This document shows positions 1-64,000 of a DNA stretch of 64,000 nt, in pieces. This DNA comes from an uncultured cyanobacterium (lineage in GTDB: Bacteria; Cyanobacteriota; Cyanobacteriia; Cyanobacteriales; Nostocaceae): NCBI GenBank assembly GCA_903848645.1, contig CAINGU010000041.1, forward strand, positions 62,001 to 126,000. Reading direction: 5' to 3'. Numbering within the stretch: position 1 is the first letter of the stretch; each line of letters starts with the position of its first letter. The position numbers were made by a program, and so were the translations under genes. The notes under the pieces were generated by a model. It was not told the DNA's origin and ran no database searches. It saw only the letters and a list, made by a program, of their open reading frames with translations.

Positions 1-42
1 AATACAAAAGTTGCGAATGCGATCTGCGGGAACGTCAGTCAT
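1..42 (-). CDS. lepA: Elongation factor 4 (LepA), N-terminal 14 codons only, truncated by window edge
   Basis: Reverse strand from 42 reads MTDVPADRIRNFCI, matching the cyanobacterial LepA N-terminus (MTDVPxxRIRNFCIIAHIDHGKST) from memory. Confidence 0.7.
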   Translation of the reverse strand, partial: MTDVPADRIRNFCI

Positions 43-140
43 ATACTATCTTTGCTTAAAGCAAACCAAAGTGAAAGCTATTTACTTCATGTATTTTAAT
101 GCTTTCTGAGGTAATAAGGCAAAAGGGAAAAGGCAAGAGG

Positions 141-196
141 GGAATGGGTAATGGGTAATGGGTAATCGGTAATGGGTAATGGGTAATGGGTAAGGG
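141..196. repeat. Heptanucleotide tandem repeat (GGGTAAT)n, STRR-like
   Basis: About 7 near-perfect 7-nt units. Confidence 0.9.
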
Positions 197-403
197 AGGA
201 ATCTTCTTTCTTCTTCAATAACTCCTGACTCGGTGACTCCTTTCTTCTGTATGGCAACTTAGGCTATTATTTAAAATCTATTTATAGCTCCTAGTGTTGA
301 TGACCTAGCAGCTTACAATTAAATAGACTGAACTATAAATATCATAACTGCCATAACTGCTTGACAACGGTTTCAATAAAACAATTTCAGAGTATTTAAA
401 ACT

Positions 404-640
404 ATGAATATGCAAGAACAACCTAATGGTGCAGATAACAAACGCGCTGATAAAACAGAAATCGCCCTTAATCTAGATTCGGAATTAATAGAACAAATTC
501 AACATCTTACCAATGACCCTAGTAAAGTGATTGAGGTGGCTATCCGTCAATGGTTGCGGGGTGATTCTAATAGAGATGATGAGTTAACTCGTACACCTAT
601 ACGGACACCTATTCCGCCCCGTGGTGAATGGAATGATTAG
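404..640 (+). CDS. Small hypothetical protein, possibly ribbon-helix-helix-like
   Basis: 78-aa ORF; KTEIALNLDSELIEQIQHLTNDPSKVIEVAIRQWL resembles an RHH/CopG-type fold. Confidence 0.55.
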   Translation: MNMQEQPNGADNKRADKTEIALNLDSELIEQIQHLTNDPSKVIEVAIRQWLRGDSNRDDELTRTPIRTPIPPRGEWND

Positions 641-814
641 AATTACTTGGCAAGTATCAAAGAATGATAAGAAATGTAAAAATTAATGCCTTAAATGCCA
701 GAAAAGTCAAAAATCCACAATTAAAAAATGTGAAAGATGTAAAAGTTTATGCAAAAATTTAAGTAGCTTTAGTATAAGCACGGTGGGAAGCCCTTTGTCT
801 ATCCAACTCGATTA

Positions 815-2521
815 ATGACTATTACTGCCAATACCCAATTGCCGAATTTAATTCCTCAAAATCTGGAATCTACTACCCACAGTACAAATGGTTCATCAAC
901 AACTCTGGAAGCGGAGTTGGTGTATACACAAGATGGATCTGGTCGCTATCTGACATTCTATTGGCAGCACAGCGAATACTTAGCGTGTGATACCCAGAGG
1001 ATAGTTGATGTACTCAATGAAAATGATAGCTTTGCGCCAGTAGATAAAGTTGTTTATCTAGAACATTTACACCGGATTTTGAGCAGTTCCGTGCCGGAAA
1101 GGGTGAAATGTTGGTTTAAATGCCCAAATATTGAATTATTAGAGTTGGAATTGACAATTACGCCGATTCTGCCGCGGGTTGGTCAGCCGACAACTACGGT
1201 TTTAGTAATAGGTAGGCTGTTACCATCAAAAATTAGCCCTCCCGAAGTGAATCAGGCACTAAAACTGCCGACAGCACTGGAGTTAGCTTTACGATTGCAG
1301 CAACACCAAAAGTTATTAAACAGAATCACCAGAAATATCCGCCGAACACTGGATTTAGATATTATTTGGCAACAAACAGTTGATAGTTTGGGAAAAACAC
1401 TCCAGCTAGAACGCTGTATTATCTGTCCTTATGAACCATCTAATACCAAAGTTCGGGTAATTGCTGAGTATCATCAGCCAGAGCAAATTTCTATACTTGG
1501 CTCAGAAATAGACATATCTTCTGAGCCAGCTTTTGCTGAGGCTTTGGCTACTTTAGAACCAGTAGTCATGGCAGTTCCATGTAATCACCAATCTCCACAG
1601 TATAAAGTTCTGGTTGTTGCTACTTGTTACAAAGATAAGGCTAATGGTTTAGCTGCTCTTACCTTTGTTAATCAGTGCTATCCATTGACACAAGCAGAAT
1701 TAGAATTAGCTAAGGAGGTAGCAGATCAGTTAGGAACAGCGATCGCTCATGCTACTTTATATAAAGAACTAGAAGAATCCCGCCAAAAAGCTGAAGAAGC
1801 TTCCCGGTTAAAAAGCGAATTTCTGGCTAATGTTTCCCACGAAATTCGCACTCCTCTAAATGGCATGATTGGCTTCTTAAAGCTAATTTTAGAAGGAATG
1901 ACAGATGATCCAGAAGAACAACATGAGTTTATTTCGGAAGCTCATCAATTGTCTTTACATCTGTTAAATATCCTTAATGACATTTTGGACATTGCCAAAA
2001 TTGAAGCTGGCAAAATGGAGTTAGACTGTTCCCCAGTCAACCTCAAGGAGTTATTTAATGATGTTGAAAGTTTTACCCGTCCCCAAGCGGAGATGAAAAA
2101 TCTGAGTTTTCAGATGGAAATGCCTGCAATCTCTGATGAAATCATTGTTCAAGGCAACTATAAAAGATTATTACAAGTCATGCTGAATTTGGTAGGTAAT
2201 GCTATCAAATTTACCCATGAAGGTGGTATTACTATTAGTGCCGATTTAATGCTGAAAAAACACCCAGGAATAGTCAAAGTTCGCGTTGTTGACACAGGTA
2301 TTGGTGTTTCCCTCGATAAACAAGATAAACTATTTCAATTATTCTCTCAAGTTGATGGTTCTCGGACTCGTCACTATGGTGGTACAGGTTTAGGACTAAC
2401 AATATCCCAAAAGCTGATAGAAGCAATGGGTGGTGAAGTACATTTCTATAGTCTCGGGGAAGAACTTGGTTCAACTGTGACTTTTACCGTGCCACTATAT
2501 CAACAACCATTGATGGTTTAG
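815..2521 (+). CDS. Hybrid-less sensor histidine kinase with GAF domain
   Basis: H box FLANVSHEIRTPLNGMIGF, N box NLVGNAIKFT, G boxes VVDTGIGV and GGTGLGLTIS; GAF-like region upstream. Confidence 0.9.
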   Translation: MTITANTQLPNLIPQNLESTTHSTNGSSTTLEAELVYTQDGSGRYLTFYWQHSEYLACDTQRIVDVLNENDSFAPVDKVVYLEHLHRILSSSVPERVKCWFKCPNIELLELELTITPILPRVGQPTTTVLVIGRLLPSKISPPEVNQALKLPTALELALRLQQHQKLLNRITRNIRRTLDLDIIWQQTVDSLGKTLQLERCIICPYEPSNTKVRVIAEYHQPEQISILGSEIDISSEPAFAEALATLEPVVMAVPCNHQSPQYKVLVVATCYKDKANGLAALTFVNQCYPLTQAELELAKEVADQLGTAIAHATLYKELEESRQKAEEASRLKSEFLANVSHEIRTPLNGMIGFLKLILEGMTDDPEEQHEFISEAHQLSLHLLNILNDILDIAKIEAGKMELDCSPVNLKELFNDVESFTRPQAEMKNLSFQMEMPAISDEIIVQGNYKRLLQVMLNLVGNAIKFTHEGGITISADLMLKKHPGIVKVRVVDTGIGVSLDKQDKLFQLFSQVDGSRTRHYGGTGLGLTISQKLIEAMGGEVHFYSLGEELGSTVTFTVPLYQQPLMV

Positions 2522-2560
2522 GGAATGGGTAATGGGTAATGGGTAATGGGTAATAGGGAA
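2521..2560. repeat. Heptanucleotide tandem repeat (GGGTAAT)n
   Basis: Same unit as at 141-196, directly abutting the kinase stop codon. Confidence 0.85.
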
Positions 2561-2809
2561 TTAATGGTTTTCGATAGAATTGATTTCTTGTAAAGTTTGC
2601 CAGCCGGCGTACCATTGAGAGTTATCTTGCAATAATTTAGCATTCAACCAAAAGCGCACTTGAGGATCGCAAGCTGCTACCATTTCCGCATATACCCATT
2701 TACCCTGATTTTTGCGGTTAACAACCTGAAAATGTCGCCAACCATCAACTTTCTGCTGTGCAGTCCATTTAGAACCCAGTAAGTAAGGAAATTTTTGTTT
2801 TTTAGTCAT
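2561..2809 (-). CDS. Tryptophan-rich small protein (TIGR02450/DUF2389-like)
   Basis: LLGSKWTAQQKVDGWRHFQVVNRK...WVYAEMVAACDP pattern. Confidence 0.7.
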   Translation of the reverse strand: MTKKQKFPYLLGSKWTAQQKVDGWRHFQVVNRKNQGKWVYAEMVAACDPQVRFWLNAKLLQDNSQWYAGWQTLQEINSIENH

Positions 2810-2810
2810 T

Positions 2811-2834
2811 TGTCAGTTGTCAGTTGTCAGTAGT
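2811..2834. repeat. Heptanucleotide tandem repeat (TTGTCAG)n
   Basis: TTGTCAGTTGTCAGTTGTCAG. Confidence 0.8.
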
Positions 2835-3441
2835 TAGGAAATTTTTCTTCATACCAATTACCAATTACCAATCACTTGTTAAGTTTTATATCAGATATTT
2901 TCTAATTTAATAAATATTTACTAATCCAGAAGTGATACTGACGGTGAGGGGGGTGAAGATTGCAAAAATCTCTTGATTGCTAATTTTACTATTCAATTAA
3001 AATTTCTAATTAATCTGATCCCAAGATATTGCCTTTATTGACAACGTAGTGCTGACAATGCTTTTCTGGTTGCACATACCGTAAATACCTGCAATATCGT
3101 CAATGGCGACAAGAATCAGCAGATAGTATGGAATCCATAGATTTTTATCTATTATAATTTTTTGTTTTTTGAAACTATTTTTATATAAATATTAAGTAAA
3201 AATACTAAAAATCATATTTTTAGGCTTTTTTAGGCTAATTAAGGAATTAATAAGCTAATAAAACTGCATTTTCACAATTAAACGGTGTATATCAGCATTT
3301 TTCATATTTTCACCCCCTTTCCTTTCTAGGGGATTTGCACAATAATGGCACTCACATACCTCACACATCCCCGAATCAACCTAGATACAGGCAAATGTTT
3401 GAGCTAAGAGTTTGTAAAGAAACTATCAGAGAGGGACAACC

Positions 3442-4308
3442 ATGAAACTAGCAGTTTACGGAAAAGGTGGAATCGGCAAATCTACAACCAGTTGTAATAT
3501 CTCTGTGGCTCTAGCTAAACGGGGTAAGAAGGTGCTACAAATTGGCTGTGATCCCAAACATGACAGCACCTTTACTCTCACCGGGTTTTTGATTCCCACC
3601 ATTATTGATACCTTGCAGGAAAAAGATTATCACTACGAAGATGTTTGGCCAGAGGATGTAATTTACAAAGGTTATGGCGGTGTTGATTGTGTTGAAGCAG
3701 GTGGACCTCCAGCCGGTGCTGGTTGTGGTGGTTATGTAGTTGGGGAAACAGTCAAATTATTAAAAGAACTTAATGCTTTTGATGAGTACGATGTAATTTT
3801 ATTTGATGTTCTTGGTGACGTTGTTTGTGGTGGCTTTGCAGCACCGTTAAATTATGCAGATTATTGTCTAATTGTTACAGATAATGGCTTTGATGCCCTA
3901 TTTGCTGCTAACCGGATTGCTGCTTCCGTTCGGGAAAAAGCTCGGACTCACCCCTTACGTCTAGCGGGTTTAATCGGTAATCGTACCTCCAAGCGGGACT
4001 TAATTAATAAATATATAGAAGCCGTACCCATGCCTGTTTTAGAGGTATTACCTTTGATTGAAGATATCCGCGTTTCCCGCGTCAAAGGCAAAACTTTATT
4101 TGAAATGGCAGAGTCAGATCCTTCTCTGAGCTACGTTTGCGACTATTACCTGAATATTGCTGATCAAATTCTCGCCCAACCGGAAGGTGTTGTTCCCAAC
4201 GATACTCCTGATCGTGAACTTTTTTCTCTATTGTCAGATTTTTATCTCAATCCAGTAAAAGTTAAAGCCACAAATGCTGAAGAGGAATTAGACTTGATGA
4301 TTGTATAA
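3442..4308 (+). CDS. chlL: Light-independent protochlorophyllide reductase, iron-sulfur ATP-binding subunit
   Basis: NifH-like [36 protein letters not shown]; followed by chlN. Confidence 0.97.
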
Positions 4309-4334
4309 AACATTTTACCTCTCAGGATGGACTT

Positions 4335-5210
4335 ATGGCTTTTTTTGATAGCTTTACCGATTCACTCAAACAAAAGTGGTTGCAATTCTTTCAAGCTAAT
4401 CGTGATTGGATTACGCTCCAGATGACTGTTGAATCTGTTTATACCCCTGATGGCGGCAAGCGTCCGTCTTCTTACCTCATCCTGGGAGTCATCAATGCTC
4501 TAGAACCGAAATTAGCCCAGCTAATGTTTCCCTTTGCCAAACTCAATCCAGACGCAGATACCTTGATTGAAGTTCTGGATTTACATTTTGACCCAGATAT
4601 TGCCCTTGGTAATCGTCTTAGTCCCATGGCAGAACCAGAGATGTACTCGCGTCAGCAGTTGGTGGAGACGGCAGATATCTCTGAACCTGAAGCGGAATCT
4701 TTGCCAGTGATTAATACTGGTATCAGTGGTTGGGAAAAAGAGACACAAGAAACTTGGGCAGTAGATAGCGATGATGATGCCTTTGGTGATATTTCCGGAT
4801 CTGATGAAGATATTGCCAAGGAGTCAGCAGCATTATCCAGTTTAGAAACAATGGATGATTTCGGTGATGTCTCCTTTGATCCCATTTCTTTAACTAGTGA
4901 AAGCGATAATCAGGGATTTAATGCTCTCGCTTTAGAGGATGAAAATGCTTTTGGGGAAATATCTGAAAATGCCTTTGAGGAAATGGATGAAAATGCTTTT
5001 AGTGGGCTGAATTTATCTGAAGATAATTCCTTTGATGAACTGAATCTATCTGAAGATAATTCATTTGGTGAAGTGAATACATCAGAAGAAAATGGGTTTG
5101 ATGATGTCGTCTCAGACATCTGGGGTAATGAAAATAATGATTTGTTGGAAGAACTACCATCTGAGGTTTTTAATGAATCTGAAATGGCTCGTCTCTTCCC
5201 TAACAGTTAA
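4335..5210 (+). CDS. DUF5331-like cyanobacterial protein between chlL and chlN
   Basis: Conserved-looking N-terminus (FTDSLKQKWLQFFQANRDWI) with acidic repetitive C-terminus; chlL-chlN context. Confidence 0.7.
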   Translation: MAFFDSFTDSLKQKWLQFFQANRDWITLQMTVESVYTPDGGKRPSSYLILGVINALEPKLAQLMFPFAKLNPDADTLIEVLDLHFDPDIALGNRLSPMAEPEMYSRQQLVETADISEPEAESLPVINTGISGWEKETQETWAVDSDDDAFGDISGSDEDIAKESAALSSLETMDDFGDVSFDPISLTSESDNQGFNALALEDENAFGEISENAFEEMDENAFSGLNLSEDNSFDELNLSEDNSFGEVNTSEENGFDDVVSDIWGNENNDLLEELPSEVFNESEMARLFPNS

Positions 5211-5227
5211 TTGTTGAAGTCAGATGA

Positions 5228-6727
<1,500 letters not shown>

Positions 6728-6742
6728 GTTTTTGGTAATTTT

Positions 6743-6773
6743 AAGGACGGGCTTTCGGGTTCGTCCTTTTTTT
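6743..6773 (+). terminator. Rho-independent terminator downstream of chlN
   Basis: AAGGACG-GGCTTTCGGGTT-CGTCCTTTTTTT stem-loop plus T tract. Confidence 0.8.
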
Positions 6774-6842
6774 ATGAAATAACGAACCGCAGAGGCGCAG
6801 AGGACACAGAGGAAGAGAAGAAGGAAGAGAATATGCTAAAAT

Positions 6843-7139
6843 ATGATGATTACAAAAAATATATTATCAGGTGATGGAATGCCGGAAGTTTGCCGTTTTT
6901 TAGGAGTTATTATTACCATGTATTATAATGATCATCCTCCACCACATTTTCACGTCCGTTATAATCAACAAAAGGCAATTATTGAGATAGAAACATTATC
7001 AATTTTAGAAGGTAAACTGAGTCCTAGAGTTTTAGGTTTAGTAATTGAATGGGCAGCAATGCACAAATCAGAACTTCTCAAAAACTGGAACTTGGCTAGA
7101 CAAAATAATTCTTTAGAGAAAATCGAACCATTAGAGTAA
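6843..7139 (+). CDS. DUF4160 domain protein
   Basis: GVIITMYYNDHPPPHFHVRYNQQKAIIEIET is the DUF4160 signature; paired with DUF2442; true start may be internal. Confidence 0.85.
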   Translation: MMITKNILSGDGMPEVCRFLGVIITMYYNDHPPPHFHVRYNQQKAIIEIETLSILEGKLSPRVLGLVIEWAAMHKSELLKNWNLARQNNSLEKIEPLE

Positions 7140-7142
7140 TTT

Positions 7143-7427
7143 ATGCTGCAAGATATTATAGAAGTCATTCCTCAAGATAACTATCAACTCTATCTGAAAT
7201 TTGAAGATGGGAAAGAAGGTATTGTTGATGTTAGTAAGTTAATTGAATTTACTGGAGTTTTTCAACCTTTACAAGATTTAGCATTTTTTAAAACTGTGAA
7301 AGTTAACCCTGAATGGGGAACAATTTATTGGGATAATGGAGCAGATTTAGATCCTGATGTTCTTTATTCTGTAATTACTGGTGAATCTATTTCTACCTAT
7401 CATGGGAATACAGTTTTAACCAGGTAA
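7143..7427 (+). CDS. DUF2442 domain protein, partner of DUF4160
   Basis: YQLYLKFEDGKEGIVDVSKLIEF...GTIYWDNGADLDPDVLY. Confidence 0.85.
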   Translation: MLQDIIEVIPQDNYQLYLKFEDGKEGIVDVSKLIEFTGVFQPLQDLAFFKTVKVNPEWGTIYWDNGADLDPDVLYSVITGESISTYHGNTVLTR

Positions 7428-8690
7428 TTCTAAAGGTTGAGAAGGAATAATAAACATTAATTCTGCACCTTCTGGTTTTTGTTCTGTAGATGGTTTTAAT
7501 TGCAACCATTCATGAAAACTAATTCCTAATTGAGATATTGCTTGTATTTCTGTTTGGTACGATTCAAATCTGTTGTTGGTTTCAATCATTGATTCCATTA
7601 CTTGAAATACTTGGGGAAGTCGTTGGAAAGCTTCTTTTTCAAATCTACCTGTTAATGGTGTGGGATTTCCTCCAAATAAACCCCAGCTTATCTCATTACG
7701 ATCTACAATAGATGATGGTAAGGAAGACAACCATTCATTATTGTTTTGTGCTAACTTAAATATATTCTCACGCAGTAGATCAAATACAGCATTTTCATCT
7801 AATGTAGGGTTAATCCATCGGTAAATTTTAGTTAATCTAGACAAATCAATTTGTCCTTTAAATTGAGGGTGTAAATATGCTGCTGGATTAGAAGTAAGCA
7901 TTATCTCAATGTACTTATTAACCACTAACCTGATAACTTTTGTTCCTTCTTGAAAACGACGAATTGCTGTTTCGTGTTCTTCTAGTTCTAAATAACAACG
8001 AGCTTCGGCAATATAAGCTAAAGATAATGTGAGTATATATTTATCAATTATTTGGCTTTTTTGGGAAAGTTCGTTAACGGTATAGTCCTTGTAAATATGT
8101 TCTGCTTCTAAGAAGCGATTGATAGCTTGTAATGCACTATTTCTGCGGTTTTCAATTTTAGTCATTGTAAAAGCATTAATTGCTAATTCAATTCCAGCAC
8201 GGAAGTTAGCATAAAAACTCAAGTCAATTTTACGATTTATTTTATTTAATAATTCCTGGGATTGCTTTAGTTGGTTTTCTATATCATTAAGACGCTGAGA
8301 TATAACAGCAAAACCCATCACTGAAACACCAAGATTGAGAATACTAGCAGCAGTAGATATTTGTAAAATACCTTGAGTAAATTGTAAACTTTGCCCAATT
8401 GATGATATTTGGTTTTCAATCCCATCTAAACGCTGATTCACATCAGAAAAGCCTTTAGCTGAAATTGCAACATTTGCACCTGAAGCAATTAAGTTAAGTA
8501 CACCAGTAACAGGATTAGCTGCAAATGATATCACGGAAGGAGCAACTGAATTAGTATCTCGCAACCAAGTTACAATTTTCTTACTGGTTACTTCTCTAAT
8601 TACACCTCCAACCCGTTCAAATGTTCCATCTTTTAACCCTTTAGCAACCCAATCTGCTAATAGAAAGGTAACTTGAATTGGTAAACTCAT
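7416..8690 (-). CDS. Hypothetical protein with coiled-coil segments
   Basis: 424-aa ORF; NQRLDGIENQISSIGQSL and SQRLNDIENQLKQSQELLNKI repeats; convergent overlap with DUF2442 gene. Confidence 0.75.
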   Translation of the reverse strand: MSLPIQVTFLLADWVAKGLKDGTFERVGGVIREVTSKKIVTWLRDTNSVAPSVISFAANPVTGVLNLIASGANVAISAKGFSDVNQRLDGIENQISSIGQSLQFTQGILQISTAASILNLGVSVMGFAVISQRLNDIENQLKQSQELLNKINRKIDLSFYANFRAGIELAINAFTMTKIENRRNSALQAINRFLEAEHIYKDYTVNELSQKSQIIDKYILTLSLAYIAEARCYLELEEHETAIRRFQEGTKVIRLVVNKYIEIMLTSNPAAYLHPQFKGQIDLSRLTKIYRWINPTLDENAVFDLLRENIFKLAQNNNEWLSSLPSSIVDRNEISWGLFGGNPTPLTGRFEKEAFQRLPQVFQVMESMIETNNRFESYQTEIQAISQLGISFHEWLQLKPSTEQKPEGAELMFIIPSQPLELPG

Positions 8691-8988
8691 AATTTTTTCC
8701 TGGTTTTAACAATTTCAGCAGCGTTATGTATAACAATAAAATTGTATATTATCTTATATTGCAACACATAACCATGCTTAGTTAATTATCCTTATAGTGT
8801 TGTATCTTGACAACATAGTGAAATATTTTTTAACGTTTGCGTGATGTGTTGGAGAAATACAGCAAAGGATATAAAAAGAGCGTTACCTATGGCGAGCGAA
8901 GCGATCGCAATTGGCTATAGAATAAATATTAATGGTACTCGAATTCCTCTGCATTATGGTGAAATAAAAGTCACTGGAGATAAATATC

Positions 8989-9237
8989 ATGTCATTCCCC
9001 GCACCCGACCTAGCCAATAACTGGCAGTTTACAGAAATATGGGTTGACCCCACCTGTATACCACCTTACATTTTGATGTTGCTTGGTGATAATAAAAATA
9101 ATTTTTGCATTTTAGATCCTACAGAAAATTACAAAATTATTTTTGCTTGTTCCAGTTATGAAGAAGCTAAACTTTGGTTACTTGAGGATGAATATGAGCG
9201 TGTGGAAGGTCGAGTTTTAGCGGAACAGGTTGCTTAA
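8989..9237 (+). CDS. Hypothetical protein
   Basis: 82-aa intact ORF upstream of DUF29 gene. Confidence 0.6.
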   Translation: MSFPAPDLANNWQFTEIWVDPTCIPPYILMLLGDNKNNFCILDPTENYKIIFACSSYEEAKLWLLEDEYERVEGRVLAEQVA

Positions 9238-9257
9238 TTTATTTGGCAGGATGCTAT

Positions 9258-9734
9258 ATGAACCATCAACTCTATGAACAAGATTTTAATCTGTGGCGAG
9301 AAACTCTCATTACCCAAATCAAAGAAAAACATTTTAATGATATTGATTGGGAACATTTACTATTAGAACTGGATGATATGGGTAAATCGGAAAAACGGTC
9401 TTTCTTGAGTAATTTAACAATTTTAATTGCTCACTTACTCAAGTTAACTGTTCAAGCTGATGCTCCTGAAATGATGAAAGGAAGTTGGTACAGTTCTATT
9501 ACTGAACATCGTTTTAGAATTAAAAAAGATTTACAAGAAAATCCTTCTTTTAAGAATTATCTTCATGAGGTAATTTTTATAGCTTATGCTGATGCTAGAA
9601 AACTGGCAATTAAAGAAAGCAAAAATGCTAAGTTGGGAGTGAGAAAACCAGATGAAGCAGAATATCCTCTTGATTTTTATTTTACTTTAGATCAGTTATT
9701 AGATGAAGATTTTTATGGAGATATAGTTGAATAG
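9258..9734 (+). CDS. DUF29 family protein
   Basis: YEQDFNLWRETLITQIKEKHFNDIDWEHLLLELDDMGKSEKRSFLSNLTILIAHLLKL; ATG 9258 preferred over track TTG at 9243. Confidence 0.85.
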   Translation: MNHQLYEQDFNLWRETLITQIKEKHFNDIDWEHLLLELDDMGKSEKRSFLSNLTILIAHLLKLTVQADAPEMMKGSWYSSITEHRFRIKKDLQENPSFKNYLHEVIFIAYADARKLAIKESKNAKLGVRKPDEAEYPLDFYFTLDQLLDEDFYGDIVE

Positions 9735-9766
9735 TTGGTTGGTTTGAGTTTGATTAGTCATCAAAC

Positions 9767-9882
9767 CCGCCTGGGAATGAATTCCCAGTCTAATAGCTAA
9801 AGTCCGTTAAAACGGACTGGAATATTCTCTTAGTCGTCTTCAGACGACTTTTGTTATTAGCCTTAGAATTCATTCTGAGGCG
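9767..9882. repeat. Palindromic element A, copy 1 (outer stem enclosing two hairpins)
   Basis: CCGCCTGGGAATGAATTCC...AGTCCGTTAAAACGGACT...AGTCGTCTTCAGACGACT...GAATTCATTCTGAGGCGG. Confidence 0.85.
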
Positions 9883-10011
9883 GTTGTGAGGAATAATGTA
9901 AAATGTGATGTAAATTTATTCCTATATAGCGACAAAATGAATATAAAAAAAATTCCAGTTAACCCAGAATCTTTTCAACAAATCAAAAATTTATTACCCA
10001 CTTGACTGCTA

Positions 10012-11181
10012 CTAACAACTAACAACTGACGCACTTCTTAAGCCTTGCACAGTAGAAATTACCTGTTGGGCAACTTGATCAATTTCCTCAACTGTATTAA
10101 ATCTGCCAATCCCAAACCGCACCGAAGCATAAGCTAATTTATCGGAATGTCCTAACGCTTTCAAGACATAGGAAGGGGCAATATTATTGGAAGAACAAGC
10201 AGAACCGGAAGATACAGCTACTACTGATTGTAAACCTAAAGAAAGTGCTGCACCGTCTACACCTTCAACACTAATATTTAAGTTTCCTGTTAATCGTTTT
10301 TGAGGATGTCCATTTACATGAATTCCCCCGACAATAGATAACTGTTTCCACAATCTTTCTCTTAATGCTGTTAATCGTTGATTTTCGGTTTCTTGTTCGG
10401 CTATGGCAATTTCTACAGCTTTACCAAAACCGACAATTTGCGGTGTATATAATGTTCCAGAACGCATTCCTTTTTCATGTCCTCCCCCATGTTGTTGGGA
10501 AGCAAGTTTGACTCTAGGGTTACGTCTGCGGACATATAATGCCCCAATTCCCTTGGGTCCATAGACTTTATGTGCCGTGAGAGACATTAAATCAATGTTC
10601 ATCTCTTCTACATCTAAAGGTATTTTACCAATAGCTTGGGCTGCGTCTGTGTGCAAAATAATTTGTCTTTGACGGCACATTTCCCCAATTTCGGCTATTG
10701 GTTGTAAAACCCCAATTTCATTATTTGCAGCCATCACAGATACTAAAATTGTATCATGACGCAAGGCTTTTTCTAACTGATTTAAATCAATTAATCCATC
10801 TTTTTCTACTGGCAAAACTGTAATATCAAAACCGAGACTTTTTAAATATTCGCAAGGATCTAAAACTGCTTTATGTTCCGTGGCAATAGTCACAATATGT
10901 TGACCTTTTTGGAAATAAGCTTCGGAAATACCTTTAATAGCTAAATTATTCGCTTCCGTTGCACCGCTGGTAAAAACAATTTCTTCGGGTGTTGCGTTAA
11001 TTGCTTTTGCTAAAATTTCCCGTGTTTGTTTAACAGCAACTTCTGATTCCCAACCGTAAACATGACTAATACTAGCCGCATTACCAAACTTTTCGGTAAA
11101 GTAGGGAATCATAGCAGCCATTACCCTTTCGTCAACGGGGGTAGTAGCATGACAATCGAGGTAGATAGGACGACTGGACAT
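10012..11181 (-). CDS. iscS: Cysteine desulfurase (IscS/NifS family)
   Basis: YLDCHATTPVDERV, SGATEANNLAIKG, SLTAHKVYGPKGIGALYVR, SSGSACSS. Confidence 0.93.
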   Translation of the reverse strand: MSSRPIYLDCHATTPVDERVMAAMIPYFTEKFGNAASISHVYGWESEVAVKQTREILAKAINATPEEIVFTSGATEANNLAIKGISEAYFQKGQHIVTIATEHKAVLDPCEYLKSLGFDITVLPVEKDGLIDLNQLEKALRHDTILVSVMAANNEIGVLQPIAEIGEMCRQRQIILHTDAAQAIGKIPLDVEEMNIDLMSLTAHKVYGPKGIGALYVRRRNPRVKLASQQHGGGHEKGMRSGTLYTPQIVGFGKAVEIAIAEQETENQRLTALRERLWKQLSIVGGIHVNGHPQKRLTGNLNISVEGVDGAALSLGLQSVVAVSSGSACSSNNIAPSYVLKALGHSDKLAYASVRFGIGRFNTVEEIDQVAQQVISTVQGLRSASVVSC

Positions 11182-11396
11182 AATTAATTGGCGATTAATT
11201 CAAAATTTGACCTAATTTTTTTAAGAAAATAATAGAATTGATATTTCTATTGTATCAGGTCAGAATTGTTATGTTATTTTATGAATGTGATTCAGTAAAG
11301 CAAAGTTTAAATTAATTAACATTTGGAAAATCAAATATCTAACCGTGAGAAATCATAGCTATATCAAGAAAGTCCAAGGAATCGGACTATAAAAGT

Positions 11397-11873
11397 TTAA
11401 ATAGCTGCTAATTCCTTGATTTTTTTGAGTACAGCTTCAGCATGACCTTTAGTTTTGACATTCGGCCAAATGTATGCAATGATTTTATCAGGTGAAATTA
11501 GGAAGGTTGAACGAGCAACTCCCATATATTCTTTACCCATAAATTTTTTTAAACGCCATGCACCATAAGCCTCTATTAATTGATGTTCAGGATCAGTTAA
11601 TAGGGTAATTGATAAATTATGTTTGTCTATAAATTTGCTGTGAGATGTAGCAGAATCTGGACTAACACCAATAATTTTTGCTCCCGCTGTGGTAAATTCT
11701 GAGGATAATTCTGTAAAGTCTTGTGCTTCTGTGGTGCAGCCCGGTGTATTATCTTTAGGGTAAAAGTAGAGAACTAGCCACTGATTTAGATCAGCAAGAT
11801 TGACTAGATTATTGTTTTGGTCTGGGGTCGAAAAATCCGGGGCAGGTTGTCCAATTTGGGGAATATTACTCAT
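11397..11873 (-). CDS. bcp: Peroxiredoxin, Bcp/PrxQ type
   Basis: PAPDFSTPDQNN...LYFYPKDNTPGCTTEAQDF. Confidence 0.92.
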   Translation of the reverse strand: MSNIPQIGQPAPDFSTPDQNNNLVNLADLNQWLVLYFYPKDNTPGCTTEAQDFTELSSEFTTAGAKIIGVSPDSATSHSKFIDKHNLSITLLTDPEHQLIEAYGAWRLKKFMGKEYMGVARSTFLISPDKIIAYIWPNVKTKGHAEAVLKKIKELAAI

Positions 11874-11965
11874 AATTAGCTGGGCAGAAATAGTGATATA
11901 GCGGTTTTGATTTGGATGAGAACATACAGTTATTCTAAAACTTAGATAAGTAAATGGGCGTTAAA

Positions 11966-12178
11966 AAATATAATATAAACCTAACCCTCCAACCCCCTTC
12001 CCTACCTCTCCCTAACCCTCTCCTCAGAGGAGAGGGAAGCGGAAAGACTTTTGTTAGCTGGAAGGGGGAGTCAAAGCCTCTCCAGTATTAAGAGTTATTC
12101 CTTTTCCCTCTCCTTGTAGGAGAGGGTTAGGGAGAGGTAGGGGAGAGGTTTACCAGAGAGGTTTTATATTTAATTGTG
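11966..12178. repeat. Inverted-repeat, MITE-like intergenic element
   Basis: CCTACCTCTCCCTAACCCTCTCCTCAGAGGAGAGGG ... CCCTCTCCTTGTAGGAGAGGGTTAGGGAGAGGTAGGGG; AATATAAACC / GGTTTTATATT ends. Confidence 0.7.
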
Positions 12179-12211
12179 CCAAGCTACTTATAAATGAAAA
12201 TTATAGCGAAA

Positions 12212-13168
12212 TTAGGCGCTCACACTTGATGCAATTTCTCGTCTGCGAGGGATATCATAAACCATAAAATCATGAGCCATGATTGTTTTAGGAAAAATGG
12301 CTTTTGCTTCTTTGAGTAAGTCTTTTAATTCAATAGTATTTCCGGGAGCATAACGGGGGCTAAAATGTGTCATAATTAGTTTACGAACTCCTGCACCATA
12401 AGCTGTTTGTGCTGCCATTGTGGTTGTGGAATGTAATCTTTGAAAAGCCATTTCTGAATCTTGATGAGCAAAAGTGGCTTCATGAATTAAGACATCTGCG
12501 TCTTGTGCTAATTGCACTGCACCATCACAATAAACCGTATCTGTACAATAGGCAATTTTCCGGCCAATTTCTATTGGCCCACATAATTCAGCACCATCAA
12601 TTACTCTTCCGTCTTCCAGGGTGACTGTTTCCCCGCGCTTGAGCTTTCCGTAAATGGGGCCTGAAGGAATTTCTAAGGCTTTAGCTTTGTCTATATCAAA
12701 GCGTCCGGTTCTGTCTTTTTCCGCTACTCGGTAGCCGAAGGCAGGAATACGGTGATGTAAAAGACCACAGCTAACTGTAAATTCATCATCTTCATAAATT
12801 ACCCCTGGCTGAACAGTATGCACTTTAATGGGGTAAGAAAAATGGGTATGGGAGTAACGAGAAGCGGCTTGTAGGTATTCATTTAAACCTGATGGACCAT
12901 AGATATCAATTTTGTCTACATTACCTGCTAAACCGCAACTGGCAAGCAATCCCATTAAGCCAAAAATATGATCACCGTGCATATGGGTGACAAAAATTCG
13001 GGATAGCTGGCTAATTTTTAAGTCACTCCGCAAAATTTGATGCTGAGTTCCTTCTCCACAGTCGAATAACCACAATTCTGCCCGTTGTGGCAACCTCAGT
13101 GCCACGCTGGAGACATTGCGTGATCTTGTAGGTACACCGGAACTCGTCCCTAAAAATGTAATCTGCAC
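12212..13168 (-). CDS. rnz: Ribonuclease Z
   Basis: FLGTSSGVPTRSRNVSSVAL, THMHGDHIFGLMGLL, THFSPRY. Confidence 0.94.
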   Translation of the reverse strand: MQITFLGTSSGVPTRSRNVSSVALRLPQRAELWLFDCGEGTQHQILRSDLKISQLSRIFVTHMHGDHIFGLMGLLASCGLAGNVDKIDIYGPSGLNEYLQAASRYSHTHFSYPIKVHTVQPGVIYEDDEFTVSCGLLHHRIPAFGYRVAEKDRTGRFDIDKAKALEIPSGPIYGKLKRGETVTLEDGRVIDGAELCGPIEIGRKIAYCTDTVYCDGAVQLAQDADVLIHEATFAHQDSEMAFQRLHSTTTMAAQTAYGAGVRKLIMTHFSPRYAPGNTIELKDLLKEAKAIFPKTIMAHDFMVYDIPRRREIASSVSA

Positions 13169-13259
13169 GGCGTTTTTCGGCTTTCCTTTTGCTCAATATA
13201 ATCCTTCTTTCTCTATCTTGGCACAGTATTGGCACAGTCAGCTAGTTGAGACAAAATGA

Positions 13260-14195
13260 TTAGCGGGCAAGATGCCCGCACCACAAAGAAATTTTGGGTA
13301 TTTTTTGCCACCAAAAAGAATTTGCTAAAGGCCAAGATAACTCACAAAGAGTACCTTGAGGATAAAGAGAAACGCGCCTAAATTTACCTTTGATTTGTTG
13401 GGCTAAATTTTTAAATTGTTTTGTTCCCCAGCCTTCTCTTGATGAGTGAATTCCTAAACCATTATCTATAATGCTCAAAGTGTAAATCCCTGCATTTGCT
13501 GAATAAGTAACTTGTAGACAGGTAATTTCTGTGGCGTGTTTACCAACATTACATAAGGCTTCTTCTAAAAATCGGCAAAGTCCTCGTTTATTTTCAATAC
13601 TTAAATTGCTTTCATGGATAGTTTCAAAGTTGTGAATTTTTACTTTTAGGGTTTTAAAGCAGGGAAAATCTCTTTCTAAGGTGTAGCTATAAACTTGATA
13701 GAGAAGTTCATGTAAAGGGTTTCGCAAATCTATGACTACATTATTTCCTAGATAAAGGCTAGTATCTTGATTAAGAGTTTCTTGTTGCCAAAATTCATAC
13801 ATTCCTCGTAACTCTTGGTTCAATTCTTCAAGTTCTTTTTCTATTAAAGGTAATAATTTATTAATTGGTAAATCTTGCCCTTTCACTAGCTTTAAAACTT
13901 TAGCTAAATTTTGTAAAGGACCATTATGAATTGTTTCAAATGTAGTTTCAATCATGGTTTGGCGAGCTTGAATCCCAGATTTAATGGTTTGATTATATTG
14001 ATATAAAGACATGAGACTGATGCCATTTACAACTACAACAAAAATTGCTGGTACTAAAGAAACTGACCAACCCCAAGTTAACAAAAAATGACTAATCAAT
14101 ACTAAACTAAAAATAGTAATGATAATTTCTGATAACTTTCCTACAGAAATAAAATCAATTTCTGTTTGTAGCTTTTTCCAAAATTGAGTTTGCAT
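13260..14195 (-). CDS. Membrane sensor histidine kinase, NarX/DesK (HPK7)-like
   Basis: N-terminal TM segments; phosphoacceptor-like ETIHNGPLQNL; N box EEALCNVGKHA; G box IDNGLGI. Confidence 0.85.
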   Translation of the reverse strand: MQTQFWKKLQTEIDFISVGKLSEIIITIFSLVLISHFLLTWGWSVSLVPAIFVVVVNGISLMSLYQYNQTIKSGIQARQTMIETTFETIHNGPLQNLAKVLKLVKGQDLPINKLLPLIEKELEELNQELRGMYEFWQQETLNQDTSLYLGNNVVIDLRNPLHELLYQVYSYTLERDFPCFKTLKVKIHNFETIHESNLSIENKRGLCRFLEEALCNVGKHATEITCLQVTYSANAGIYTLSIIDNGLGIHSSREGWGTKQFKNLAQQIKGKFRRVSLYPQGTLCELSWPLANSFWWQKIPKISLWCGHLAR

Positions 14196-14271
14196 AAGCT
14201 TTTATTCCAGTCTCAAAACTTTAATTATGGAAAACACATTATGAATTTTACTAACTTTATTTGTTAGTTAA

Positions 14272-14967
14272 TTAATCAATTAATCCTTCGGCTCTAGCTT
14301 TCATTTCCGTTTGAATGCGGATGTTTTTACCTTCTTCTGGGTAAATATTTAAAGCGTCTTGTAATTTAGTCCAATAATGACGCACCATGCGTTCAGATAT
14401 ACACATATTTTTAGCAATTACTTTATCTTGTAATCCTTCTTCAAAGGCTAGGTTCAGCACTTTCAACCACTCTGGTTTTACCTCTAAACCTGAGTGTATT
14501 CCTTTAATATCTTTTGTGTGAGTTAATCCCTGTAATGCCCAATTAACTCTAGTTAACATTTCTTGGGTAGAAAGACTTTTATCAGCGACAGTAAAACCTC
14601 CTTTATGATTATCAATATAAGGACGAATACGTACTAATGTTTTCACATGGGCGCTTTGAATAACAATATTCAAATGGGAATAATTTTCTATCAAAACCTT
14701 AATCAGTTGAATACCTGTATCAACTCGCGCTGTCATTCCCAGTTTTTCTGGTATGGAAAGATCCATAATTAGTAAATCAGGTTGACAGCTAGTAACTTGG
14801 TCAAAAGCATGACTAGCATTTGTTGCAGTATTAAATTCAGCACTAGGATAGTTTTTTTTGAGTATTTCAACTGTTCCATTTAAAACTGATTCATGATCAT
14901 CAATTACGATGAATTTTAAAATTGATTTTTCTGATGAAACTTGTTGCATATCTAATAATTTTCCCAA
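14272..14967 (-). CDS. Response regulator, NarL/LuxR-like
   Basis: VIDDHESVLNG receiver, DLLIMDLSIP; C-terminal HTH DKVIAKNMCISERMVRHYWTKLQDALNI. Confidence 0.87.
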   Translation of the reverse strand: MGKLLDMQQVSSEKSILKFIVIDDHESVLNGTVEILKKNYPSAEFNTATNASHAFDQVTSCQPDLLIMDLSIPEKLGMTARVDTGIQLIKVLIENYSHLNIVIQSAHVKTLVRIRPYIDNHKGGFTVADKSLSTQEMLTRVNWALQGLTHTKDIKGIHSGLEVKPEWLKVLNLAFEEGLQDKVIAKNMCISERMVRHYWTKLQDALNIYPEEGKNIRIQTEMKARAEGLID

Positions 14968-15219
14968 TAGTTACACACCTGATCAATTTTGATTACCATC
15001 TACTATATTAATGAGTTTTTACTAGATTCTATTACTTATAATTTATCACTTATGGGGGGTTTTACCCCTCACCCCTAAAAAAAATGTCAAAAATGCTAAA
15101 ATTACTAGGTTGATGTATAACCATAAAAATTCTCTTTATTTAAAGCTAATTTAGTTTTTATAAGAGTTTTAACGGATATCTTACTTATTAAGATCCGAGT
15201 CATTAAGTAATGAAAAATA

Positions 15220-15867
15220 CTACCAATAAAAGTGCCAAATTGACATAAGATTCTTGTTAAAGTAGGAGCATTTACCTGATATTAAGAATTTAAAGCTATC
15301 GTAAAGATATTCTAATTCTGGTAAATGGGAATAAAAAATCAAAGTAGAGATATCAGGATAAGAAATTTTTACAGTTAATAACCCTATAGTTCCTATTTGT
15401 TTAAGAGTAATATGAATATAAATAGGGAGTAACATTTCTGTTTCTGGTAAAGTTATTCTCAGTAATTCTTCTAAACTTCTGACAATGATCCAACTCCGTT
15501 TAGGCTCTTCAATTCGCCAGTAAACTGGCATATTAATCTGAAAATCTAGATCAGGATGGGAGTTAATCCAAGGTTCTAATAAACACTCAATAGATAAAGG
15601 TAAGCTATCTTGAATAGATATTGGACATAAGCTATCACTTAATTGGACTAAAGAGTGATGCAATTTATCAATTTTTTTGATATATGCTGGAATTTCCGTC
15701 ACTGATAAACTCAGGTTATCTATAGTTAATAAATCTAGATTCCGCCGAATTGTAAAACATTCTTGTAATAAGTCATCACGGATTTTTTCAGATTCCAGAA
15801 ATAATTTCAGAAATTCTCTATAAAACCACCATTGTAATGCTTGTTTAGTTCTTTGCTCAGATGTCAT
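15220..15867 (-). CDS. Hypothetical protein in peptide-export cluster; possible degenerate kinase-like protein
   Basis: Intact ORF (MTSEQRTKQALQWWFYREF) co-directional with the RR/HK and exporter; no obvious catalytic boxes. Confidence 0.6.
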   Translation of the reverse strand: MTSEQRTKQALQWWFYREFLKLFLESEKIRDDLLQECFTIRRNLDLLTIDNLSLSVTEIPAYIKKIDKLHHSLVQLSDSLCPISIQDSLPLSIECLLEPWINSHPDLDFQINMPVYWRIEEPKRSWIIVRSLEELLRITLPETEMLLPIYIHITLKQIGTIGLLTVKISYPDISTLIFYSHLPELEYLYDSFKFLISGKCSYFNKNLMSIWHFYW

Positions 15868-15923
15868 AAACGATATCATGGTTATGACTTAAATAAATTA
15901 GATATATGTCTTCTCTCAAGCTT

Positions 15924-15950
15924 ATAGAGACATTCCGGGGAACGTCTCTA
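15924..15950. terminator. Hairpin between the HlyD gene and the downstream ORF (possible terminator/attenuator or dispersed repeat)
   Basis: TAGAGACATTCCGGGGAACGTCTCTA stem-loop. Confidence 0.45.
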
Positions 15951-15987
15951 CTTTTTACCAGATATCTATTTAAGATCAAATTAATAA

Positions 15988-17403
15988 TCATAAATCAGCA
16001 ATTAATCTGGCTTTTCTCAACATAAATTTTAATGCGGTTTCTTCTCTAGAAATAATTTCGGCTGTAGCGTTCATTCCTGATTGGAGTAGACACTGATGAT
16101 GATTATTTCCAAATGAACTGCTTTCGGGTTTAATTGTGGCTTCAAAGTAGCTAATACCAGGAGAAGTTGTAGTAGTTGTATCTTTGCTTTGAGGTGTAAT
16201 TGCATCTGGAGCAATGGTTTTAACAATTCCCTTTGCAGTTCCATAATCAGGATATGGACAAGCATCAACACGAAGTTGTACGTTTTGCCCAATTGCAACT
16301 TTGTTAATTTCTGCCGTGGGAATCATGGTTTTAATTACTAAAGAAGCATTATCAGGGACAACCTCAGCAATAGATTCACCAGCGCGGATAAATTGACCAG
16401 AATTTCGTAAATTTAGTTTAAAAATAATGCCGTTACTCGTAGCAATAATCATACTACTTTTACGCTGAGTTTCTAGTTGTTGAAGTTCTTTTTGTGATTG
16501 TTTTATTTGAGTTTGTATTTCTACCAATCGCTGAATCAAGACTTCTTTTTCTTTATTTAGAGCCGCTATATTAGCTTCACCTTTAGCAGTTTCTTGAGCA
16601 ATACGTTCTTGTGCCATTTTTACCATTGCTGTAGTAGGATTAACCGCAGCTTTATTTGATTTCAGTTTTATTTTAGCGATGTCAACAGCTTTTTTTGCCG
16701 ATTTTAGTGTTAAGGTTGTCTGTTTGACAACTAACTGTTTTTCCTGAAATTCTCGGTTGCCAACTGCACCAACTTTTGACAACTGTTCATAACGATCTCG
16801 ATCTAGTTTGGCAAATTCTAAATCAGCTTCAGCCTTGTCTAAACCTACTAATTCTTTTTGAATATTTACCTCCGCTGTCTTTAATTCACTTTCAGTATTA
16901 ATTTTTCGCTCTTGATATTCTCTTTCAGTTCTTAATAAATCTTCTTTAGCAGAAGTCACAATTCTTTCTATTACTCTTTTTTCAGCCATAATTTGATTGT
17001 TTAAAGTTCGGTTTTGAGCATAGATTTGGACTATTTGCAATCTATTTTGTTTAATATTTTCTTCTAATTGACTTTTTTTAATTAGCAATTGTTCTGTATC
17101 TAAAATGGCGATTACTTCCCCTAATTTAACAATTTGATTTTCTTTGACTAAGATATTTTTAACTGTCCCTTCTATCTTCGATTGCACCACGCGAGTTTCA
17201 CCTATGGGACGAATAATAGCAGCAGCTTTGACGGTGACATTATATTTCACCCATGAAGATAAATAAATGCTAGTAATAACAGTGCCAATGAGAAATAACC
17301 CCGCTAAGGATGTCCAACGACTTATAGGTGGCAGTGAATTATCATTTTCAATTAGAGAATTGATTTCTTGATTATGAGTGTAAAGCATAATTGTCAACAG
17401 CAA
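15988..17403 (-). CDS. HlyD-family membrane fusion protein (peptide secretion adaptor)
   Basis: Single N-terminal TM, AAIIRPIGETRVVQSKIEGTVKNILVKENQIVKLGEVIAILD, long coiled coil, C-terminal barrel. Confidence 0.9.
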   Translation of the reverse strand: MLLTIMLYTHNQEINSLIENDNSLPPISRWTSLAGLFLIGTVITSIYLSSWVKYNVTVKAAAIIRPIGETRVVQSKIEGTVKNILVKENQIVKLGEVIAILDTEQLLIKKSQLEENIKQNRLQIVQIYAQNRTLNNQIMAEKRVIERIVTSAKEDLLRTEREYQERKINTESELKTAEVNIQKELVGLDKAEADLEFAKLDRDRYEQLSKVGAVGNREFQEKQLVVKQTTLTLKSAKKAVDIAKIKLKSNKAAVNPTTAMVKMAQERIAQETAKGEANIAALNKEKEVLIQRLVEIQTQIKQSQKELQQLETQRKSSMIIATSNGIIFKLNLRNSGQFIRAGESIAEVVPDNASLVIKTMIPTAEINKVAIGQNVQLRVDACPYPDYGTAKGIVKTIAPDAITPQSKDTTTTTSPGISYFEATIKPESSSFGNNHHQCLLQSGMNATAEIISREETALKFMLRKARLIADL

Positions 17404-17416
17404 TAAACAATAATAA

Positions 17417-19567
17417 CTAAGGAATTACAAAATCTAAATGATCTCCGGGTTTACTTCGCAAATCTGCCAAAGAACCTTGTGATTTCAACTTACCTTGATC
17501 TATCAAAACAATCCAGTCAGCACGATTAATTACTTGAGGACGGTGAGTAATTAAAATTGTTGTTTTCCCTTGACGATGTTTAAATAATTGGTCTAAAACT
17601 TGGGCTTCACTAACTGGATCAAGTCCCCCAGTAGATTCATCTAAAATCAGAATTGGTGGATCTGTCACAATGGCTCTAGCTATTGCTAATCTTTGCCTTT
17701 GTCCACCAGAAATATTAGCACCAAATTCACCTAAAATAGTTTGATATTTTTCAGGAAGTTTACTGATAAATTCATCAGCACCAGCAATTTGACAAGCTTG
17801 AACAATCTGCTCAAAGGTAATATAAGGTGATCCTAATTGGAAGTTTTCTATAATAGAACGATTCCAAAAATGAGCATCTTGGGGAACAAGTATAACCTGT
17901 TGACGCAGCGATTCTAAGGAAAGGTCTTGGAGGTTATAAAGCCCAATCCGTATATTACCAGATTGGAGTTGATATAAACCAGAAATCAATTTAGCTAAGG
18001 TGCTTTTACCACAGCCAGATTTACCAATTAGAGCAATATTTTTACCTCCAGGAATGGTTAAAGAAAAATCTTCTAATAAGTCAATTCTCCCAGGATAATG
18101 AAAGTTAACATTGGTGCAAATAATATCAGCATTACTGGAGATTTGAGCAAAGGGTTTTCTACTATTATCTTCCTCTTCTGGAGTGGCATCAATAACTTCT
18201 GTGAGTCTTCGGGTAGCAGTTTTCGCACGAGTAAATTCATCAACAAAATGAATAACTGTACTAATTAAACCTAGAAAATTACTATTCATTGAATTAAAAG
18301 CTAGTAGTTGTCCAATACTCAAGTTTTCAGAGGGGTTAATTACTAAATAACCACCAAACCAGAGTAAAGTTACACTACCAATACCAGAAACAAAGCCAGA
18401 AAATGTATTATTAATAATCGCAATTTGCATGGTGCGAAATGTCAGTCCAGCTAGACGATTAAAGCGACTTTCTAATTCATCCCAAAATTGTCTACCTGAT
18501 GCAGTTGTTTTGAGAGTTAATGCCCCTTTAAAGGTTTCGACTAAAACCCCTTGTGTTTCGGCTTCTGTGACTAAAAGCTCATTGGTTTTTTGCTGTAATG
18601 TGGGCTGAAAAACAAAGGTAGATATGGTCATTACCACAGCAATTACTAAAGCCGCTGAGGTAAGTTTCCAACTATAAAAAAACATTAAAAATAAGGAAAT
18701 TATCGCAATAAAAAATTGACTTGGCAACCCAACAATAACTTGAGCAACTAATTGATTAATTTGGTCAATATCTCGCAGCCGACTGACAACTTCACCACTG
18801 CGACGAGTTTCATAATAAGTTAATGGTAAACGCAGAATTTGCCGCCCAAATTCCAGGACTAAACCTAATTGCAGTCGTTGGGCAAAATGAGCAATTAAGT
18901 TAGACTGGACAAAGGAGAGGCTACTAGAAATAATATTCATAACTACTACAGAAATTACTACAGTAGTCAATAATTTTGTATCACCTCTCACTAATACATC
19001 ATCGGTGAGAATTTGCAGCAAAAAAGGAGAAGCTAAAGACAGCAAACCCAATACCAAATTGAGCGGTAAAGCTTGGAATAAAATGCCGCGATAAATCCAA
19101 ATACGTTTAAAAAAACGCCAAAAACCCCCTTCCTTATCTTGCTTTTGAGAAAAAAAGCGAATAGGATCTGGTTCTACTAATAATAATAACCAATCTGTCC
19201 AAGCTGCTTCTAAATCTTGTTTAGAAAGATAACGAATACCTATTGCTGGATCTGCAATCAGAAATTTTTTACCTTTTTTACCATATAAAACAACCCAATG
19301 ATTGCCTTTCCAATGAATGATTGCTGGTAAAGGTGCTTCATTAATTTTATCTAATATTTCTGGCGAAGTTTTCACGGGATTTGCTTTAAAACCCAGGATT
19401 TCTGCGCCTCGTTTTAAACCTAATAAAGTAGTTCCAAATTGCCCCGTTCCTACAGCTTCTCGAATCCTGCTAATGGTAAAAGTTTGACCATAATGTTTGG
19501 CAATTGTAGCCAAGCAAGCTGCCCCACAATCTTCTTCGCTATGTTGTTGAACTAACTGGTATTTCAT
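17417..19567 (-). CDS. Peptidase-containing ABC transporter (C39 peptidase + TM + ATPase)
   Basis: C39 motif QQHSEEDCGAACLATIAKHYG, GNHWVVLYG; Walker A GKSGCGKST; ISGGQRQRLAIARAI; DESTGGLDP. Confidence 0.95.
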   Translation of the reverse strand: MKYQLVQQHSEEDCGAACLATIAKHYGQTFTISRIREAVGTGQFGTTLLGLKRGAEILGFKANPVKTSPEILDKINEAPLPAIIHWKGNHWVVLYGKKGKKFLIADPAIGIRYLSKQDLEAAWTDWLLLLVEPDPIRFFSQKQDKEGGFWRFFKRIWIYRGILFQALPLNLVLGLLSLASPFLLQILTDDVLVRGDTKLLTTVVISVVVMNIISSSLSFVQSNLIAHFAQRLQLGLVLEFGRQILRLPLTYYETRRSGEVVSRLRDIDQINQLVAQVIVGLPSQFFIAIISLFLMFFYSWKLTSAALVIAVVMTISTFVFQPTLQQKTNELLVTEAETQGVLVETFKGALTLKTTASGRQFWDELESRFNRLAGLTFRTMQIAIINNTFSGFVSGIGSVTLLWFGGYLVINPSENLSIGQLLAFNSMNSNFLGLISTVIHFVDEFTRAKTATRRLTEVIDATPEEEDNSRKPFAQISSNADIICTNVNFHYPGRIDLLEDFSLTIPGGKNIALIGKSGCGKSTLAKLISGLYQLQSGNIRIGLYNLQDLSLESLRQQVILVPQDAHFWNRSIIENFQLGSPYITFEQIVQACQIAGADEFISKLPEKYQTILGEFGANISGGQRQRLAIARAIVTDPPILILDESTGGLDPVSEAQVLDQLFKHRQGKTTILITHRPQVINRADWIVLIDQGKLKSQGSLADLRSKPGDHLDFVIP

Positions 19568-19923
19568 GGATAAAGCACCCTGAAGAATAAGAAGTAGGTT
19601 ATCTGGGACTAGCCTCTTTTGGATTTACAATGGAAAGATATAAATAATATATAGGTTTTGTGAAAAGTATTCAGATAACTAGATGGGGAATTTGATGTTT
19701 TAAGAAGGTCTTACTTGTCTAAAGTATCAATGTAGAAAATGAGTATTAGAAAAATATTCAATTAATAAAAGTAGTCAGCAGTCAGCAGGAGAGCAATAAA
19801 TCTCTAGCTGATAGCTGACTGACTTTAGCAATTAGTCAAATTTCAGATAAGGTTTTAGAGTCTAACTCTAATTTATTGTTTTTAACAAAGAACTAGAGAA
19901 GCTCTAAAACTCATCTTCAACTA

Positions 19924-20100
19924 CTAACCTAATGTGACACCGATAATTTGAATACTGTTAGAAGCAGTATTGAAACTATTTGTGTTTCGGTTAAAACTTT
20001 TTATGACCTTTTTCAACTCATTGTTGGAAGCAACTGTTGTTCTACCACCAGCTACGATTTCTTGTTGCTCAACAGATACTGCGGTAAATAGATTAGACAT
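19924..20100 (-). CDS. Double-glycine leader peptide precursor 1 (58 aa; absent from supplied ORF track)
   Basis: Manual translation MSNLFTAVSVEQQEIVAGG|RTTVASNNELKKVIKSFNRNTNSFNTASNSIQIIGVTLG*; RBS AAGGAG upstream. Confidence 0.85.
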   Translation of the reverse strand: MSNLFTAVSVEQQEIVAGGRTTVASNNELKKVIKSFNRNTNSFNTASNSIQIIGVTLG

Positions 20101-20256
20101 GACTGAATTCTCCTTGATTTGTATTAAGCTTGGAGTTGTTTACTGCTCGTTTGCCGTTTAACCCCTCGCTTGTTAATAGAATATCGAGAAGTCACTAGAT
20201 AATTCATTCTCATTTTCTGCAAACTTAATTACCAAATTTAGAACTAGCTATTTCCG

Positions 20257-20282
20257 AAAAATACACGCCAAGTCGGCTAAAT
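20257..20282 (-). promoter_or_regulatory. Conserved motif upstream of precursor 1
   Basis: + strand AAAAATACACGCCAAGTCGGCTAAAT; about 156 nt upstream of the start codon. Confidence 0.65.
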
Positions 20283-20383
20283 TAATTTGACAATATTTAA
20301 AGTATTAGCTAAATTCATTCCTAATAATGTCAGATAGTTAAAGAGAATAAAATAAGTTTCTATTTAATGTAAAATCTTTAACA

Positions 20384-20495
20384 CGCCTGGGAATTTATTC
20401 CCAGTCTCATAGCAAAAGTCATCTGAAGATGACTAACAATTCCCAGTTTACTTTAGTAAACTTTACTTATTATCACTGAAATTCATTTCTGGGCG
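20384..20495. repeat. Palindromic element A, copy 2
   Basis: CGCCTGGGAATTTATTCCCAG...AGTCATCTGAAGATGACT...AGTTTACTTTAGTAAACT...ATTCATTTCTGGGCG. Confidence 0.8.
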
Positions 20496-20550
20496 AGTAA
20501 GCAGCACTAAAGCAAAGACTTTAAGCAGATTAATTTAAGATAATCTTTGC

Positions 20551-20772
20551 TCAATAAAATCTGCCGCGATGGTGCTTTCTCCTAGAAGCAGATGGGTAAA
20601 TAAAGAAATTAAAAATCATATTTATGACCGTTATATTATTTTGGATCGCAATAATATTATTTTTTCCTTGAGCGTTAATATTATTAAGATCGCCAATATT
20701 CACATCTGCCACACCACCAATTATGGTTTCTTGCTGCTCAATAGGTACTGTGGTAAACAATAGATTAGACAT
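20551..20772 (-). CDS. Double-glycine leader peptide precursor 2
   Basis: MSNLLFTTVPIEQQETIIGG|VADVNIGDLNNINAQGKNN...; same leader as precursors 1 and 3. Confidence 0.82.
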   Translation of the reverse strand: MSNLLFTTVPIEQQETIIGGVADVNIGDLNNINAQGKNNIIAIQNNITVINMIFNFFIYPSASRRKHHRGRFY

Positions 20773-20949
20773 GATCTAAATTCCTCTGATTTTGAGTTAT
20801 TAATTACAGTATATTGATTTTATACTTTTCAATCTGGCTTCGGTTAATACCCTATACCTTTATTATTAGCTGTGTCATGACTAATTTACGCCAACTTAAT
20901 TACCAGGTTGGGAAAGATGTATTTCCCAATTATGTCAGCTATATTTCCT

Positions 20950-20974
20950 AAAAATACACGCCAATATGGCTAAT
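20950..20974 (-). promoter_or_regulatory. Conserved motif upstream of precursor 2
   Basis: AAAAATACACGCCAATATGGCTAAT; about 177 nt upstream of the start codon. Confidence 0.65.
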
Positions 20975-21127
20975 ATTTGTGAATAGATTAAGAATTTTAT
21001 GTTATCTTTATAAAGTTGAAAATACAAAAATCTGTAGATAATGCTAGTTACCTACAGATTTATATCTATTAGAGGATTATTGAAAAAGCAAATTAACCTA
21101 TCTAATTAATAGTTCGGATTGGATAGG

Positions 21128-21295
21128 TTAATTTATGGGATATAGCTTGTCAACAACAGTAAAAATGTCGCCCAAAATTTTAACCGTGAGCTTATTCTTG
21201 AGACTTCTTATTTGTGGTTGAGAAAAATCATTAAATCCACCAACTACGGTTTCTTGTTGCTCAACAGGTACATCATTAAACAATGTATGTGACAT
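21128..21295 (-). CDS. Double-glycine leader peptide precursor 3
   Basis: MSHTLFNDVPVEQQETVVGG|FNDFSQPQIRSLKNKLTVKILGDIFTVVDKLYPIN; ATG 21295 preceded by AAGGAG (track start 21319 is upstream). Confidence 0.82.
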   Translation of the reverse strand: MSHTLFNDVPVEQQETVVGGFNDFSQPQIRSLKNKLTVKILGDIFTVVDKLYPIN

Positions 21296-21453
21296 AGTAC
21301 AAATCTCCTTGATTTTCAATTAGTGCAAAGGTTGATTACGGCTTTTTAGCTGATCAAATCTTCACTTGCTTAAAATGGTATCTAGAAATAAATAGATAAA
21401 TCATTATTACTTTCTGCAACTTTCATTACTAGATTGAGAAATAGATATTGCCC

Positions 21454-21479
21454 AAAAATACACGCCAATTTAGCTAAAT
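21454..21479 (-). promoter_or_regulatory. Conserved motif upstream of precursor 3
   Basis: AAAAATACACGCCAATTTAGCTAAAT; about 159 nt upstream of ATG 21295. Confidence 0.65.
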
Positions 21480-21519
21480 CATTTTCACAAAATAGAAAAT
21501 TTCTGCTACTCTTTTTCAT

Positions 21520-21626
21520 AATTCCCAGAAGCCAATAGCCAAAGTTGTCTCTAGACAACCGAGAAAAGCCTTTACTCCGTCTTGACGGACTTCGACTATA
21601 AGACTAGGAATTTATTCCCAAAGCAG
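21520..21626. repeat. Palindromic element A, copy 3 (left end shorter)
   Basis: AATTCCCAG...GTTGTCTCTAGACAAC...TCCGTCTTGACGGA...GGAATTTATTCCCAAAGCAG. Confidence 0.7.
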
Positions 21627-21782
21627 CTATACTATATATGATTATGTAATTCAAAAATAGTTTGTAAACTTTTAATTATGCTTAACAAGCATTAAATTTC
21701 CTAGTTGCTACTGGAGGGCTTTGAAACTTCCCATTATTCCTAGTAAACTAGAAAAGATATGCTACGGTGCAATACCTATACT

Positions 21783-22715
21783 ATGTCTTTAAAAATAGAT
21801 TCTGGATTATTTACGTATGATTTCATAGATCATCACGCAATTTTATGTGTGCCAGTTGATGCGGAAATTAAAGAAATCCGTAAACGTTACTTACAAATTG
21901 CTCGGATATTGCACCCAGATAGTTCTCATGCGGTGGGTAACTTGGAAAAACAGATAGCTAACGAATTGTTATCAAAGCTAGTGAACCCGGCTTATGAGAA
22001 ATTGTCTATAGAACGCAATCGTGGAGAATATCTGTTAATTCTGTCGCAAATGGGCAAACGGTTAGCACAAGAAGCAGCATCAATCTCACTCAGAACGGAA
22101 TTAGCCCAGGAATTGGTAGCTGCACCCAATATTACTATGTCCTACAAGGATGCGATCGCTAAAATTGCCACTACTCAATTTAATGATTTACAACAAGTAT
22201 ACACAATCGTCGCTCAAGTCAGTGAGTTAAATCTAGTTTACCTGATGCGAGTGGCAGGACAGTCAATAACGAGAACTCCCGCTACTCAGCCGCATAATCC
22301 TCTCAAACAATTACCAGTTATCCCAACTTCAGCACCCAAAGAAGAATCAGTCGTAGAACAATACCTGCGTCGCGCTCAAAGTTTGCTAGAAAAAAACCAA
22401 TTGTCCCCAGCCAAAGTAGAATTACAGGATGCCTTAAAGTTAGAACCGAAAAATAGTCATTGCCATAGCTTGATTGCAATGGTATATTTACGGCAAAATC
22501 AACTGAAAATGGCAAAAGTTCACTTTGATAACGCCCTGAAGTTAGATCCTGAAAATGGCATCGCTTTGGAATGGAAACCCAAGGTAGATAAAGCTTTAGG
22601 AATTACCAACAGTGGTTCTCAAGGTAGTTCCTCTTCTAAAACTGAAGAGAAACAACCAGATAAGTCTGGAAAAGGCGGTTTATTCGGCGGTTTTTTTGGC
22701 GGGAAGAAAAAATAA
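21783..22715 (+). CDS. J-domain protein with TPR repeats
   Basis: FIDHHAILCVPVDAEIKEIRKRYLQIARILHPDSSHA; TPR-like LKLEPKNSHCHSLIAMVYLRQNQLKMAKVHFDNALKLDPENG. Confidence 0.8.
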   Translation: MSLKIDSGLFTYDFIDHHAILCVPVDAEIKEIRKRYLQIARILHPDSSHAVGNLEKQIANELLSKLVNPAYEKLSIERNRGEYLLILSQMGKRLAQEAASISLRTELAQELVAAPNITMSYKDAIAKIATTQFNDLQQVYTIVAQVSELNLVYLMRVAGQSITRTPATQPHNPLKQLPVIPTSAPKEESVVEQYLRRAQSLLEKNQLSPAKVELQDALKLEPKNSHCHSLIAMVYLRQNQLKMAKVHFDNALKLDPENGIALEWKPKVDKALGITNSGSQGSSSSKTEEKQPDKSGKGGLFGGFFGGKKK

Positions 22716-23920
22716 TGGTGTATCAACCAGCAGCGGGAGCCAGGGATCTATTACCTTTAGATGTGGCGCAAAAACGCTGGATTGAAGATAGATTAGAACA
22801 AGTATTTCACCGTTGGGGATATCACAGGATTATCACCTCAACTCTAGAACGGATGGATACCCTGATGGCGGGTGAAGCAATTCAGCGTCAGATGGTAATT
22901 CAACTCCAAAATGGTCAAAATGAAGAATTGGGATTGCGTCCAGAATTGACGGCTTCTATCGCCCGGACAGTGGTGACTCGCATGACAGATGCGACCTATC
23001 CCCAGCGGCTCTATTACAATGCTAATGTGTTCCGCCGCAATTGGGAAGGTCGTCATAATCGTCAGCAAGAGTATTATCAAGCTGGGGTAGAGTTACTGGG
23101 TGCAGGGGGATTATTAGCAAATGCTGAAGTATTGCTATTAGTAGCAGATTGTTTAGCCGCATTGGATTTACAAGGATGGCGGTTAATTCTCGGTGAAGCC
23201 GGCATTACTCGCTCCCTACTCAATGCTTTTCCCCCGGAAATCAGAAATCAAGTCCGCACGGCGATCGCTCACTTAGATTATGTAACTCTTGATACCTTGC
23301 CTTTGAGCGAAGAACTACACCAACGCGCTAAAATCATGTTGGATTTGCGGGGTGATAGCAGAGAAGTTTTAGCAAAAGTCAGCAGTTTACATCTAGAACC
23401 AGACCAACACGAGGCAATAAATAACCTCAAATCCCTAGTAGAATTACTAGATGGTAAATTCCCTTTAACTCTTGATCTCAGCTTAATTCAAACCATTGAC
23501 TACTACACAGGTATTGTCTTTGAAGTAGTTAGTGATACAAATTCACAAGCACAGATATTAGGAAGAGGTGGTCGTTATGACCAATTACTAGGTTTATATC
23601 ATCCCCAGGGCGAAAATATTCCCGGTATTGGCTTTGAACTGAGTATTGATGATTTATACCAAATTCTCGCATCAAATCAGCAATTACCCCAAGATATCCC
23701 TGCCAGTAATTGGTTGGTAGTCCCAGAAACCCCCGATGCTGCGGCAGCGGCCTTTGCCTATGCTGAAAAATTACGTACTTCTACCCATTTAGTCAGAGTA
23801 GAAATAGACTTAATTAGCTCCGATACAGACACAATTCGTCAATATGCAAGCGATCGCTCCATTGCCCAAATTGCTTGGATTAAAGCCGATGGTTCACCAA
23901 CCATTGAAGCGGGATGTTAA
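22715..23920 (+). CDS. hisZ: ATP phosphoribosyltransferase regulatory subunit
   Basis: HisRS-like without tRNA-binding domain: GARDLLPLDVAQKRWIEDRL, LRPELTASIARTV, GRGGRYDQLLGLY; overlaps previous stop. Confidence 0.9.
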   Translation: MVYQPAAGARDLLPLDVAQKRWIEDRLEQVFHRWGYHRIITSTLERMDTLMAGEAIQRQMVIQLQNGQNEELGLRPELTASIARTVVTRMTDATYPQRLYYNANVFRRNWEGRHNRQQEYYQAGVELLGAGGLLANAEVLLLVADCLAALDLQGWRLILGEAGITRSLLNAFPPEIRNQVRTAIAHLDYVTLDTLPLSEELHQRAKIMLDLRGDSREVLAKVSSLHLEPDQHEAINNLKSLVELLDGKFPLTLDLSLIQTIDYYTGIVFEVVSDTNSQAQILGRGGRYDQLLGLYHPQGENIPGIGFELSIDDLYQILASNQQLPQDIPASNWLVVPETPDAAAAAFAYAEKLRTSTHLVRVEIDLISSDTDTIRQYASDRSIAQIAWIKADGSPTIEAGC

Positions 23921-24006
23921 AAATGGGAATATTGGTAAACTTTCCCAAAATCAATCCAAAATCCAAAATCTAAAATCTAAAATCCAAAAGAGAGGGAATC
24001 GGAAAA

Positions 24007-24234
24007 ATGCCACATACCATTGTCACAGATATTTGTGAAGGCGTTGCTGACTGCGAAAGTGCTTGTCCTGTAGCTTGTATTCATCCAGGTCCAGGGAAAA
24101 ATAGCAAAGGCACAGATTGGTACTGGATTGACTTTGCCACCTGTATTGATTGTGGCATCTGTCTACAAGTTTGCCCAGTAGAAAATGCGATTTTAGCACA
24201 AGAAAGACCGGAATTGCAGAAAATTACAGGATAG
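24007..24234 (+). CDS. 4Fe-4S ferredoxin-like protein
   Basis: CEGVADCESACPVACIHPGP and CIDCGICLQVCPVENAI. Confidence 0.9.
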   Translation: MPHTIVTDICEGVADCESACPVACIHPGPGKNSKGTDWYWIDFATCIDCGICLQVCPVENAILAQERPELQKITG

Positions 24235-24235
24235 T

Positions 24236-24345
24236 CAGTAGTCAGTGGTCAGTAGTCAGTGGTCAGCAGGAAAGGAAAAACAACTGACAACAAACAACTG
24301 ACAACTGACAACGAACAGCAAACAACGAACAACTGACAACGAACA
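24236..24345. repeat. Heptamer-type repeats (GTCAGTRGTCAGT / CAACTGACAAC)
   Basis: GTCAGTAGTCAGTGGTCAGTAGTCAGTGGTCAGC then CAACTGACAACTGACAACGAAC. Confidence 0.75.
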
Positions 24346-24346
24346 A

Positions 24347-25075
24347 ATGACTAATAACTATTTATTAGAAGTAGAAAATGTCCACGCTGGATATATTAAA
24401 GATGTAGATATTTTGCAAGGTGTTAACTTTCACGTTGCCCCAGGGGAATTAGTTACAGTAATTGGGCCAAATGGTGCGGGTAAATCCACTTTAGTAAAAA
24501 CTATTTTTGGACTTTTGACACCCCATACTGGCACTATTACTTTTAAAGATAAAAATTTGGTGGGTTTAAAATCTAATCAAATTGTGGAAAAGGGTATGTC
24601 CTATGTTCCCCAAATTGCCAATGTTTTTCCGTCTTTAACTATAGATGAAAACTTAGAAATGGGGGCTTTTGTGCGGAATATTCCCCTGAAACCCCTCAAA
24701 GATAAAATATACACTATGTTTCCCAGATTGAGCGATCGCCGTCGTCAACGCGCGGGGACTCTTTCCGGTGGAGAAAGACAAATGTTAGCCATGGGGAAAG
24801 CATTAATGTTAGAACCCAGTTTACTGCTTTTAGATGAACCTTCAGCCGCATTATCTCCCATTTTGGTAACTCAAGTATTTGAGCAAATTAAACAAATTAA
24901 ACAATCAGGGACTGCGATAGTTTTAGTCGAACAAAATGCCCGGAAAGCCTTAGAGATGGCAGATCGTGGTTATGTGTTAGAATCAGGAAAAGATGCGATT
25001 TCTGGACCCGGTAGAGAATTATTAAATGATCCGAAAGTGGGAGAATTATATTTAGGTGCGGGGAAAGGACATTGA
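24347..25075 (+). CDS. ABC transporter ATP-binding protein, branched-chain amino acid type (LivF-like)
   Basis: GPNGAGKSTLVKTIFGLLTPHTG, LSGGERQMLAMGKALM, LLLLDEPSAALSP. Confidence 0.9.
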   Translation: MTNNYLLEVENVHAGYIKDVDILQGVNFHVAPGELVTVIGPNGAGKSTLVKTIFGLLTPHTGTITFKDKNLVGLKSNQIVEKGMSYVPQIANVFPSLTIDENLEMGAFVRNIPLKPLKDKIYTMFPRLSDRRRQRAGTLSGGERQMLAMGKALMLEPSLLLLDEPSAALSPILVTQVFEQIKQIKQSGTAIVLVEQNARKALEMADRGYVLESGKDAISGPGRELLNDPKVGELYLGAGKGH

Positions 25076-25090
25076 TTAACAAGAATAATC

Positions 25091-25123
25091 AGATACCCGA
25101 CTTATTTAATAAGTCGGATATCT
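25091..25123. terminator. Stem-loop downstream of the LivF-like gene
   Basis: AGATACCCGACTTA-TTTAA-TAAGTCGGATATCT. Confidence 0.6.
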
Positions 25124-25190
25124 AACTTCAAAAAGTTTGATCAAATGGTATTATTTCTGAGATATATAATTTAATGAATAATATGGATTT

Positions 25191-26513
25191 ATGTTAAGTC
25201 TAAATCGTTATCAATGGACAGTTCTTTTTGCTGCATGGTTGGGTTGGGGCTTTGATATTTTTGACGGATTACTGTTTAATTACGTTGCCCCAAATTGTGT
25301 TCCCACTTTATTGGGATTAACTATTGGTTCAGCCGCAGCAAAAGCCGCTACCCTTTACTGGACAGGATTGCTGACCTCGATTTTGTTGATTGGGTGGGCA
25401 GTCGGAGGCATCTTATTTGGACAAGTATGCGATCGCATTGGTCGCACCAAAACATTGCTGATTACGATGCTAGTTTATGCAGTAGGGACATTCTGCTGCG
25501 CCTTTGCACCTAATATTTGGGTCTTAACACTGTGCCGGATTGTTGCCAGTTTGGGCATTGGTGGTGAATGGGCAGCGGGAGCTAGTATGGTAGCCGAAGT
25601 TGTACCTGAGAAATCACGAGTAGAAGCAGGGGCGCTGCTTTACACCGCAGCCCCAATGGGTTTATTCCTGGCCACCTTTGTCAACGATCAAATTGCGCGA
25701 GTAATTTTACCAGGCAGTCCAGAAGTCTCCTGGCGCTATGTCTTCGCCTGTGCTTTGATTCCAGCCGTGGTCGCCTTTATCGTGCGACTGTTTGTCAAAG
25801 AACCAGAGCGCTGGCAACAGGTTGCAGGTGTAGCACCCGCAAAGATTAGCGAACTTTTTACCGCCCAGCATCGTCAAGAAACCATCAGCGGATTTCTCAT
25901 GGCAGTTATTGCACTACTAACTTGGTGGAGTTGCAATGCCTTCATTCCCGTCATCGCGGCCGGTCTGGCTCAAGTATCAGCGAAGTCACAAGGGATTACA
26001 GATGGTAAAACTATCCAAATTCTGATTGAACACTGGAAAACTTCTACCACCTACAGCTTCAACACAGGTGGTCTAATCGGGACATTACTGACGATTCCAG
26101 CCGCCAAATATCTGGGGCGGAAATGGATGTTTGCAACTTACTTTTTGCTATCGGCGATCGCTGTTATCACTGCCTTTGGACCAAAAGAACCGGTTGATCT
26201 TCGTCTTTGGTCAGGACTATATTTTGCTATTGGGCTAACAGTGTTTGGCGTTTTTGGCAGCTTTACTTACTATTTGACGGAACTCTTTCCAACTCGGCTG
26301 CGTGCAACTGGTTCGGGTTTTTGCTACAATACTGGACGCATTATTACATCTGTTGGTCCGTTTATGGTAGGATACATTGCATCTCAAAAAGTGAATGCCT
26401 TACAAGGCGCAATGGAAATCCTATTTTTGATTGGCTTTATTCCACTCCTTGGCACATTACTCTGCTTTACCCCTTGGATATTAGAAACAAAAGGAAGGGT
26501 ACTATCTGATTGA
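25191..26513 (+). CDS. MFS transporter
   Basis: 12-TM-like; GQVCDRIGRTKTLLITML, GIGGEWAAGASMVAEVVPEKSR, TELFPTRLRATGSGFCYNTGR. Confidence 0.92.
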   Translation: MLSLNRYQWTVLFAAWLGWGFDIFDGLLFNYVAPNCVPTLLGLTIGSAAAKAATLYWTGLLTSILLIGWAVGGILFGQVCDRIGRTKTLLITMLVYAVGTFCCAFAPNIWVLTLCRIVASLGIGGEWAAGASMVAEVVPEKSRVEAGALLYTAAPMGLFLATFVNDQIARVILPGSPEVSWRYVFACALIPAVVAFIVRLFVKEPERWQQVAGVAPAKISELFTAQHRQETISGFLMAVIALLTWWSCNAFIPVIAAGLAQVSAKSQGITDGKTIQILIEHWKTSTTYSFNTGGLIGTLLTIPAAKYLGRKWMFATYFLLSAIAVITAFGPKEPVDLRLWSGLYFAIGLTVFGVFGSFTYYLTELFPTRLRATGSGFCYNTGRIITSVGPFMVGYIASQKVNALQGAMEILFLIGFIPLLGTLLCFTPWILETKGRVLSD

Positions 26514-26608
26514 TTACCCTGCTATATAAATCATAGACAACGCTAGACTAATATTATGGGCATCACAGTGCCAAAACGGGAAAATTATACGCTAAGGCTA
26601 AAACCAAT

Positions 26609-27265
26609 ATGACTACACAAACGATATCATCACCGGAAATATATCAAGGTCAATTTGGGGAGTTTACAATTACCGAGAGCGATCGCCAAAGTGTGATAAT
26701 TTATCGCACAGGGTTAATGATAGCGGCATTGTGTTTTGCCATTGGTAGCGGTTTAGTATTATTCTATCCCCAACCTGCGGCAATTGCCGCCCTTACCCCT
26801 CTCTACACCTGTTTTAGTCTGGCACTTGGTGTCAGTTTATTAACTATTCACATTTATATGGCATCTTTGCACCGAATTCTCCAAGTTTTTTGGATAATTG
26901 GCAGCATTTCCGCCTTTATTTTTGGACATGGTGATAGTCAAGCTTTTGCGATTACTATTTATAATCAACCATTGAGTATATTAGGAATTGGTTTTACCTT
27001 TGCCGCATTAACAGGAATTTATTTCAAAGAAGGTTTTTGTTTCCATCGTTTAGAAACTAAAATTTTAACTCCCCTTGTTCCTTTATTATTATTAGGGCAT
27101 TTAACCAGTATTTTACCCACCCAAGCAGAACAGACTTTATTAGGAATTTGGGCAATTTTCTTTCTCGTCTTTGCGGTGCGGAAAATCATTCAACCCATTC
27201 CTCCCGATATTGGCGATAAATCTGTATTTGATTATTTAAAAAATCAACGTTTAGCAAAGGTTTGA
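26609..27265 (+). CDS. DUF2301-like integral membrane protein
   Basis: Multiple TM segments; YKEGFCFHRLETKILTPLVPLLLLGHL. Confidence 0.65.
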   Translation: MTTQTISSPEIYQGQFGEFTITESDRQSVIIYRTGLMIAALCFAIGSGLVLFYPQPAAIAALTPLYTCFSLALGVSLLTIHIYMASLHRILQVFWIIGSISAFIFGHGDSQAFAITIYNQPLSILGIGFTFAALTGIYFKEGFCFHRLETKILTPLVPLLLLGHLTSILPTQAEQTLLGIWAIFFLVFAVRKIIQPIPPDIGDKSVFDYLKNQRLAKV

Positions 27266-27368
27266 TATATTGATATGCACTTGAATGAGATAAAAAATTT
27301 ACGAAATTCTTCCTTCTTCTTCCTCCTGATTGGGCGCAGGCCCTGCGCCCCTACATCCTTCTCATAAA

Positions 27369-28487
27369 ATGTCAAATACAGAAGAACGTAAATACTGGTT
27401 AGCTTGGTCGCAAATTTCTGGTATTGGTCCAATATTACTCCAAAGATTACAACAGCATTTTGGTAATTTGGAAACTGCTTGGAAAGCTAGTCCTGGAGAA
27501 TTGCGAAAAGTTGAAGGTTTTGGATTTCAGACATTAGAAAAAGTTGTTCAACAAAAATCCCGTTTACACCCAGAACAACTCCTCACTCAACACCAACAAA
27601 TAAACCCCCATTTCTGGACACCAGCAGACCCAGAATACCCCCAACTACTGCGAGAAATCCCCAGTCCACCCCCGTTGTTGTACTATCGGGGTGAAGTTGA
27701 TTTACAGGAAAATTCGGGACAAAAACCTTTAGTGGGAATTGTGGGAACTCGTCAACCTACAGAATACGGAATTAAATGGACTCGTCAAATTAGTACCGCT
27801 TTAGCAAAAAACGGTTTTACGGTTGTTTCAGGAATGGCCGAAGGAATAGACACCGAAAGTCACGCAGCAGCAATGAAAGCCGGAGGAAGAACAATAGCAG
27901 TAGTGGGAACAGGAGTAGATGTGATTTATCCCTATAAAAATCAAGGTTTATATAAACAGATTTTGACATCTGGAATAGTAATTAGTGAATATCCTGCAAA
28001 AACTACACCCAACCGCACCCATTTTCCCCGTCGAAATCGCATCATTGCTGGTTTAAGTCGTGCGGTATTAGTTATAGAAGCGGGAATAAAATCCGGTGCT
28101 TTAATTACAGCTACTTATGCTAATGAATTTTGTCGAGATGTTTACGCATTACCAGGAAGAATTGATGATCAGCCATCACAAGGTTGTTTAAAATTAATTA
28201 GTCAAGGTGCAGGTTTAATTAATCAGGAACTTAGTGAATTATTAACTCTGCTGGGAGCGATTCCCCAAATAGATATAGAAACACCTATAATTAAATCTCC
28301 TCCCTTACCTGACTTAGCACCAGAATTACAACAGGTAATAAATATCTTAGCTATTGATGCTTTATCTTTTGATTTTATAATTCAAAAAACAGGGATGAAT
28401 GCTGCTTTAGTTTCCAGTTCTTTATTACAATTAGAACTCATGGGTTTAGTTACCCAACTTCCCGGAATGCGATATCAAAAATGTTAA
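27369..28487 (+). CDS. dprA: DNA-processing protein DprA
   Basis: GIVGTRQPTEYGIKWT, VSGMAEGIDTESHAAAM, FPRRNRIIAGLSRAVLVIEA; start reassigned to ATG 27369. Confidence 0.92.
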   Translation: MSNTEERKYWLAWSQISGIGPILLQRLQQHFGNLETAWKASPGELRKVEGFGFQTLEKVVQQKSRLHPEQLLTQHQQINPHFWTPADPEYPQLLREIPSPPPLLYYRGEVDLQENSGQKPLVGIVGTRQPTEYGIKWTRQISTALAKNGFTVVSGMAEGIDTESHAAAMKAGGRTIAVVGTGVDVIYPYKNQGLYKQILTSGIVISEYPAKTTPNRTHFPRRNRIIAGLSRAVLVIEAGIKSGALITATYANEFCRDVYALPGRIDDQPSQGCLKLISQGAGLINQELSELLTLLGAIPQIDIETPIIKSPPLPDLAPELQQVINILAIDALSFDFIIQKTGMNAALVSSSLLQLELMGLVTQLPGMRYQKC

Positions 28488-28550
28488 AATGACGATCAGA
28501 ACTTTGCTTGTAGTCTAGCAAAAACTATCTCACCATCTGTTACTTGTCCA

Positions 28551-30101
28551 TTATTGTTGTGGATAATATTGAGGAGTCATCACAGGAGGCGGATAACTGC
28601 CTACAGGCATATTATTAACCATCCCATTAGGTACAGTTGGATTCATTACTGGGGGTTGAATAAAAGGTTGAACTGGTTGAACTGGTTGAACTGGTTGAAT
28701 AGGAGGTTGATAATTAGGAACTGGTTGATTAGTCGGTTGATTAACTGGTTGATTATTTGTAGGATTGCTGGGTGGTACTGTAGCTTGGCTAAAATGTTGG
28801 TAAGCAGCACTAGAAATAGAACTAATTAATTTTGCAGCGCGAGGATCATTATTGGGACGTTGTACCATGATAGCGGCAATATAACGCTTACCCGTAGGAA
28901 CATCAACTAAACCCGCATCGGCTAACATTGTACCAATATCACCCGTTTTGTGGTAAGCATTTGCGCCTTTTCCTAAGCCAGCAGGTAAAAGATTATCTCT
29001 TTCAGTCCGACTCATGATATTAAGCATTAAATCACGCGATCGCATACTCACAACATTACCTTGATTCACCATTGAAATCAAATTTCCCAATTCTCGCGGA
29101 CTGGTAGTATTAGTCCCTTGTAAATCCGGGAGAGGATTCCGAATCATCGTAGTTGTCATTCCCCAACTGCGAAAACGCCCATTTAAAGCCTCTTGTCCCC
29201 CTAATTTAGCAACTAGCATATTTGTGGCGGTGTTATCGCTAATTGTAATCATCTTAGTGGCCAGATCAAAAGCCGTGTATTTGCTGCCTGGGGGTTGATA
29301 TTGCAGATTTCCCGAACCCCCAACAATCATCTCTTTTTCCAGAGTTAACATTTCATCCAGGCGGATTTTACCTGCATCTACATCCTGGAAAAAAGCAATC
29401 AAAATCGGGATTTTAATGGTGCTGGCAGCCGGAAAACTCGTATTACTATTAATATCTACATAACCACCATTATCTAAGTCTAATAAAAACACCCCTGGTG
29501 TGAGATCAGAATTAGCAGTGGTGAGAGTTTGCAAAGTATTTTTTAAAGGTATAATTTCCTGGGAAAGGGATAAAGCTGGATTAGAAGTTTGAGGTACTTT
29601 TTGAGAGGCTGTAGTTTGAGGAACAGAGGCCACTGAGCTAATGCGATTAGCAGGGTCTAGGACTGACAATAACGTGCCAACAATCGCACCAACACCAACA
29701 CCGACAATTAACAACCGCAAGGCATACAACATGGTTCTAGCCATGGGTTTTAACCTGGTCTTGCGTGATGCTTTTCTTTCTATTTTCGGCTTTTCGATGC
29801 GTACCGTCTTTAACCTCACCGTCCCTGGTTGAGAAAGTTGAGTATTCTTCTTGACTGTAGGCACGGGTTTCACTCCTGGAGGCATGATGATCCGTGATGC
29901 TGGTCTTCGCCCCCCAGACGGGATCGGAGCGGAACTGATATGATTACCTAGGCTTGTTACCTTGGCAGCCTCTCTTGGGCTAGAAACTGGCTGCCTGACA
30001 ACCTTTGTCTGTCCTGTCTTGGGAACTGGACGTTTACGCCGGCGACGCTGTACAGGTTGCCCTCGTGATATAGGTATGAGTTTGTCACTTGATTCTGACA
30101 T
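28551..30101 (-). CDS. Serine hydrolase, class A beta-lactamase-like, with proline-rich tail
   Basis: FPAASTIKIPILIAFFQ (SxxK), ISDNTATNML (SDN-like), HKTGDIG (KTG); N-terminal basic region + TM. Confidence 0.88.
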   Translation of the reverse strand: MSESSDKLIPISRGQPVQRRRRKRPVPKTGQTKVVRQPVSSPREAAKVTSLGNHISSAPIPSGGRRPASRIIMPPGVKPVPTVKKNTQLSQPGTVRLKTVRIEKPKIERKASRKTRLKPMARTMLYALRLLIVGVGVGAIVGTLLSVLDPANRISSVASVPQTTASQKVPQTSNPALSLSQEIIPLKNTLQTLTTANSDLTPGVFLLDLDNGGYVDINSNTSFPAASTIKIPILIAFFQDVDAGKIRLDEMLTLEKEMIVGGSGNLQYQPPGSKYTAFDLATKMITISDNTATNMLVAKLGGQEALNGRFRSWGMTTTMIRNPLPDLQGTNTTSPRELGNLISMVNQGNVVSMRSRDLMLNIMSRTERDNLLPAGLGKGANAYHKTGDIGTMLADAGLVDVPTGKRYIAAIMVQRPNNDPRAAKLISSISSAAYQHFSQATVPPSNPTNNQPVNQPTNQPVPNYQPPIQPVQPVQPVQPFIQPPVMNPTVPNGMVNNMPVGSYPPPVMTPQYYPQQ

Positions 30102-30306
30102 AGCTACTCCTTGCCACCTTCGACCCAGATTGTTATTTGATGCACCGTTATACTCAGTTTACCTTGTGGGACTAAGTAGTATTTTCGTATTCAGTTTACG
30201 CTATATTTATCTTTTTGGGTAATGATTGCGTCTATAATAACTCAATTTGCTAGTTATCTGGTTTAAGTTGGTTATAGGTAATTAGCAAAATTTCTGAACC
30301 TATCAC

Positions 30307-31056
30307 CTATTTTTGTCTATTAATTGCCCATTCTATCTGTCGTAAAATCCCTCGTAACATTCCCACTTCCGTCGTTTGTAGGTAAGCACGATTATAGAGG
30401 TGGCGAAATTTTTCCATGCGACTAGCTGCGGTATGAGGATAAAGATAACCTATGGCAAGCAATAGAGATTCCAATTGTTGATAGTAAGCTTCTATGGCAT
30501 CTAACGGGGCAATTTCTGGAGCGGGTATATTTTGCTCTATAAATAAGTCCGTAGCTTGTGACAATTCATAACAACAAATAGAAACCGCAGTAGCTAAATT
30601 CAAAGATGGATATTCTGGATTAGTGGGAATAAAAACTAATTTGTGGGCATAACTTAATTCTTCATTAGTTAATCCTCTATCTTCCCTACCAAAAATTAAA
30701 GCTACAGGCTTTTGGGTTTCTGCTAATAACCAGGGTAAAGCGGTGCGGGGAGTTTCTAGGGGGATTTCTCCACTGTATTCCCGTCCCATGGTAGCAATGG
30801 CACGGACACAGCCCTGTAATGCTTGTGGTAATGTGTCTACTATGACCGCAGATTCTAAAATATCTTTACCATGAACTGCCATTTTTAAGGCATCATCTGA
30901 TCTGCGATCGCATTGAGGATTGACTAATATTAGTTTAGATAAGCCAAAATTTTTCATCACCCTGGCCACAGAACCCACATTCAATGGTCCTGCTGGTTCT
31001 ACTAATACGATAATTACGTTGTTGTAACTGGTTTTTATATTAATATTTTCTGTCAT
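30307..31056 (-). CDS. TrmJ/SpoU-type RNA methyltransferase
   Basis: IIVLVEPAGPLNVGSVARVMKNFGLSKLILVNP; ALIFGREDRGLTNEEL; IPTNPEYPSLNLATAV. Confidence 0.9.
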   Translation of the reverse strand: MTENINIKTSYNNVIIVLVEPAGPLNVGSVARVMKNFGLSKLILVNPQCDRRSDDALKMAVHGKDILESAVIVDTLPQALQGCVRAIATMGREYSGEIPLETPRTALPWLLAETQKPVALIFGREDRGLTNEELSYAHKLVFIPTNPEYPSLNLATAVSICCYELSQATDLFIEQNIPAPEIAPLDAIEAYYQQLESLLLAIGYLYPHTAASRMEKFRHLYNRAYLQTTEVGMLRGILRQIEWAINRQK

Positions 31057-31067
31057 TGAAGGAGTCT

Positions 31068-31385
31068 TTAAACTACAGTTATTCGGGCATTATGGCTAGA
31101 TTTAGGTTTTACTCTAATTTCTACATCAATTTCAAAAGCATTGAGAAATTTAAACATTCTTTCTAGAGAAAAACCTGTGAGTCTTCCTCTCATTAAAGCA
31201 GAAACTTTTGGTTGATCAATTCCTAATAATTCAGCCGCTTCAGCTTGGGTGATATGACGTGCGGTGATAGCATTACTGATTTTGCGTGCTAGTTCTGCTT
31301 TTACTAGCATTTTATCTGGGTTGGGTAAACCCAAATCAGCGAATACGTTACCGCTACTGGTTGTTATTTCAATATTTTCTCTCAT
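31068..31385 (-). CDS. XRE-family HTH protein (antitoxin-like)
   Basis: KISNAITARHITQAEAAELLGIDQPKVSALMRGRL; ATG 31385 (MRENIE) preferred. Confidence 0.85.
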   Translation of the reverse strand: MRENIEITTSSGNVFADLGLPNPDKMLVKAELARKISNAITARHITQAEAAELLGIDQPKVSALMRGRLTGFSLERMFKFLNAFEIDVEIRVKPKSSHNARITVV

Positions 31386-31416
31386 AATTATTTCCTTTTC
31401 TCTTCTAATTTGCGTG

Positions 31417-31827
31417 CTATATCCAAGAAACTGTTTGTAAATTTTCAACTTCCTGAAAATGAGCATCGCGTGTAACTAAAATTAGATTATATTGAAGACT
31501 TATGGCGGCAATCCAAATATCATTTTCAGGTAACGGACGACCTTTCAAACGTAGCTGATTTTTTATTTCACCGTATATTCGTGATGTTTCTGTATTACAT
31601 TCAAGTACAGTATTATTGGAGATAAATTCTTCAATCCGTTCTAAATTCTCTTTTGAGCGTCCAGATTTTCTCGCACCATAACACAATTCCCCGACTGCAA
31701 TACTGGGAATGAAAACTTCATTAGCTTGTGCAAGGTTATTTTTTACTACTAATTCACTGCCAAATAAAGCAATAATGATATTAGTATCGAGCAAGTATCT
31801 ACCATTCATGAACATCAACCTTTCCAC
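31417..31827 (-). CDS. PIN-domain toxin (VapC-like)
   Basis: YLLDTNIIIALFG, IPSIAVGELCYGARKS, LPENDIWIAAISLQYNLILVTRDAHF. Confidence 0.9.
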   Translation of the reverse strand: MERLMFMNGRYLLDTNIIIALFGSELVVKNNLAQANEVFIPSIAVGELCYGARKSGRSKENLERIEEFISNNTVLECNTETSRIYGEIKNQLRLKGRPLPENDIWIAAISLQYNLILVTRDAHFQEVENLQTVSWI

Positions 31828-32044
31828 AATCTTGTTCTATTGCTTCACTCATTAGCTGTAAGTCTTCTTTGGGTATTGAACCTGCAAAATGCAGTAATTG
31901 TTTACCGGGAACACCTTTGATTTTTGAACTTGTTAAATTGCGGGCAAATTCTAGGACTTGATATTGCAAGTCTTGAGGCATGATTTTTAATTGTTCAATA
32001 ACTTGGTCAGCAATAGATGTAGTCATAATATTTTTTCCTAGCAT
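31799..32044 (-). CDS. DUF2281-like antitoxin paired with VapC-like PIN
   Basis: SIADQVIEQLKIMPQDLQYQVLEFARNL; overlaps PIN gene start. Confidence 0.8.
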   Translation of the reverse strand: MLGKNIMTTSIADQVIEQLKIMPQDLQYQVLEFARNLTSSKIKGVPGKQLLHFAGSIPKEDLQLMSEAIEQDCGKVDVHEW

Positions 32045-32266
32045 TGTTAAATACTATGTTATTGGAAAATCAAAGTTAGTCAAGAGTAGACCTTGCTACT
32101 ACGATCTGAAAACGTTAGACCTGTAGTATAAAATTTGGACTTATTGACAAAAAAGTAGTAGCATTATGGTTAACCATAAAGAAATCCTCACAAGTACCAC
32201 CAAGTGAGGACATTAACCAAAATTATTCAAATCGAAATGAACTCCTAAGTTATCCAACAAGGGAGT

Positions 32267-32446
32267 TTATTTGTTTCCAGGTATGAAATAGCCTACAGCC
32301 GCACCTATAGTAAGAGTTGCCATACTTTCAAAAGTTTTACGACTATCATTGTCTGTAAAAGCTAATGCTAGTAGTCCCAATAAAGCTACGGTAGCTATAA
32401 CGCTTAGTGCAATATCTTTATATTGAGGTTTTGATTTAAAGATCAT
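32267..32446 (-). CDS. 59-aa putative membrane protein (absent from supplied ORF track)
   Basis: Manual translation MIFKSKPQYKDIALSVIATVALLGLLALAFTDNDSRKTFESMATLTIGAAVGYFIPGNK*; hydrophobic segments. Confidence 0.6.
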   Translation of the reverse strand: MIFKSKPQYKDIALSVIATVALLGLLALAFTDNDSRKTFESMATLTIGAAVGYFIPGNK

Positions 32447-33552
32447 GGGGTTGATTTTGTGATGGACATTAGAAACCCCATAATCACATTACATCAAGAA
32501 AAGGTAAAGATTAACGCATACCTAATTTTTTCCTATCAAATAAAATAAGTACGTATAATAAAAAATGGTAATAATGAGAACTGCCGAGAAGTTCTCGGAA
32601 CTGATGTAGAACTCACTTAGAACTATCATGGAATTATCAATAAATATACAACAATAACTTAGTATACGAATATTAACAATTATAATTAAATATAAAAAGT
32701 TGAATCTTTTCCAGTATTTAGGTATTAAGATAATTACTTAAATCCTTTCCTGGTAAGCAGACTAGAATTTTAATTGATGAAATATATTTTCGATTTTACA
32801 AATAAAATAATTAAAGATACAATAAAAAATTAATTGCTAATCTAAATAAAATAATTGATATTATCTCTTTATTAGAATAAGTAAATTTACAAAAGCCAGA
32901 ATTATTTTTTAAGTATATTTATCATGACTTTTGTTACAAAAATATTAATAAAAATTTCAAGATTATTTTATGAATGTGATGAAACATTGATAAAATAACC
33001 TCTATCACTACACCCTTGACCCTAAATTGACTATGAACTTCTTACTATTCGATTTTGATGAAAAGTAGTTGTTAACTGTAGTTGATGTCGCTAACAGGGT
33101 GATAAAGTAGCTTGAAAGTAAGACTTTGTAAATCTTTAAATGTTATTTGACAAAAAGAGTACAAATTTATTTAGAAGTGTATTGATTATATGCTTAATAA
33201 GCTCGGTTAAAAATACAGTTTTATCTTGGTGTAAGCTCTAGAATTGGATTGATATTTTTAATGGTATTGTATCTCAAATTCTTATGGTATAAACTTTTGA
33301 GATATGGTTGTCACACTCACCTAGATATTTGATATAATATGGCGGTGTAGTTTACAAGTAGTCGTGCAAAATAAATTATACATTTAGGATATGGAACAGT
33401 AAACAGATAAACCAGATAAACATTACAGGAATTTTTATTTGTTCCAAAAATATTACAATTAATTTTGCTTATGTATTTAACTAAAATACAATGAACAATT
33501 AAATCTTTTCAAGATTAAATAATTTAGTAAACAAATAAATTTTTTGCCTTAT

Positions 33553-34173
33553 ATGACTATTAACAAAAATATAAAATTTGGAATTTCAAAAAGTGGTAAA
33601 TACGTTTTAGATATTATACCCAAAGATCATATTGACAAACATTTAGAAAGATTAAAATTTTATAATGTTAATTATGAGGTTATTACTAGACAATATAGAT
33701 TAAAAATTGAATTAGAAGAAGTTTGTTCTATAGTTTTTTCAAAGATAGAAAAATGTTTGATTGATAAACTTAAAAATGCCTATGATTTTATAGATAGAAG
33801 AGAATATTCATTGCCAGCTTCAAGCCACATTATATGTATTCTAAAAAATAATAGCTATGTTATTACAAGTAATAAAAAAGAAGAAATAGAAAAAATAAAA
33901 TTATACTTCAAGCAGTATAAAAATGTGAATTATAAAATAGTATTGATTGGAGGTAAGACTATTTTTATAGTACATAAAAATATCCATGAAGCCATATCCG
34001 AAGATATAAAAAAATATATAAATATTATAAATGAAAATGATATTATAAATGAAAATGATGAAGAAATAATAAAACTTCAATCTTTAATTAGTGAATATGA
34101 AAATATTATTGGTAACAACAGTAAAGAACCAATTTTCAATTTTGGTGGTTGTATAGGATATCCTAGAGCGTAA
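33553..34173 (+). CDS. Orphan hypothetical protein, AT-rich
   Basis: 206-aa ORF, Lys/Ile/Asn-rich; ATG 33553 preferred over TTG 33544. Confidence 0.6.
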   Translation: MTINKNIKFGISKSGKYVLDIIPKDHIDKHLERLKFYNVNYEVITRQYRLKIELEEVCSIVFSKIEKCLIDKLKNAYDFIDRREYSLPASSHIICILKNNSYVITSNKKEEIEKIKLYFKQYKNVNYKIVLIGGKTIFIVHKNIHEAISEDIKKYINIINENDIINENDEEIIKLQSLISEYENIIGNNSKEPIFNFGGCIGYPRA

Positions 34174-34333
34174 CCATTCAGAAGCAGACGTTAGTTATTC
34201 ATTACTTCATTATACTCAAATACCTGTTTACATATCTCCTCGTAATAGGACTAAATAAATATATCTGCCTCTACTTGACTATTTATATATTTGTAATTAC
34301 AATGTAAATACCACCCTATCCCCAAAAAATAAA

Positions 34334-34594
34334 ATGGGTACAGCAATCAAAACCCGAATAGTCAAAATCGGCAACTCCCAAGGGTTACGCATCCCCAAAA
34401 CCCTATTAGAACAAAGTGGAATTAACTCAGAAGTAGAAATAGAAGTTCATGGTAATCATCTCATCATTCGCCCAGTTGAACAAGTCAGAAAAGGTTGGGA
34501 AAAAGCATTTATAGAAATGGCAGAAAAACAGGATGATGTCTTATTAGATGATATCAACACAACAGAATGGGATCAAGCTGAATGGCAATGGTAG
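34334..34594 (+). CDS. mazE: AbrB/MazE-family antitoxin
   Basis: KTRIVKIGNSQGLRIPKTLLEQSGI...VEIEVHGNHLIIRPV. Confidence 0.9.
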   Translation: MGTAIKTRIVKIGNSQGLRIPKTLLEQSGINSEVEIEVHGNHLIIRPVEQVRKGWEKAFIEMAEKQDDVLLDDINTTEWDQAEWQW

Positions 34595-34911
34595 TCAACA
34601 GATTTGATGTTTTCCTAGTTAATCTTGATCCTACTATTGGGAGTGAAATTAAAAAAACACGCCCCTGTTTAGTAATTTCACCAAACGAAATAAACCACCA
34701 TATTGCCACCGTCATAGTTGCACCAATGACAACAAAAGGGCAACCATATCCGACAAGAGTAACTTGTCAATTTCAAGGACAAAATGGACAAATTGTCTTA
34801 GACCAAATTCGTACAGTAGATAAAACTCGATTAGTCAAACTTCTGGGTCAAATTAGTGCAGAAGAACAAAAAACAGTTCTAGATATCCTAGCTGAAATGT
34901 TCGCCGAATAA
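34582..34911 (+). CDS. mazF: MazF/PemK-family toxin
   Basis: RFDVFLVNLDPTIGSEIKKTRPCLVISPNEIN...VVAPMTTK-like VAPMTTKGQPYPTRV, LDQIRTVDKTRL. Confidence 0.92.
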   Translation: MAMVVNRFDVFLVNLDPTIGSEIKKTRPCLVISPNEINHHIATVIVAPMTTKGQPYPTRVTCQFQGQNGQIVLDQIRTVDKTRLVKLLGQISAEEQKTVLDILAEMFAE

Positions 34912-35012
34912 CCCTTCTTCCTTTGCGCTTTTGCGTGAGCCTTTCATTAACATAAAACAAAAGACGCAGAAAACCCTCTCTGCGCCTTGTGCGTCTCTGC
35001 GAGAAAAAACTC

Positions 35013-37796
35013 TTAAACCATCTCAGCAGTTTGCTGTGCTTGAGGCTGGAACATAAACAGAGAATAAACCACATCACGGCGGATATTCACCATCATATCC
35101 AAGAACAACTCATAACCCTCACTCTTATACTCAATGAGCGGGTCTTTTTGCCCATAACCACGCAAACCAACAGACTCACGCAAAGCATCCATTTGTTGCA
35201 GATGCTCCCGCCACAAAGTATCTATGCGTTGAAGAATGAAAAACCGTTCCGCTTGACGCATTAAACCCGGTTGAATTTGGTCAATTTGCGATTCCTTCAT
35301 ATCATAGGCAATCCGCGCTTGTTCGTGGAGGAAAGCCTTAATCTCCACCACCACCATATCCTCCAACTGGACAGACTGCATATCAGCCAACAGGTAAACA
35401 AACTCCTTCACCTTATCCACCAACTTATCCAATTCCCATTCTTCCGAAGGTAAATCAGGGTTGATGTAATAATCAACGATGTCGTCCATCGTTTTTTCCG
35501 CGTATTTAATTACCTGTTCCTTCAAATCTTGACCTTCCAACACCCGGCGACGTTCCGCATAGATAGCCCGACGTTGGTTATTCATCACCTCATCATACTC
35601 AAACACCTGCTTACGGATGTCGTAGTAATAGGTTTCCACCTTTTTCTGTGCGCCCTCTAAGCTGCGGGTTAACATTCCCGACTCAATGGGCATATCTTCT
35701 TCCACTTGGAAAGCATTCATCAAACCAGCAACGCGATCGCCGCCAAAGATCCGCAATAGGTTATCCTCTAAACTGAGGAAAAATCTTGTAGTTCCAGGGT
35801 CGCCTTGTCTGCCCGCCCGTCCGCGTAGCTGGTTATCAATACGTCGTGATTCGTGGCGTTCCGTTCCAATAACGTGCAAACCGCCTCTACTCACCACCTC
35901 ATCATGTTCGCGGCTGGTAAATTCTTCATACTCATGCTTAACCTGCTGGTAAGCTTCCCGCAATTTCTGAATTACCAGGTCATCTGTCGGGGCTTTTTCC
36001 GCCGCCACAGCAACCTTATCCTCTGCTTCCAATTCTGGTAAACTCCGTTCACCGTAAGCCTTCACAGCCACCTCTACAGCCGCTTTTAAAAGCTGTTCTG
36101 TTTCCTTGCTTAATTGAGTGGGGAAAATTTCTGGAGAAGCCCGCCAAGTTTTCACCTTTTTACCAGGAACAAAGCCTTGTCCACCACCACTACCACCCAT
36201 AGGTAGTCCAGAAGCCCTTTGTACACCAAAACTATCATCATCTTCTGGGCTAACAATGCGAGGCATAAAGTATTCCCGCAGTTTCAACCGCGCCATATAC
36301 TCGGAGTTACCACCAAGGATAATATCAGTACCCCGTCCTGCCATGTTAGTAGCAATAGTTACAGCCCCACTGCGTCCAGCTTGGGCAATAATTTCCGCTT
36401 CCCGTTCCACGTTTTCTGGTCTAGCGTTGAGTAACTCGTGGGGAATTTCCATTTCCTTGAGGAGTCGGCTGAGAAGTTCAGATTTTTCGACACTGGTTGT
36501 CCCTACTAACACAGGTCTACCATTTTCGTGCATTTCGGCACATTCTCTAGCGATCGCTCTCCACTTTCCTGGTTCAGTCTTAAACACCATATCAGACAGG
36601 TCTTCCCGTCTTCTAATCCGGTTAGTGGGAATAATCGTCACTTCCAGTTTATAAATCTTTTCAAATTCCACTTCTTCCGTTTTTGCAGTTCCCGTCATTC
36701 CCCCCAACTTGGGATAGAGCAAAAACATATTTTGATAGGTAATTGTCGCCAAAGTTTGGGTTTCGGGCTGAATTTCTACGTGTTCTTTGGCCTCAATTGC
36801 CTGGTGTAAACCATCACTCCACCGTCGTCCCGGCAGTACCCGACCTGTAAATTCATCGACAATGACAATTTCGTCATTGCGGACAATATAGTTTACATCC
36901 TTGAGGAACAATTCTTTGGCCTTAATCGCATTAAACATAAAATGCGCCCAAGGGTCTTCTGGATCAAACAAATCGGTTACACCCAATTGATTTTCCGATT
37001 CGGCAAAACCCTCATCTGTCAATAGAACGTTACGATCCTTTTCATTGACTTCGTAATGCTCATCTTTTTGGAGACTAAAGGCAATTTCCGCCGCTTGTAA
37101 GTATTTTTCTGTCGGTCTTTCCACCTGACCAGAAATAATTAATGGAGTCCGGGCTTCATCAACTAAAATCGAGTCTACCTCGTCAATAACACAGAAATTA
37201 AAGGGACGTTGCACCACCTCAGCCATGGAGGTAGCCATATTATCCCGGAGATAGTCAAAACCTATTTCGCTGTTGGTGACATAGGTAATATCACACTCAT
37301 AGTTTTTTTGGCGTTCACTGGGGGTCATGCTGGACTGAATTAGCCCCACACTTAACCCTAAGAACCGGTGTACCTGCCCCATCCATTCCGCGTCCCGACG
37401 CGCCAGGTAATCATTCACAGTAATTACGTGGACACCTTTACCAGTCAGGGCATTTAAATAACTTGGTAGGGTAGCTACTAAGGTTTTCCCTTCACCAGTT
37501 TTCATTTCAGCAATTTGCCCAAAATGGAGAATTATACCACCTTGTAATTGCACATCAAAGTGTCGTAATCCTAAGACACGCCGCCCTGATTCCCGCACCA
37601 CAGCAAAGGCTTCCGGCAAGATATCATCTAGGGTTTCGCCATTAGCCAACCGTTGTTTAAACTCGACGGTTTTCGCTTTTAACTGTTCATCAGTCAGCGG
37701 CTTAATATCTTCTTCTAAGAGGTTAATTTCTGTAATGTAAGGTTGGTATTTTTTAAGTTTACGAGCGTTGGGATCGCCCAACAAAAGTTTTAGCAT
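35013..37796 (-). CDS. secA: Preprotein translocase ATPase SecA
   Basis: [61 protein letters not shown]. Confidence 0.97.
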
Positions 37797-37996
37797 GGCA
37801 GTTTATAGAATTAAATCAAGGGGAATGGAGATTTAAGCTTTGGCTATATGATTATAGACGTTTAATCTAACCCAGCCGTTGTGCTTATGGATGGGTGGAA
37901 AATGAGAATTTACTCAAAAACCGAATGAAAATTAATCAATCACTTTTATATAAGGATTGGTTTTAATTATTATCTTAATATTTAAACTGCTTCATT

Positions 37997-38026
37997 GGTC
38001 AGTTGTCAGTTGTCAGTTGTCAGTTC
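37997..38026. repeat. Heptanucleotide tandem repeat (TTGTCAG)n
   Basis: GGTCAGTTGTCAGTTGTCAGTTGTCAGTT. Confidence 0.8.
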
Positions 38027-38054
38027 CCTGCCCCCTGCTTCCTCCTCCCTGTCT

Positions 38055-38591
38055 CTACTCCCAATCTGGAGTAAGGCTGCGGAAATCATACTTATCAGCC
38101 CCAAGATGACAACTCGCACAACTACCAATATTTAAAGGATTGGGTAATTTTACACCAGGATGTAAAGCCCGAAAATAACGGGAGTCTTTGAGGCGATAGG
38201 GTGTTGTTTCATCTTGGAGTTGCACGCGGGAAAAGGTGTAAAGATATTTTGATACTAAAAGATGTTGAAGCTTGCCTAAAGGCTGGATTTGTGCGCCATA
38301 GTGTTGGGAGTCTTCTAGGAGATTTTGCCAAGTTTGGCTAGGAAATATAGCCGGTGGTAAGGCAATATGACAAGATGAGCAATTTTCTAGATAATTTTCT
38401 TGTCCTGGTTGGTATTGTGCGGGTATGACATCAACAGTCCCAATTGCAGCCCCAGGATTTGCACCGTGGGCACTGGTGGCAAATCCCAATATCCAGCCCA
38501 TAGCTACACTCCAAGCAAAAATCACCAACATGACGATGAGTAGTTGGCGTTTTAGTCGGCGATGGGATTTAATTTTAACTAAATTTGACAT
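38055..38591 (-). CDS. Diheme c-type cytochrome
   Basis: Two CxxCH motifs (NCSSCHIALPP, GSCASCHLG); N-terminal TM. Confidence 0.85.
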   Translation of the reverse strand: MSNLVKIKSHRRLKRQLLIVMLVIFAWSVAMGWILGFATSAHGANPGAAIGTVDVIPAQYQPGQENYLENCSSCHIALPPAIFPSQTWQNLLEDSQHYGAQIQPLGKLQHLLVSKYLYTFSRVQLQDETTPYRLKDSRYFRALHPGVKLPNPLNIGSCASCHLGADKYDFRSLTPDWE

Positions 38592-38725
38592 AGAGTTCTC
38601 AATTTATGCTGAGGTTGAGAAATGGTTTTCTATATTAACAATTTCATAAAGACGTTTTATGAACACGTCTGGACATCTAAAATACCAGTAATTTTAGGAA
38701 TCTGGGAGTAATTTAGAACAAAAAT

Positions 38726-39178
38726 TTACAGGCTTTCTAAGTAGCTTAACAGGTCTGACATTTCTGGGACAGTGGGCTGAAATTTGGGCATGGGAGGAGT
38801 TTCTCCGCTAGTTACTTGATGAATTAATCCATAGCGGGATTTATATTTGGAGATTTCACGTAAACTCGGACCAACTAGGCCATTTCCTTCTAAACCATGA
38901 CAGCCAGCACAGTTGATTTGGAAAATAGCTTTTCCCTGGACTGGGTTTCCCTGGAGGGATAAAACACTTTTAACATAAGGATCAGAGGCTTTGACTATCT
39001 CAATCCCAAACAGGATTAAAGGGATAGCTATCAGCATCGCTACGGTGAAGATAACGATCTGTTGAATTAGGGTTTCAGGTTTGATTAGCTGGTTATCCAA
39101 AAGGTTTACTTTGACAATGTGCAAGTTTTCGTTTTCTACACATAGCTTAAAATTTCTTGATTGTGTTCGCAAGTACAT
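38726..39178 (-). CDS. cytM: Cytochrome c, CytM-like
   Basis: [42 protein letters not shown]...PPMPKFQP; N-terminal TM anchor. Confidence 0.85.
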
Positions 39179-39298
39179 CAGATGATTTTTAGCTATTATT
39201 TAGATTTAAAACTTCTATGGAACGCGGGATTAGTGCCAGATTTGGTAAAATCAAAAATAGGACACGACTATTTAATAATTACAACAAGGAGCTTTACA

Positions 39299-39412
39299 GT
39301 GGTTGAACCCCTACTATCAGGTATTGTGCTTGGTTTGGTTTTTGTAACTTTAAGCGGATTATTCTACGCTGCTTATAGACAATATAAACGTCCTACAGAA
39401 TTGGGCGGCTGA
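39299..39412 (+). CDS. petG: Cytochrome b6f complex subunit PetG (GTG start)
   Basis: [37 protein letters not shown], 37 aa, RBS AAGGAG; track ORF start 39161 is too long. Confidence 0.95.
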
Positions 39413-39479
39413 TATTAATTGAGGAGTCAGGAGTCAGGAGTCCAGGAAGAAGAAAGAAGAAAGAAGAAAATTCTCCGTC

Positions 39480-39537
39480 TGTTCCCTATTCCCTATTCCC
39501 TGCTCCCTGTTCCCTGTTCCCTGTTCCCTGTTCCTGA
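39480..39537. repeat. Heptanucleotide tandem repeat (TTCCCTG)n, overlapping the rsmD 3' end
   Basis: TTCCCTATTCCCTATTCCCTGCTCCCTGTTCCCTGTTCCCTGTTCCCTGTTCC. Confidence 0.9.
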
Positions 39538-40067
39538 TAGAATGTCAAAGCTGTTTTACCATAGCTTTTTTGACGGCAGATTTCCCAGTTGTCAATGTTT
39601 GATGGTTGCCAATTTCTGTAACGATGTTCGACGGCTATTTCTCCTTGGGAATCTAAAAGCTGATATTGCGCGATCGCTTGTAATACTGGTTCATATAATC
39701 CACTAGCATAAGGTGGATCAAAATATATTCTGTCAAATTTTTGACCTGATAATTTTTTTAACTGTTGGGTGACATCTCCCCGTAATAGCTGAAATTTTTG
39801 GTCTGGCTTGGCTACCTGTTGCCAATTTTCTTGAATTATGGCACAGGATTGACTAGATTCTTCAATGCCGATGACAACGCTGGCTTCTCGGCACAAAGCC
39901 TCCGCACCCATAGAACCACTACCGGCGCACAAATCTAACCAGCGACAACCAACGATTGTCCCCTGCCAAATATTAAACAATGCTTCCCGGACTCGCGCAC
40001 TGGTAGGTCTGGTATGTTCACCTGGTAAAGTTTTTAGCAGACGATTCCCGTAAATTCTCAGACTCAT
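39486..40067 (-). CDS. rsmD: 16S rRNA (guanine966-N2)-methyltransferase
   Basis: RPTSARVREALFNIWQ, WLDLCAGSGSMGAEALCRE, FDRIYFDPPYASGLY. Confidence 0.92.
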   Translation of the reverse strand: MSLRIYGNRLLKTLPGEHTRPTSARVREALFNIWQGTIVGCRWLDLCAGSGSMGAEALCREASVVIGIEESSQSCAIIQENWQQVAKPDQKFQLLRGDVTQQLKKLSGQKFDRIYFDPPYASGLYEPVLQAIAQYQLLDSQGEIAVEHRYRNWQPSNIDNWEICRQKSYGKTALTFYQEQGTGNREQGAGNRE

Positions 40068-40132
40068 TACTTATTAATCATTAAAACTTGAACTTTGAAA
40101 AAATAAACACCTGAAAATATTCCAAACTTTTG

Positions 40133-40768
40133 TTAAGCAAAAACTTTTTCGCGGACTTGAGCCACAAAATTAGATAAGATTTGCAATCCCACATTTGATG
40201 ATTTTTCAGGATGGAATTGGACAGCCATGAGATTTTCATGAGCGATGGCCGCCGTAAAAGTTTGCTCACCATGAGTCACAGTCGCTGCTCGCACTTGGGG
40301 ATTTGTGGGTTCAACATAGTAAGAATGCACAAAATAAACCCAAGGATCGATAGGTAAATGTTCCCATAAAAGACTTTTTGGCTGGTTGAGTTGGAGTTGA
40401 TTCCAACCCATGTGGGGAATTGTCATCCCCGGTTGAGAACGAAATCGGCGGACTTTTCCCGGCACAATTCCTAGTCCTGGTAATGTTCCTTCGGCGCTGG
40501 ATTCAAACAAAATTTGTAATCCTAAACAAATACCTAAGAAAGGTTTACCAGAAGCGATCGCATCTTTAATAGGTTGTTCCAAACCCCGCGCTCGCAAATG
40601 TTGTACCGCCGGATCAAATGCTCCCACTCCTGGCAAAACTATAGCATCTGCTTTTGCCAACTCTTGAGAACAATAAGTAACGTGAGGAGTTGCACCAGCT
40701 TTTTCTAATCCTTTGCAAACAGAGTGCAAATTTCCCATATCGTAATCAACAACTGCAATCACTGGCAT
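40133..40768 (-). CDS. hisH: Imidazole glycerol phosphate synthase subunit HisH
   Basis: VVDYDMGNLHSVCKGLEKAG, LPGVGAF, FLGICLGLQILF, FHPEKSSNVGLQIL. Confidence 0.96.
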   Translation of the reverse strand: MPVIAVVDYDMGNLHSVCKGLEKAGATPHVTYCSQELAKADAIVLPGVGAFDPAVQHLRARGLEQPIKDAIASGKPFLGICLGLQILFESSAEGTLPGLGIVPGKVRRFRSQPGMTIPHMGWNQLQLNQPKSLLWEHLPIDPWVYFVHSYYVEPTNPQVRAATVTHGEQTFTAAIAHENLMAVQFHPEKSSNVGLQILSNFVAQVREKVFA

Positions 40769-40834
40769 TTAGCTGCTCCTTGTAAATTTATGAGGGAGGG
40801 CTTTTAATTATTCTAATTCTAATTATTATTTATA

Positions 40835-41413
40835 ATGCAAAAAAAAATACTATTAACTTCTTTTGACATTTGGTTAAGCCAACAAGAGTCAAATTCATCC
40901 GATGACTTGTTACTCGCACTAGCCAAAATGGCTTCACTTCCCCATGATTTAAATTTTTTGCACCGTCTCCCTGTAGATGTGCAACTGGCAAGTTCTCGCG
41001 TCATTGCCAAAATTAATGAACTCCAACCTGATTACATTATCTGTTGTGGTATGGCTGCAAGTTGTTCACAATTAAGCGTAGAAGTCATTGCCCGTGGTAC
41101 AGGCATCTTGCCTGTAGAGTCTATAAATTCTACTGATATTTTGCCAATAGAGTCTATAAATTCTCCCGAAAATATTTTGCAAACCACCGTTGATATCGAA
41201 AAATTATTAGTGGGAGCAGCCGCAGTTGAGATTAGCTACGATTGTGGTAAGTTTGTCTGCGAGGGACTTTATTATTCAGTCTTGGACTATTTACACCAGT
41301 CCCAACTCTCAATTAAGTGTATTTTTGTTCATGTCCCAATTTTAAATCAAGAAAACTTGATAGAGATAATTGCTGATTTCGTTTTGATCATTAACAACTT
41401 GGCACTTCTCTAG
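40835..41413 (+). CDS. Pyroglutamyl-peptidase I-like (C15) protein
   Basis: ILLTSFDIWLSQQ.NSSD, PVDV, CGMAASC, YDCGKFVCEGLYYSVLDYL, CIFVHVP. Confidence 0.7.
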   Translation: MQKKILLTSFDIWLSQQESNSSDDLLLALAKMASLPHDLNFLHRLPVDVQLASSRVIAKINELQPDYIICCGMAASCSQLSVEVIARGTGILPVESINSTDILPIESINSPENILQTTVDIEKLLVGAAAVEISYDCGKFVCEGLYYSVLDYLHQSQLSIKCIFVHVPILNQENLIEIIADFVLIINNLALL

Positions 41414-41451
41414 AAATATTAACGTCTGTTTAAACAAATTTACTCAGTATT

Positions 41452-42810
41452 ATGTTACCACTATTACTTGCTTTCAGCCTTGCTCAAGCTGCTCCTGCCA
41501 CACCAGCACCAGAAGAAATATTACAAATACAATCAGTACGTCCTTTACCGGGAAAATTGGATTCAGTGCCGGTATTTAATAGCAATAGTCCAGAACTAGT
41601 ATTAAAAGAAGGAATTTTACTTTCTACATTTCCAGCAGCGGGAAAAAAAGTCACCTCAGCCCATTTAAATTTTCCCTTGCGCGGACAGTTTGATATTTTT
41701 GCCCATCATATTGCTAAAGCTGACCCACCGGAAAATTTACGTTCTTTGTATTTGGGCATCATCTTACATAATCCTGGTTCTCAACCAGTGACAGTAAATA
41801 TATTGCAAGGTGCGAGTTATTTAAGTCAACCAGATGCCCCATTTAAAGATTTAGCATCCTTACTTCCCAATGACTTAGGAACAGTTTTTGCCGGGCCTGG
41901 GAGTCGAGTCATGTCTGATATTTTGAGAGGAAAAAGACAAGATATTTTCCCCTCCCAAATTATTATTCCCCCAGGGGAAAGCCAGATGTTATTAAATTTA
42001 CCAATTCCCGTCCAAGGACTAACACCCCCTTTAAATGGTCGGTCTACATATCTGCGGCTGCGAAGTAATGGTAATGTTTACGCGGCAAGTTTGGCGATGT
42101 TTGCCCGTATAAATACTGACGGTAGTGAACGTGCGCCCAATTTAGCAGAATGGCAAAATTTGTTAGACAATGGTGAATTATCTACCCCTAGAGATAAAGT
42201 CCCCACTCCCATAGTAGGAAACAACAAACCGACAATTTACGGACGTGTAGCGGGAGTATCCAAGGGTTCTCGATGGTTAGCAGATATAGTAGATGCACCG
42301 AAAAGCAAGTATTTAACAATTCCTCAACCTGGTGCAGCCTTTTCCTACGGTTTAAGTACATTACATGGGGGAACTTTCGGCACAAATCAAATTCAAACCG
42401 CACCTATGTTAGTGCGCTACCCTGATACTGCTTATTACGCTCATGGTAATTATGGGATTCAATATAGTCTCAAGTTACCTTTATACAACAATACTCAAAA
42501 TCCACAAACTGTGAGCGTTGCGATCCAAACTCCACTGAAAGAGAATGAGTTAAGTAAATCGGGACTGCGCTTTTTAAAGCCACCAGCGCGTCAAGTCTTT
42601 TTTCGGGGAACGGTGCGCTTACGTTATCAAGAACAGGGAAAATGGCAAAATAAGTTTGTGCATTTAGTTCAAAAGCGTGGTGAAATGGGAGAACCTTTGG
42701 TGTTATTGAATATAAAACCAGGTCATACTTCTTTAGTCCAAGTTGACTTTCTTTACCCACCTGATGCTTCACCACCACAGGTTTTAACGGTATCAACCCA
42801 AGCTAAATAG
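41452..42810 (+). CDS. DUF3370-like cyanobacterial protein with signal peptide
   Basis: LLLAFSLAQAAPATPAPEEILQIQSVRPLPGKLDSVPVFNSNSPELVLKEGILLSTFPAAGKKV. Confidence 0.75.
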   Translation: MLPLLLAFSLAQAAPATPAPEEILQIQSVRPLPGKLDSVPVFNSNSPELVLKEGILLSTFPAAGKKVTSAHLNFPLRGQFDIFAHHIAKADPPENLRSLYLGIILHNPGSQPVTVNILQGASYLSQPDAPFKDLASLLPNDLGTVFAGPGSRVMSDILRGKRQDIFPSQIIIPPGESQMLLNLPIPVQGLTPPLNGRSTYLRLRSNGNVYAASLAMFARINTDGSERAPNLAEWQNLLDNGELSTPRDKVPTPIVGNNKPTIYGRVAGVSKGSRWLADIVDAPKSKYLTIPQPGAAFSYGLSTLHGGTFGTNQIQTAPMLVRYPDTAYYAHGNYGIQYSLKLPLYNNTQNPQTVSVAIQTPLKENELSKSGLRFLKPPARQVFFRGTVRLRYQEQGKWQNKFVHLVQKRGEMGEPLVLLNIKPGHTSLVQVDFLYPPDASPPQVLTVSTQAK

Positions 42811-42923
42811 GTAAACAGCATTAAACATTCAGCAAAATGATAAAATTACATCTTAAATTATCCCACAAGATATTTTTTGATTAGTTACTTTAGAGGGTGT
42901 TTCAAAAGTCTAAATTCATACTA

Positions 42924-43080
42924 GCCCTGGCGATTAGAAATCGCGGCTACACAGACAAAACCCACCTATTCCTTCGGAACGCTACGCGAACGTGGGTTAA
43001 AAAGCTTAATTTTTCGCTAGTCCACGCAGGTGGACTTGATTTGTGTAGTAGCGTTCGCCCTTAGCGTGGCGAAGCCATAT
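42924..43080. repeat. Palindromic element B, copy 1, with inserted small palindromic unit
   Basis: GCCCTGGCGATTAGAAATCGCGGCTACACAGACAAAACCCACCT[ATTCCTTCGGAACGCTACGCGAA]CGTGGGTT...TAGTCCACGCAGGTGGACT...TTGTGTAGTAGCG. Confidence 0.8.
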
Positions 43081-43084
43081 TATA

Positions 43085-43177
43085 TTCGCCCAAAACTTTT
43101 CAAATAAAGAAAAATTACGAGCTGATAAATTAGCAGCAAAATTACAAGAATTGGGAATTAATCCTGATGATTTGTAA
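43085..43177 (+). pseudogene. Remnant of the C-terminus of a Uma2-family endonuclease
   Basis: FAQNFSNKEKLRADKLAAKLQELGINPDDL* resembles the common Uma2 C-terminal tail. Confidence 0.5.
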
Positions 43178-43197
43178 AATGTAAATCGAATGTAAAA

Positions 43198-43338
43198 GCC
43201 CTAGCGAATAGAATATGGCTTCGCCACGCTACGCGAACGCGGCTATACAAACAAAGTCCGCCTGCGCGGACTAAAAAATCAAAAATTCATAACCCACGGA
43301 GGTGGGTTATGCTTGTGTAGACGCGGTTTCTAACCGCC
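43198..43338. repeat. Palindromic element B, copy 2, with inserted small palindromic unit
   Basis: GCCCTAGCGAATAGAAT[ATGGCTTCGCCACGCTACGCGAACG]CGGCTATACAAACAAAGTCCGCCTGCGCGGACT...AACCCACGGAGGTGGGTT...TTGTGTAGACGCGGTTTCTAACCGCC. Confidence 0.8.
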
Positions 43339-44262
43339 TTTCAAAATTTCATCATCTACAGAAAAATCAACTTCTAATTTATCTTGTCCATTGATTAAAT
43401 AATCATTTTCTAAAGAATCTTGCAAACCAGAAGTTAAATCATATTTAGGTTGCCAATTTAATTCTATTTGTGCTTTATTTACCGATGCAAAGAAATGCTG
43501 TACGCGCATCGGAAAAGCTTTCCGTTTACCGAAATCAAACTTTTTGGGATCATAATGGACAATTTTAATATCATCAGCAGACTTACCAGCAGCCACAGCA
43601 CAAGCACGCGCTAAACCATCGAAAGTGACAAAGCGATCGCCAGAAATATTATAAATCTGCCCAATCGCCTTTTCATTACCAATTACTTGGGTCATTGCTT
43701 GAGCTAAATCCCAGACATGGCCAAGCTGAGTGATGTGCATACCATTTCCCGGAATACAAATCGGGCGATCGCGGACAATTCTATCAAAAAACCAACTTTC
43801 CAAAGGATTATAATTTTGTGGTCCGTAGATATAAGTAGGACGAATAGAAGTAAAGGGGATTCCTAACTGTTTGAGGTAAGCTTCCGTTTCATGTTTACCC
43901 TTGTGACGACTCTTAGGATCTACAGTATCCCCCTCGATATGAGGCATTTGGTCAGATTTGAGGTACACACCCGCAGAACTCATATACACAAAGTGTTTCA
44001 CCCGTCCTTGGAAAATTTCTGCCAGAGGTTGAGTATCCGTGAGTTCCCTGCCATTATTGTCAAAAATGACATCAAAGGTTTCTTGTGCTAACTTTTCTTT
44101 AAGTTGGTTTGAGTCAGTGCGATTGCCGATAATTTGTCCTACCCCTGAAGGTGCAGGATGATTACCACGATTAAACAAAACCACCTCATGTCCAGCCTTC
44201 AACAGTAGTTGAGTTAAGTACACACCAATAAACCGAGTTCCACCAATAACCAGAATCCGCAT
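43330..44262 (-). CDS. NAD-dependent epimerase/dehydratase (CSP41-like SDR)
   Basis: MRILVIGGTRFIGVYLTQLLLKAGHEVVLFNRGNHPAP; start ATG 44262 preferred. Confidence 0.88.
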   Translation of the reverse strand: MRILVIGGTRFIGVYLTQLLLKAGHEVVLFNRGNHPAPSGVGQIIGNRTDSNQLKEKLAQETFDVIFDNNGRELTDTQPLAEIFQGRVKHFVYMSSAGVYLKSDQMPHIEGDTVDPKSRHKGKHETEAYLKQLGIPFTSIRPTYIYGPQNYNPLESWFFDRIVRDRPICIPGNGMHITQLGHVWDLAQAMTQVIGNEKAIGQIYNISGDRFVTFDGLARACAVAAGKSADDIKIVHYDPKKFDFGKRKAFPMRVQHFFASVNKAQIELNWQPKYDLTSGLQDSLENDYLINGQDKLEVDFSVDDEILKGG

Positions 44263-44468
44263 AACTTCCTCATTCCTAGATAACCACAAGTGGCAAAATC
44301 ACTCTTGTATAGCAGGTTATCAGGTTGGAGTGTGATCTTGGAACATCTTTTGGTAGGATTGTATCTTCTATTCAAGCTGGGATTTTCCTGTGTATGAATG
44401 AAAATGAGAAAGATATAAGATCACCTCATTAAATTAGCCGAATTACCTTCCACCCATTCAAGTTAACT

Positions 44469-45611
44469 GTGTCTTTAGAATATGCTTTGGTTCATGAGTG
44501 GTTAACCCCTCAAGCTACCGGTGGTTCAGAACTCGTAGTTCAGGAAATATTAAATCATATTGAAGCTGATTTGTATGCCCTGATTGATTTTGAATCCAGC
44601 AATCCCGAAAGTTATTTGTACAAACGTCAAATTGGCACAACGTTTTTACAACAATTTCCCCAAGCGCGTCAAGGAGTCCAAAAATATTTACCCTTATTAC
44701 CCTTGGCCATTGAACAATTGGATTTGCGAGCATATGAAGTCATTTTATCTTCATCTCATGCCGTAGCTAAAGGAGTCTTAACCACGCCTAATCAATTGCA
44801 TATCTGTTACTGCCATAGCCCCATGCGTTACGCTTGGGATTTAACTTTTGATTATCTCAACCAAAGCAAACTAGGGCAAGGAGCAATTGGCTGGATTACG
44901 CGGTATATTCTGCATAATTTGCGGCAATGGGACGTAATCAGTGCCAACCGGGTAGATTATTTCATTGCCAACTCTCAACACACAGCTAGACGCATTTGGC
45001 GTTGCTATCGTCGGGAAGCCACCGTCATCTATCCACCAGTTAATCTGGATGAATGTTCCTTTTCCTCAGAAAAAGAGGATTTTTACTTGATAGTTTCCCG
45101 ATTAGTGAGTTATAAACAAGTTTCCTTAATTGTTGAGGCTTTTAATCACCTAAAAAAACCCTTGATAGTTATTGGCACAGGACCCCAAATGACCAAGTTG
45201 CAGGAAATAGCTCAACCGCATATCCAAATCTTAGGATGGCAACCCGATCATATCGTTAAACAATACATGGCTCGTGCTAAAGCCTTTGTTTATGCTGCTT
45301 GCGAAGATTTTGGCATTGCCCTAGTTGAAGCCCAAGCTTGTGGAACTCCGGTAATTGCATACCGTGTAGGTGGTGCATCAGAAACAGTTAGAGATATTCG
45401 TACTCATCCTGATACAGGAACTGGTATATTATTCAAAATCCAAACAGTAGGAGCTTTAGTAGATGCCGTAGAAAAATTTGCCGATCATCAACATTTATAC
45501 AGTTACAAGTATATACAAACACACGCTAATCAATTTTCTCGACAGGTTTTTGCAGAACGTTATCTAGGTTTTATCAATGAATGTCGTGAAAAAAGAGTTT
45601 ACCTAAAGTAA
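44469..45611 (+). CDS. Glycosyltransferase family 4-like (GTG start)
   Basis: YALVHEWLTPQATGGSELVVQEI; LIVSRLVSYKQVSLIVEAFNHL; EDFGIALVEAQACGTPVIAY. Confidence 0.9.
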   Translation: MSLEYALVHEWLTPQATGGSELVVQEILNHIEADLYALIDFESSNPESYLYKRQIGTTFLQQFPQARQGVQKYLPLLPLAIEQLDLRAYEVILSSSHAVAKGVLTTPNQLHICYCHSPMRYAWDLTFDYLNQSKLGQGAIGWITRYILHNLRQWDVISANRVDYFIANSQHTARRIWRCYRREATVIYPPVNLDECSFSSEKEDFYLIVSRLVSYKQVSLIVEAFNHLKKPLIVIGTGPQMTKLQEIAQPHIQILGWQPDHIVKQYMARAKAFVYAACEDFGIALVEAQACGTPVIAYRVGGASETVRDIRTHPDTGTGILFKIQTVGALVDAVEKFADHQHLYSYKYIQTHANQFSRQVFAERYLGFINECREKRVYLK

Positions 45612-45721
45612 ACATCAGCCTTTTTGTATTTATTTTCTAGGAAGATAGCAAATTTTTCCTCAAAATCACTGCCTTTTAGCTTTAAGATCGGGACTATGTG
45701 TGGTGTGGATTATAAAGGAGT

Positions 45722-46483
45722 ATGATGACTGCCCAGAGTTCACTCCTCTCCGGCAAACGTTACCCGCGTAAGGATAACAGTACATCTATGGCTGTTTTAT
45801 CAAAACGTGGTCAGAAAGTTAAACAGCCAAAGGTAAAATCCAGAAGTTTATCTTTTCAGGGTTTATACGGAGAGTTTTTTAAACGACTGTTTGATATAGT
45901 TTTTTCATTGTCAGTGTTAATTTTGTTTTCTCCCATCTACATGATATTGGCTCTATTGATAGCTCTAAGCTCAAAAGGTCCGATTTTTTATGTTCAAGAA
46001 CGGGTAGGCAAAAACTATCGGAGCTTTAATTGTATTAAGTTTCGCACTATGGTAAACAATGCTGACGAAATTCTCGTGGAAATGATGGCAACATCACCCC
46101 ACCTGCGAGAAGAATTTGAAAACAATTTTAAGCTGAAAACAGACCCTCGAATCACTAAAATTGGTCATTTTTTGCGAATTACCAGCTTAGATGAGTTTCC
46201 CCAATTTTGGAATGTTCTCAAAGGGGATATGAGTGTAGTTGGGCCACGTCCCTTAGTAGCGGAAGAATTACCAAAATATGGTGAATATATCCATCATGTT
46301 TTAACAATTCGTCCTGGAATTACGGGTTTGTGGCAAGTATCCGGGCGTAATGATATTCCTTATCCCCGAAGGGTGCAAATAGACCTACATTATGTCAATG
46401 TTAGGAATTTTTGGCTAGATTTGTGGATTATCCTCAAAACAGTTAATGTTGTCATTCTGCCCAAAAACAAAGGAGCTTACTAA
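45722..46483 (+). CDS. Undecaprenyl-phosphate sugar transferase (polyprenyl glycosylphosphotransferase)
   Basis: [65 protein letters not shown]. Confidence 0.93.
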
Positions 46484-46506
46484 GTAAGTACGCAAATTCC
46501 CTGTTG

Positions 46507-46526
46507 TGGGGCAATATCATGCCCCA
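46507..46526 (+). terminator. Terminator-like stem-loop after sugar transferase
   Basis: TGGGGCA-ATATCA-TGCCCCA followed by AAAAATTATTTT. Confidence 0.6.
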
Positions 46527-46830
46527 AAAATTATTTTGGATGACAAAAGTATAAAAGTATAAATTTTATTTATTCTTTCTTTACAAGAAACCTAACTAGA
46601 TAAATTTTTAGTGAAGATTATAATTAATACGCATAAAATTAATTATTATGACTGCATCAAATCCATAATTATTTGTTAAAGTAATTTTTATTAAGTATAT
46701 TTGTTTACAGTCAACTTTTGATAGCAACTAATACTTGTATCTTCACTATCGGCTAGGGTTTGCATTTAAATGCTAGTTTAGAGTAGATCATGTCAATTAT
46801 CCAATTAAGAACTACGAGGCATCACCAAGC

Positions 46831-47910
46831 ATGACACAACGAAAACGAGCTTTGATTACTGGGATCACTGGTCAAGATGGTTCTTATTTAACTGAACTTT
46901 TGCTAGAACAAGGTTATGAAGTACATGGGATTATTCGCCGCACTTCTACCTTTAACACAGACCGCATTGATCATATGTACGAAGACCCCCATAAACAGGG
47001 TGTGCGGCTGTTTCTCCATTATGGTGACTTGACGGACGGGACAACACTGCGGCGGATTCTCGAAGAAGTCAAACCCACAGAAATTTATAACTTGGGCGCT
47101 CAATCCCACGTTAGAGTTAGTTTTGATTCACCTGAATATACAGTAGACGCTGTAGGCATGGGTACATTACGTTTGTTAGAAGCTATCCGTGACTATCAAC
47201 ATCGCACGGGGATTGAAGTCCGTTTCTATCAAGCTGGTTCTTCAGAAATGTATGGCTTAGTACAAGCAGTCCCCCAAAGTGAAACTACACCTTTTTATCC
47301 CCGTAGTCCCTACGCTTGTGCTAAGGTATACGCCCACTGGCAAACAGTGAATTACCGTGAATCTTACAATTTGTTTGCTTGTAACGGCATTCTTTTTAAT
47401 CATGAATCTCCCAGAAGGGGTGAAACATTTGTTACTCGCAAAATTACTAGAGCAGTAGCCCGCATTGTTGCTGGTAAACAAAAAAATATCTTCATGGGTA
47501 ATTTGGACTCCAAGAGAGATTGGGGTTATGCCAAAGACTACGTAAAAGCCATGTGGTTGATGTTGCAGCAAGAACAACCTGATGATTATGTAGTGGCAAC
47601 TGGTGAAACCCATTCTGTGAAAGAATTTCTGGAGTTAGCATTTAGTTATGTCAATCTTGATTGGCAAAATTACGTAGAGTTTGATGAACGTTATCTGCGT
47701 CCAGCCGAAGTAGATTTGTTAATTGGTGATCCAACTAAAGCCCAGCAAAAATTAGGTTGGCAACCATCCATAACATTTAAAGAACTGGTTGCTCTTATGG
47801 TGGAAGCTGATTTACAAGCTTTGGGTTGTATTGCGACTAATGGTAATGGTTCAAAACCACATGAAGATATTGCTACTACCCGTCAAGAACTAGGATCTCT
47901 GCACTTTTAA
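46831..47910 (+). CDS. gmd: GDP-mannose 4,6-dehydratase
   Basis: [43 protein letters not shown]. Confidence 0.97.
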
Positions 47911-47930
47911 TTCAGATCAAGGATAATAAG

Positions 47931-48875
47931 ATGACAGCTTTAGAATTAGCAAATAAACGGATTCTTGTCACTGGTGGGGCGGGTTTTCTCGGCCGTCAAG
48001 TGATAGATCAACTATGTCAGAATGGTGCTGATCGTGAGAAAATTACTGTGACGCGATCGCATAATTGTGATCTGCGGGTTTGGGAAAATTGCCAACGGGC
48101 AGTAGACCAACAAGATATTATCATTCACTTAGCCGCCCATGTTGGTGGTATTGGTCTGAACCGAGAAAAACCCGGCGAGTTATTTTACGATAACTTGATG
48201 ATGGGAACTCAGCTAATCCATGCTGCTTATCAACAAGGCATAGAAAAGTTTGTTTGTGTAGGAACTATCTGCGCCTATCCCAAGTTTACCCCTGTACCAT
48301 TTAAAGAAGATGATATCTGGAATGGTTATCCAGAAGAGACCAACGCCCCCTATGGAGTGGCTAAAAAAGCCCTTTTAGTCCAACTGCAATCTTATCGTCA
48401 GCAGTATGGTTTTAATGGCATTTACCTTTTACCAGTGAACTTGTACGGACCTGAAGATAACTTCAACCCCAGCAGTTCTCATGTGATTCCAGCTTTAATT
48501 CGCAAAGTTCAAGAAGCCCAAGCGAAGGGAGAAAAACAACTTCCTGTGTGGGGTGATGGTTCTCCTACCCGTGAATTTTTGTATTCTACAGATGCAGCAC
48601 GGGGGATAGTGATGGGAACTCAGTTTTATAATAATGCTGAACCCGTAAATTTAGGAACTGGTTATGAAATCTCTATCAAGGATTTAATTACCTTAATTTG
48701 CGAATTGATGGAGTATGAGGGTGAACTTGTGTGGGAAACCGACAAACCCAATGGCCAACCTCGACGTTGTTTGGATACGGAAAGGGCAAAACAGGCTTTT
48801 GGTTTTACCGCTCAGGTAGAATTTAGAGATGGGTTGAAGAATACTATTGATTGGTGGCGGAAAAACGCTGCATAG
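47931..48875 (+). CDS. fcl: GDP-L-fucose synthase
   Basis: [69 protein letters not shown]. Confidence 0.96.
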
Positions 48876-48880
48876 AGAAT

Positions 48881-48987
48881 CTCGTTCCCAGTCTCCGACT
48901 GGGAATGCCTTCATAGAGGCTCTGACTCTAGTAGAATGTAAGGCAGAGCCTTCTTAATTGATTCCCATACAGAGTATGGGAACGAGG
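48881..48987. repeat. Palindromic element C (nested hairpins)
   Basis: CTCGTTCCCAGTCTCCGACTGGGAATGCC...GGCTCTG...CAGAGCC...TTCCCATACAGAGTATGGGAACGAGG. Confidence 0.75.
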
Positions 48988-49026
48988 GAAATCTAAAATC
49001 CAAAATCTAAAATCTAAAATCCAAAA

Positions 49027-49578
49027 TTGTCTCAGCTAAATAAAAAAGAATTGCGGCGGACTCTCCTCCAAAAACGCCAGTCAATGACATTATTAGAATG
49101 GAGAGAAAAGAGCGATCGCCTCACTACCAACATCCAAAACTCAGTTATATTTAATCAAGCAAATACAATTCTGGCTTTTTTTAGCTTTCGTCAAGAACCT
49201 GATATTAGCTCGCTGTATACCAACACTAACAAACATTGGGGTTTTCCTCGTTGTGTTGATAAATCTCTAGTTTGGCATTCTTGGCAATCTGATGATGTGA
49301 TTAATATCGGTGCTTATGGGATTACAGAACCTCACCACGAAGCACCAATAATTGAGGTGGAATCAGTAGATTTAATTCTTGTCCCCTGTGTGGGTTGTGA
49401 TGTCCAAGGATACCGCTTAGGTTATGGTGGGGGATATTATGACCGTTTGTTAAATTCACCCGGTTGGAAGGCAAAAGCGACTATAGGAGTAGTTTTTGAT
49501 TTTGCTTATTTATCGCAATTACCGGTTGATACTTGGGATAAACCTTTAGAAAGGGTAATTACAGAAAATGGAGATTAG
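49027..49578 (+). CDS. 5-formyltetrahydrofolate cyclo-ligase
   Basis: ILAFFSFRQEPDISSL, DLILVPCVGCDVQGYRLGYGGGYYDRLL. Confidence 0.92.
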   Translation: MSQLNKKELRRTLLQKRQSMTLLEWREKSDRLTTNIQNSVIFNQANTILAFFSFRQEPDISSLYTNTNKHWGFPRCVDKSLVWHSWQSDDVINIGAYGITEPHHEAPIIEVESVDLILVPCVGCDVQGYRLGYGGGYYDRLLNSPGWKAKATIGVVFDFAYLSQLPVDTWDKPLERVITENGD

Positions 49579-49709
49579 GTAATTATTAAATAATTTCAAA
49601 GTTGGGAAATTATAATAATTCTTAATTTTGTAAAATCGGAAATTTTTGATAAGATAAAAATATCATCTTGTTGGCGGTTTTAATTTACAATTATATTCAA
49701 TTTATAAAT

Positions 49710-51047
49710 ATGCGTATTGAAGAATTACATTTACAAAACTTTCGAGGTTTTCGAGAACTTAAATTAACACTTCCTCCTGATTTAGCTGTATTTATTGGAT
49801 CTAATGGTTCAGGGAAATCATCTATTTTAGATAGTATTGCTGTCATTCTTTCACAATTTGTATCTATTTTACAAAAGACAAGTAAAAAGAAATTAGAATT
49901 TGATATATCAGCAGATGACATAAACATCAATGCAGAAATAACACATAATAAAATTAATTTGGTTATTGACTCAGAAACAAAAATTATATGGGAAATTCTC
50001 ACACATAAACATAAAAAATATCGGCTAAAATCCTCAGTGTACAAGCACAAAATTAACAACTATGCTGTACAAATAATTAAAAACCTCAATAATCAACCAG
50101 ATTTAAGTTTACCAATCCTAATTTATTATCAAACAAATAGAATTTTAATAAATTCTGCATCTATTAAAGATATAACTAAAGACAAAACAGAAGCAACTTC
50201 CATAAATAATCAAATTGATGCTTATAAAACAGCATTTTCTAAAAATGTCAATGATTTTAGAGATTTTTTGTATTGGTTCAAAGAACAAGAAGAATATGAA
50301 AATGAAGTTAGATTAAGAGAAGATAATAACTTTAGAAACCCTAATTTACAAATTGTCAGAAAAGCATTAGAAAAATTTTTAGAAGGGTTTCCCAATACTG
50401 AATTTTCCGATTTACATATAGTAAGAGTCAGTTCTAATAAAGAATCTGGTATTCGTCAGTTAATTAAACCTTCATTAGTTATCAAAAAAAATGGTAAAAA
50501 CTTTAAACTAGATCAGCTTTCTGACGGTGAAAAAACTTTACTTATGTTAGTCGTTGACATTGCCAGAAGGTTAGCAATTTTAAATCCTAGTATTACTAAT
50601 CCGTCAGAATTGCTAGAAAAAGGAACAGGAATAATATTAATTGATGAAATAGATTTACATTTACATCCTCAATGGCAAAGAATTGTAATTCCTAGCTTTA
50701 GAAAAACATTTCCTAATTGTCAATTTATTGTTACTACTCACTCTCCTCAAGTTTTGAGTGGAGTCAACCGAGAAAACGTATTTATTTTAGAAGATTCAGC
50801 AATTGTAGAATTAACACCCCACACTTTTGGTCGAGACAGTAATTCAATTCTTTCTGAGGTTATGGGTGTAGAAAAAAGACCTGTGAAAATGCAGGAAAAA
50901 ATAGACAAATGTTTTGAAATGATAGATAATGATAACTTAGAAGAAGCTAAACTAGAACTAAAAAAGTTATCTGAATTATTGGGAAATAATGATCCAGATA
51001 TGGTTCAGGCTTATACGCTTATTGACTTTTTAAACAGGGTAGAATGA
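49710..51047 (+). CDS. ptuA: AAA ATPase, PtuA-like (Septu defence system)
   Basis: LQNFRGFRELKLTLPPDLAVFIGSNGSGKSSILDSIAVIL; QLSDGEKTLLMLVVDIARRLAI; GIILIDEIDLHLHPQWQRIVI; adjacent TIGR02646-like HNH; ATG 49710. Confidence 0.78.
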   Translation: MRIEELHLQNFRGFRELKLTLPPDLAVFIGSNGSGKSSILDSIAVILSQFVSILQKTSKKKLEFDISADDININAEITHNKINLVIDSETKIIWEILTHKHKKYRLKSSVYKHKINNYAVQIIKNLNNQPDLSLPILIYYQTNRILINSASIKDITKDKTEATSINNQIDAYKTAFSKNVNDFRDFLYWFKEQEEYENEVRLREDNNFRNPNLQIVRKALEKFLEGFPNTEFSDLHIVRVSSNKESGIRQLIKPSLVIKKNGKNFKLDQLSDGEKTLLMLVVDIARRLAILNPSITNPSELLEKGTGIILIDEIDLHLHPQWQRIVIPSFRKTFPNCQFIVTTHSPQVLSGVNRENVFILEDSAIVELTPHTFGRDSNSILSEVMGVEKRPVKMQEKIDKCFEMIDNDNLEEAKLELKKLSELLGNNDPDMVQAYTLIDFLNRVE

Positions 51048-51682
51048 AACGCATTATCAAAGGTTCAGAACCTCCATGTCTTTTACAATACCGTCAAATA
51101 GATGGTGCAAATTATGACGGATATAGTCCAAAAAAGTCTTTAAAAGAGGCATTGTTGACTGAACAAGGTTATATTTGTTGTTATTGTATGCGACGAATAT
51201 CTATAGACAATATGGAAATTGAGCATTGGCAACCACAAAGTAAATATCCAGAATTACAAATAAATTATAAAAATCTCCTTGCTTCTTGTTCAGGTAATCG
51301 TGGTAGCCAAAAGGATAATCAGCATTGTAATCCAAGAAAAGGTGATGTAGAAATTATTATTAATCCAGCCGATGTTAGTAAAAATTGTGAAAATTATATC
51401 AGATATAGTTCTACTGGGAAAATTTTTTCTGATGATGAAACTATCAATCATGAACTAAATGAAATTTTAAATCTTAACTATCAAACTCTTATAGAAAATC
51501 GTAAAATAGCTTTCCATACTGTGATTAATGCTTTAAATAGAAAATTTCCGAATAAAACTTGGTCAAAAGAAGCTATCAAAAAGATGCTAGAAAAACTGAC
51601 TACTAAAGACAAAGAAGGCAAATATAGTCCATATTGCCAATATATTTTTTGGTATTTAAGCAAAAGATTAAATAACCCTTAA
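51044..51682 (+). CDS. ptuB: HNH endonuclease, PtuB/TIGR02646-like
   Basis: QGYICCYCMRRISIDNMEIEHWQPQSKYPELQINYKNLLASCSGNRG...HCNPRKGD; 4-nt ATGA overlap with ptuA-like gene. Confidence 0.78.
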   Translation: MKRIIKGSEPPCLLQYRQIDGANYDGYSPKKSLKEALLTEQGYICCYCMRRISIDNMEIEHWQPQSKYPELQINYKNLLASCSGNRGSQKDNQHCNPRKGDVEIIINPADVSKNCENYIRYSSTGKIFSDDETINHELNEILNLNYQTLIENRKIAFHTVINALNRKFPNKTWSKEAIKKMLEKLTTKDKEGKYSPYCQYIFWYLSKRLNNP

Positions 51683-51729
51683 CCCGTGTAATCAGATACT
51701 CTCATATATCTACTATTTAAAAAATATAA

Positions 51730-52197
51730 ATGATTCAACTCAACACCAATCATATCCAAACCATCAAAAACCACGCAGAAAAAACCTACCCAAATGAATG
51801 CTGTGGATTAATCTTAGGCCATATCAATAGTGAATATAAAACAGTAGTAGAAGTAATAACTACAGAAAACGTCTGGAATACAGAAAAAGGTAATTTTACA
51901 GAAGACCAAGAACATAGTACCAGCAGCAGATATGCCATATCGCCCCAAGTCATGTTACAGATGCAAAAAGAAGCGAGAAACCGTAACTTAAACATTATTG
52001 GTATTTATCATTCCCATCCAGATAATCCCGCCATCCCCTCAGAATGGGATAAAATATATGCTTGGCCAGAATACTCTTATGTGATATTATCCGTACGAAA
52101 TACTGAAGCTGGTGAACTGCAAAGCTGGACTCTTGATGACAACCACCAGTTTCAAGCCGAGACAATTGAACTGATAAAATTAGCAAATTTAAGTTAA
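51730..52197 (+). CDS. M67/JAMM (Mov34/MPN) metallopeptidase
   Basis: YPNECCGLILGH ... IIGIYHSHPDNPAIPSEWDK (EnHxHx(10)D JAMM motif). Confidence 0.9.
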   Translation: MIQLNTNHIQTIKNHAEKTYPNECCGLILGHINSEYKTVVEVITTENVWNTEKGNFTEDQEHSTSSRYAISPQVMLQMQKEARNRNLNIIGIYHSHPDNPAIPSEWDKIYAWPEYSYVILSVRNTEAGELQSWTLDDNHQFQAETIELIKLANLS

Positions 52198-52230
52198 CAT
52201 TAATACTCCGCGCTGATTCATACAACTGCT

Positions 52231-53403
52231 ATGCTAAATCCCAATCTGGATGAAATCCAGTTGACGAAAGACGACTACGAACGCTACTCCCGCCACTTAA
52301 TTTTGCCAGAAGTGGGCATGGAAGGGCAAAAACGCCTAAAAGCCGCCAGTGTATTGTGTATCGGTACTGGTGGACTAGGTTCACCATTGCTGTTATATCT
52401 TGCAGCAGCAGGTATCGGCAGAATTGGTATTGTTGATTTTGATGTTGTGGATACTTCTAACCTCCAACGTCAAGTTATTCACGGGACATCTTGGGTAGGT
52501 AAACCCAAAATCGAATCAGCAAAAAACCGGATTCATGAAATTAACCCCCATTGTCAGGTTGATTTGTATGAAACTCGTCTGAGTTCCGAAAACGCCCTCG
52601 ATATTATTCGTCCTTACGATATCGTTGTTGATGGCACTGATAACTTCCCGACTCGGTATTTAGTTAACGATGCTTGTGTATTGTTAGATAAACCCAACGT
52701 TTACGGTTCTATCTTCCGTTTTGAAGGACAAGCAACCGTCTTTAACTATGAAGGTGGTCCAAACTATCGTGACTTATATCCCGAACCACCACCACCAGGA
52801 ATGGTTCCTTCCTGTGCTGAAGGTGGTGTTCTGGGAATTTTACCAGGGATGATTGGTATTATTCAAGCCACAGAAACAGTCAAAATCATTCTGGGTAATG
52901 GTACTACCTTGAGTGGTAGACTGGTGCTTTACAACGCCTTGGATATGAAATTCCGGGAGTTAAAACTGCGTCCTAACCCCATCCGTCCAGTTATTGACAA
53001 GCTAATAGATTACGAACAATTTTGTGGGATTCCCCAAGCCAAAGCCGAAGAAGCGAAACAGCAGATGGAAATTCAAGAAATGACAGTCAAGGAATTGAAG
53101 GCGTTATTAGATAGTGGTGCGAAGGACTTTGTGCTGCTAGACGTGCGTAATCCTCATGAGTATGAAATTGCGAAAATTCCTGGTTCTGTGTTAGTCCCGT
53201 TACCAGATATTGAAAATGGTGATGGTGTGGCTAAAGTGAAGGAATTACTCAATGGACACCGTTTAATTGCTCATTGTAAACTGGGTGGACGTTCGGCGAA
53301 AGCCTTGGCTATCCTCAAAGAAGCAGGTATTACTGGTACAAATGTTAAAGGGGGAATTAATGCTTGGAGTCAAGAAGTAGATACTTCTGTTCCTCAGTAT
53401 TAA
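52231..53403 (+). CDS. moeB: MoeB/MoeZ-type E1-like adenylyltransferase with C-terminal rhodanese
   Basis: YSRHLILPEVGMEGQKRLKAASVLCIGTGGLGSPLLLYLAAAGIG; rhodanese LLDVRNPHEYEIAKIPGS and HCKLGGRSAKAL. Confidence 0.92.
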   Translation: MLNPNLDEIQLTKDDYERYSRHLILPEVGMEGQKRLKAASVLCIGTGGLGSPLLLYLAAAGIGRIGIVDFDVVDTSNLQRQVIHGTSWVGKPKIESAKNRIHEINPHCQVDLYETRLSSENALDIIRPYDIVVDGTDNFPTRYLVNDACVLLDKPNVYGSIFRFEGQATVFNYEGGPNYRDLYPEPPPPGMVPSCAEGGVLGILPGMIGIIQATETVKIILGNGTTLSGRLVLYNALDMKFRELKLRPNPIRPVIDKLIDYEQFCGIPQAKAEEAKQQMEIQEMTVKELKALLDSGAKDFVLLDVRNPHEYEIAKIPGSVLVPLPDIENGDGVAKVKELLNGHRLIAHCKLGGRSAKALAILKEAGITGTNVKGGINAWSQEVDTSVPQY

Positions 53404-53474
53404 TACTTCTGCGCCGGATTGTTGGTGATGTTCATAGACATTTCTCTAGTAATCCTCAATCTGATGTAAACAAA

Positions 53475-53509
53475 AAGATACCCGATATTTGAGAGCAGTC
53501 GGGTATCTT
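53475..53509. terminator. Stem-loop downstream of moeB/moeZ
   Basis: AAGATACCCGA ... TCGGGTATCTT. Confidence 0.65.
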
Positions 53510-53976
53510 CTTATTCTAGATATAGAGGAATCTAGTTTAATTTGTATATCTAATTTATACAAAAAAATCTTTAAAAAATACCAAAATTGTACATTACTTA
53601 TACTCTTTTTAAAGAGTAAGATGTCTAAAGTTTGCATAAACTTCATGGAAAATTTAGCATTAGCAGTTTCTAGATAGATGAGGACATCCAGTGATTATAA
53701 AGCATAGCTGTAGCGTGGCGTTAGCCATAGGTCATGTTGCGCTATCAGAAACTCAAAAACTTTCAAGCTTCCTATGACAAGTAAGCTGTTACGCAGCTAA
53801 ATTTGATAACCATAATTTACTTGAACTTTGTGGTGCGGGCATCTTGCCCGCTAGAATTATACAAACTAAATGCACAACAGCTTAACAAGGAATTGAGAGT
53901 AAATTCACTTTCACAAACACAACTTAACTAGCATCTATCGCCACAGTAAATTGCCAAAACAATAATAGATTGCATT

Positions 53977-54693
53977 ATGGATACGCTTTCCACAAACAAT
54001 TCCAAGATTCTGATTGTAGATGACGATTCTAGTGTCCGTAACCTTATTCAGCGTTTCTTGAGTCGGAAATATCAAATAGAATCGGCGGCGGATGGTAAAA
54101 CTGCTCTTGTCTTATTTGAGCAATTTAATCCTGCATTAGTGATTCTAGATTGGAATCTACCAGATGCAAATGGTTATAAACTCTGCCAGGAAATGCAAAG
54201 TCGTACCAATGTTTTAGTAATGATGCTTACCAGTCGCAATGATGAAGCTGATAAAATTAAAGTCCTGGCTGCTGGTGCAGATGATTTTTTAACTAAACCA
54301 TTTAGTTTAGCCGAGGTGGAAGTCCGGGTAGAAGCCCTATTAAGGCGTGTCCGCTATATCCAGCCCACAACCCCACAACGTCTCAATTTTAACCACTTAG
54401 CCATTAATTCAGAAGCGCGAGAGGTAACACTCAATAATAAACCTTTAGCTTTAACTGCTTTGGAATTTAACATCTTACATTTTCTAGCTACCCATCCTGG
54501 ACAAGCATGGAGTCGGACTCAATTGATCCAAAAGATTTGGGGCTGTGACTATGTAGGAGATGGCCGCGTGGTTGATGTGCATATTGGTCAACTACGAAAG
54601 AAAATGGAAACTGATTCTAGTATGCCGGAGTTTATTAAAACGGTGCGGGGTTATGGTTATAAATTTGACCCACCAGAAAACACCAAAGTTTAA
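53977..54693 (+). CDS. OmpR/PhoB-family response regulator
   Basis: ILIVDDDSSVRNLIQRFLSRKY, LVILDWNLPD, FLTKPFSLAEVEVRVEALLRR, winged helix WGCDYVGDGRVVDVHIGQLRKKM. Confidence 0.94.
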   Translation: MDTLSTNNSKILIVDDDSSVRNLIQRFLSRKYQIESAADGKTALVLFEQFNPALVILDWNLPDANGYKLCQEMQSRTNVLVMMLTSRNDEADKIKVLAAGADDFLTKPFSLAEVEVRVEALLRRVRYIQPTTPQRLNFNHLAINSEAREVTLNNKPLALTALEFNILHFLATHPGQAWSRTQLIQKIWGCDYVGDGRVVDVHIGQLRKKMETDSSMPEFIKTVRGYGYKFDPPENTKV

Positions 54694-55121
54694 ACTCTGG
54701 AAAATATGATTGTTGCAATAGCTTAGTAACTTGGTTGAATCCGTGCATTACCTCGTTATTAATCTTCAGATATTGAAGTTAAAGCCAGTCAGGGTTCTGT
54801 CGAGGACGTAAATTACCCATACATTCTAGACAGACCAGACAAATCTAACATCATTTTGAATTCTTTTTAACTCCCTCCTCCCTCCTCCTAACTCGGTGAC
54901 TTCTACTCTTCAGTAAATAAATAGTGGATTTTGCTCAAAAGCGTGCATTTTGTGTAAAGTATATGCAGGTAAACGGCAAAATATCATATTCACTTAGAAA
55001 GAATTGGCTAAAATCTACTTGATAGGTGTTAATTCAATCAGGGTAGAGTCAACAAATTAATAAGGATGCAAATACTGTCAATTTACCGAAAACATCCCTA
55101 GTATAATACTTAGAGGTATCA

Positions 55122-55814
55122 ATGCAGTTTAATAATCTGAACAAAAAAACAAACGAATATAAAGAACTTAAAGAAAAACCTCATTGGCAAGATCCAGCTA
55201 CTAAAGGTACTATTAAAACTCAAGAAAATCCAGTCAATAATAGTACCTTGAGTGATGATGATAATCGTGGTAGAGTAGCAATTTTTATTGATGGCTTAAA
55301 TCTATTTCATGCCGCATTGCAACTAGGAATTGAAATTGACTATGTAAAATTGCTTTGTCGCTTAACTAAAACTTCTCGTTTATTACGTGCCTTCTTCTAC
55401 ACAGGAATGGATAGTGGCAACGAAAAACAACAGGGATTTCTTTTATGGATGCGTCGTAACGGCTATCGTGTAGTTACTAAAGATATGAGTGTAGTTGTAG
55501 ATAATTACAAAAAACCAAATCTGAATGTAGAAATTGCCGTTGATATGATTACCTTAGCACCCTATTATGATACGGCTGTTTTAGTCAGTGGAGATGGAGA
55601 TTTAGCCTATGCTGTCAATGCAGTTAGCAATTTGGGAGCTAGAGTAGAAATAATTGGGTTACAAACCTCTGCTAGTGATAGTGAAGCGCGACTTAGGAAT
55701 CATCTCATTGATGTGGCTGATGAATTTATAGATTTTGATAGTATTAAACAACACATTCAAAAAGATTCTTATATCGGCTATAGTTATCGGACTTCTTCTA
55801 ACCACCAACTTTAA
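55122..55814 (+). CDS. NYN-domain (LabA/DUF88-like) protein
   Basis: VAIFIDGLNLFHAALQLGIEIDYVKLL; AVDMITLAPYYDTAVLVSGDGDLAYAVNAVSNLGARVEIIG. Confidence 0.9.
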   Translation: MQFNNLNKKTNEYKELKEKPHWQDPATKGTIKTQENPVNNSTLSDDDNRGRVAIFIDGLNLFHAALQLGIEIDYVKLLCRLTKTSRLLRAFFYTGMDSGNEKQQGFLLWMRRNGYRVVTKDMSVVVDNYKKPNLNVEIAVDMITLAPYYDTAVLVSGDGDLAYAVNAVSNLGARVEIIGLQTSASDSEARLRNHLIDVADEFIDFDSIKQHIQKDSYIGYSYRTSSNHQL

Positions 55815-56135
55815 ATTTCCACTACCTCACTTTTTGTCACCTTAAATATAAAGTATAGCAACCGCCAAGATGCTTAGAACATCAATTGTTCGTGTCAACG
55901 TACCGTAGACAACAGGGTTTTATTCCTAACTCCTGACGGGCGTGACTCCTGAATTCTGCTGTAATGCTGAATTTTATTTGGCATTTTTTTAATATCTATG
56001 CTATACCAGTGTAGAAATAGCTAATTAACATTAACAAGTATAATCACTATACTCTAAAATCCAGTTTTAGATCAAGTATAATTGCTGATTAATGTGTTTT
56101 TAGCATTCACTTAAAATGTATCTTAAATAGATATA

Positions 56136-56507
56136 TTGGTGAATATATTGGTGAGAACTCATATTATTAAAGGAGTAGGTGGAGTGAATCAAATCCAGTT
56201 AACTTTAGTTATTAGCTATTTGCTAATGACTGCATATTTTTTTACCAATTGGTTAACCTTTTCTCTGCGTCACCCTACATCTTCTCCAGGGGATAAATTT
56301 TTATCCTTTATCATGTTTATCATCACCACTATTCTATGGCCTGTAGTTATTGTTATCTCTTGCTTACAAGTCATCAAAAAAGGCAAATTAGAATTTATGA
56401 CTATACTTCCTGTAATTTTAGCAATATTCGCTTTTAGTATTTCCTACTATTTAAGTTCGGTACATGAACATTGGCTGTGCTATTATGATTTATTTTGCCA
56501 TGTCTAA
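56136..56507 (+). CDS. Small membrane protein, hypothetical
   Basis: Three hydrophobic segments; start uncertain. Confidence 0.55.
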   Translation: MVNILVRTHIIKGVGGVNQIQLTLVISYLLMTAYFFTNWLTFSLRHPTSSPGDKFLSFIMFIITTILWPVVIVISCLQVIKKGKLEFMTILPVILAIFAFSISYYLSSVHEHWLCYYDLFCHV

Positions 56508-56595
56508 ATACCTGTCATAAACAGGGTTTAATTTTGAATTGTTTATTGTTTTTTTTAAGTTTACATCCTGAAACTTGACTCCCTAATTTTCAACT

Positions 56596-56985
56596 TTAAT
56601 CATCTTCATATTCTGCCCAAGAATTAGCAGTTTCTGATACAGCAACCTTAAGTTTTATATCATTTGCTAATCGCTTTTTAGTTTCGTCATAAATATATTT
56701 AGCAATCATCTCAGCCGTTGTTTCATATTCAGGTGGCATCACCTCATTTAAAATACAATGATCTAGCCCTCCCTGAGTCATATCTTTTTTAGCCCAACGT
56801 AAACTTCTAAAATCAGCCACCATAACTGGGTGAGGACAGTATTCTGAAGAATGCAAAGTTGATGATTGCGCTTCAATTCTCACCTTATAAGTATGTCCGT
56901 GCATTCTCCCACAAGGACCATTATAGTCTTTGATATAGTGGGCGCTATCAAATGTAAATTCTGTAATTAGTTTCCATTTTGGCAT
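56596..56985 (-). CDS. queD: 6-carboxytetrahydropterin synthase / QueD-like (PTPS family)
   Basis: EFTFDSAHYIKDYNGPCGRMHGHTYKVRI, LDHCILNEV. Confidence 0.88.
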   Translation of the reverse strand: MPKWKLITEFTFDSAHYIKDYNGPCGRMHGHTYKVRIEAQSSTLHSSEYCPHPVMVADFRSLRWAKKDMTQGGLDHCILNEVMPPEYETTAEMIAKYIYDETKKRLANDIKLKVAVSETANSWAEYEDD

Positions 56986-57000
56986 CTTGATACACTCTTT

Positions 57001-57090
57001 GGTAATTGGTAATTGGTGATTGGTAATTGGTAATTGGGAGAATTCTTCCCCCTATTCCCTGTTCCCTGTTCCCTGTTCCCTGTCCCCTAA
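57001..57090. repeat. Two adjacent heptamer repeat families (TGGTAAT)n and (TTCCCTG)n
   Basis: GGTAATTGGTAATTGGTGATTGGTAATTGG, then TTCCCTGTTCCCTGTTCCCTGTTCCCTG. Confidence 0.85.
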
Positions 57091-57210
57091 ATATGCAATT
57101 TAACCTAAATTTGTACTGACGTTAACTCAATCTTTGCTCACGGGATGTGCCTTGGTTGGAAGATGATGAGTATGAAATTAAAGAAACACAGTATATCTAT
57201 CGGATTATAG

Positions 57211-57744
57211 ATGTATACAGGATTCCAAATGCTTGAAGCTATTGCTGTTGCTGGGCTATTATTGATTCTTGGCGATTTCCTTTCTACCTTCTTCTATCAT
57301 GTACCTGAACACGTTTTTGGTAGTCTCCACCTGACAACTCATCACTCCTGGAAAAAGAATTTCCGTCATTACGCTATTTTAACATTGAATCCCCAGGTAC
57401 TTTTAGATGGGATTTTGGGAGCTTTACCTTATCTACTGGTAGCAGTATGCTTATGGACTTTATCTCCCATTGGCGTAATTTGTGGTTTATTGTTTGGTCA
57501 GTTCCATGTATGGTGGAGACACGTGATTTCTTTAGGGTGGCAAACACCTCAAGCTGTGACGGTTTTGTGTAAATTTTTATTTATTACTACGCCGGAACAA
57601 CACTGGTTACATCATCAAAAAACTAACTTTGGTTTCGGTGATATTTTCACGTTTTTTGACCAACCTGCGAAAATTTGGATGCGTTGGTTACGTTTATCCA
57701 GAATTTATTTGCGCTCTCATGCGGTAACTCACATTTCTGGATAA
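57211..57744 (+). CDS. Membrane protein with His-box motifs, fatty-acid hydroxylase/desaturase-like
   Basis: FFYHVPEHV, LTTHHSWKKNFRHY, TPEQHWLHHQKTNFGFGD; multiple TM segments. Confidence 0.6.
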   Translation: MYTGFQMLEAIAVAGLLLILGDFLSTFFYHVPEHVFGSLHLTTHHSWKKNFRHYAILTLNPQVLLDGILGALPYLLVAVCLWTLSPIGVICGLLFGQFHVWWRHVISLGWQTPQAVTVLCKFLFITTPEQHWLHHQKTNFGFGDIFTFFDQPAKIWMRWLRLSRIYLRSHAVTHISG

Positions 57745-57844
57745 ACTAGATTTTGACTAGAATTACCGACTTGAAATCTTGAGTGTGTCAAAAGTATGGT
57801 TAATTATGGATGTCACCATTTAAACCATACACATTTAAAAATCA

Positions 57845-59932
57845 ATGGTTAATTCTAGTCTTGTTGCCACACTATATGTTAATCCTGTTACGGGAAATGA
57901 TGCTAATACTGGTTCTCGTCCCAGTCCCTTAAAAAGTATTACCCGCGCCCTAAAACAGGCGAAAACATCAACAATTATTCAGTTAGCCAGTGGAACTTAT
58001 GGCACAGCTAATGGAGAGGTATTTCCCCTAGTCATTCCACCGGGAGTATTGGTAGTAGGGAATGAGACAAATAAAGGTCAAGAAATTATCATTTCTGGCA
58101 GTGGGGAATATCAAAGCCCTAGTTTCGGAGTACAGAATATCACTTTACTGTTACTAGGTGATGCTAGTCTCTTAGGTGTGACTGTGATTAATAATTCAGT
58201 CAAAGGTACTGGTGTTTGGATTGAGTCATCAGTTCCTACCATAGCTAATAGTACATTTAAGAACTGTGGTAGAGAAGGAATATTTACCACTGGTAATGCT
58301 AAACCCGGTATTGTGGATAATTTGTTTATTAATAATAAAGTTAGTGGATTAGTCATAGCTAGGAATAGCAAAGGGGAAGTGCTGCGGAATGTATTTGAAA
58401 ATAACGCTTTAGGCATAGCTATTAGTGATTTTGCAGCCCCTTTAGTAGCAAATAATAAACTTTCGGCTAATGGGACAGCGATCGTCCTTTCTCGTGATGC
58501 TAGACCAGTATTACGACGAAACCTTATTGCTAGTAATACCCAAGGTGGCCTTTTAGTTAATGGTAATGCCGTTCCCGATTTAGGCAATCCCCAAGATCCG
58601 GCTGACAACATTTTTCGGGAACAGGGTAAATTTGATTTACAAAATGTCACAGATCAAAAAATCATGTCCGTCGGTAATCAGTTAAGTCCTCCCCAGGTAA
58701 TTGGGGCGATAGACTTCATAGCTGCTACCGCTGACACCCCCAGTCAAATAGGAGTTAGCACCAGGTTTGCTGATTTAGAGGGACATTGGGCGGCAGCTTT
58801 TGTGGAAGCCTTAGTTAGTAAAGATGTGATTAGCGGCTTTCCTGACGGGACTTTTCAACCAGCCACACCGATTACCCGCGCCCAATATGCGGCTTTGATG
58901 ACTAAGACATTTCAACTTCCCCAAAGTAATCAACTAGATAGATTCAAAGATGTGAAATCCGACTTTTGGGCGGCTAAAGCCATAGCCAGTGCTGCGGATA
59001 GAGGCTTTTTGAAAGGCTTTCCTGATGGGACATTCCGACCAGAAAATAACTTAACTAAAATTCAAGCCCTAGTCTCCATTGTTAACGGTTTAAACTTGAG
59101 TGGTGGTAATCCTAACGTCTTAATGATCTACAGCGATCGCGCCCAAATTCCCAGTTATGCTACCAATGCCACCACTGTAGCTACGCAAAAACTTTTAGTA
59201 GTTAATTATCCCCAACCAGACCAATTAGAACCACTGCGAGAAATTACCCGCGCCGAAGTAGCTGTCCTCATTTATCAGACATTAGTGGCCACGGGTCAGG
59301 AAAATCCCCTCCCCTCTGCCTATATTGTCAAACCAGAGACAGAGATTCCCTCATTTTCCGATATTGTCGGACATTGGGCAGAACCATTTATTCGGGCATT
59401 AGTTAGCATGAACTTAACTCAGGGTTTTGCTGATGGCACATACCAACCGGATCAAGCTATGACCCGCGCCCAATATACGGCTTTAATCGCTGCTGCCTTT
59501 AACCCCCCCAGCAAACGCCCGTCACCAGAATTTACAGACATAGCCAAGGATTTTTGGGCAGCTAACGCCATTGAAATAGCAGCCAGAGGCGGTTTTGTGG
59601 GCGGATTTAGCGATCGCACCTTCCGTCCTGCCCAAAACGTCCAACGGCTACAAGTCATAGTCTCCTTGGTCAACGGACTGGGACTTGCGGCAACTACTCA
59701 AAAAACCTTAACCTACATTGACCAAGATAAAATTCCCGAATATGCCCGGACAGCCGTTACTATTGCTACCCAACAAAAAATTATTGTCAATTATCCAGAT
59801 CCCAATTTACTTGCACCAACCAGGGAAGCCACCCGTGCTGAAGTTGCAGCCATGGTCTATCAGGCATTAGTAGCCAGTCAACGCACAAAAGTTATCAACT
59901 CACCTTATATTGTTTTGCAAATCAGCAATTGA
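57845..59932 (+). CDS. DUF1565/beta-helix protein with four SLH domains
   Basis: YVNPVTGNDANTGSRPSPLKSITRALKQA; SLH units FADLEGHWAAAFVEALVSKDVISGFPDGTF, FKDVKSDFWAAKAI, FSDIVGHWAEPFI, FTDIAKDFWAANAI. Confidence 0.9.
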   Translation: MVNSSLVATLYVNPVTGNDANTGSRPSPLKSITRALKQAKTSTIIQLASGTYGTANGEVFPLVIPPGVLVVGNETNKGQEIIISGSGEYQSPSFGVQNITLLLLGDASLLGVTVINNSVKGTGVWIESSVPTIANSTFKNCGREGIFTTGNAKPGIVDNLFINNKVSGLVIARNSKGEVLRNVFENNALGIAISDFAAPLVANNKLSANGTAIVLSRDARPVLRRNLIASNTQGGLLVNGNAVPDLGNPQDPADNIFREQGKFDLQNVTDQKIMSVGNQLSPPQVIGAIDFIAATADTPSQIGVSTRFADLEGHWAAAFVEALVSKDVISGFPDGTFQPATPITRAQYAALMTKTFQLPQSNQLDRFKDVKSDFWAAKAIASAADRGFLKGFPDGTFRPENNLTKIQALVSIVNGLNLSGGNPNVLMIYSDRAQIPSYATNATTVATQKLLVVNYPQPDQLEPLREITRAEVAVLIYQTLVATGQENPLPSAYIVKPETEIPSFSDIVGHWAEPFIRALVSMNLTQGFADGTYQPDQAMTRAQYTALIAAAFNPPSKRPSPEFTDIAKDFWAANAIEIAARGGFVGGFSDRTFRPAQNVQRLQVIVSLVNGLGLAATTQKTLTYIDQDKIPEYARTAVTIATQQKIIVNYPDPNLLAPTREATRAEVAAMVYQALVASQRTKVINSPYIVLQISN

Positions 59933-60060
59933 CAAGTAGAATAAAAAACACTGCCTATCAATTTTGCCGCTGGTGAAAAAACACTCATGTAGCTAAAAAT
60001 ACGTTAGGCTAGATGCGATGGGTGAAATGTTTATACCTATTGCCACAGAACTTATAGCCC

Positions 60061-60741
60061 ATGTTAACAACAGCCCCCGTTACTCAAACTTTTGCGGCTC
60101 CTGCCGAATTAGCAGCTAAGTTATTAACTCACTACAGTTTTGATCTCAATGGATATAATACCAGTGAGTTAATTAGCCGCTGGCAATCAGAATATCCCAT
60201 GCATTGGTTACACTTAGCGGTCATAGAAGCTTTGTATCAAGGTCGTTATAAAGCTATATCTGTCCAACAAATCTTGACCCTTTGGCGACGAAGGGGAGAG
60301 ACAACATATCATTTTAATATGGAATTTGAGCGCATGATTTGTAGCAAATTCCCGGAACGTCTCACTTCTCCCTCTCTACCAGTTTTACCACCACCTAAAC
60401 AGGAGATCAGGACTGAAAAATATAAAAATCCTCAATTATTGCCAGCCGAAGTTAGTTATAAGTACCAAATAAATAATAATTTACAGTCAACCACAGAAAA
60501 TAGGGACTCTGATCAAAAAAATCTCGTCCTGACATCTCCTTCTTTTCAATTAACAGCAGAAGCCACGCAACAGAAAATTGTCGAGAAAATTCCCCCCCAA
60601 CCAACACAACAACTAATGCTACCAGCAACCGCCAATCATCCTCCCATTGGTCAGTTTACTCCCCAAAAGAGCGATCGCACGGAATCCTTCACCTCCAAAC
60701 TCAAAGCCCTCACAGGTGAACACTTGGAGTTTGTATTTTAG
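60061..60741 (+). CDS. Hypothetical cyanobacterial protein
   Basis: Intact ORF; SELISRWQSEYPMHWLHLAVIEALYQGRYKAISVQQILTLWRRRGETTYHFNMEFERMI. Confidence 0.65.
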   Translation: MLTTAPVTQTFAAPAELAAKLLTHYSFDLNGYNTSELISRWQSEYPMHWLHLAVIEALYQGRYKAISVQQILTLWRRRGETTYHFNMEFERMICSKFPERLTSPSLPVLPPPKQEIRTEKYKNPQLLPAEVSYKYQINNNLQSTTENRDSDQKNLVLTSPSFQLTAEATQQKIVEKIPPQPTQQLMLPATANHPPIGQFTPQKSDRTESFTSKLKALTGEHLEFVF

Positions 60742-60742
60742 G

Positions 60743-60780
60743 GAGTCAGTTGTCAGTTGTCGGTTGTCGGTTGTCAGTTA
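60743..60780. repeat. Heptanucleotide tandem repeat (TTGTCAG/TTGTCGG)n
   Basis: GTCAGTTGTCAGTTGTCGGTTGTCGGTTGTCAGTTAC. Confidence 0.85.
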
Positions 60781-62430
60781 CTTGATAGTCTCAATAACTG
60801 CTTTTAAACCTTTGCTATTGAAGATATTAATGGCTTCAGAGGCGCTTTCTTCACTAGTAAATACTCCCACTTGCATCACCTTGTGGCCTTGCCAAACCTT
60901 AGGAAAAGCATCAGTAACTAGAGAGGTGACTAAATTCTGTTGCTGCTGATTTGCAACTAGCACTAGCACTCGAACTCTATAACTGACATTTTGCCCAGTA
61001 GCTATATAACTTTGGGGGGTTGATATTGGGGCTGAATTCTGCCTATTTTGCCCTGCTGCTGCTTGAGGGGCTACAAATTCAATAGCACCTGAATCAAGTT
61101 GCACATAATTAAATTGGGGTAAATCAGCTTGATTATTTGATAATTGTGGCAGTTGATTGGGACGAGGAATGCTTCTAATTCTTAAAGGTGTGACAGTTCT
61201 TTGATGAGGAGAATTGGTAACTGTAGCCGGAGAAAAGGTTATTGGTGTATCGGCTGAATTTGCTGTTGATAAAGGATTAGAACCAGTATTTCTGGCTGTG
61301 GGTGCGCTTAGACCTTGAAGATCCACTTTACCGCTGATGCGATTACTAACCAGATTGTTTCCAGCCGCAGAAATTACCAACTTAGCAGTTTGGGCGTTAA
61401 TATCATAACGGCCATTATTCCGAAATACATTCTTCCCTGGGTCATAACTAAGACCTAAATCTGGTCTAGCTTGGGCTATGACTACTAAACCATCTTCTTT
61501 GTTACCTTGAATAAGATTATTCCTTAACATGGGTGTAGCATTTGCTTGGACAATAATACCCGATCTGTTGTCCTGAATTTGATTACCTACTACTACCGGA
61601 GCGGCATTTTGGGCAACATTAATCCCAAAACCAGTTGCTTGAAAGATATTTTCCCTGATTTCGGGACGAGCATTCCCAGAAATAGTTATGCCATTAGCAC
61701 CATTGCGAACAAAATAATTTTTGCTAATGCTAGGTGTACCATCACCTGTAACAGCAATACCATCTTGGGTACTATTAGCAAATGTATTTTCTCGAACTAC
61801 AACATTGCTGGATTCAATCCATAATCCATAACCACGAGCATTAGAGTTAGTAACAGTGACACCACTTAAACTAGCTTGGTTAGCACCGACAATAGCCACA
61901 TTTTGACCACCAAACCTGCGACTGAGGTATTCACCACCCCCAATAATTGTCACGGTTTTACCTTTATTGTTAATATCGCCTTGAATTGCTACTCCTGGTT
62001 TTAAAATTAAAGGAAATACTTCTCCAGTTTTGGCGCTATATGTACCAGGAGAGAGGATAATTAAACTGTTAGACTGTGATGCTTCTAGTGCTTGGGTAAT
62101 TGTTTGCCAAGGTGCGCTTTCACTCCCATTACCTGTTTTGTCATTTCCCGTGCTTGGGTTGACAAATGATTGGTTAACCTGAGAGATTGTTTTTTCACCT
62201 GGAAGCATTTGTTCTGCTACTGTAGGTATTTGAGCAAGAACACAGCTTGTAGTCAAGATTGTTGTACTTGCCACTCCTAAACTAACTGTTAAACTCAACA
62301 TTGAGAAACTCAGGGAGTTATGCAGGGTATTTACAGATTTGTTGGGAACTATCATTGTTTTTGACACTCCTGAAAACATATAGCAAGAGACAGTGTTAAA
62401 AGTCTTTTTGTGTCTGAGACTGGATATCAA
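60778..62430 (-). CDS. DUF1565/right-handed beta-helix secreted protein
   Basis: FVNPSTGNDKTGNGSESAPWQTITQALEASQ; paralogous to 57845..59932; signal-peptide-like N-terminus. Confidence 0.88.
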   Translation of the reverse strand: MISSLRHKKTFNTVSCYMFSGVSKTMIVPNKSVNTLHNSLSFSMLSLTVSLGVASTTILTTSCVLAQIPTVAEQMLPGEKTISQVNQSFVNPSTGNDKTGNGSESAPWQTITQALEASQSNSLIILSPGTYSAKTGEVFPLILKPGVAIQGDINNKGKTVTIIGGGEYLSRRFGGQNVAIVGANQASLSGVTVTNSNARGYGLWIESSNVVVRENTFANSTQDGIAVTGDGTPSISKNYFVRNGANGITISGNARPEIRENIFQATGFGINVAQNAAPVVVGNQIQDNRSGIIVQANATPMLRNNLIQGNKEDGLVVIAQARPDLGLSYDPGKNVFRNNGRYDINAQTAKLVISAAGNNLVSNRISGKVDLQGLSAPTARNTGSNPLSTANSADTPITFSPATVTNSPHQRTVTPLRIRSIPRPNQLPQLSNNQADLPQFNYVQLDSGAIEFVAPQAAAGQNRQNSAPISTPQSYIATGQNVSYRVRVLVLVANQQQQNLVTSLVTDAFPKVWQGHKVMQVGVFTSEESASEAINIFNSKGLKAVIETIK

Positions 62431-62603
62431 CTGCTACCTGGCAACTGCTATACAATCAATTTTTATACTGTCCAACAGTAGTATGTCCACGATATTACTC
62501 GTCCCTTGACAAATTGACCACAATTAGTTAGCAAATATTTAATAATCAACATAAGAATTAGGCTGGCTATTACGATGAAAGCATTAAAGATGGGGTTTTT
62601 GTA

Positions 62604-63641
62604 ATGGTTTCAGCCCATAGTCACACACAACAAACTGTTTATCGCATTTTAGATGCGAACTTGGATCGCGCTCGTGAGGGTTTGCGAATTATTGAAGAAT
62701 GGTGTCGTTTTGGTTTAAATAATGCCCAGTTTTCAGGTATATGTAAACACCTGCGTCAAGAGTTGGGTACTTGGCATACGGCGGAACTACGAGCAGCACG
62801 AGACACACCGGGTGATCCGGGAACTGATTTAAGTCACCCCCAAGAGGAACAACGGGCTGATATTACATCTCTATTACAGGCTAATTTTTGCCGTGTGCAA
62901 GAAGCATTGCGAGTATTAGAAGAATATGGCAAGCTTTATCATCCGAATATGGGGACGGCTTGTAAACAAATGCGTTATCAGGTTTATACCCTGGAAAGTA
63001 ATTTGATGGGTTATCAGCGTCATCAGTTATTATGGCGATCGCATTTATATCTGGTAACATCTCCCGCAGATAATTTATTTGCAATTGTGGAAGCGGCTCT
63101 TCAAGGTGGTTTAACTCTGTTACAGTATCGGGAAAAGACCGCTGATGATTTAGTCCGCTTAGAACGGGCGATAAGATTGCGTGAATTATGTCACCATTAT
63201 GGGGCTTTGTTCATTATCAATGATCGGGTGGATTTAGCCTTGGCTGTGGATGCTGATGGTGTCCATTTGGGACAACAGGATATACCCATTGCTGTAGCGC
63301 GTCAATTACTGGGGAGTCAGCGCATTATCGGACGTTCTACTACAAATCCCCAAGAAATGCAAGGGGCAATTGCCGAAGGTGCGGATTATATTGGTGTGGG
63401 GCCTGTGTATGAAACACCGACTAAAGTAGGTAAAGCCGCAGCGGGTTTAGAGTATGTGAAATATGTATCCCAAAATTGTCAAATTCCCTGGTTTGCAATT
63501 GGGGGAATAGATATGAGTAATCTCAACGATGTGATGAATGCGGGAGCGCAACGGGTGGCTGTCGTGCGATCGCTCATCGAATCAGATCAACCTACCCTAG
63601 CAACTCAATATTTTCTTTCGCAACTCCACCGCATCAAATAA
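62604..63641 (+). CDS. thiE: Thiamine phosphate synthase with N-terminal cyanobacterial extension
   Basis: YRILDANLDRAREGLRIIEEWCRF; LLQYREKTADDLVRLE, FIINDRVDLALAVDADGVHLGQQD, GRSTTNPQEM. Confidence 0.95.
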   Translation: MVSAHSHTQQTVYRILDANLDRAREGLRIIEEWCRFGLNNAQFSGICKHLRQELGTWHTAELRAARDTPGDPGTDLSHPQEEQRADITSLLQANFCRVQEALRVLEEYGKLYHPNMGTACKQMRYQVYTLESNLMGYQRHQLLWRSHLYLVTSPADNLFAIVEAALQGGLTLLQYREKTADDLVRLERAIRLRELCHHYGALFIINDRVDLALAVDADGVHLGQQDIPIAVARQLLGSQRIIGRSTTNPQEMQGAIAEGADYIGVGPVYETPTKVGKAAAGLEYVKYVSQNCQIPWFAIGGIDMSNLNDVMNAGAQRVAVVRSLIESDQPTLATQYFLSQLHRIK

Positions 63642-63662
63642 TTCAAAATTTCTCCTGGCTTT

Positions 63663-63875
63663 ATGTCTTATCAAATTAGTCTCCAAGTCAATGGAGAAAC
63701 TCACAATTGTGTATCCCCAACGGCTTTACCCGAATTACTCCTCCAGTTAGGTTTTAATCCGCGCTTAATAGCAGTAGAATATAACGGTGAAATCTTACAT
63801 CGTCAGTTTTGGTTAGAAACTCAAATCAAAAATGGCGATCGCTTGGAAGTAGTCACCATCGTTGGTGGTGGTTAA
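63663..63875 (+). CDS. thiS: Sulfur carrier protein ThiS
   Basis: ISLQVNGETHNCVSPTALPELLLQLGF...AVEYNGEILHRQFW...DRLEVVTIVGGG. Confidence 0.95.
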   Translation: MSYQISLQVNGETHNCVSPTALPELLLQLGFNPRLIAVEYNGEILHRQFWLETQIKNGDRLEVVTIVGGG

Positions 63876-64000
63876 TTTAATAAACAAGAATAGCAAGATT
63901 CAGGACTATATAACCAGCGATGATAGGTTTTCCGTTTCGCTAATTCCTTACCTTGACGGCCGAGTTTTTCCCGAAGCTGTGAATCTTGACACAAACGCTT
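63872..64000 (-). CDS. C-terminal fragment of a CDS running off the window, possibly glycosyltransferase
   Basis: Open reverse frame KRLCQDSQLREKLGRQGKELAKRKTYHRWLYSPESCYSCLLN* (42 aa); tail resembles GT4 C-termini. Confidence 0.35.
   Translation of the reverse strand, partial: KRLCQDSQLREKLGRQGKELAKRKTYHRWLYSPESCYSCLLN

Follow-up and report, generated by a model that had tools for sequence, protein, structure and literature searches.

Sequence comparison indicates that the minus-strand interval 19924-20100 of the window (the whole stretch of 64,000 nucleotides analysed here, from a bloom-forming cyanobacterium) is a real double-glycine precursor gene, a newly recognised member of an established family, overlooked because of its shortness. 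In the reading that we prefer, with a probability of roughly 85%, the product (precursor 1) is a CTB-family double-glycine precursor exported via the adjoining C39-peptidase ABC exporter (PCAT). Translation gave a peptide of 58 aa, MSNLFTAVSVEQQEIVAGG (leader) followed by RTTVASNNELKKVIKSFNRNTNSFNTASNSIQIIGVTLG (core), in agreement with the first-pass annotation, which had placed the start at ATG 20100 behind an AAGGAG and had recognised the gene as the exporter-proximal precursor of the cluster. Its absence from the supplied ORF track would be accounted for by a 60-aa minimum length, the apparent cut-off of that track. The antisense ORF reported there instead does exist, but it holds stops in 13/15 same-genus relatives and is spurious. 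The reading of the interval as a precursor gene is further supported by a match to NCBIfam model NF038167, by the C39 exporter next to it, whose peptidase type processes leaders of this kind, and by orthologues with an identical placement and the same leader throughout the genus. The features of the cluster are listed in Table 1.

Table 1. Features of the precursor cluster, in window coordinates
Feature	Position	Strand	Basis
Histidine kinase	13260..14195	(-)	domain matches
Response regulator, weak LuxR-type DNA-binding match	14272..14967	(-)	domain matches
219-aa protein with histidine-kinase fold, without recognisable kinase motifs (putative pseudo-kinase)	15220..15879	(-)	predicted structure
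HlyD-type adaptor	15988..17403	(-)	domain matches, operon conservation
Short-type C39-peptidase ABC exporter (PCAT), 716 aa	17417..19567	(-)	Pfam/NCBIfam domains; PCAT1 match
Precursor 1, 58 aa	19924..20100	(-)	translation, NF038167 match, open frame in relatives
Core of precursor 1, 39 aa	19927-20043	(-)	
Antisense ORF of supplied track, spurious	19970..20161	(+)	63 aa; frame broken in relatives
Leader of precursor 1, 19 aa ending Gly-Gly	20044-20100	(-)	
5' element of precursor 1 (model R1, 114 bits)	20101..20193	(-)	folds, covariance model
Shine-Dalgarno AAGGAG	20110..20115	(-)	nine bases ahead of ATG; kept in 16 same-genus copies
Hairpin in 5' element of precursor 1	20128-20169	(-)	
Conserved non-coding block, probable promoter/operator region, box TTGGCGTGTATTTTTCGG	20194..20284	(-)	
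Putative terminator-like hairpin 3' of precursor 2	20417..20434	(-)	
Precursor 2, 73 aa, leader MSNLLFTTVPIEQQETIIGG	20551..20772	(-)	leader pattern; NF038167 14.5 bits, below cut-off
Putative terminator-like hairpin 3' of precursor 3	21028..21061	(-)	
Precursor 3, 55 aa, leader MSHTLFNDVPVEQQETVVGG	21128..21295	(-)	leader pattern; NF038167 20.4 bits, below cut-off
5' element of precursor 3 (model R1, 41 bits)	21296..21390	(-)	covariance model

Conservation of the gene was analysed in 15 other genomes of the Dolichospermum/Anabaena/Aphanizomenon group. No loss of the frame, which the first-pass annotation had named as evidence against the gene, was seen in these relatives, and all 16 genomes, the source among them, have an uninterrupted sense ORF. 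Mean pairwise DNA identity was 88% over about 190 nt upstream and 90% in the leader, falling to 26% in the core (16% in shuffled sequences); values of 32% and 35% were obtained for the 3' flank and for the region farther than 190 nt upstream, respectively. The Gly-Gly codon (window 20044-20045) is the exact end point of many DNA alignments. Conservation of the upstream region (0.85-0.91) exceeded that of third codon positions in eight neighbouring genes (0.75-0.81), which argues for selection acting on the region itself. The literature searched holds no account of this collapse of identity at the Gly-Gly codon; the sharp boundary and the 5' hairpin described below are additions to the first-pass annotation.

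A sigma-70 scan of the upstream region returned promoter-like sites that were not above chance. A SigJ J-box promoter was also considered and dropped, as the upstream box resembles GGGAATACT loosely at best (PMC6495340). The motif AAAATACACGCCAA, a candidate regulator or promoter site, was found upstream of all three precursors (20250-20272, 20946-20973 and 21450-21480), including precursor 2, which has no detectable hairpin.

The family assignment of precursor 1 is based on NF038167, 'CTB family bacteriocin' (cyan_ocin_like), which it matches with 32.2 bits (E 9e-8) against a cut-off of 32. The match is narrow, with 30.1 bits, below the cut-off, in a six-frame genome search; of the three precursors in the window, only this one, missed by the track, passes. 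The profile is matched at positions 1-38 of 72 only, corresponding to the leader half. Its core half, which the cut-off does not require and in which cores vary, has no match in precursor 1, and precursors from related loci score from 13 to 92 bits. NF038167 was the sole NCBIfam match at E<=1, with no match to the NHLP or Nif11 (N11P) leader models; for the precursors Pfam gave no match above threshold, and PHROGs gave none for the precursors or for the putative pseudo-kinase. With regard to lanthipeptides of the prochlorosin type, the precursor 1 core has no Cys, and no LanM-like domain was present among the flanking proteins scanned with Pfam and NCBIfam. The core is rich in Asn, Thr and Ser (17/39 residues) and free of Cys, as first described; the absence of Cys is typical of the group (61/62 distinct cores) and no peculiarity of precursor 1.

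The leader likeness to the two other precursors, already pointed out in the earlier reading, was recovered at the DNA level. A degenerate leader pattern allowing up to three mismatches has exactly three sites in the 64 kb, the three precursors, with a chance expectation of 0.06 sites and three sites reached in 0/100 shuffles. In the PCAT1-CtA structure (PMC6959990), leader positions -4 and -12 are important; both are Val in 16/16 copies of the precursor 1 leader. Position -7 is Gln instead of the usual hydrophobic residue, and this counts against the export reading. In a codon-position test the leader had 5 variable columns at position 1, 6 at position 2 and 8 at position 3, so its conservation is not ascribable to protein-level selection alone. 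For precursor 3, the start at ATG 21295 (55 aa) was preferred over TTG 21319; orthologues of precursor 2 with a similar core are present at two other loci (L061 and L062). The three precursors appear to be transcribed separately, each as a small unit. The interval between precursors 1 and 2 holds an intergenic dispersed repeat (20352-20500), with many copies of 75-91% identity in the genus and the family.

Analysis of the exporter revealed a C39 domain (residues 2-130), a TMD (169-431) and an NBD (498-646), with Cys14/His90/Asp106 of the C39 domain and the Walker A and signature motifs intact, and a full-length match to PCAT1 (4ry2; E 1.5e-115). It is of the short type, without an N-terminal nucleotide-binding domain, and it adjoins an HlyD gene with several GG precursors close by. 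With these sequence features, the precursor 1 locus fits the group III cyanobacterial bacteriocin clusters (Wang, Fewer and Sivonen 2011, PMC3140520). The genes for the exporter, HlyD, the 219-aa protein, the response regulator and the histidine kinase all lie downstream of the precursors on the same strand, and about 45 Nostocales loci share this order, from which it follows that the regulators are part of the cluster. Neither Pfam nor NCBIfam gave a match above cut-off for the 219-aa protein. The structure predicted for it (mean pLDDT 82) matches histidine-kinase DHp-CA folds of the PDB with E 1e-5 to 1e-7 and probability 1.00, at modest whole-chain TM-scores (0.35-0.45), and no kinase nucleotide-binding motifs were seen among its conserved residues. 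According to this model, the protein is probably a pseudo-kinase. No immunity gene was recognised, which counts against the preferred reading. No modification enzyme was seen in the cluster, so the product is probably unmodified. The source genome carries a second PCAT/HlyD cluster (L078, C83:36000-55000) with GG-leader precursors that include His/Trp/Gly-rich repeats (HWGGGWGRPWSGGG) and a Cys-rich core; the 5' element R1 (see below) is absent from it.

Based on the exporter domains and on published PCAT work (PMC6959990), we propose that the 19-aa leader would dock on the peptidase domain of the PCAT and would be cut off after Gly-Gly, and that the 39-aa cationic, Cys-free core would leave by way of PCAT-HlyD and of an outer-membrane channel whose gene lies elsewhere. 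The histidine kinase, the putative pseudo-kinase and the response regulator encoded behind the exporter probably control the cluster. For a CTB operon of Nodularia spumigena, induction by phosphate limitation has been reported (PMC9846622).

A hairpin-bearing 5' element was found at two of the three precursors of the window (1 and 3), with none detectable at precursor 2. The hairpin recurred in single-sequence folds of 43 upstream regions (mean z -2.6), and a covariance model, R1, was built from 13 sequences. Searched over 1.09 Mb, mostly PCAT-bearing loci, R1 gave 34 matches at E<=1, all on the strand of the exporter and upstream of it. In 118 Nostocaceae genomes there were 37 matches at E<=0.1, and in 196 genomes drawn from the order all matches with E<=0.01 fell inside the Nostocaceae. 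A GG-precursor began 1-24 nt after 64 of the 68 R1 matches examined; since R1 includes the ribosome-binding site, nearness to the ATG is partly built in, while the GG leader beyond it is not. The remaining four belong to the same kind of cluster, three of them preceding a stop-truncated leader and one lying directly upstream of the exporter. In tandem arrays of similar CTB precursors (L088, L104), the hairpin occurs on the first copy only.

Covariation in the hairpin was quantified in 68 distinct sequences, in which 12/14 pairs showed changes on both sides. Double-change cells numbered 61, in comparison with 21.8 +/- 6.3 in shuffles, and slid structures paired 24-45% of cells vs 75% for the hairpin. 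These values come from an alignment fitted to the structure, which favours the result; independent support comes from the folds of single sequences and from the initial alignment of 13 sequences. When 35 upstream regions were aligned by plain MAFFT, RNAalifold gave no consensus structure, because that alignment is not structural. The fold of a longer 162-nt stretch including the leader was no more stable than shuffles, and hence the structure claim is limited to the 5' hairpin. The compensated changes, together with a variable spacing of the arms, argue that the element acts as RNA and not as DNA. In the window, the minimum-energy fold contains the hairpin and at the same time pairs GGAG of the ribosome-binding site with an upstream CUUCUC, and this predicted pairing suggests a control of translation. 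No Rfam model matched 19500-21800 above its gathering threshold (best E 1.4, chance level), and no description of the hairpin was found in a literature search. We lean slightly towards the view that the hairpin represents a cis-acting RNA family not described before and restricted to GG-precursors of this single exporter lineage in Nostocaceae, which would gate translation or stability, for example through pairing of CUUCUC/CUCCU with AAGGAG, and which together with the leader would form a constant shell for unrelated cargo in close species.

Decayed precursors, with an intact 5' element followed by a stop-shortened leader, were observed at L159 5360-5413 (L159/L173), in L174 and in L064 (about 9830-9868). 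Since the element persists in front of such leaders, it is by itself no proof of a living gene, and its persistence at these loci speaks for a reading in which the ORF at 19924-20100 is untranslated and the conserved stretch is an RNA element alone or a precursor relic. This reading is nevertheless very improbable in view of the open frame, intact leader and ribosome-binding site present in the source and in 15/15 relatives.

The 62 distinct cores found behind 5' elements have 35-70 aa, are rich in G, A, S, T and N (mean sum 47%) and sort into 43 groups between which no similarity was detectable (E<=1e-3). At an exporter identity of at least 90%, 46/61 locus pairs carry unrelated cores, and so do several pairs with exporters 97-98.5% identical, the cores differing in length and charge; on the other hand, one core family is common to loci with exporters merely 82% identical. 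As judged from these sequences, the cargo does not track exporter relatedness. The probable promoter region, 5' hairpin, leader and exporter constitute an export shell under strong constraint, within which the cargo changes completely between close species. The role that best fits such a constant shell with cargo turnover may be that of an antagonistic or self/non-self peptide, i.e. bacteriocin-like, a proposal for which we see roughly even chances. The composition of the cores, without Cys, would also suit secreted matrix or adhesion proteins like EbfG1-4, of which EbfG1-3 form amyloid and all four are needed for biofilm (PMC4997328, PMC9981879), the architecture of several GG precursors with a PCAT being shared and the turnover reflecting loose demands on a Gly/Ala/Ser/Thr/Asn-rich aggregating peptide. 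We regard this explanation as rather unlikely, given that unrelated cores at 97-98% identical exporters represent more turnover than a structural role would seem to need. The presence of the histidine kinase, putative pseudo-kinase and response regulator within the conserved operon raises a third explanation, namely peptide quorum sensing, with the peptides as signals which the adjoining kinase would sense and which may induce their own expression. A GG pheromone, a PCAT and a two-component system are likewise combined in class II bacteriocin operons of lactic acid bacteria. A receptor would be expected to co-vary with its peptides, yet the kinase is 76-87% identical within the genus while the cores are unrelated, and a signalling role is for this reason improbable.

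With precursor 1, a large and for the most part unannotated family gains one member, and the gene call itself is ordinary; the covarying 5' element and the pattern of constant shell and changing cargo are the part worth following. They define a natural system in which a near-constant exporter, leader and 5' RNA element are combined with unrelated cargos in related species, and they open two questions to testing: which selection lies behind cargo turnover in the secreted peptides of cyanobacteria, and whether the 5' structure controls peptide production. In addition, the R1 model recovers precursors missed by gene callers and by NF038167.

Precursor 1 resembles the CTB family (NF038167) in leader motif, length, absence of Cys, PCAT/HlyD neighbourhood and a score over the curated cut-off, and differs from it in the unmatched core half of the profile. 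The group III clusters (PMC3140520) likewise combine a short-type C39-ABC exporter and HlyD with several GG precursors, many of them unannotated; unlike the present locus, they were described with no mention of a histidine kinase, response regulator, promoter or untranslated element. PCAT1-CtA of Clostridium thermocellum (4ry2, PMC6959990) shares full-length exporter homology and hydrophobic leader positions -12 and -4, but it is a Gram-positive system without HlyD, with Leu at position -7 of CtA where precursor 1 has Gln. HetC of Nostoc PCC 7120 (PMC10986499) is also a cyanobacterial PCAT with an active C39 domain. In Synechococcus elongatus PCC 7942, EbfG1-4 and PteB similarly associate several small GG-leader proteins with a C39 exporter, and 3/4 of the EbfG genes had likewise been unannotated (PMC4997328, PMC9981879); the role shown there is in the biofilm matrix and not in killing, and the likeness to the cluster described here is one of architecture.
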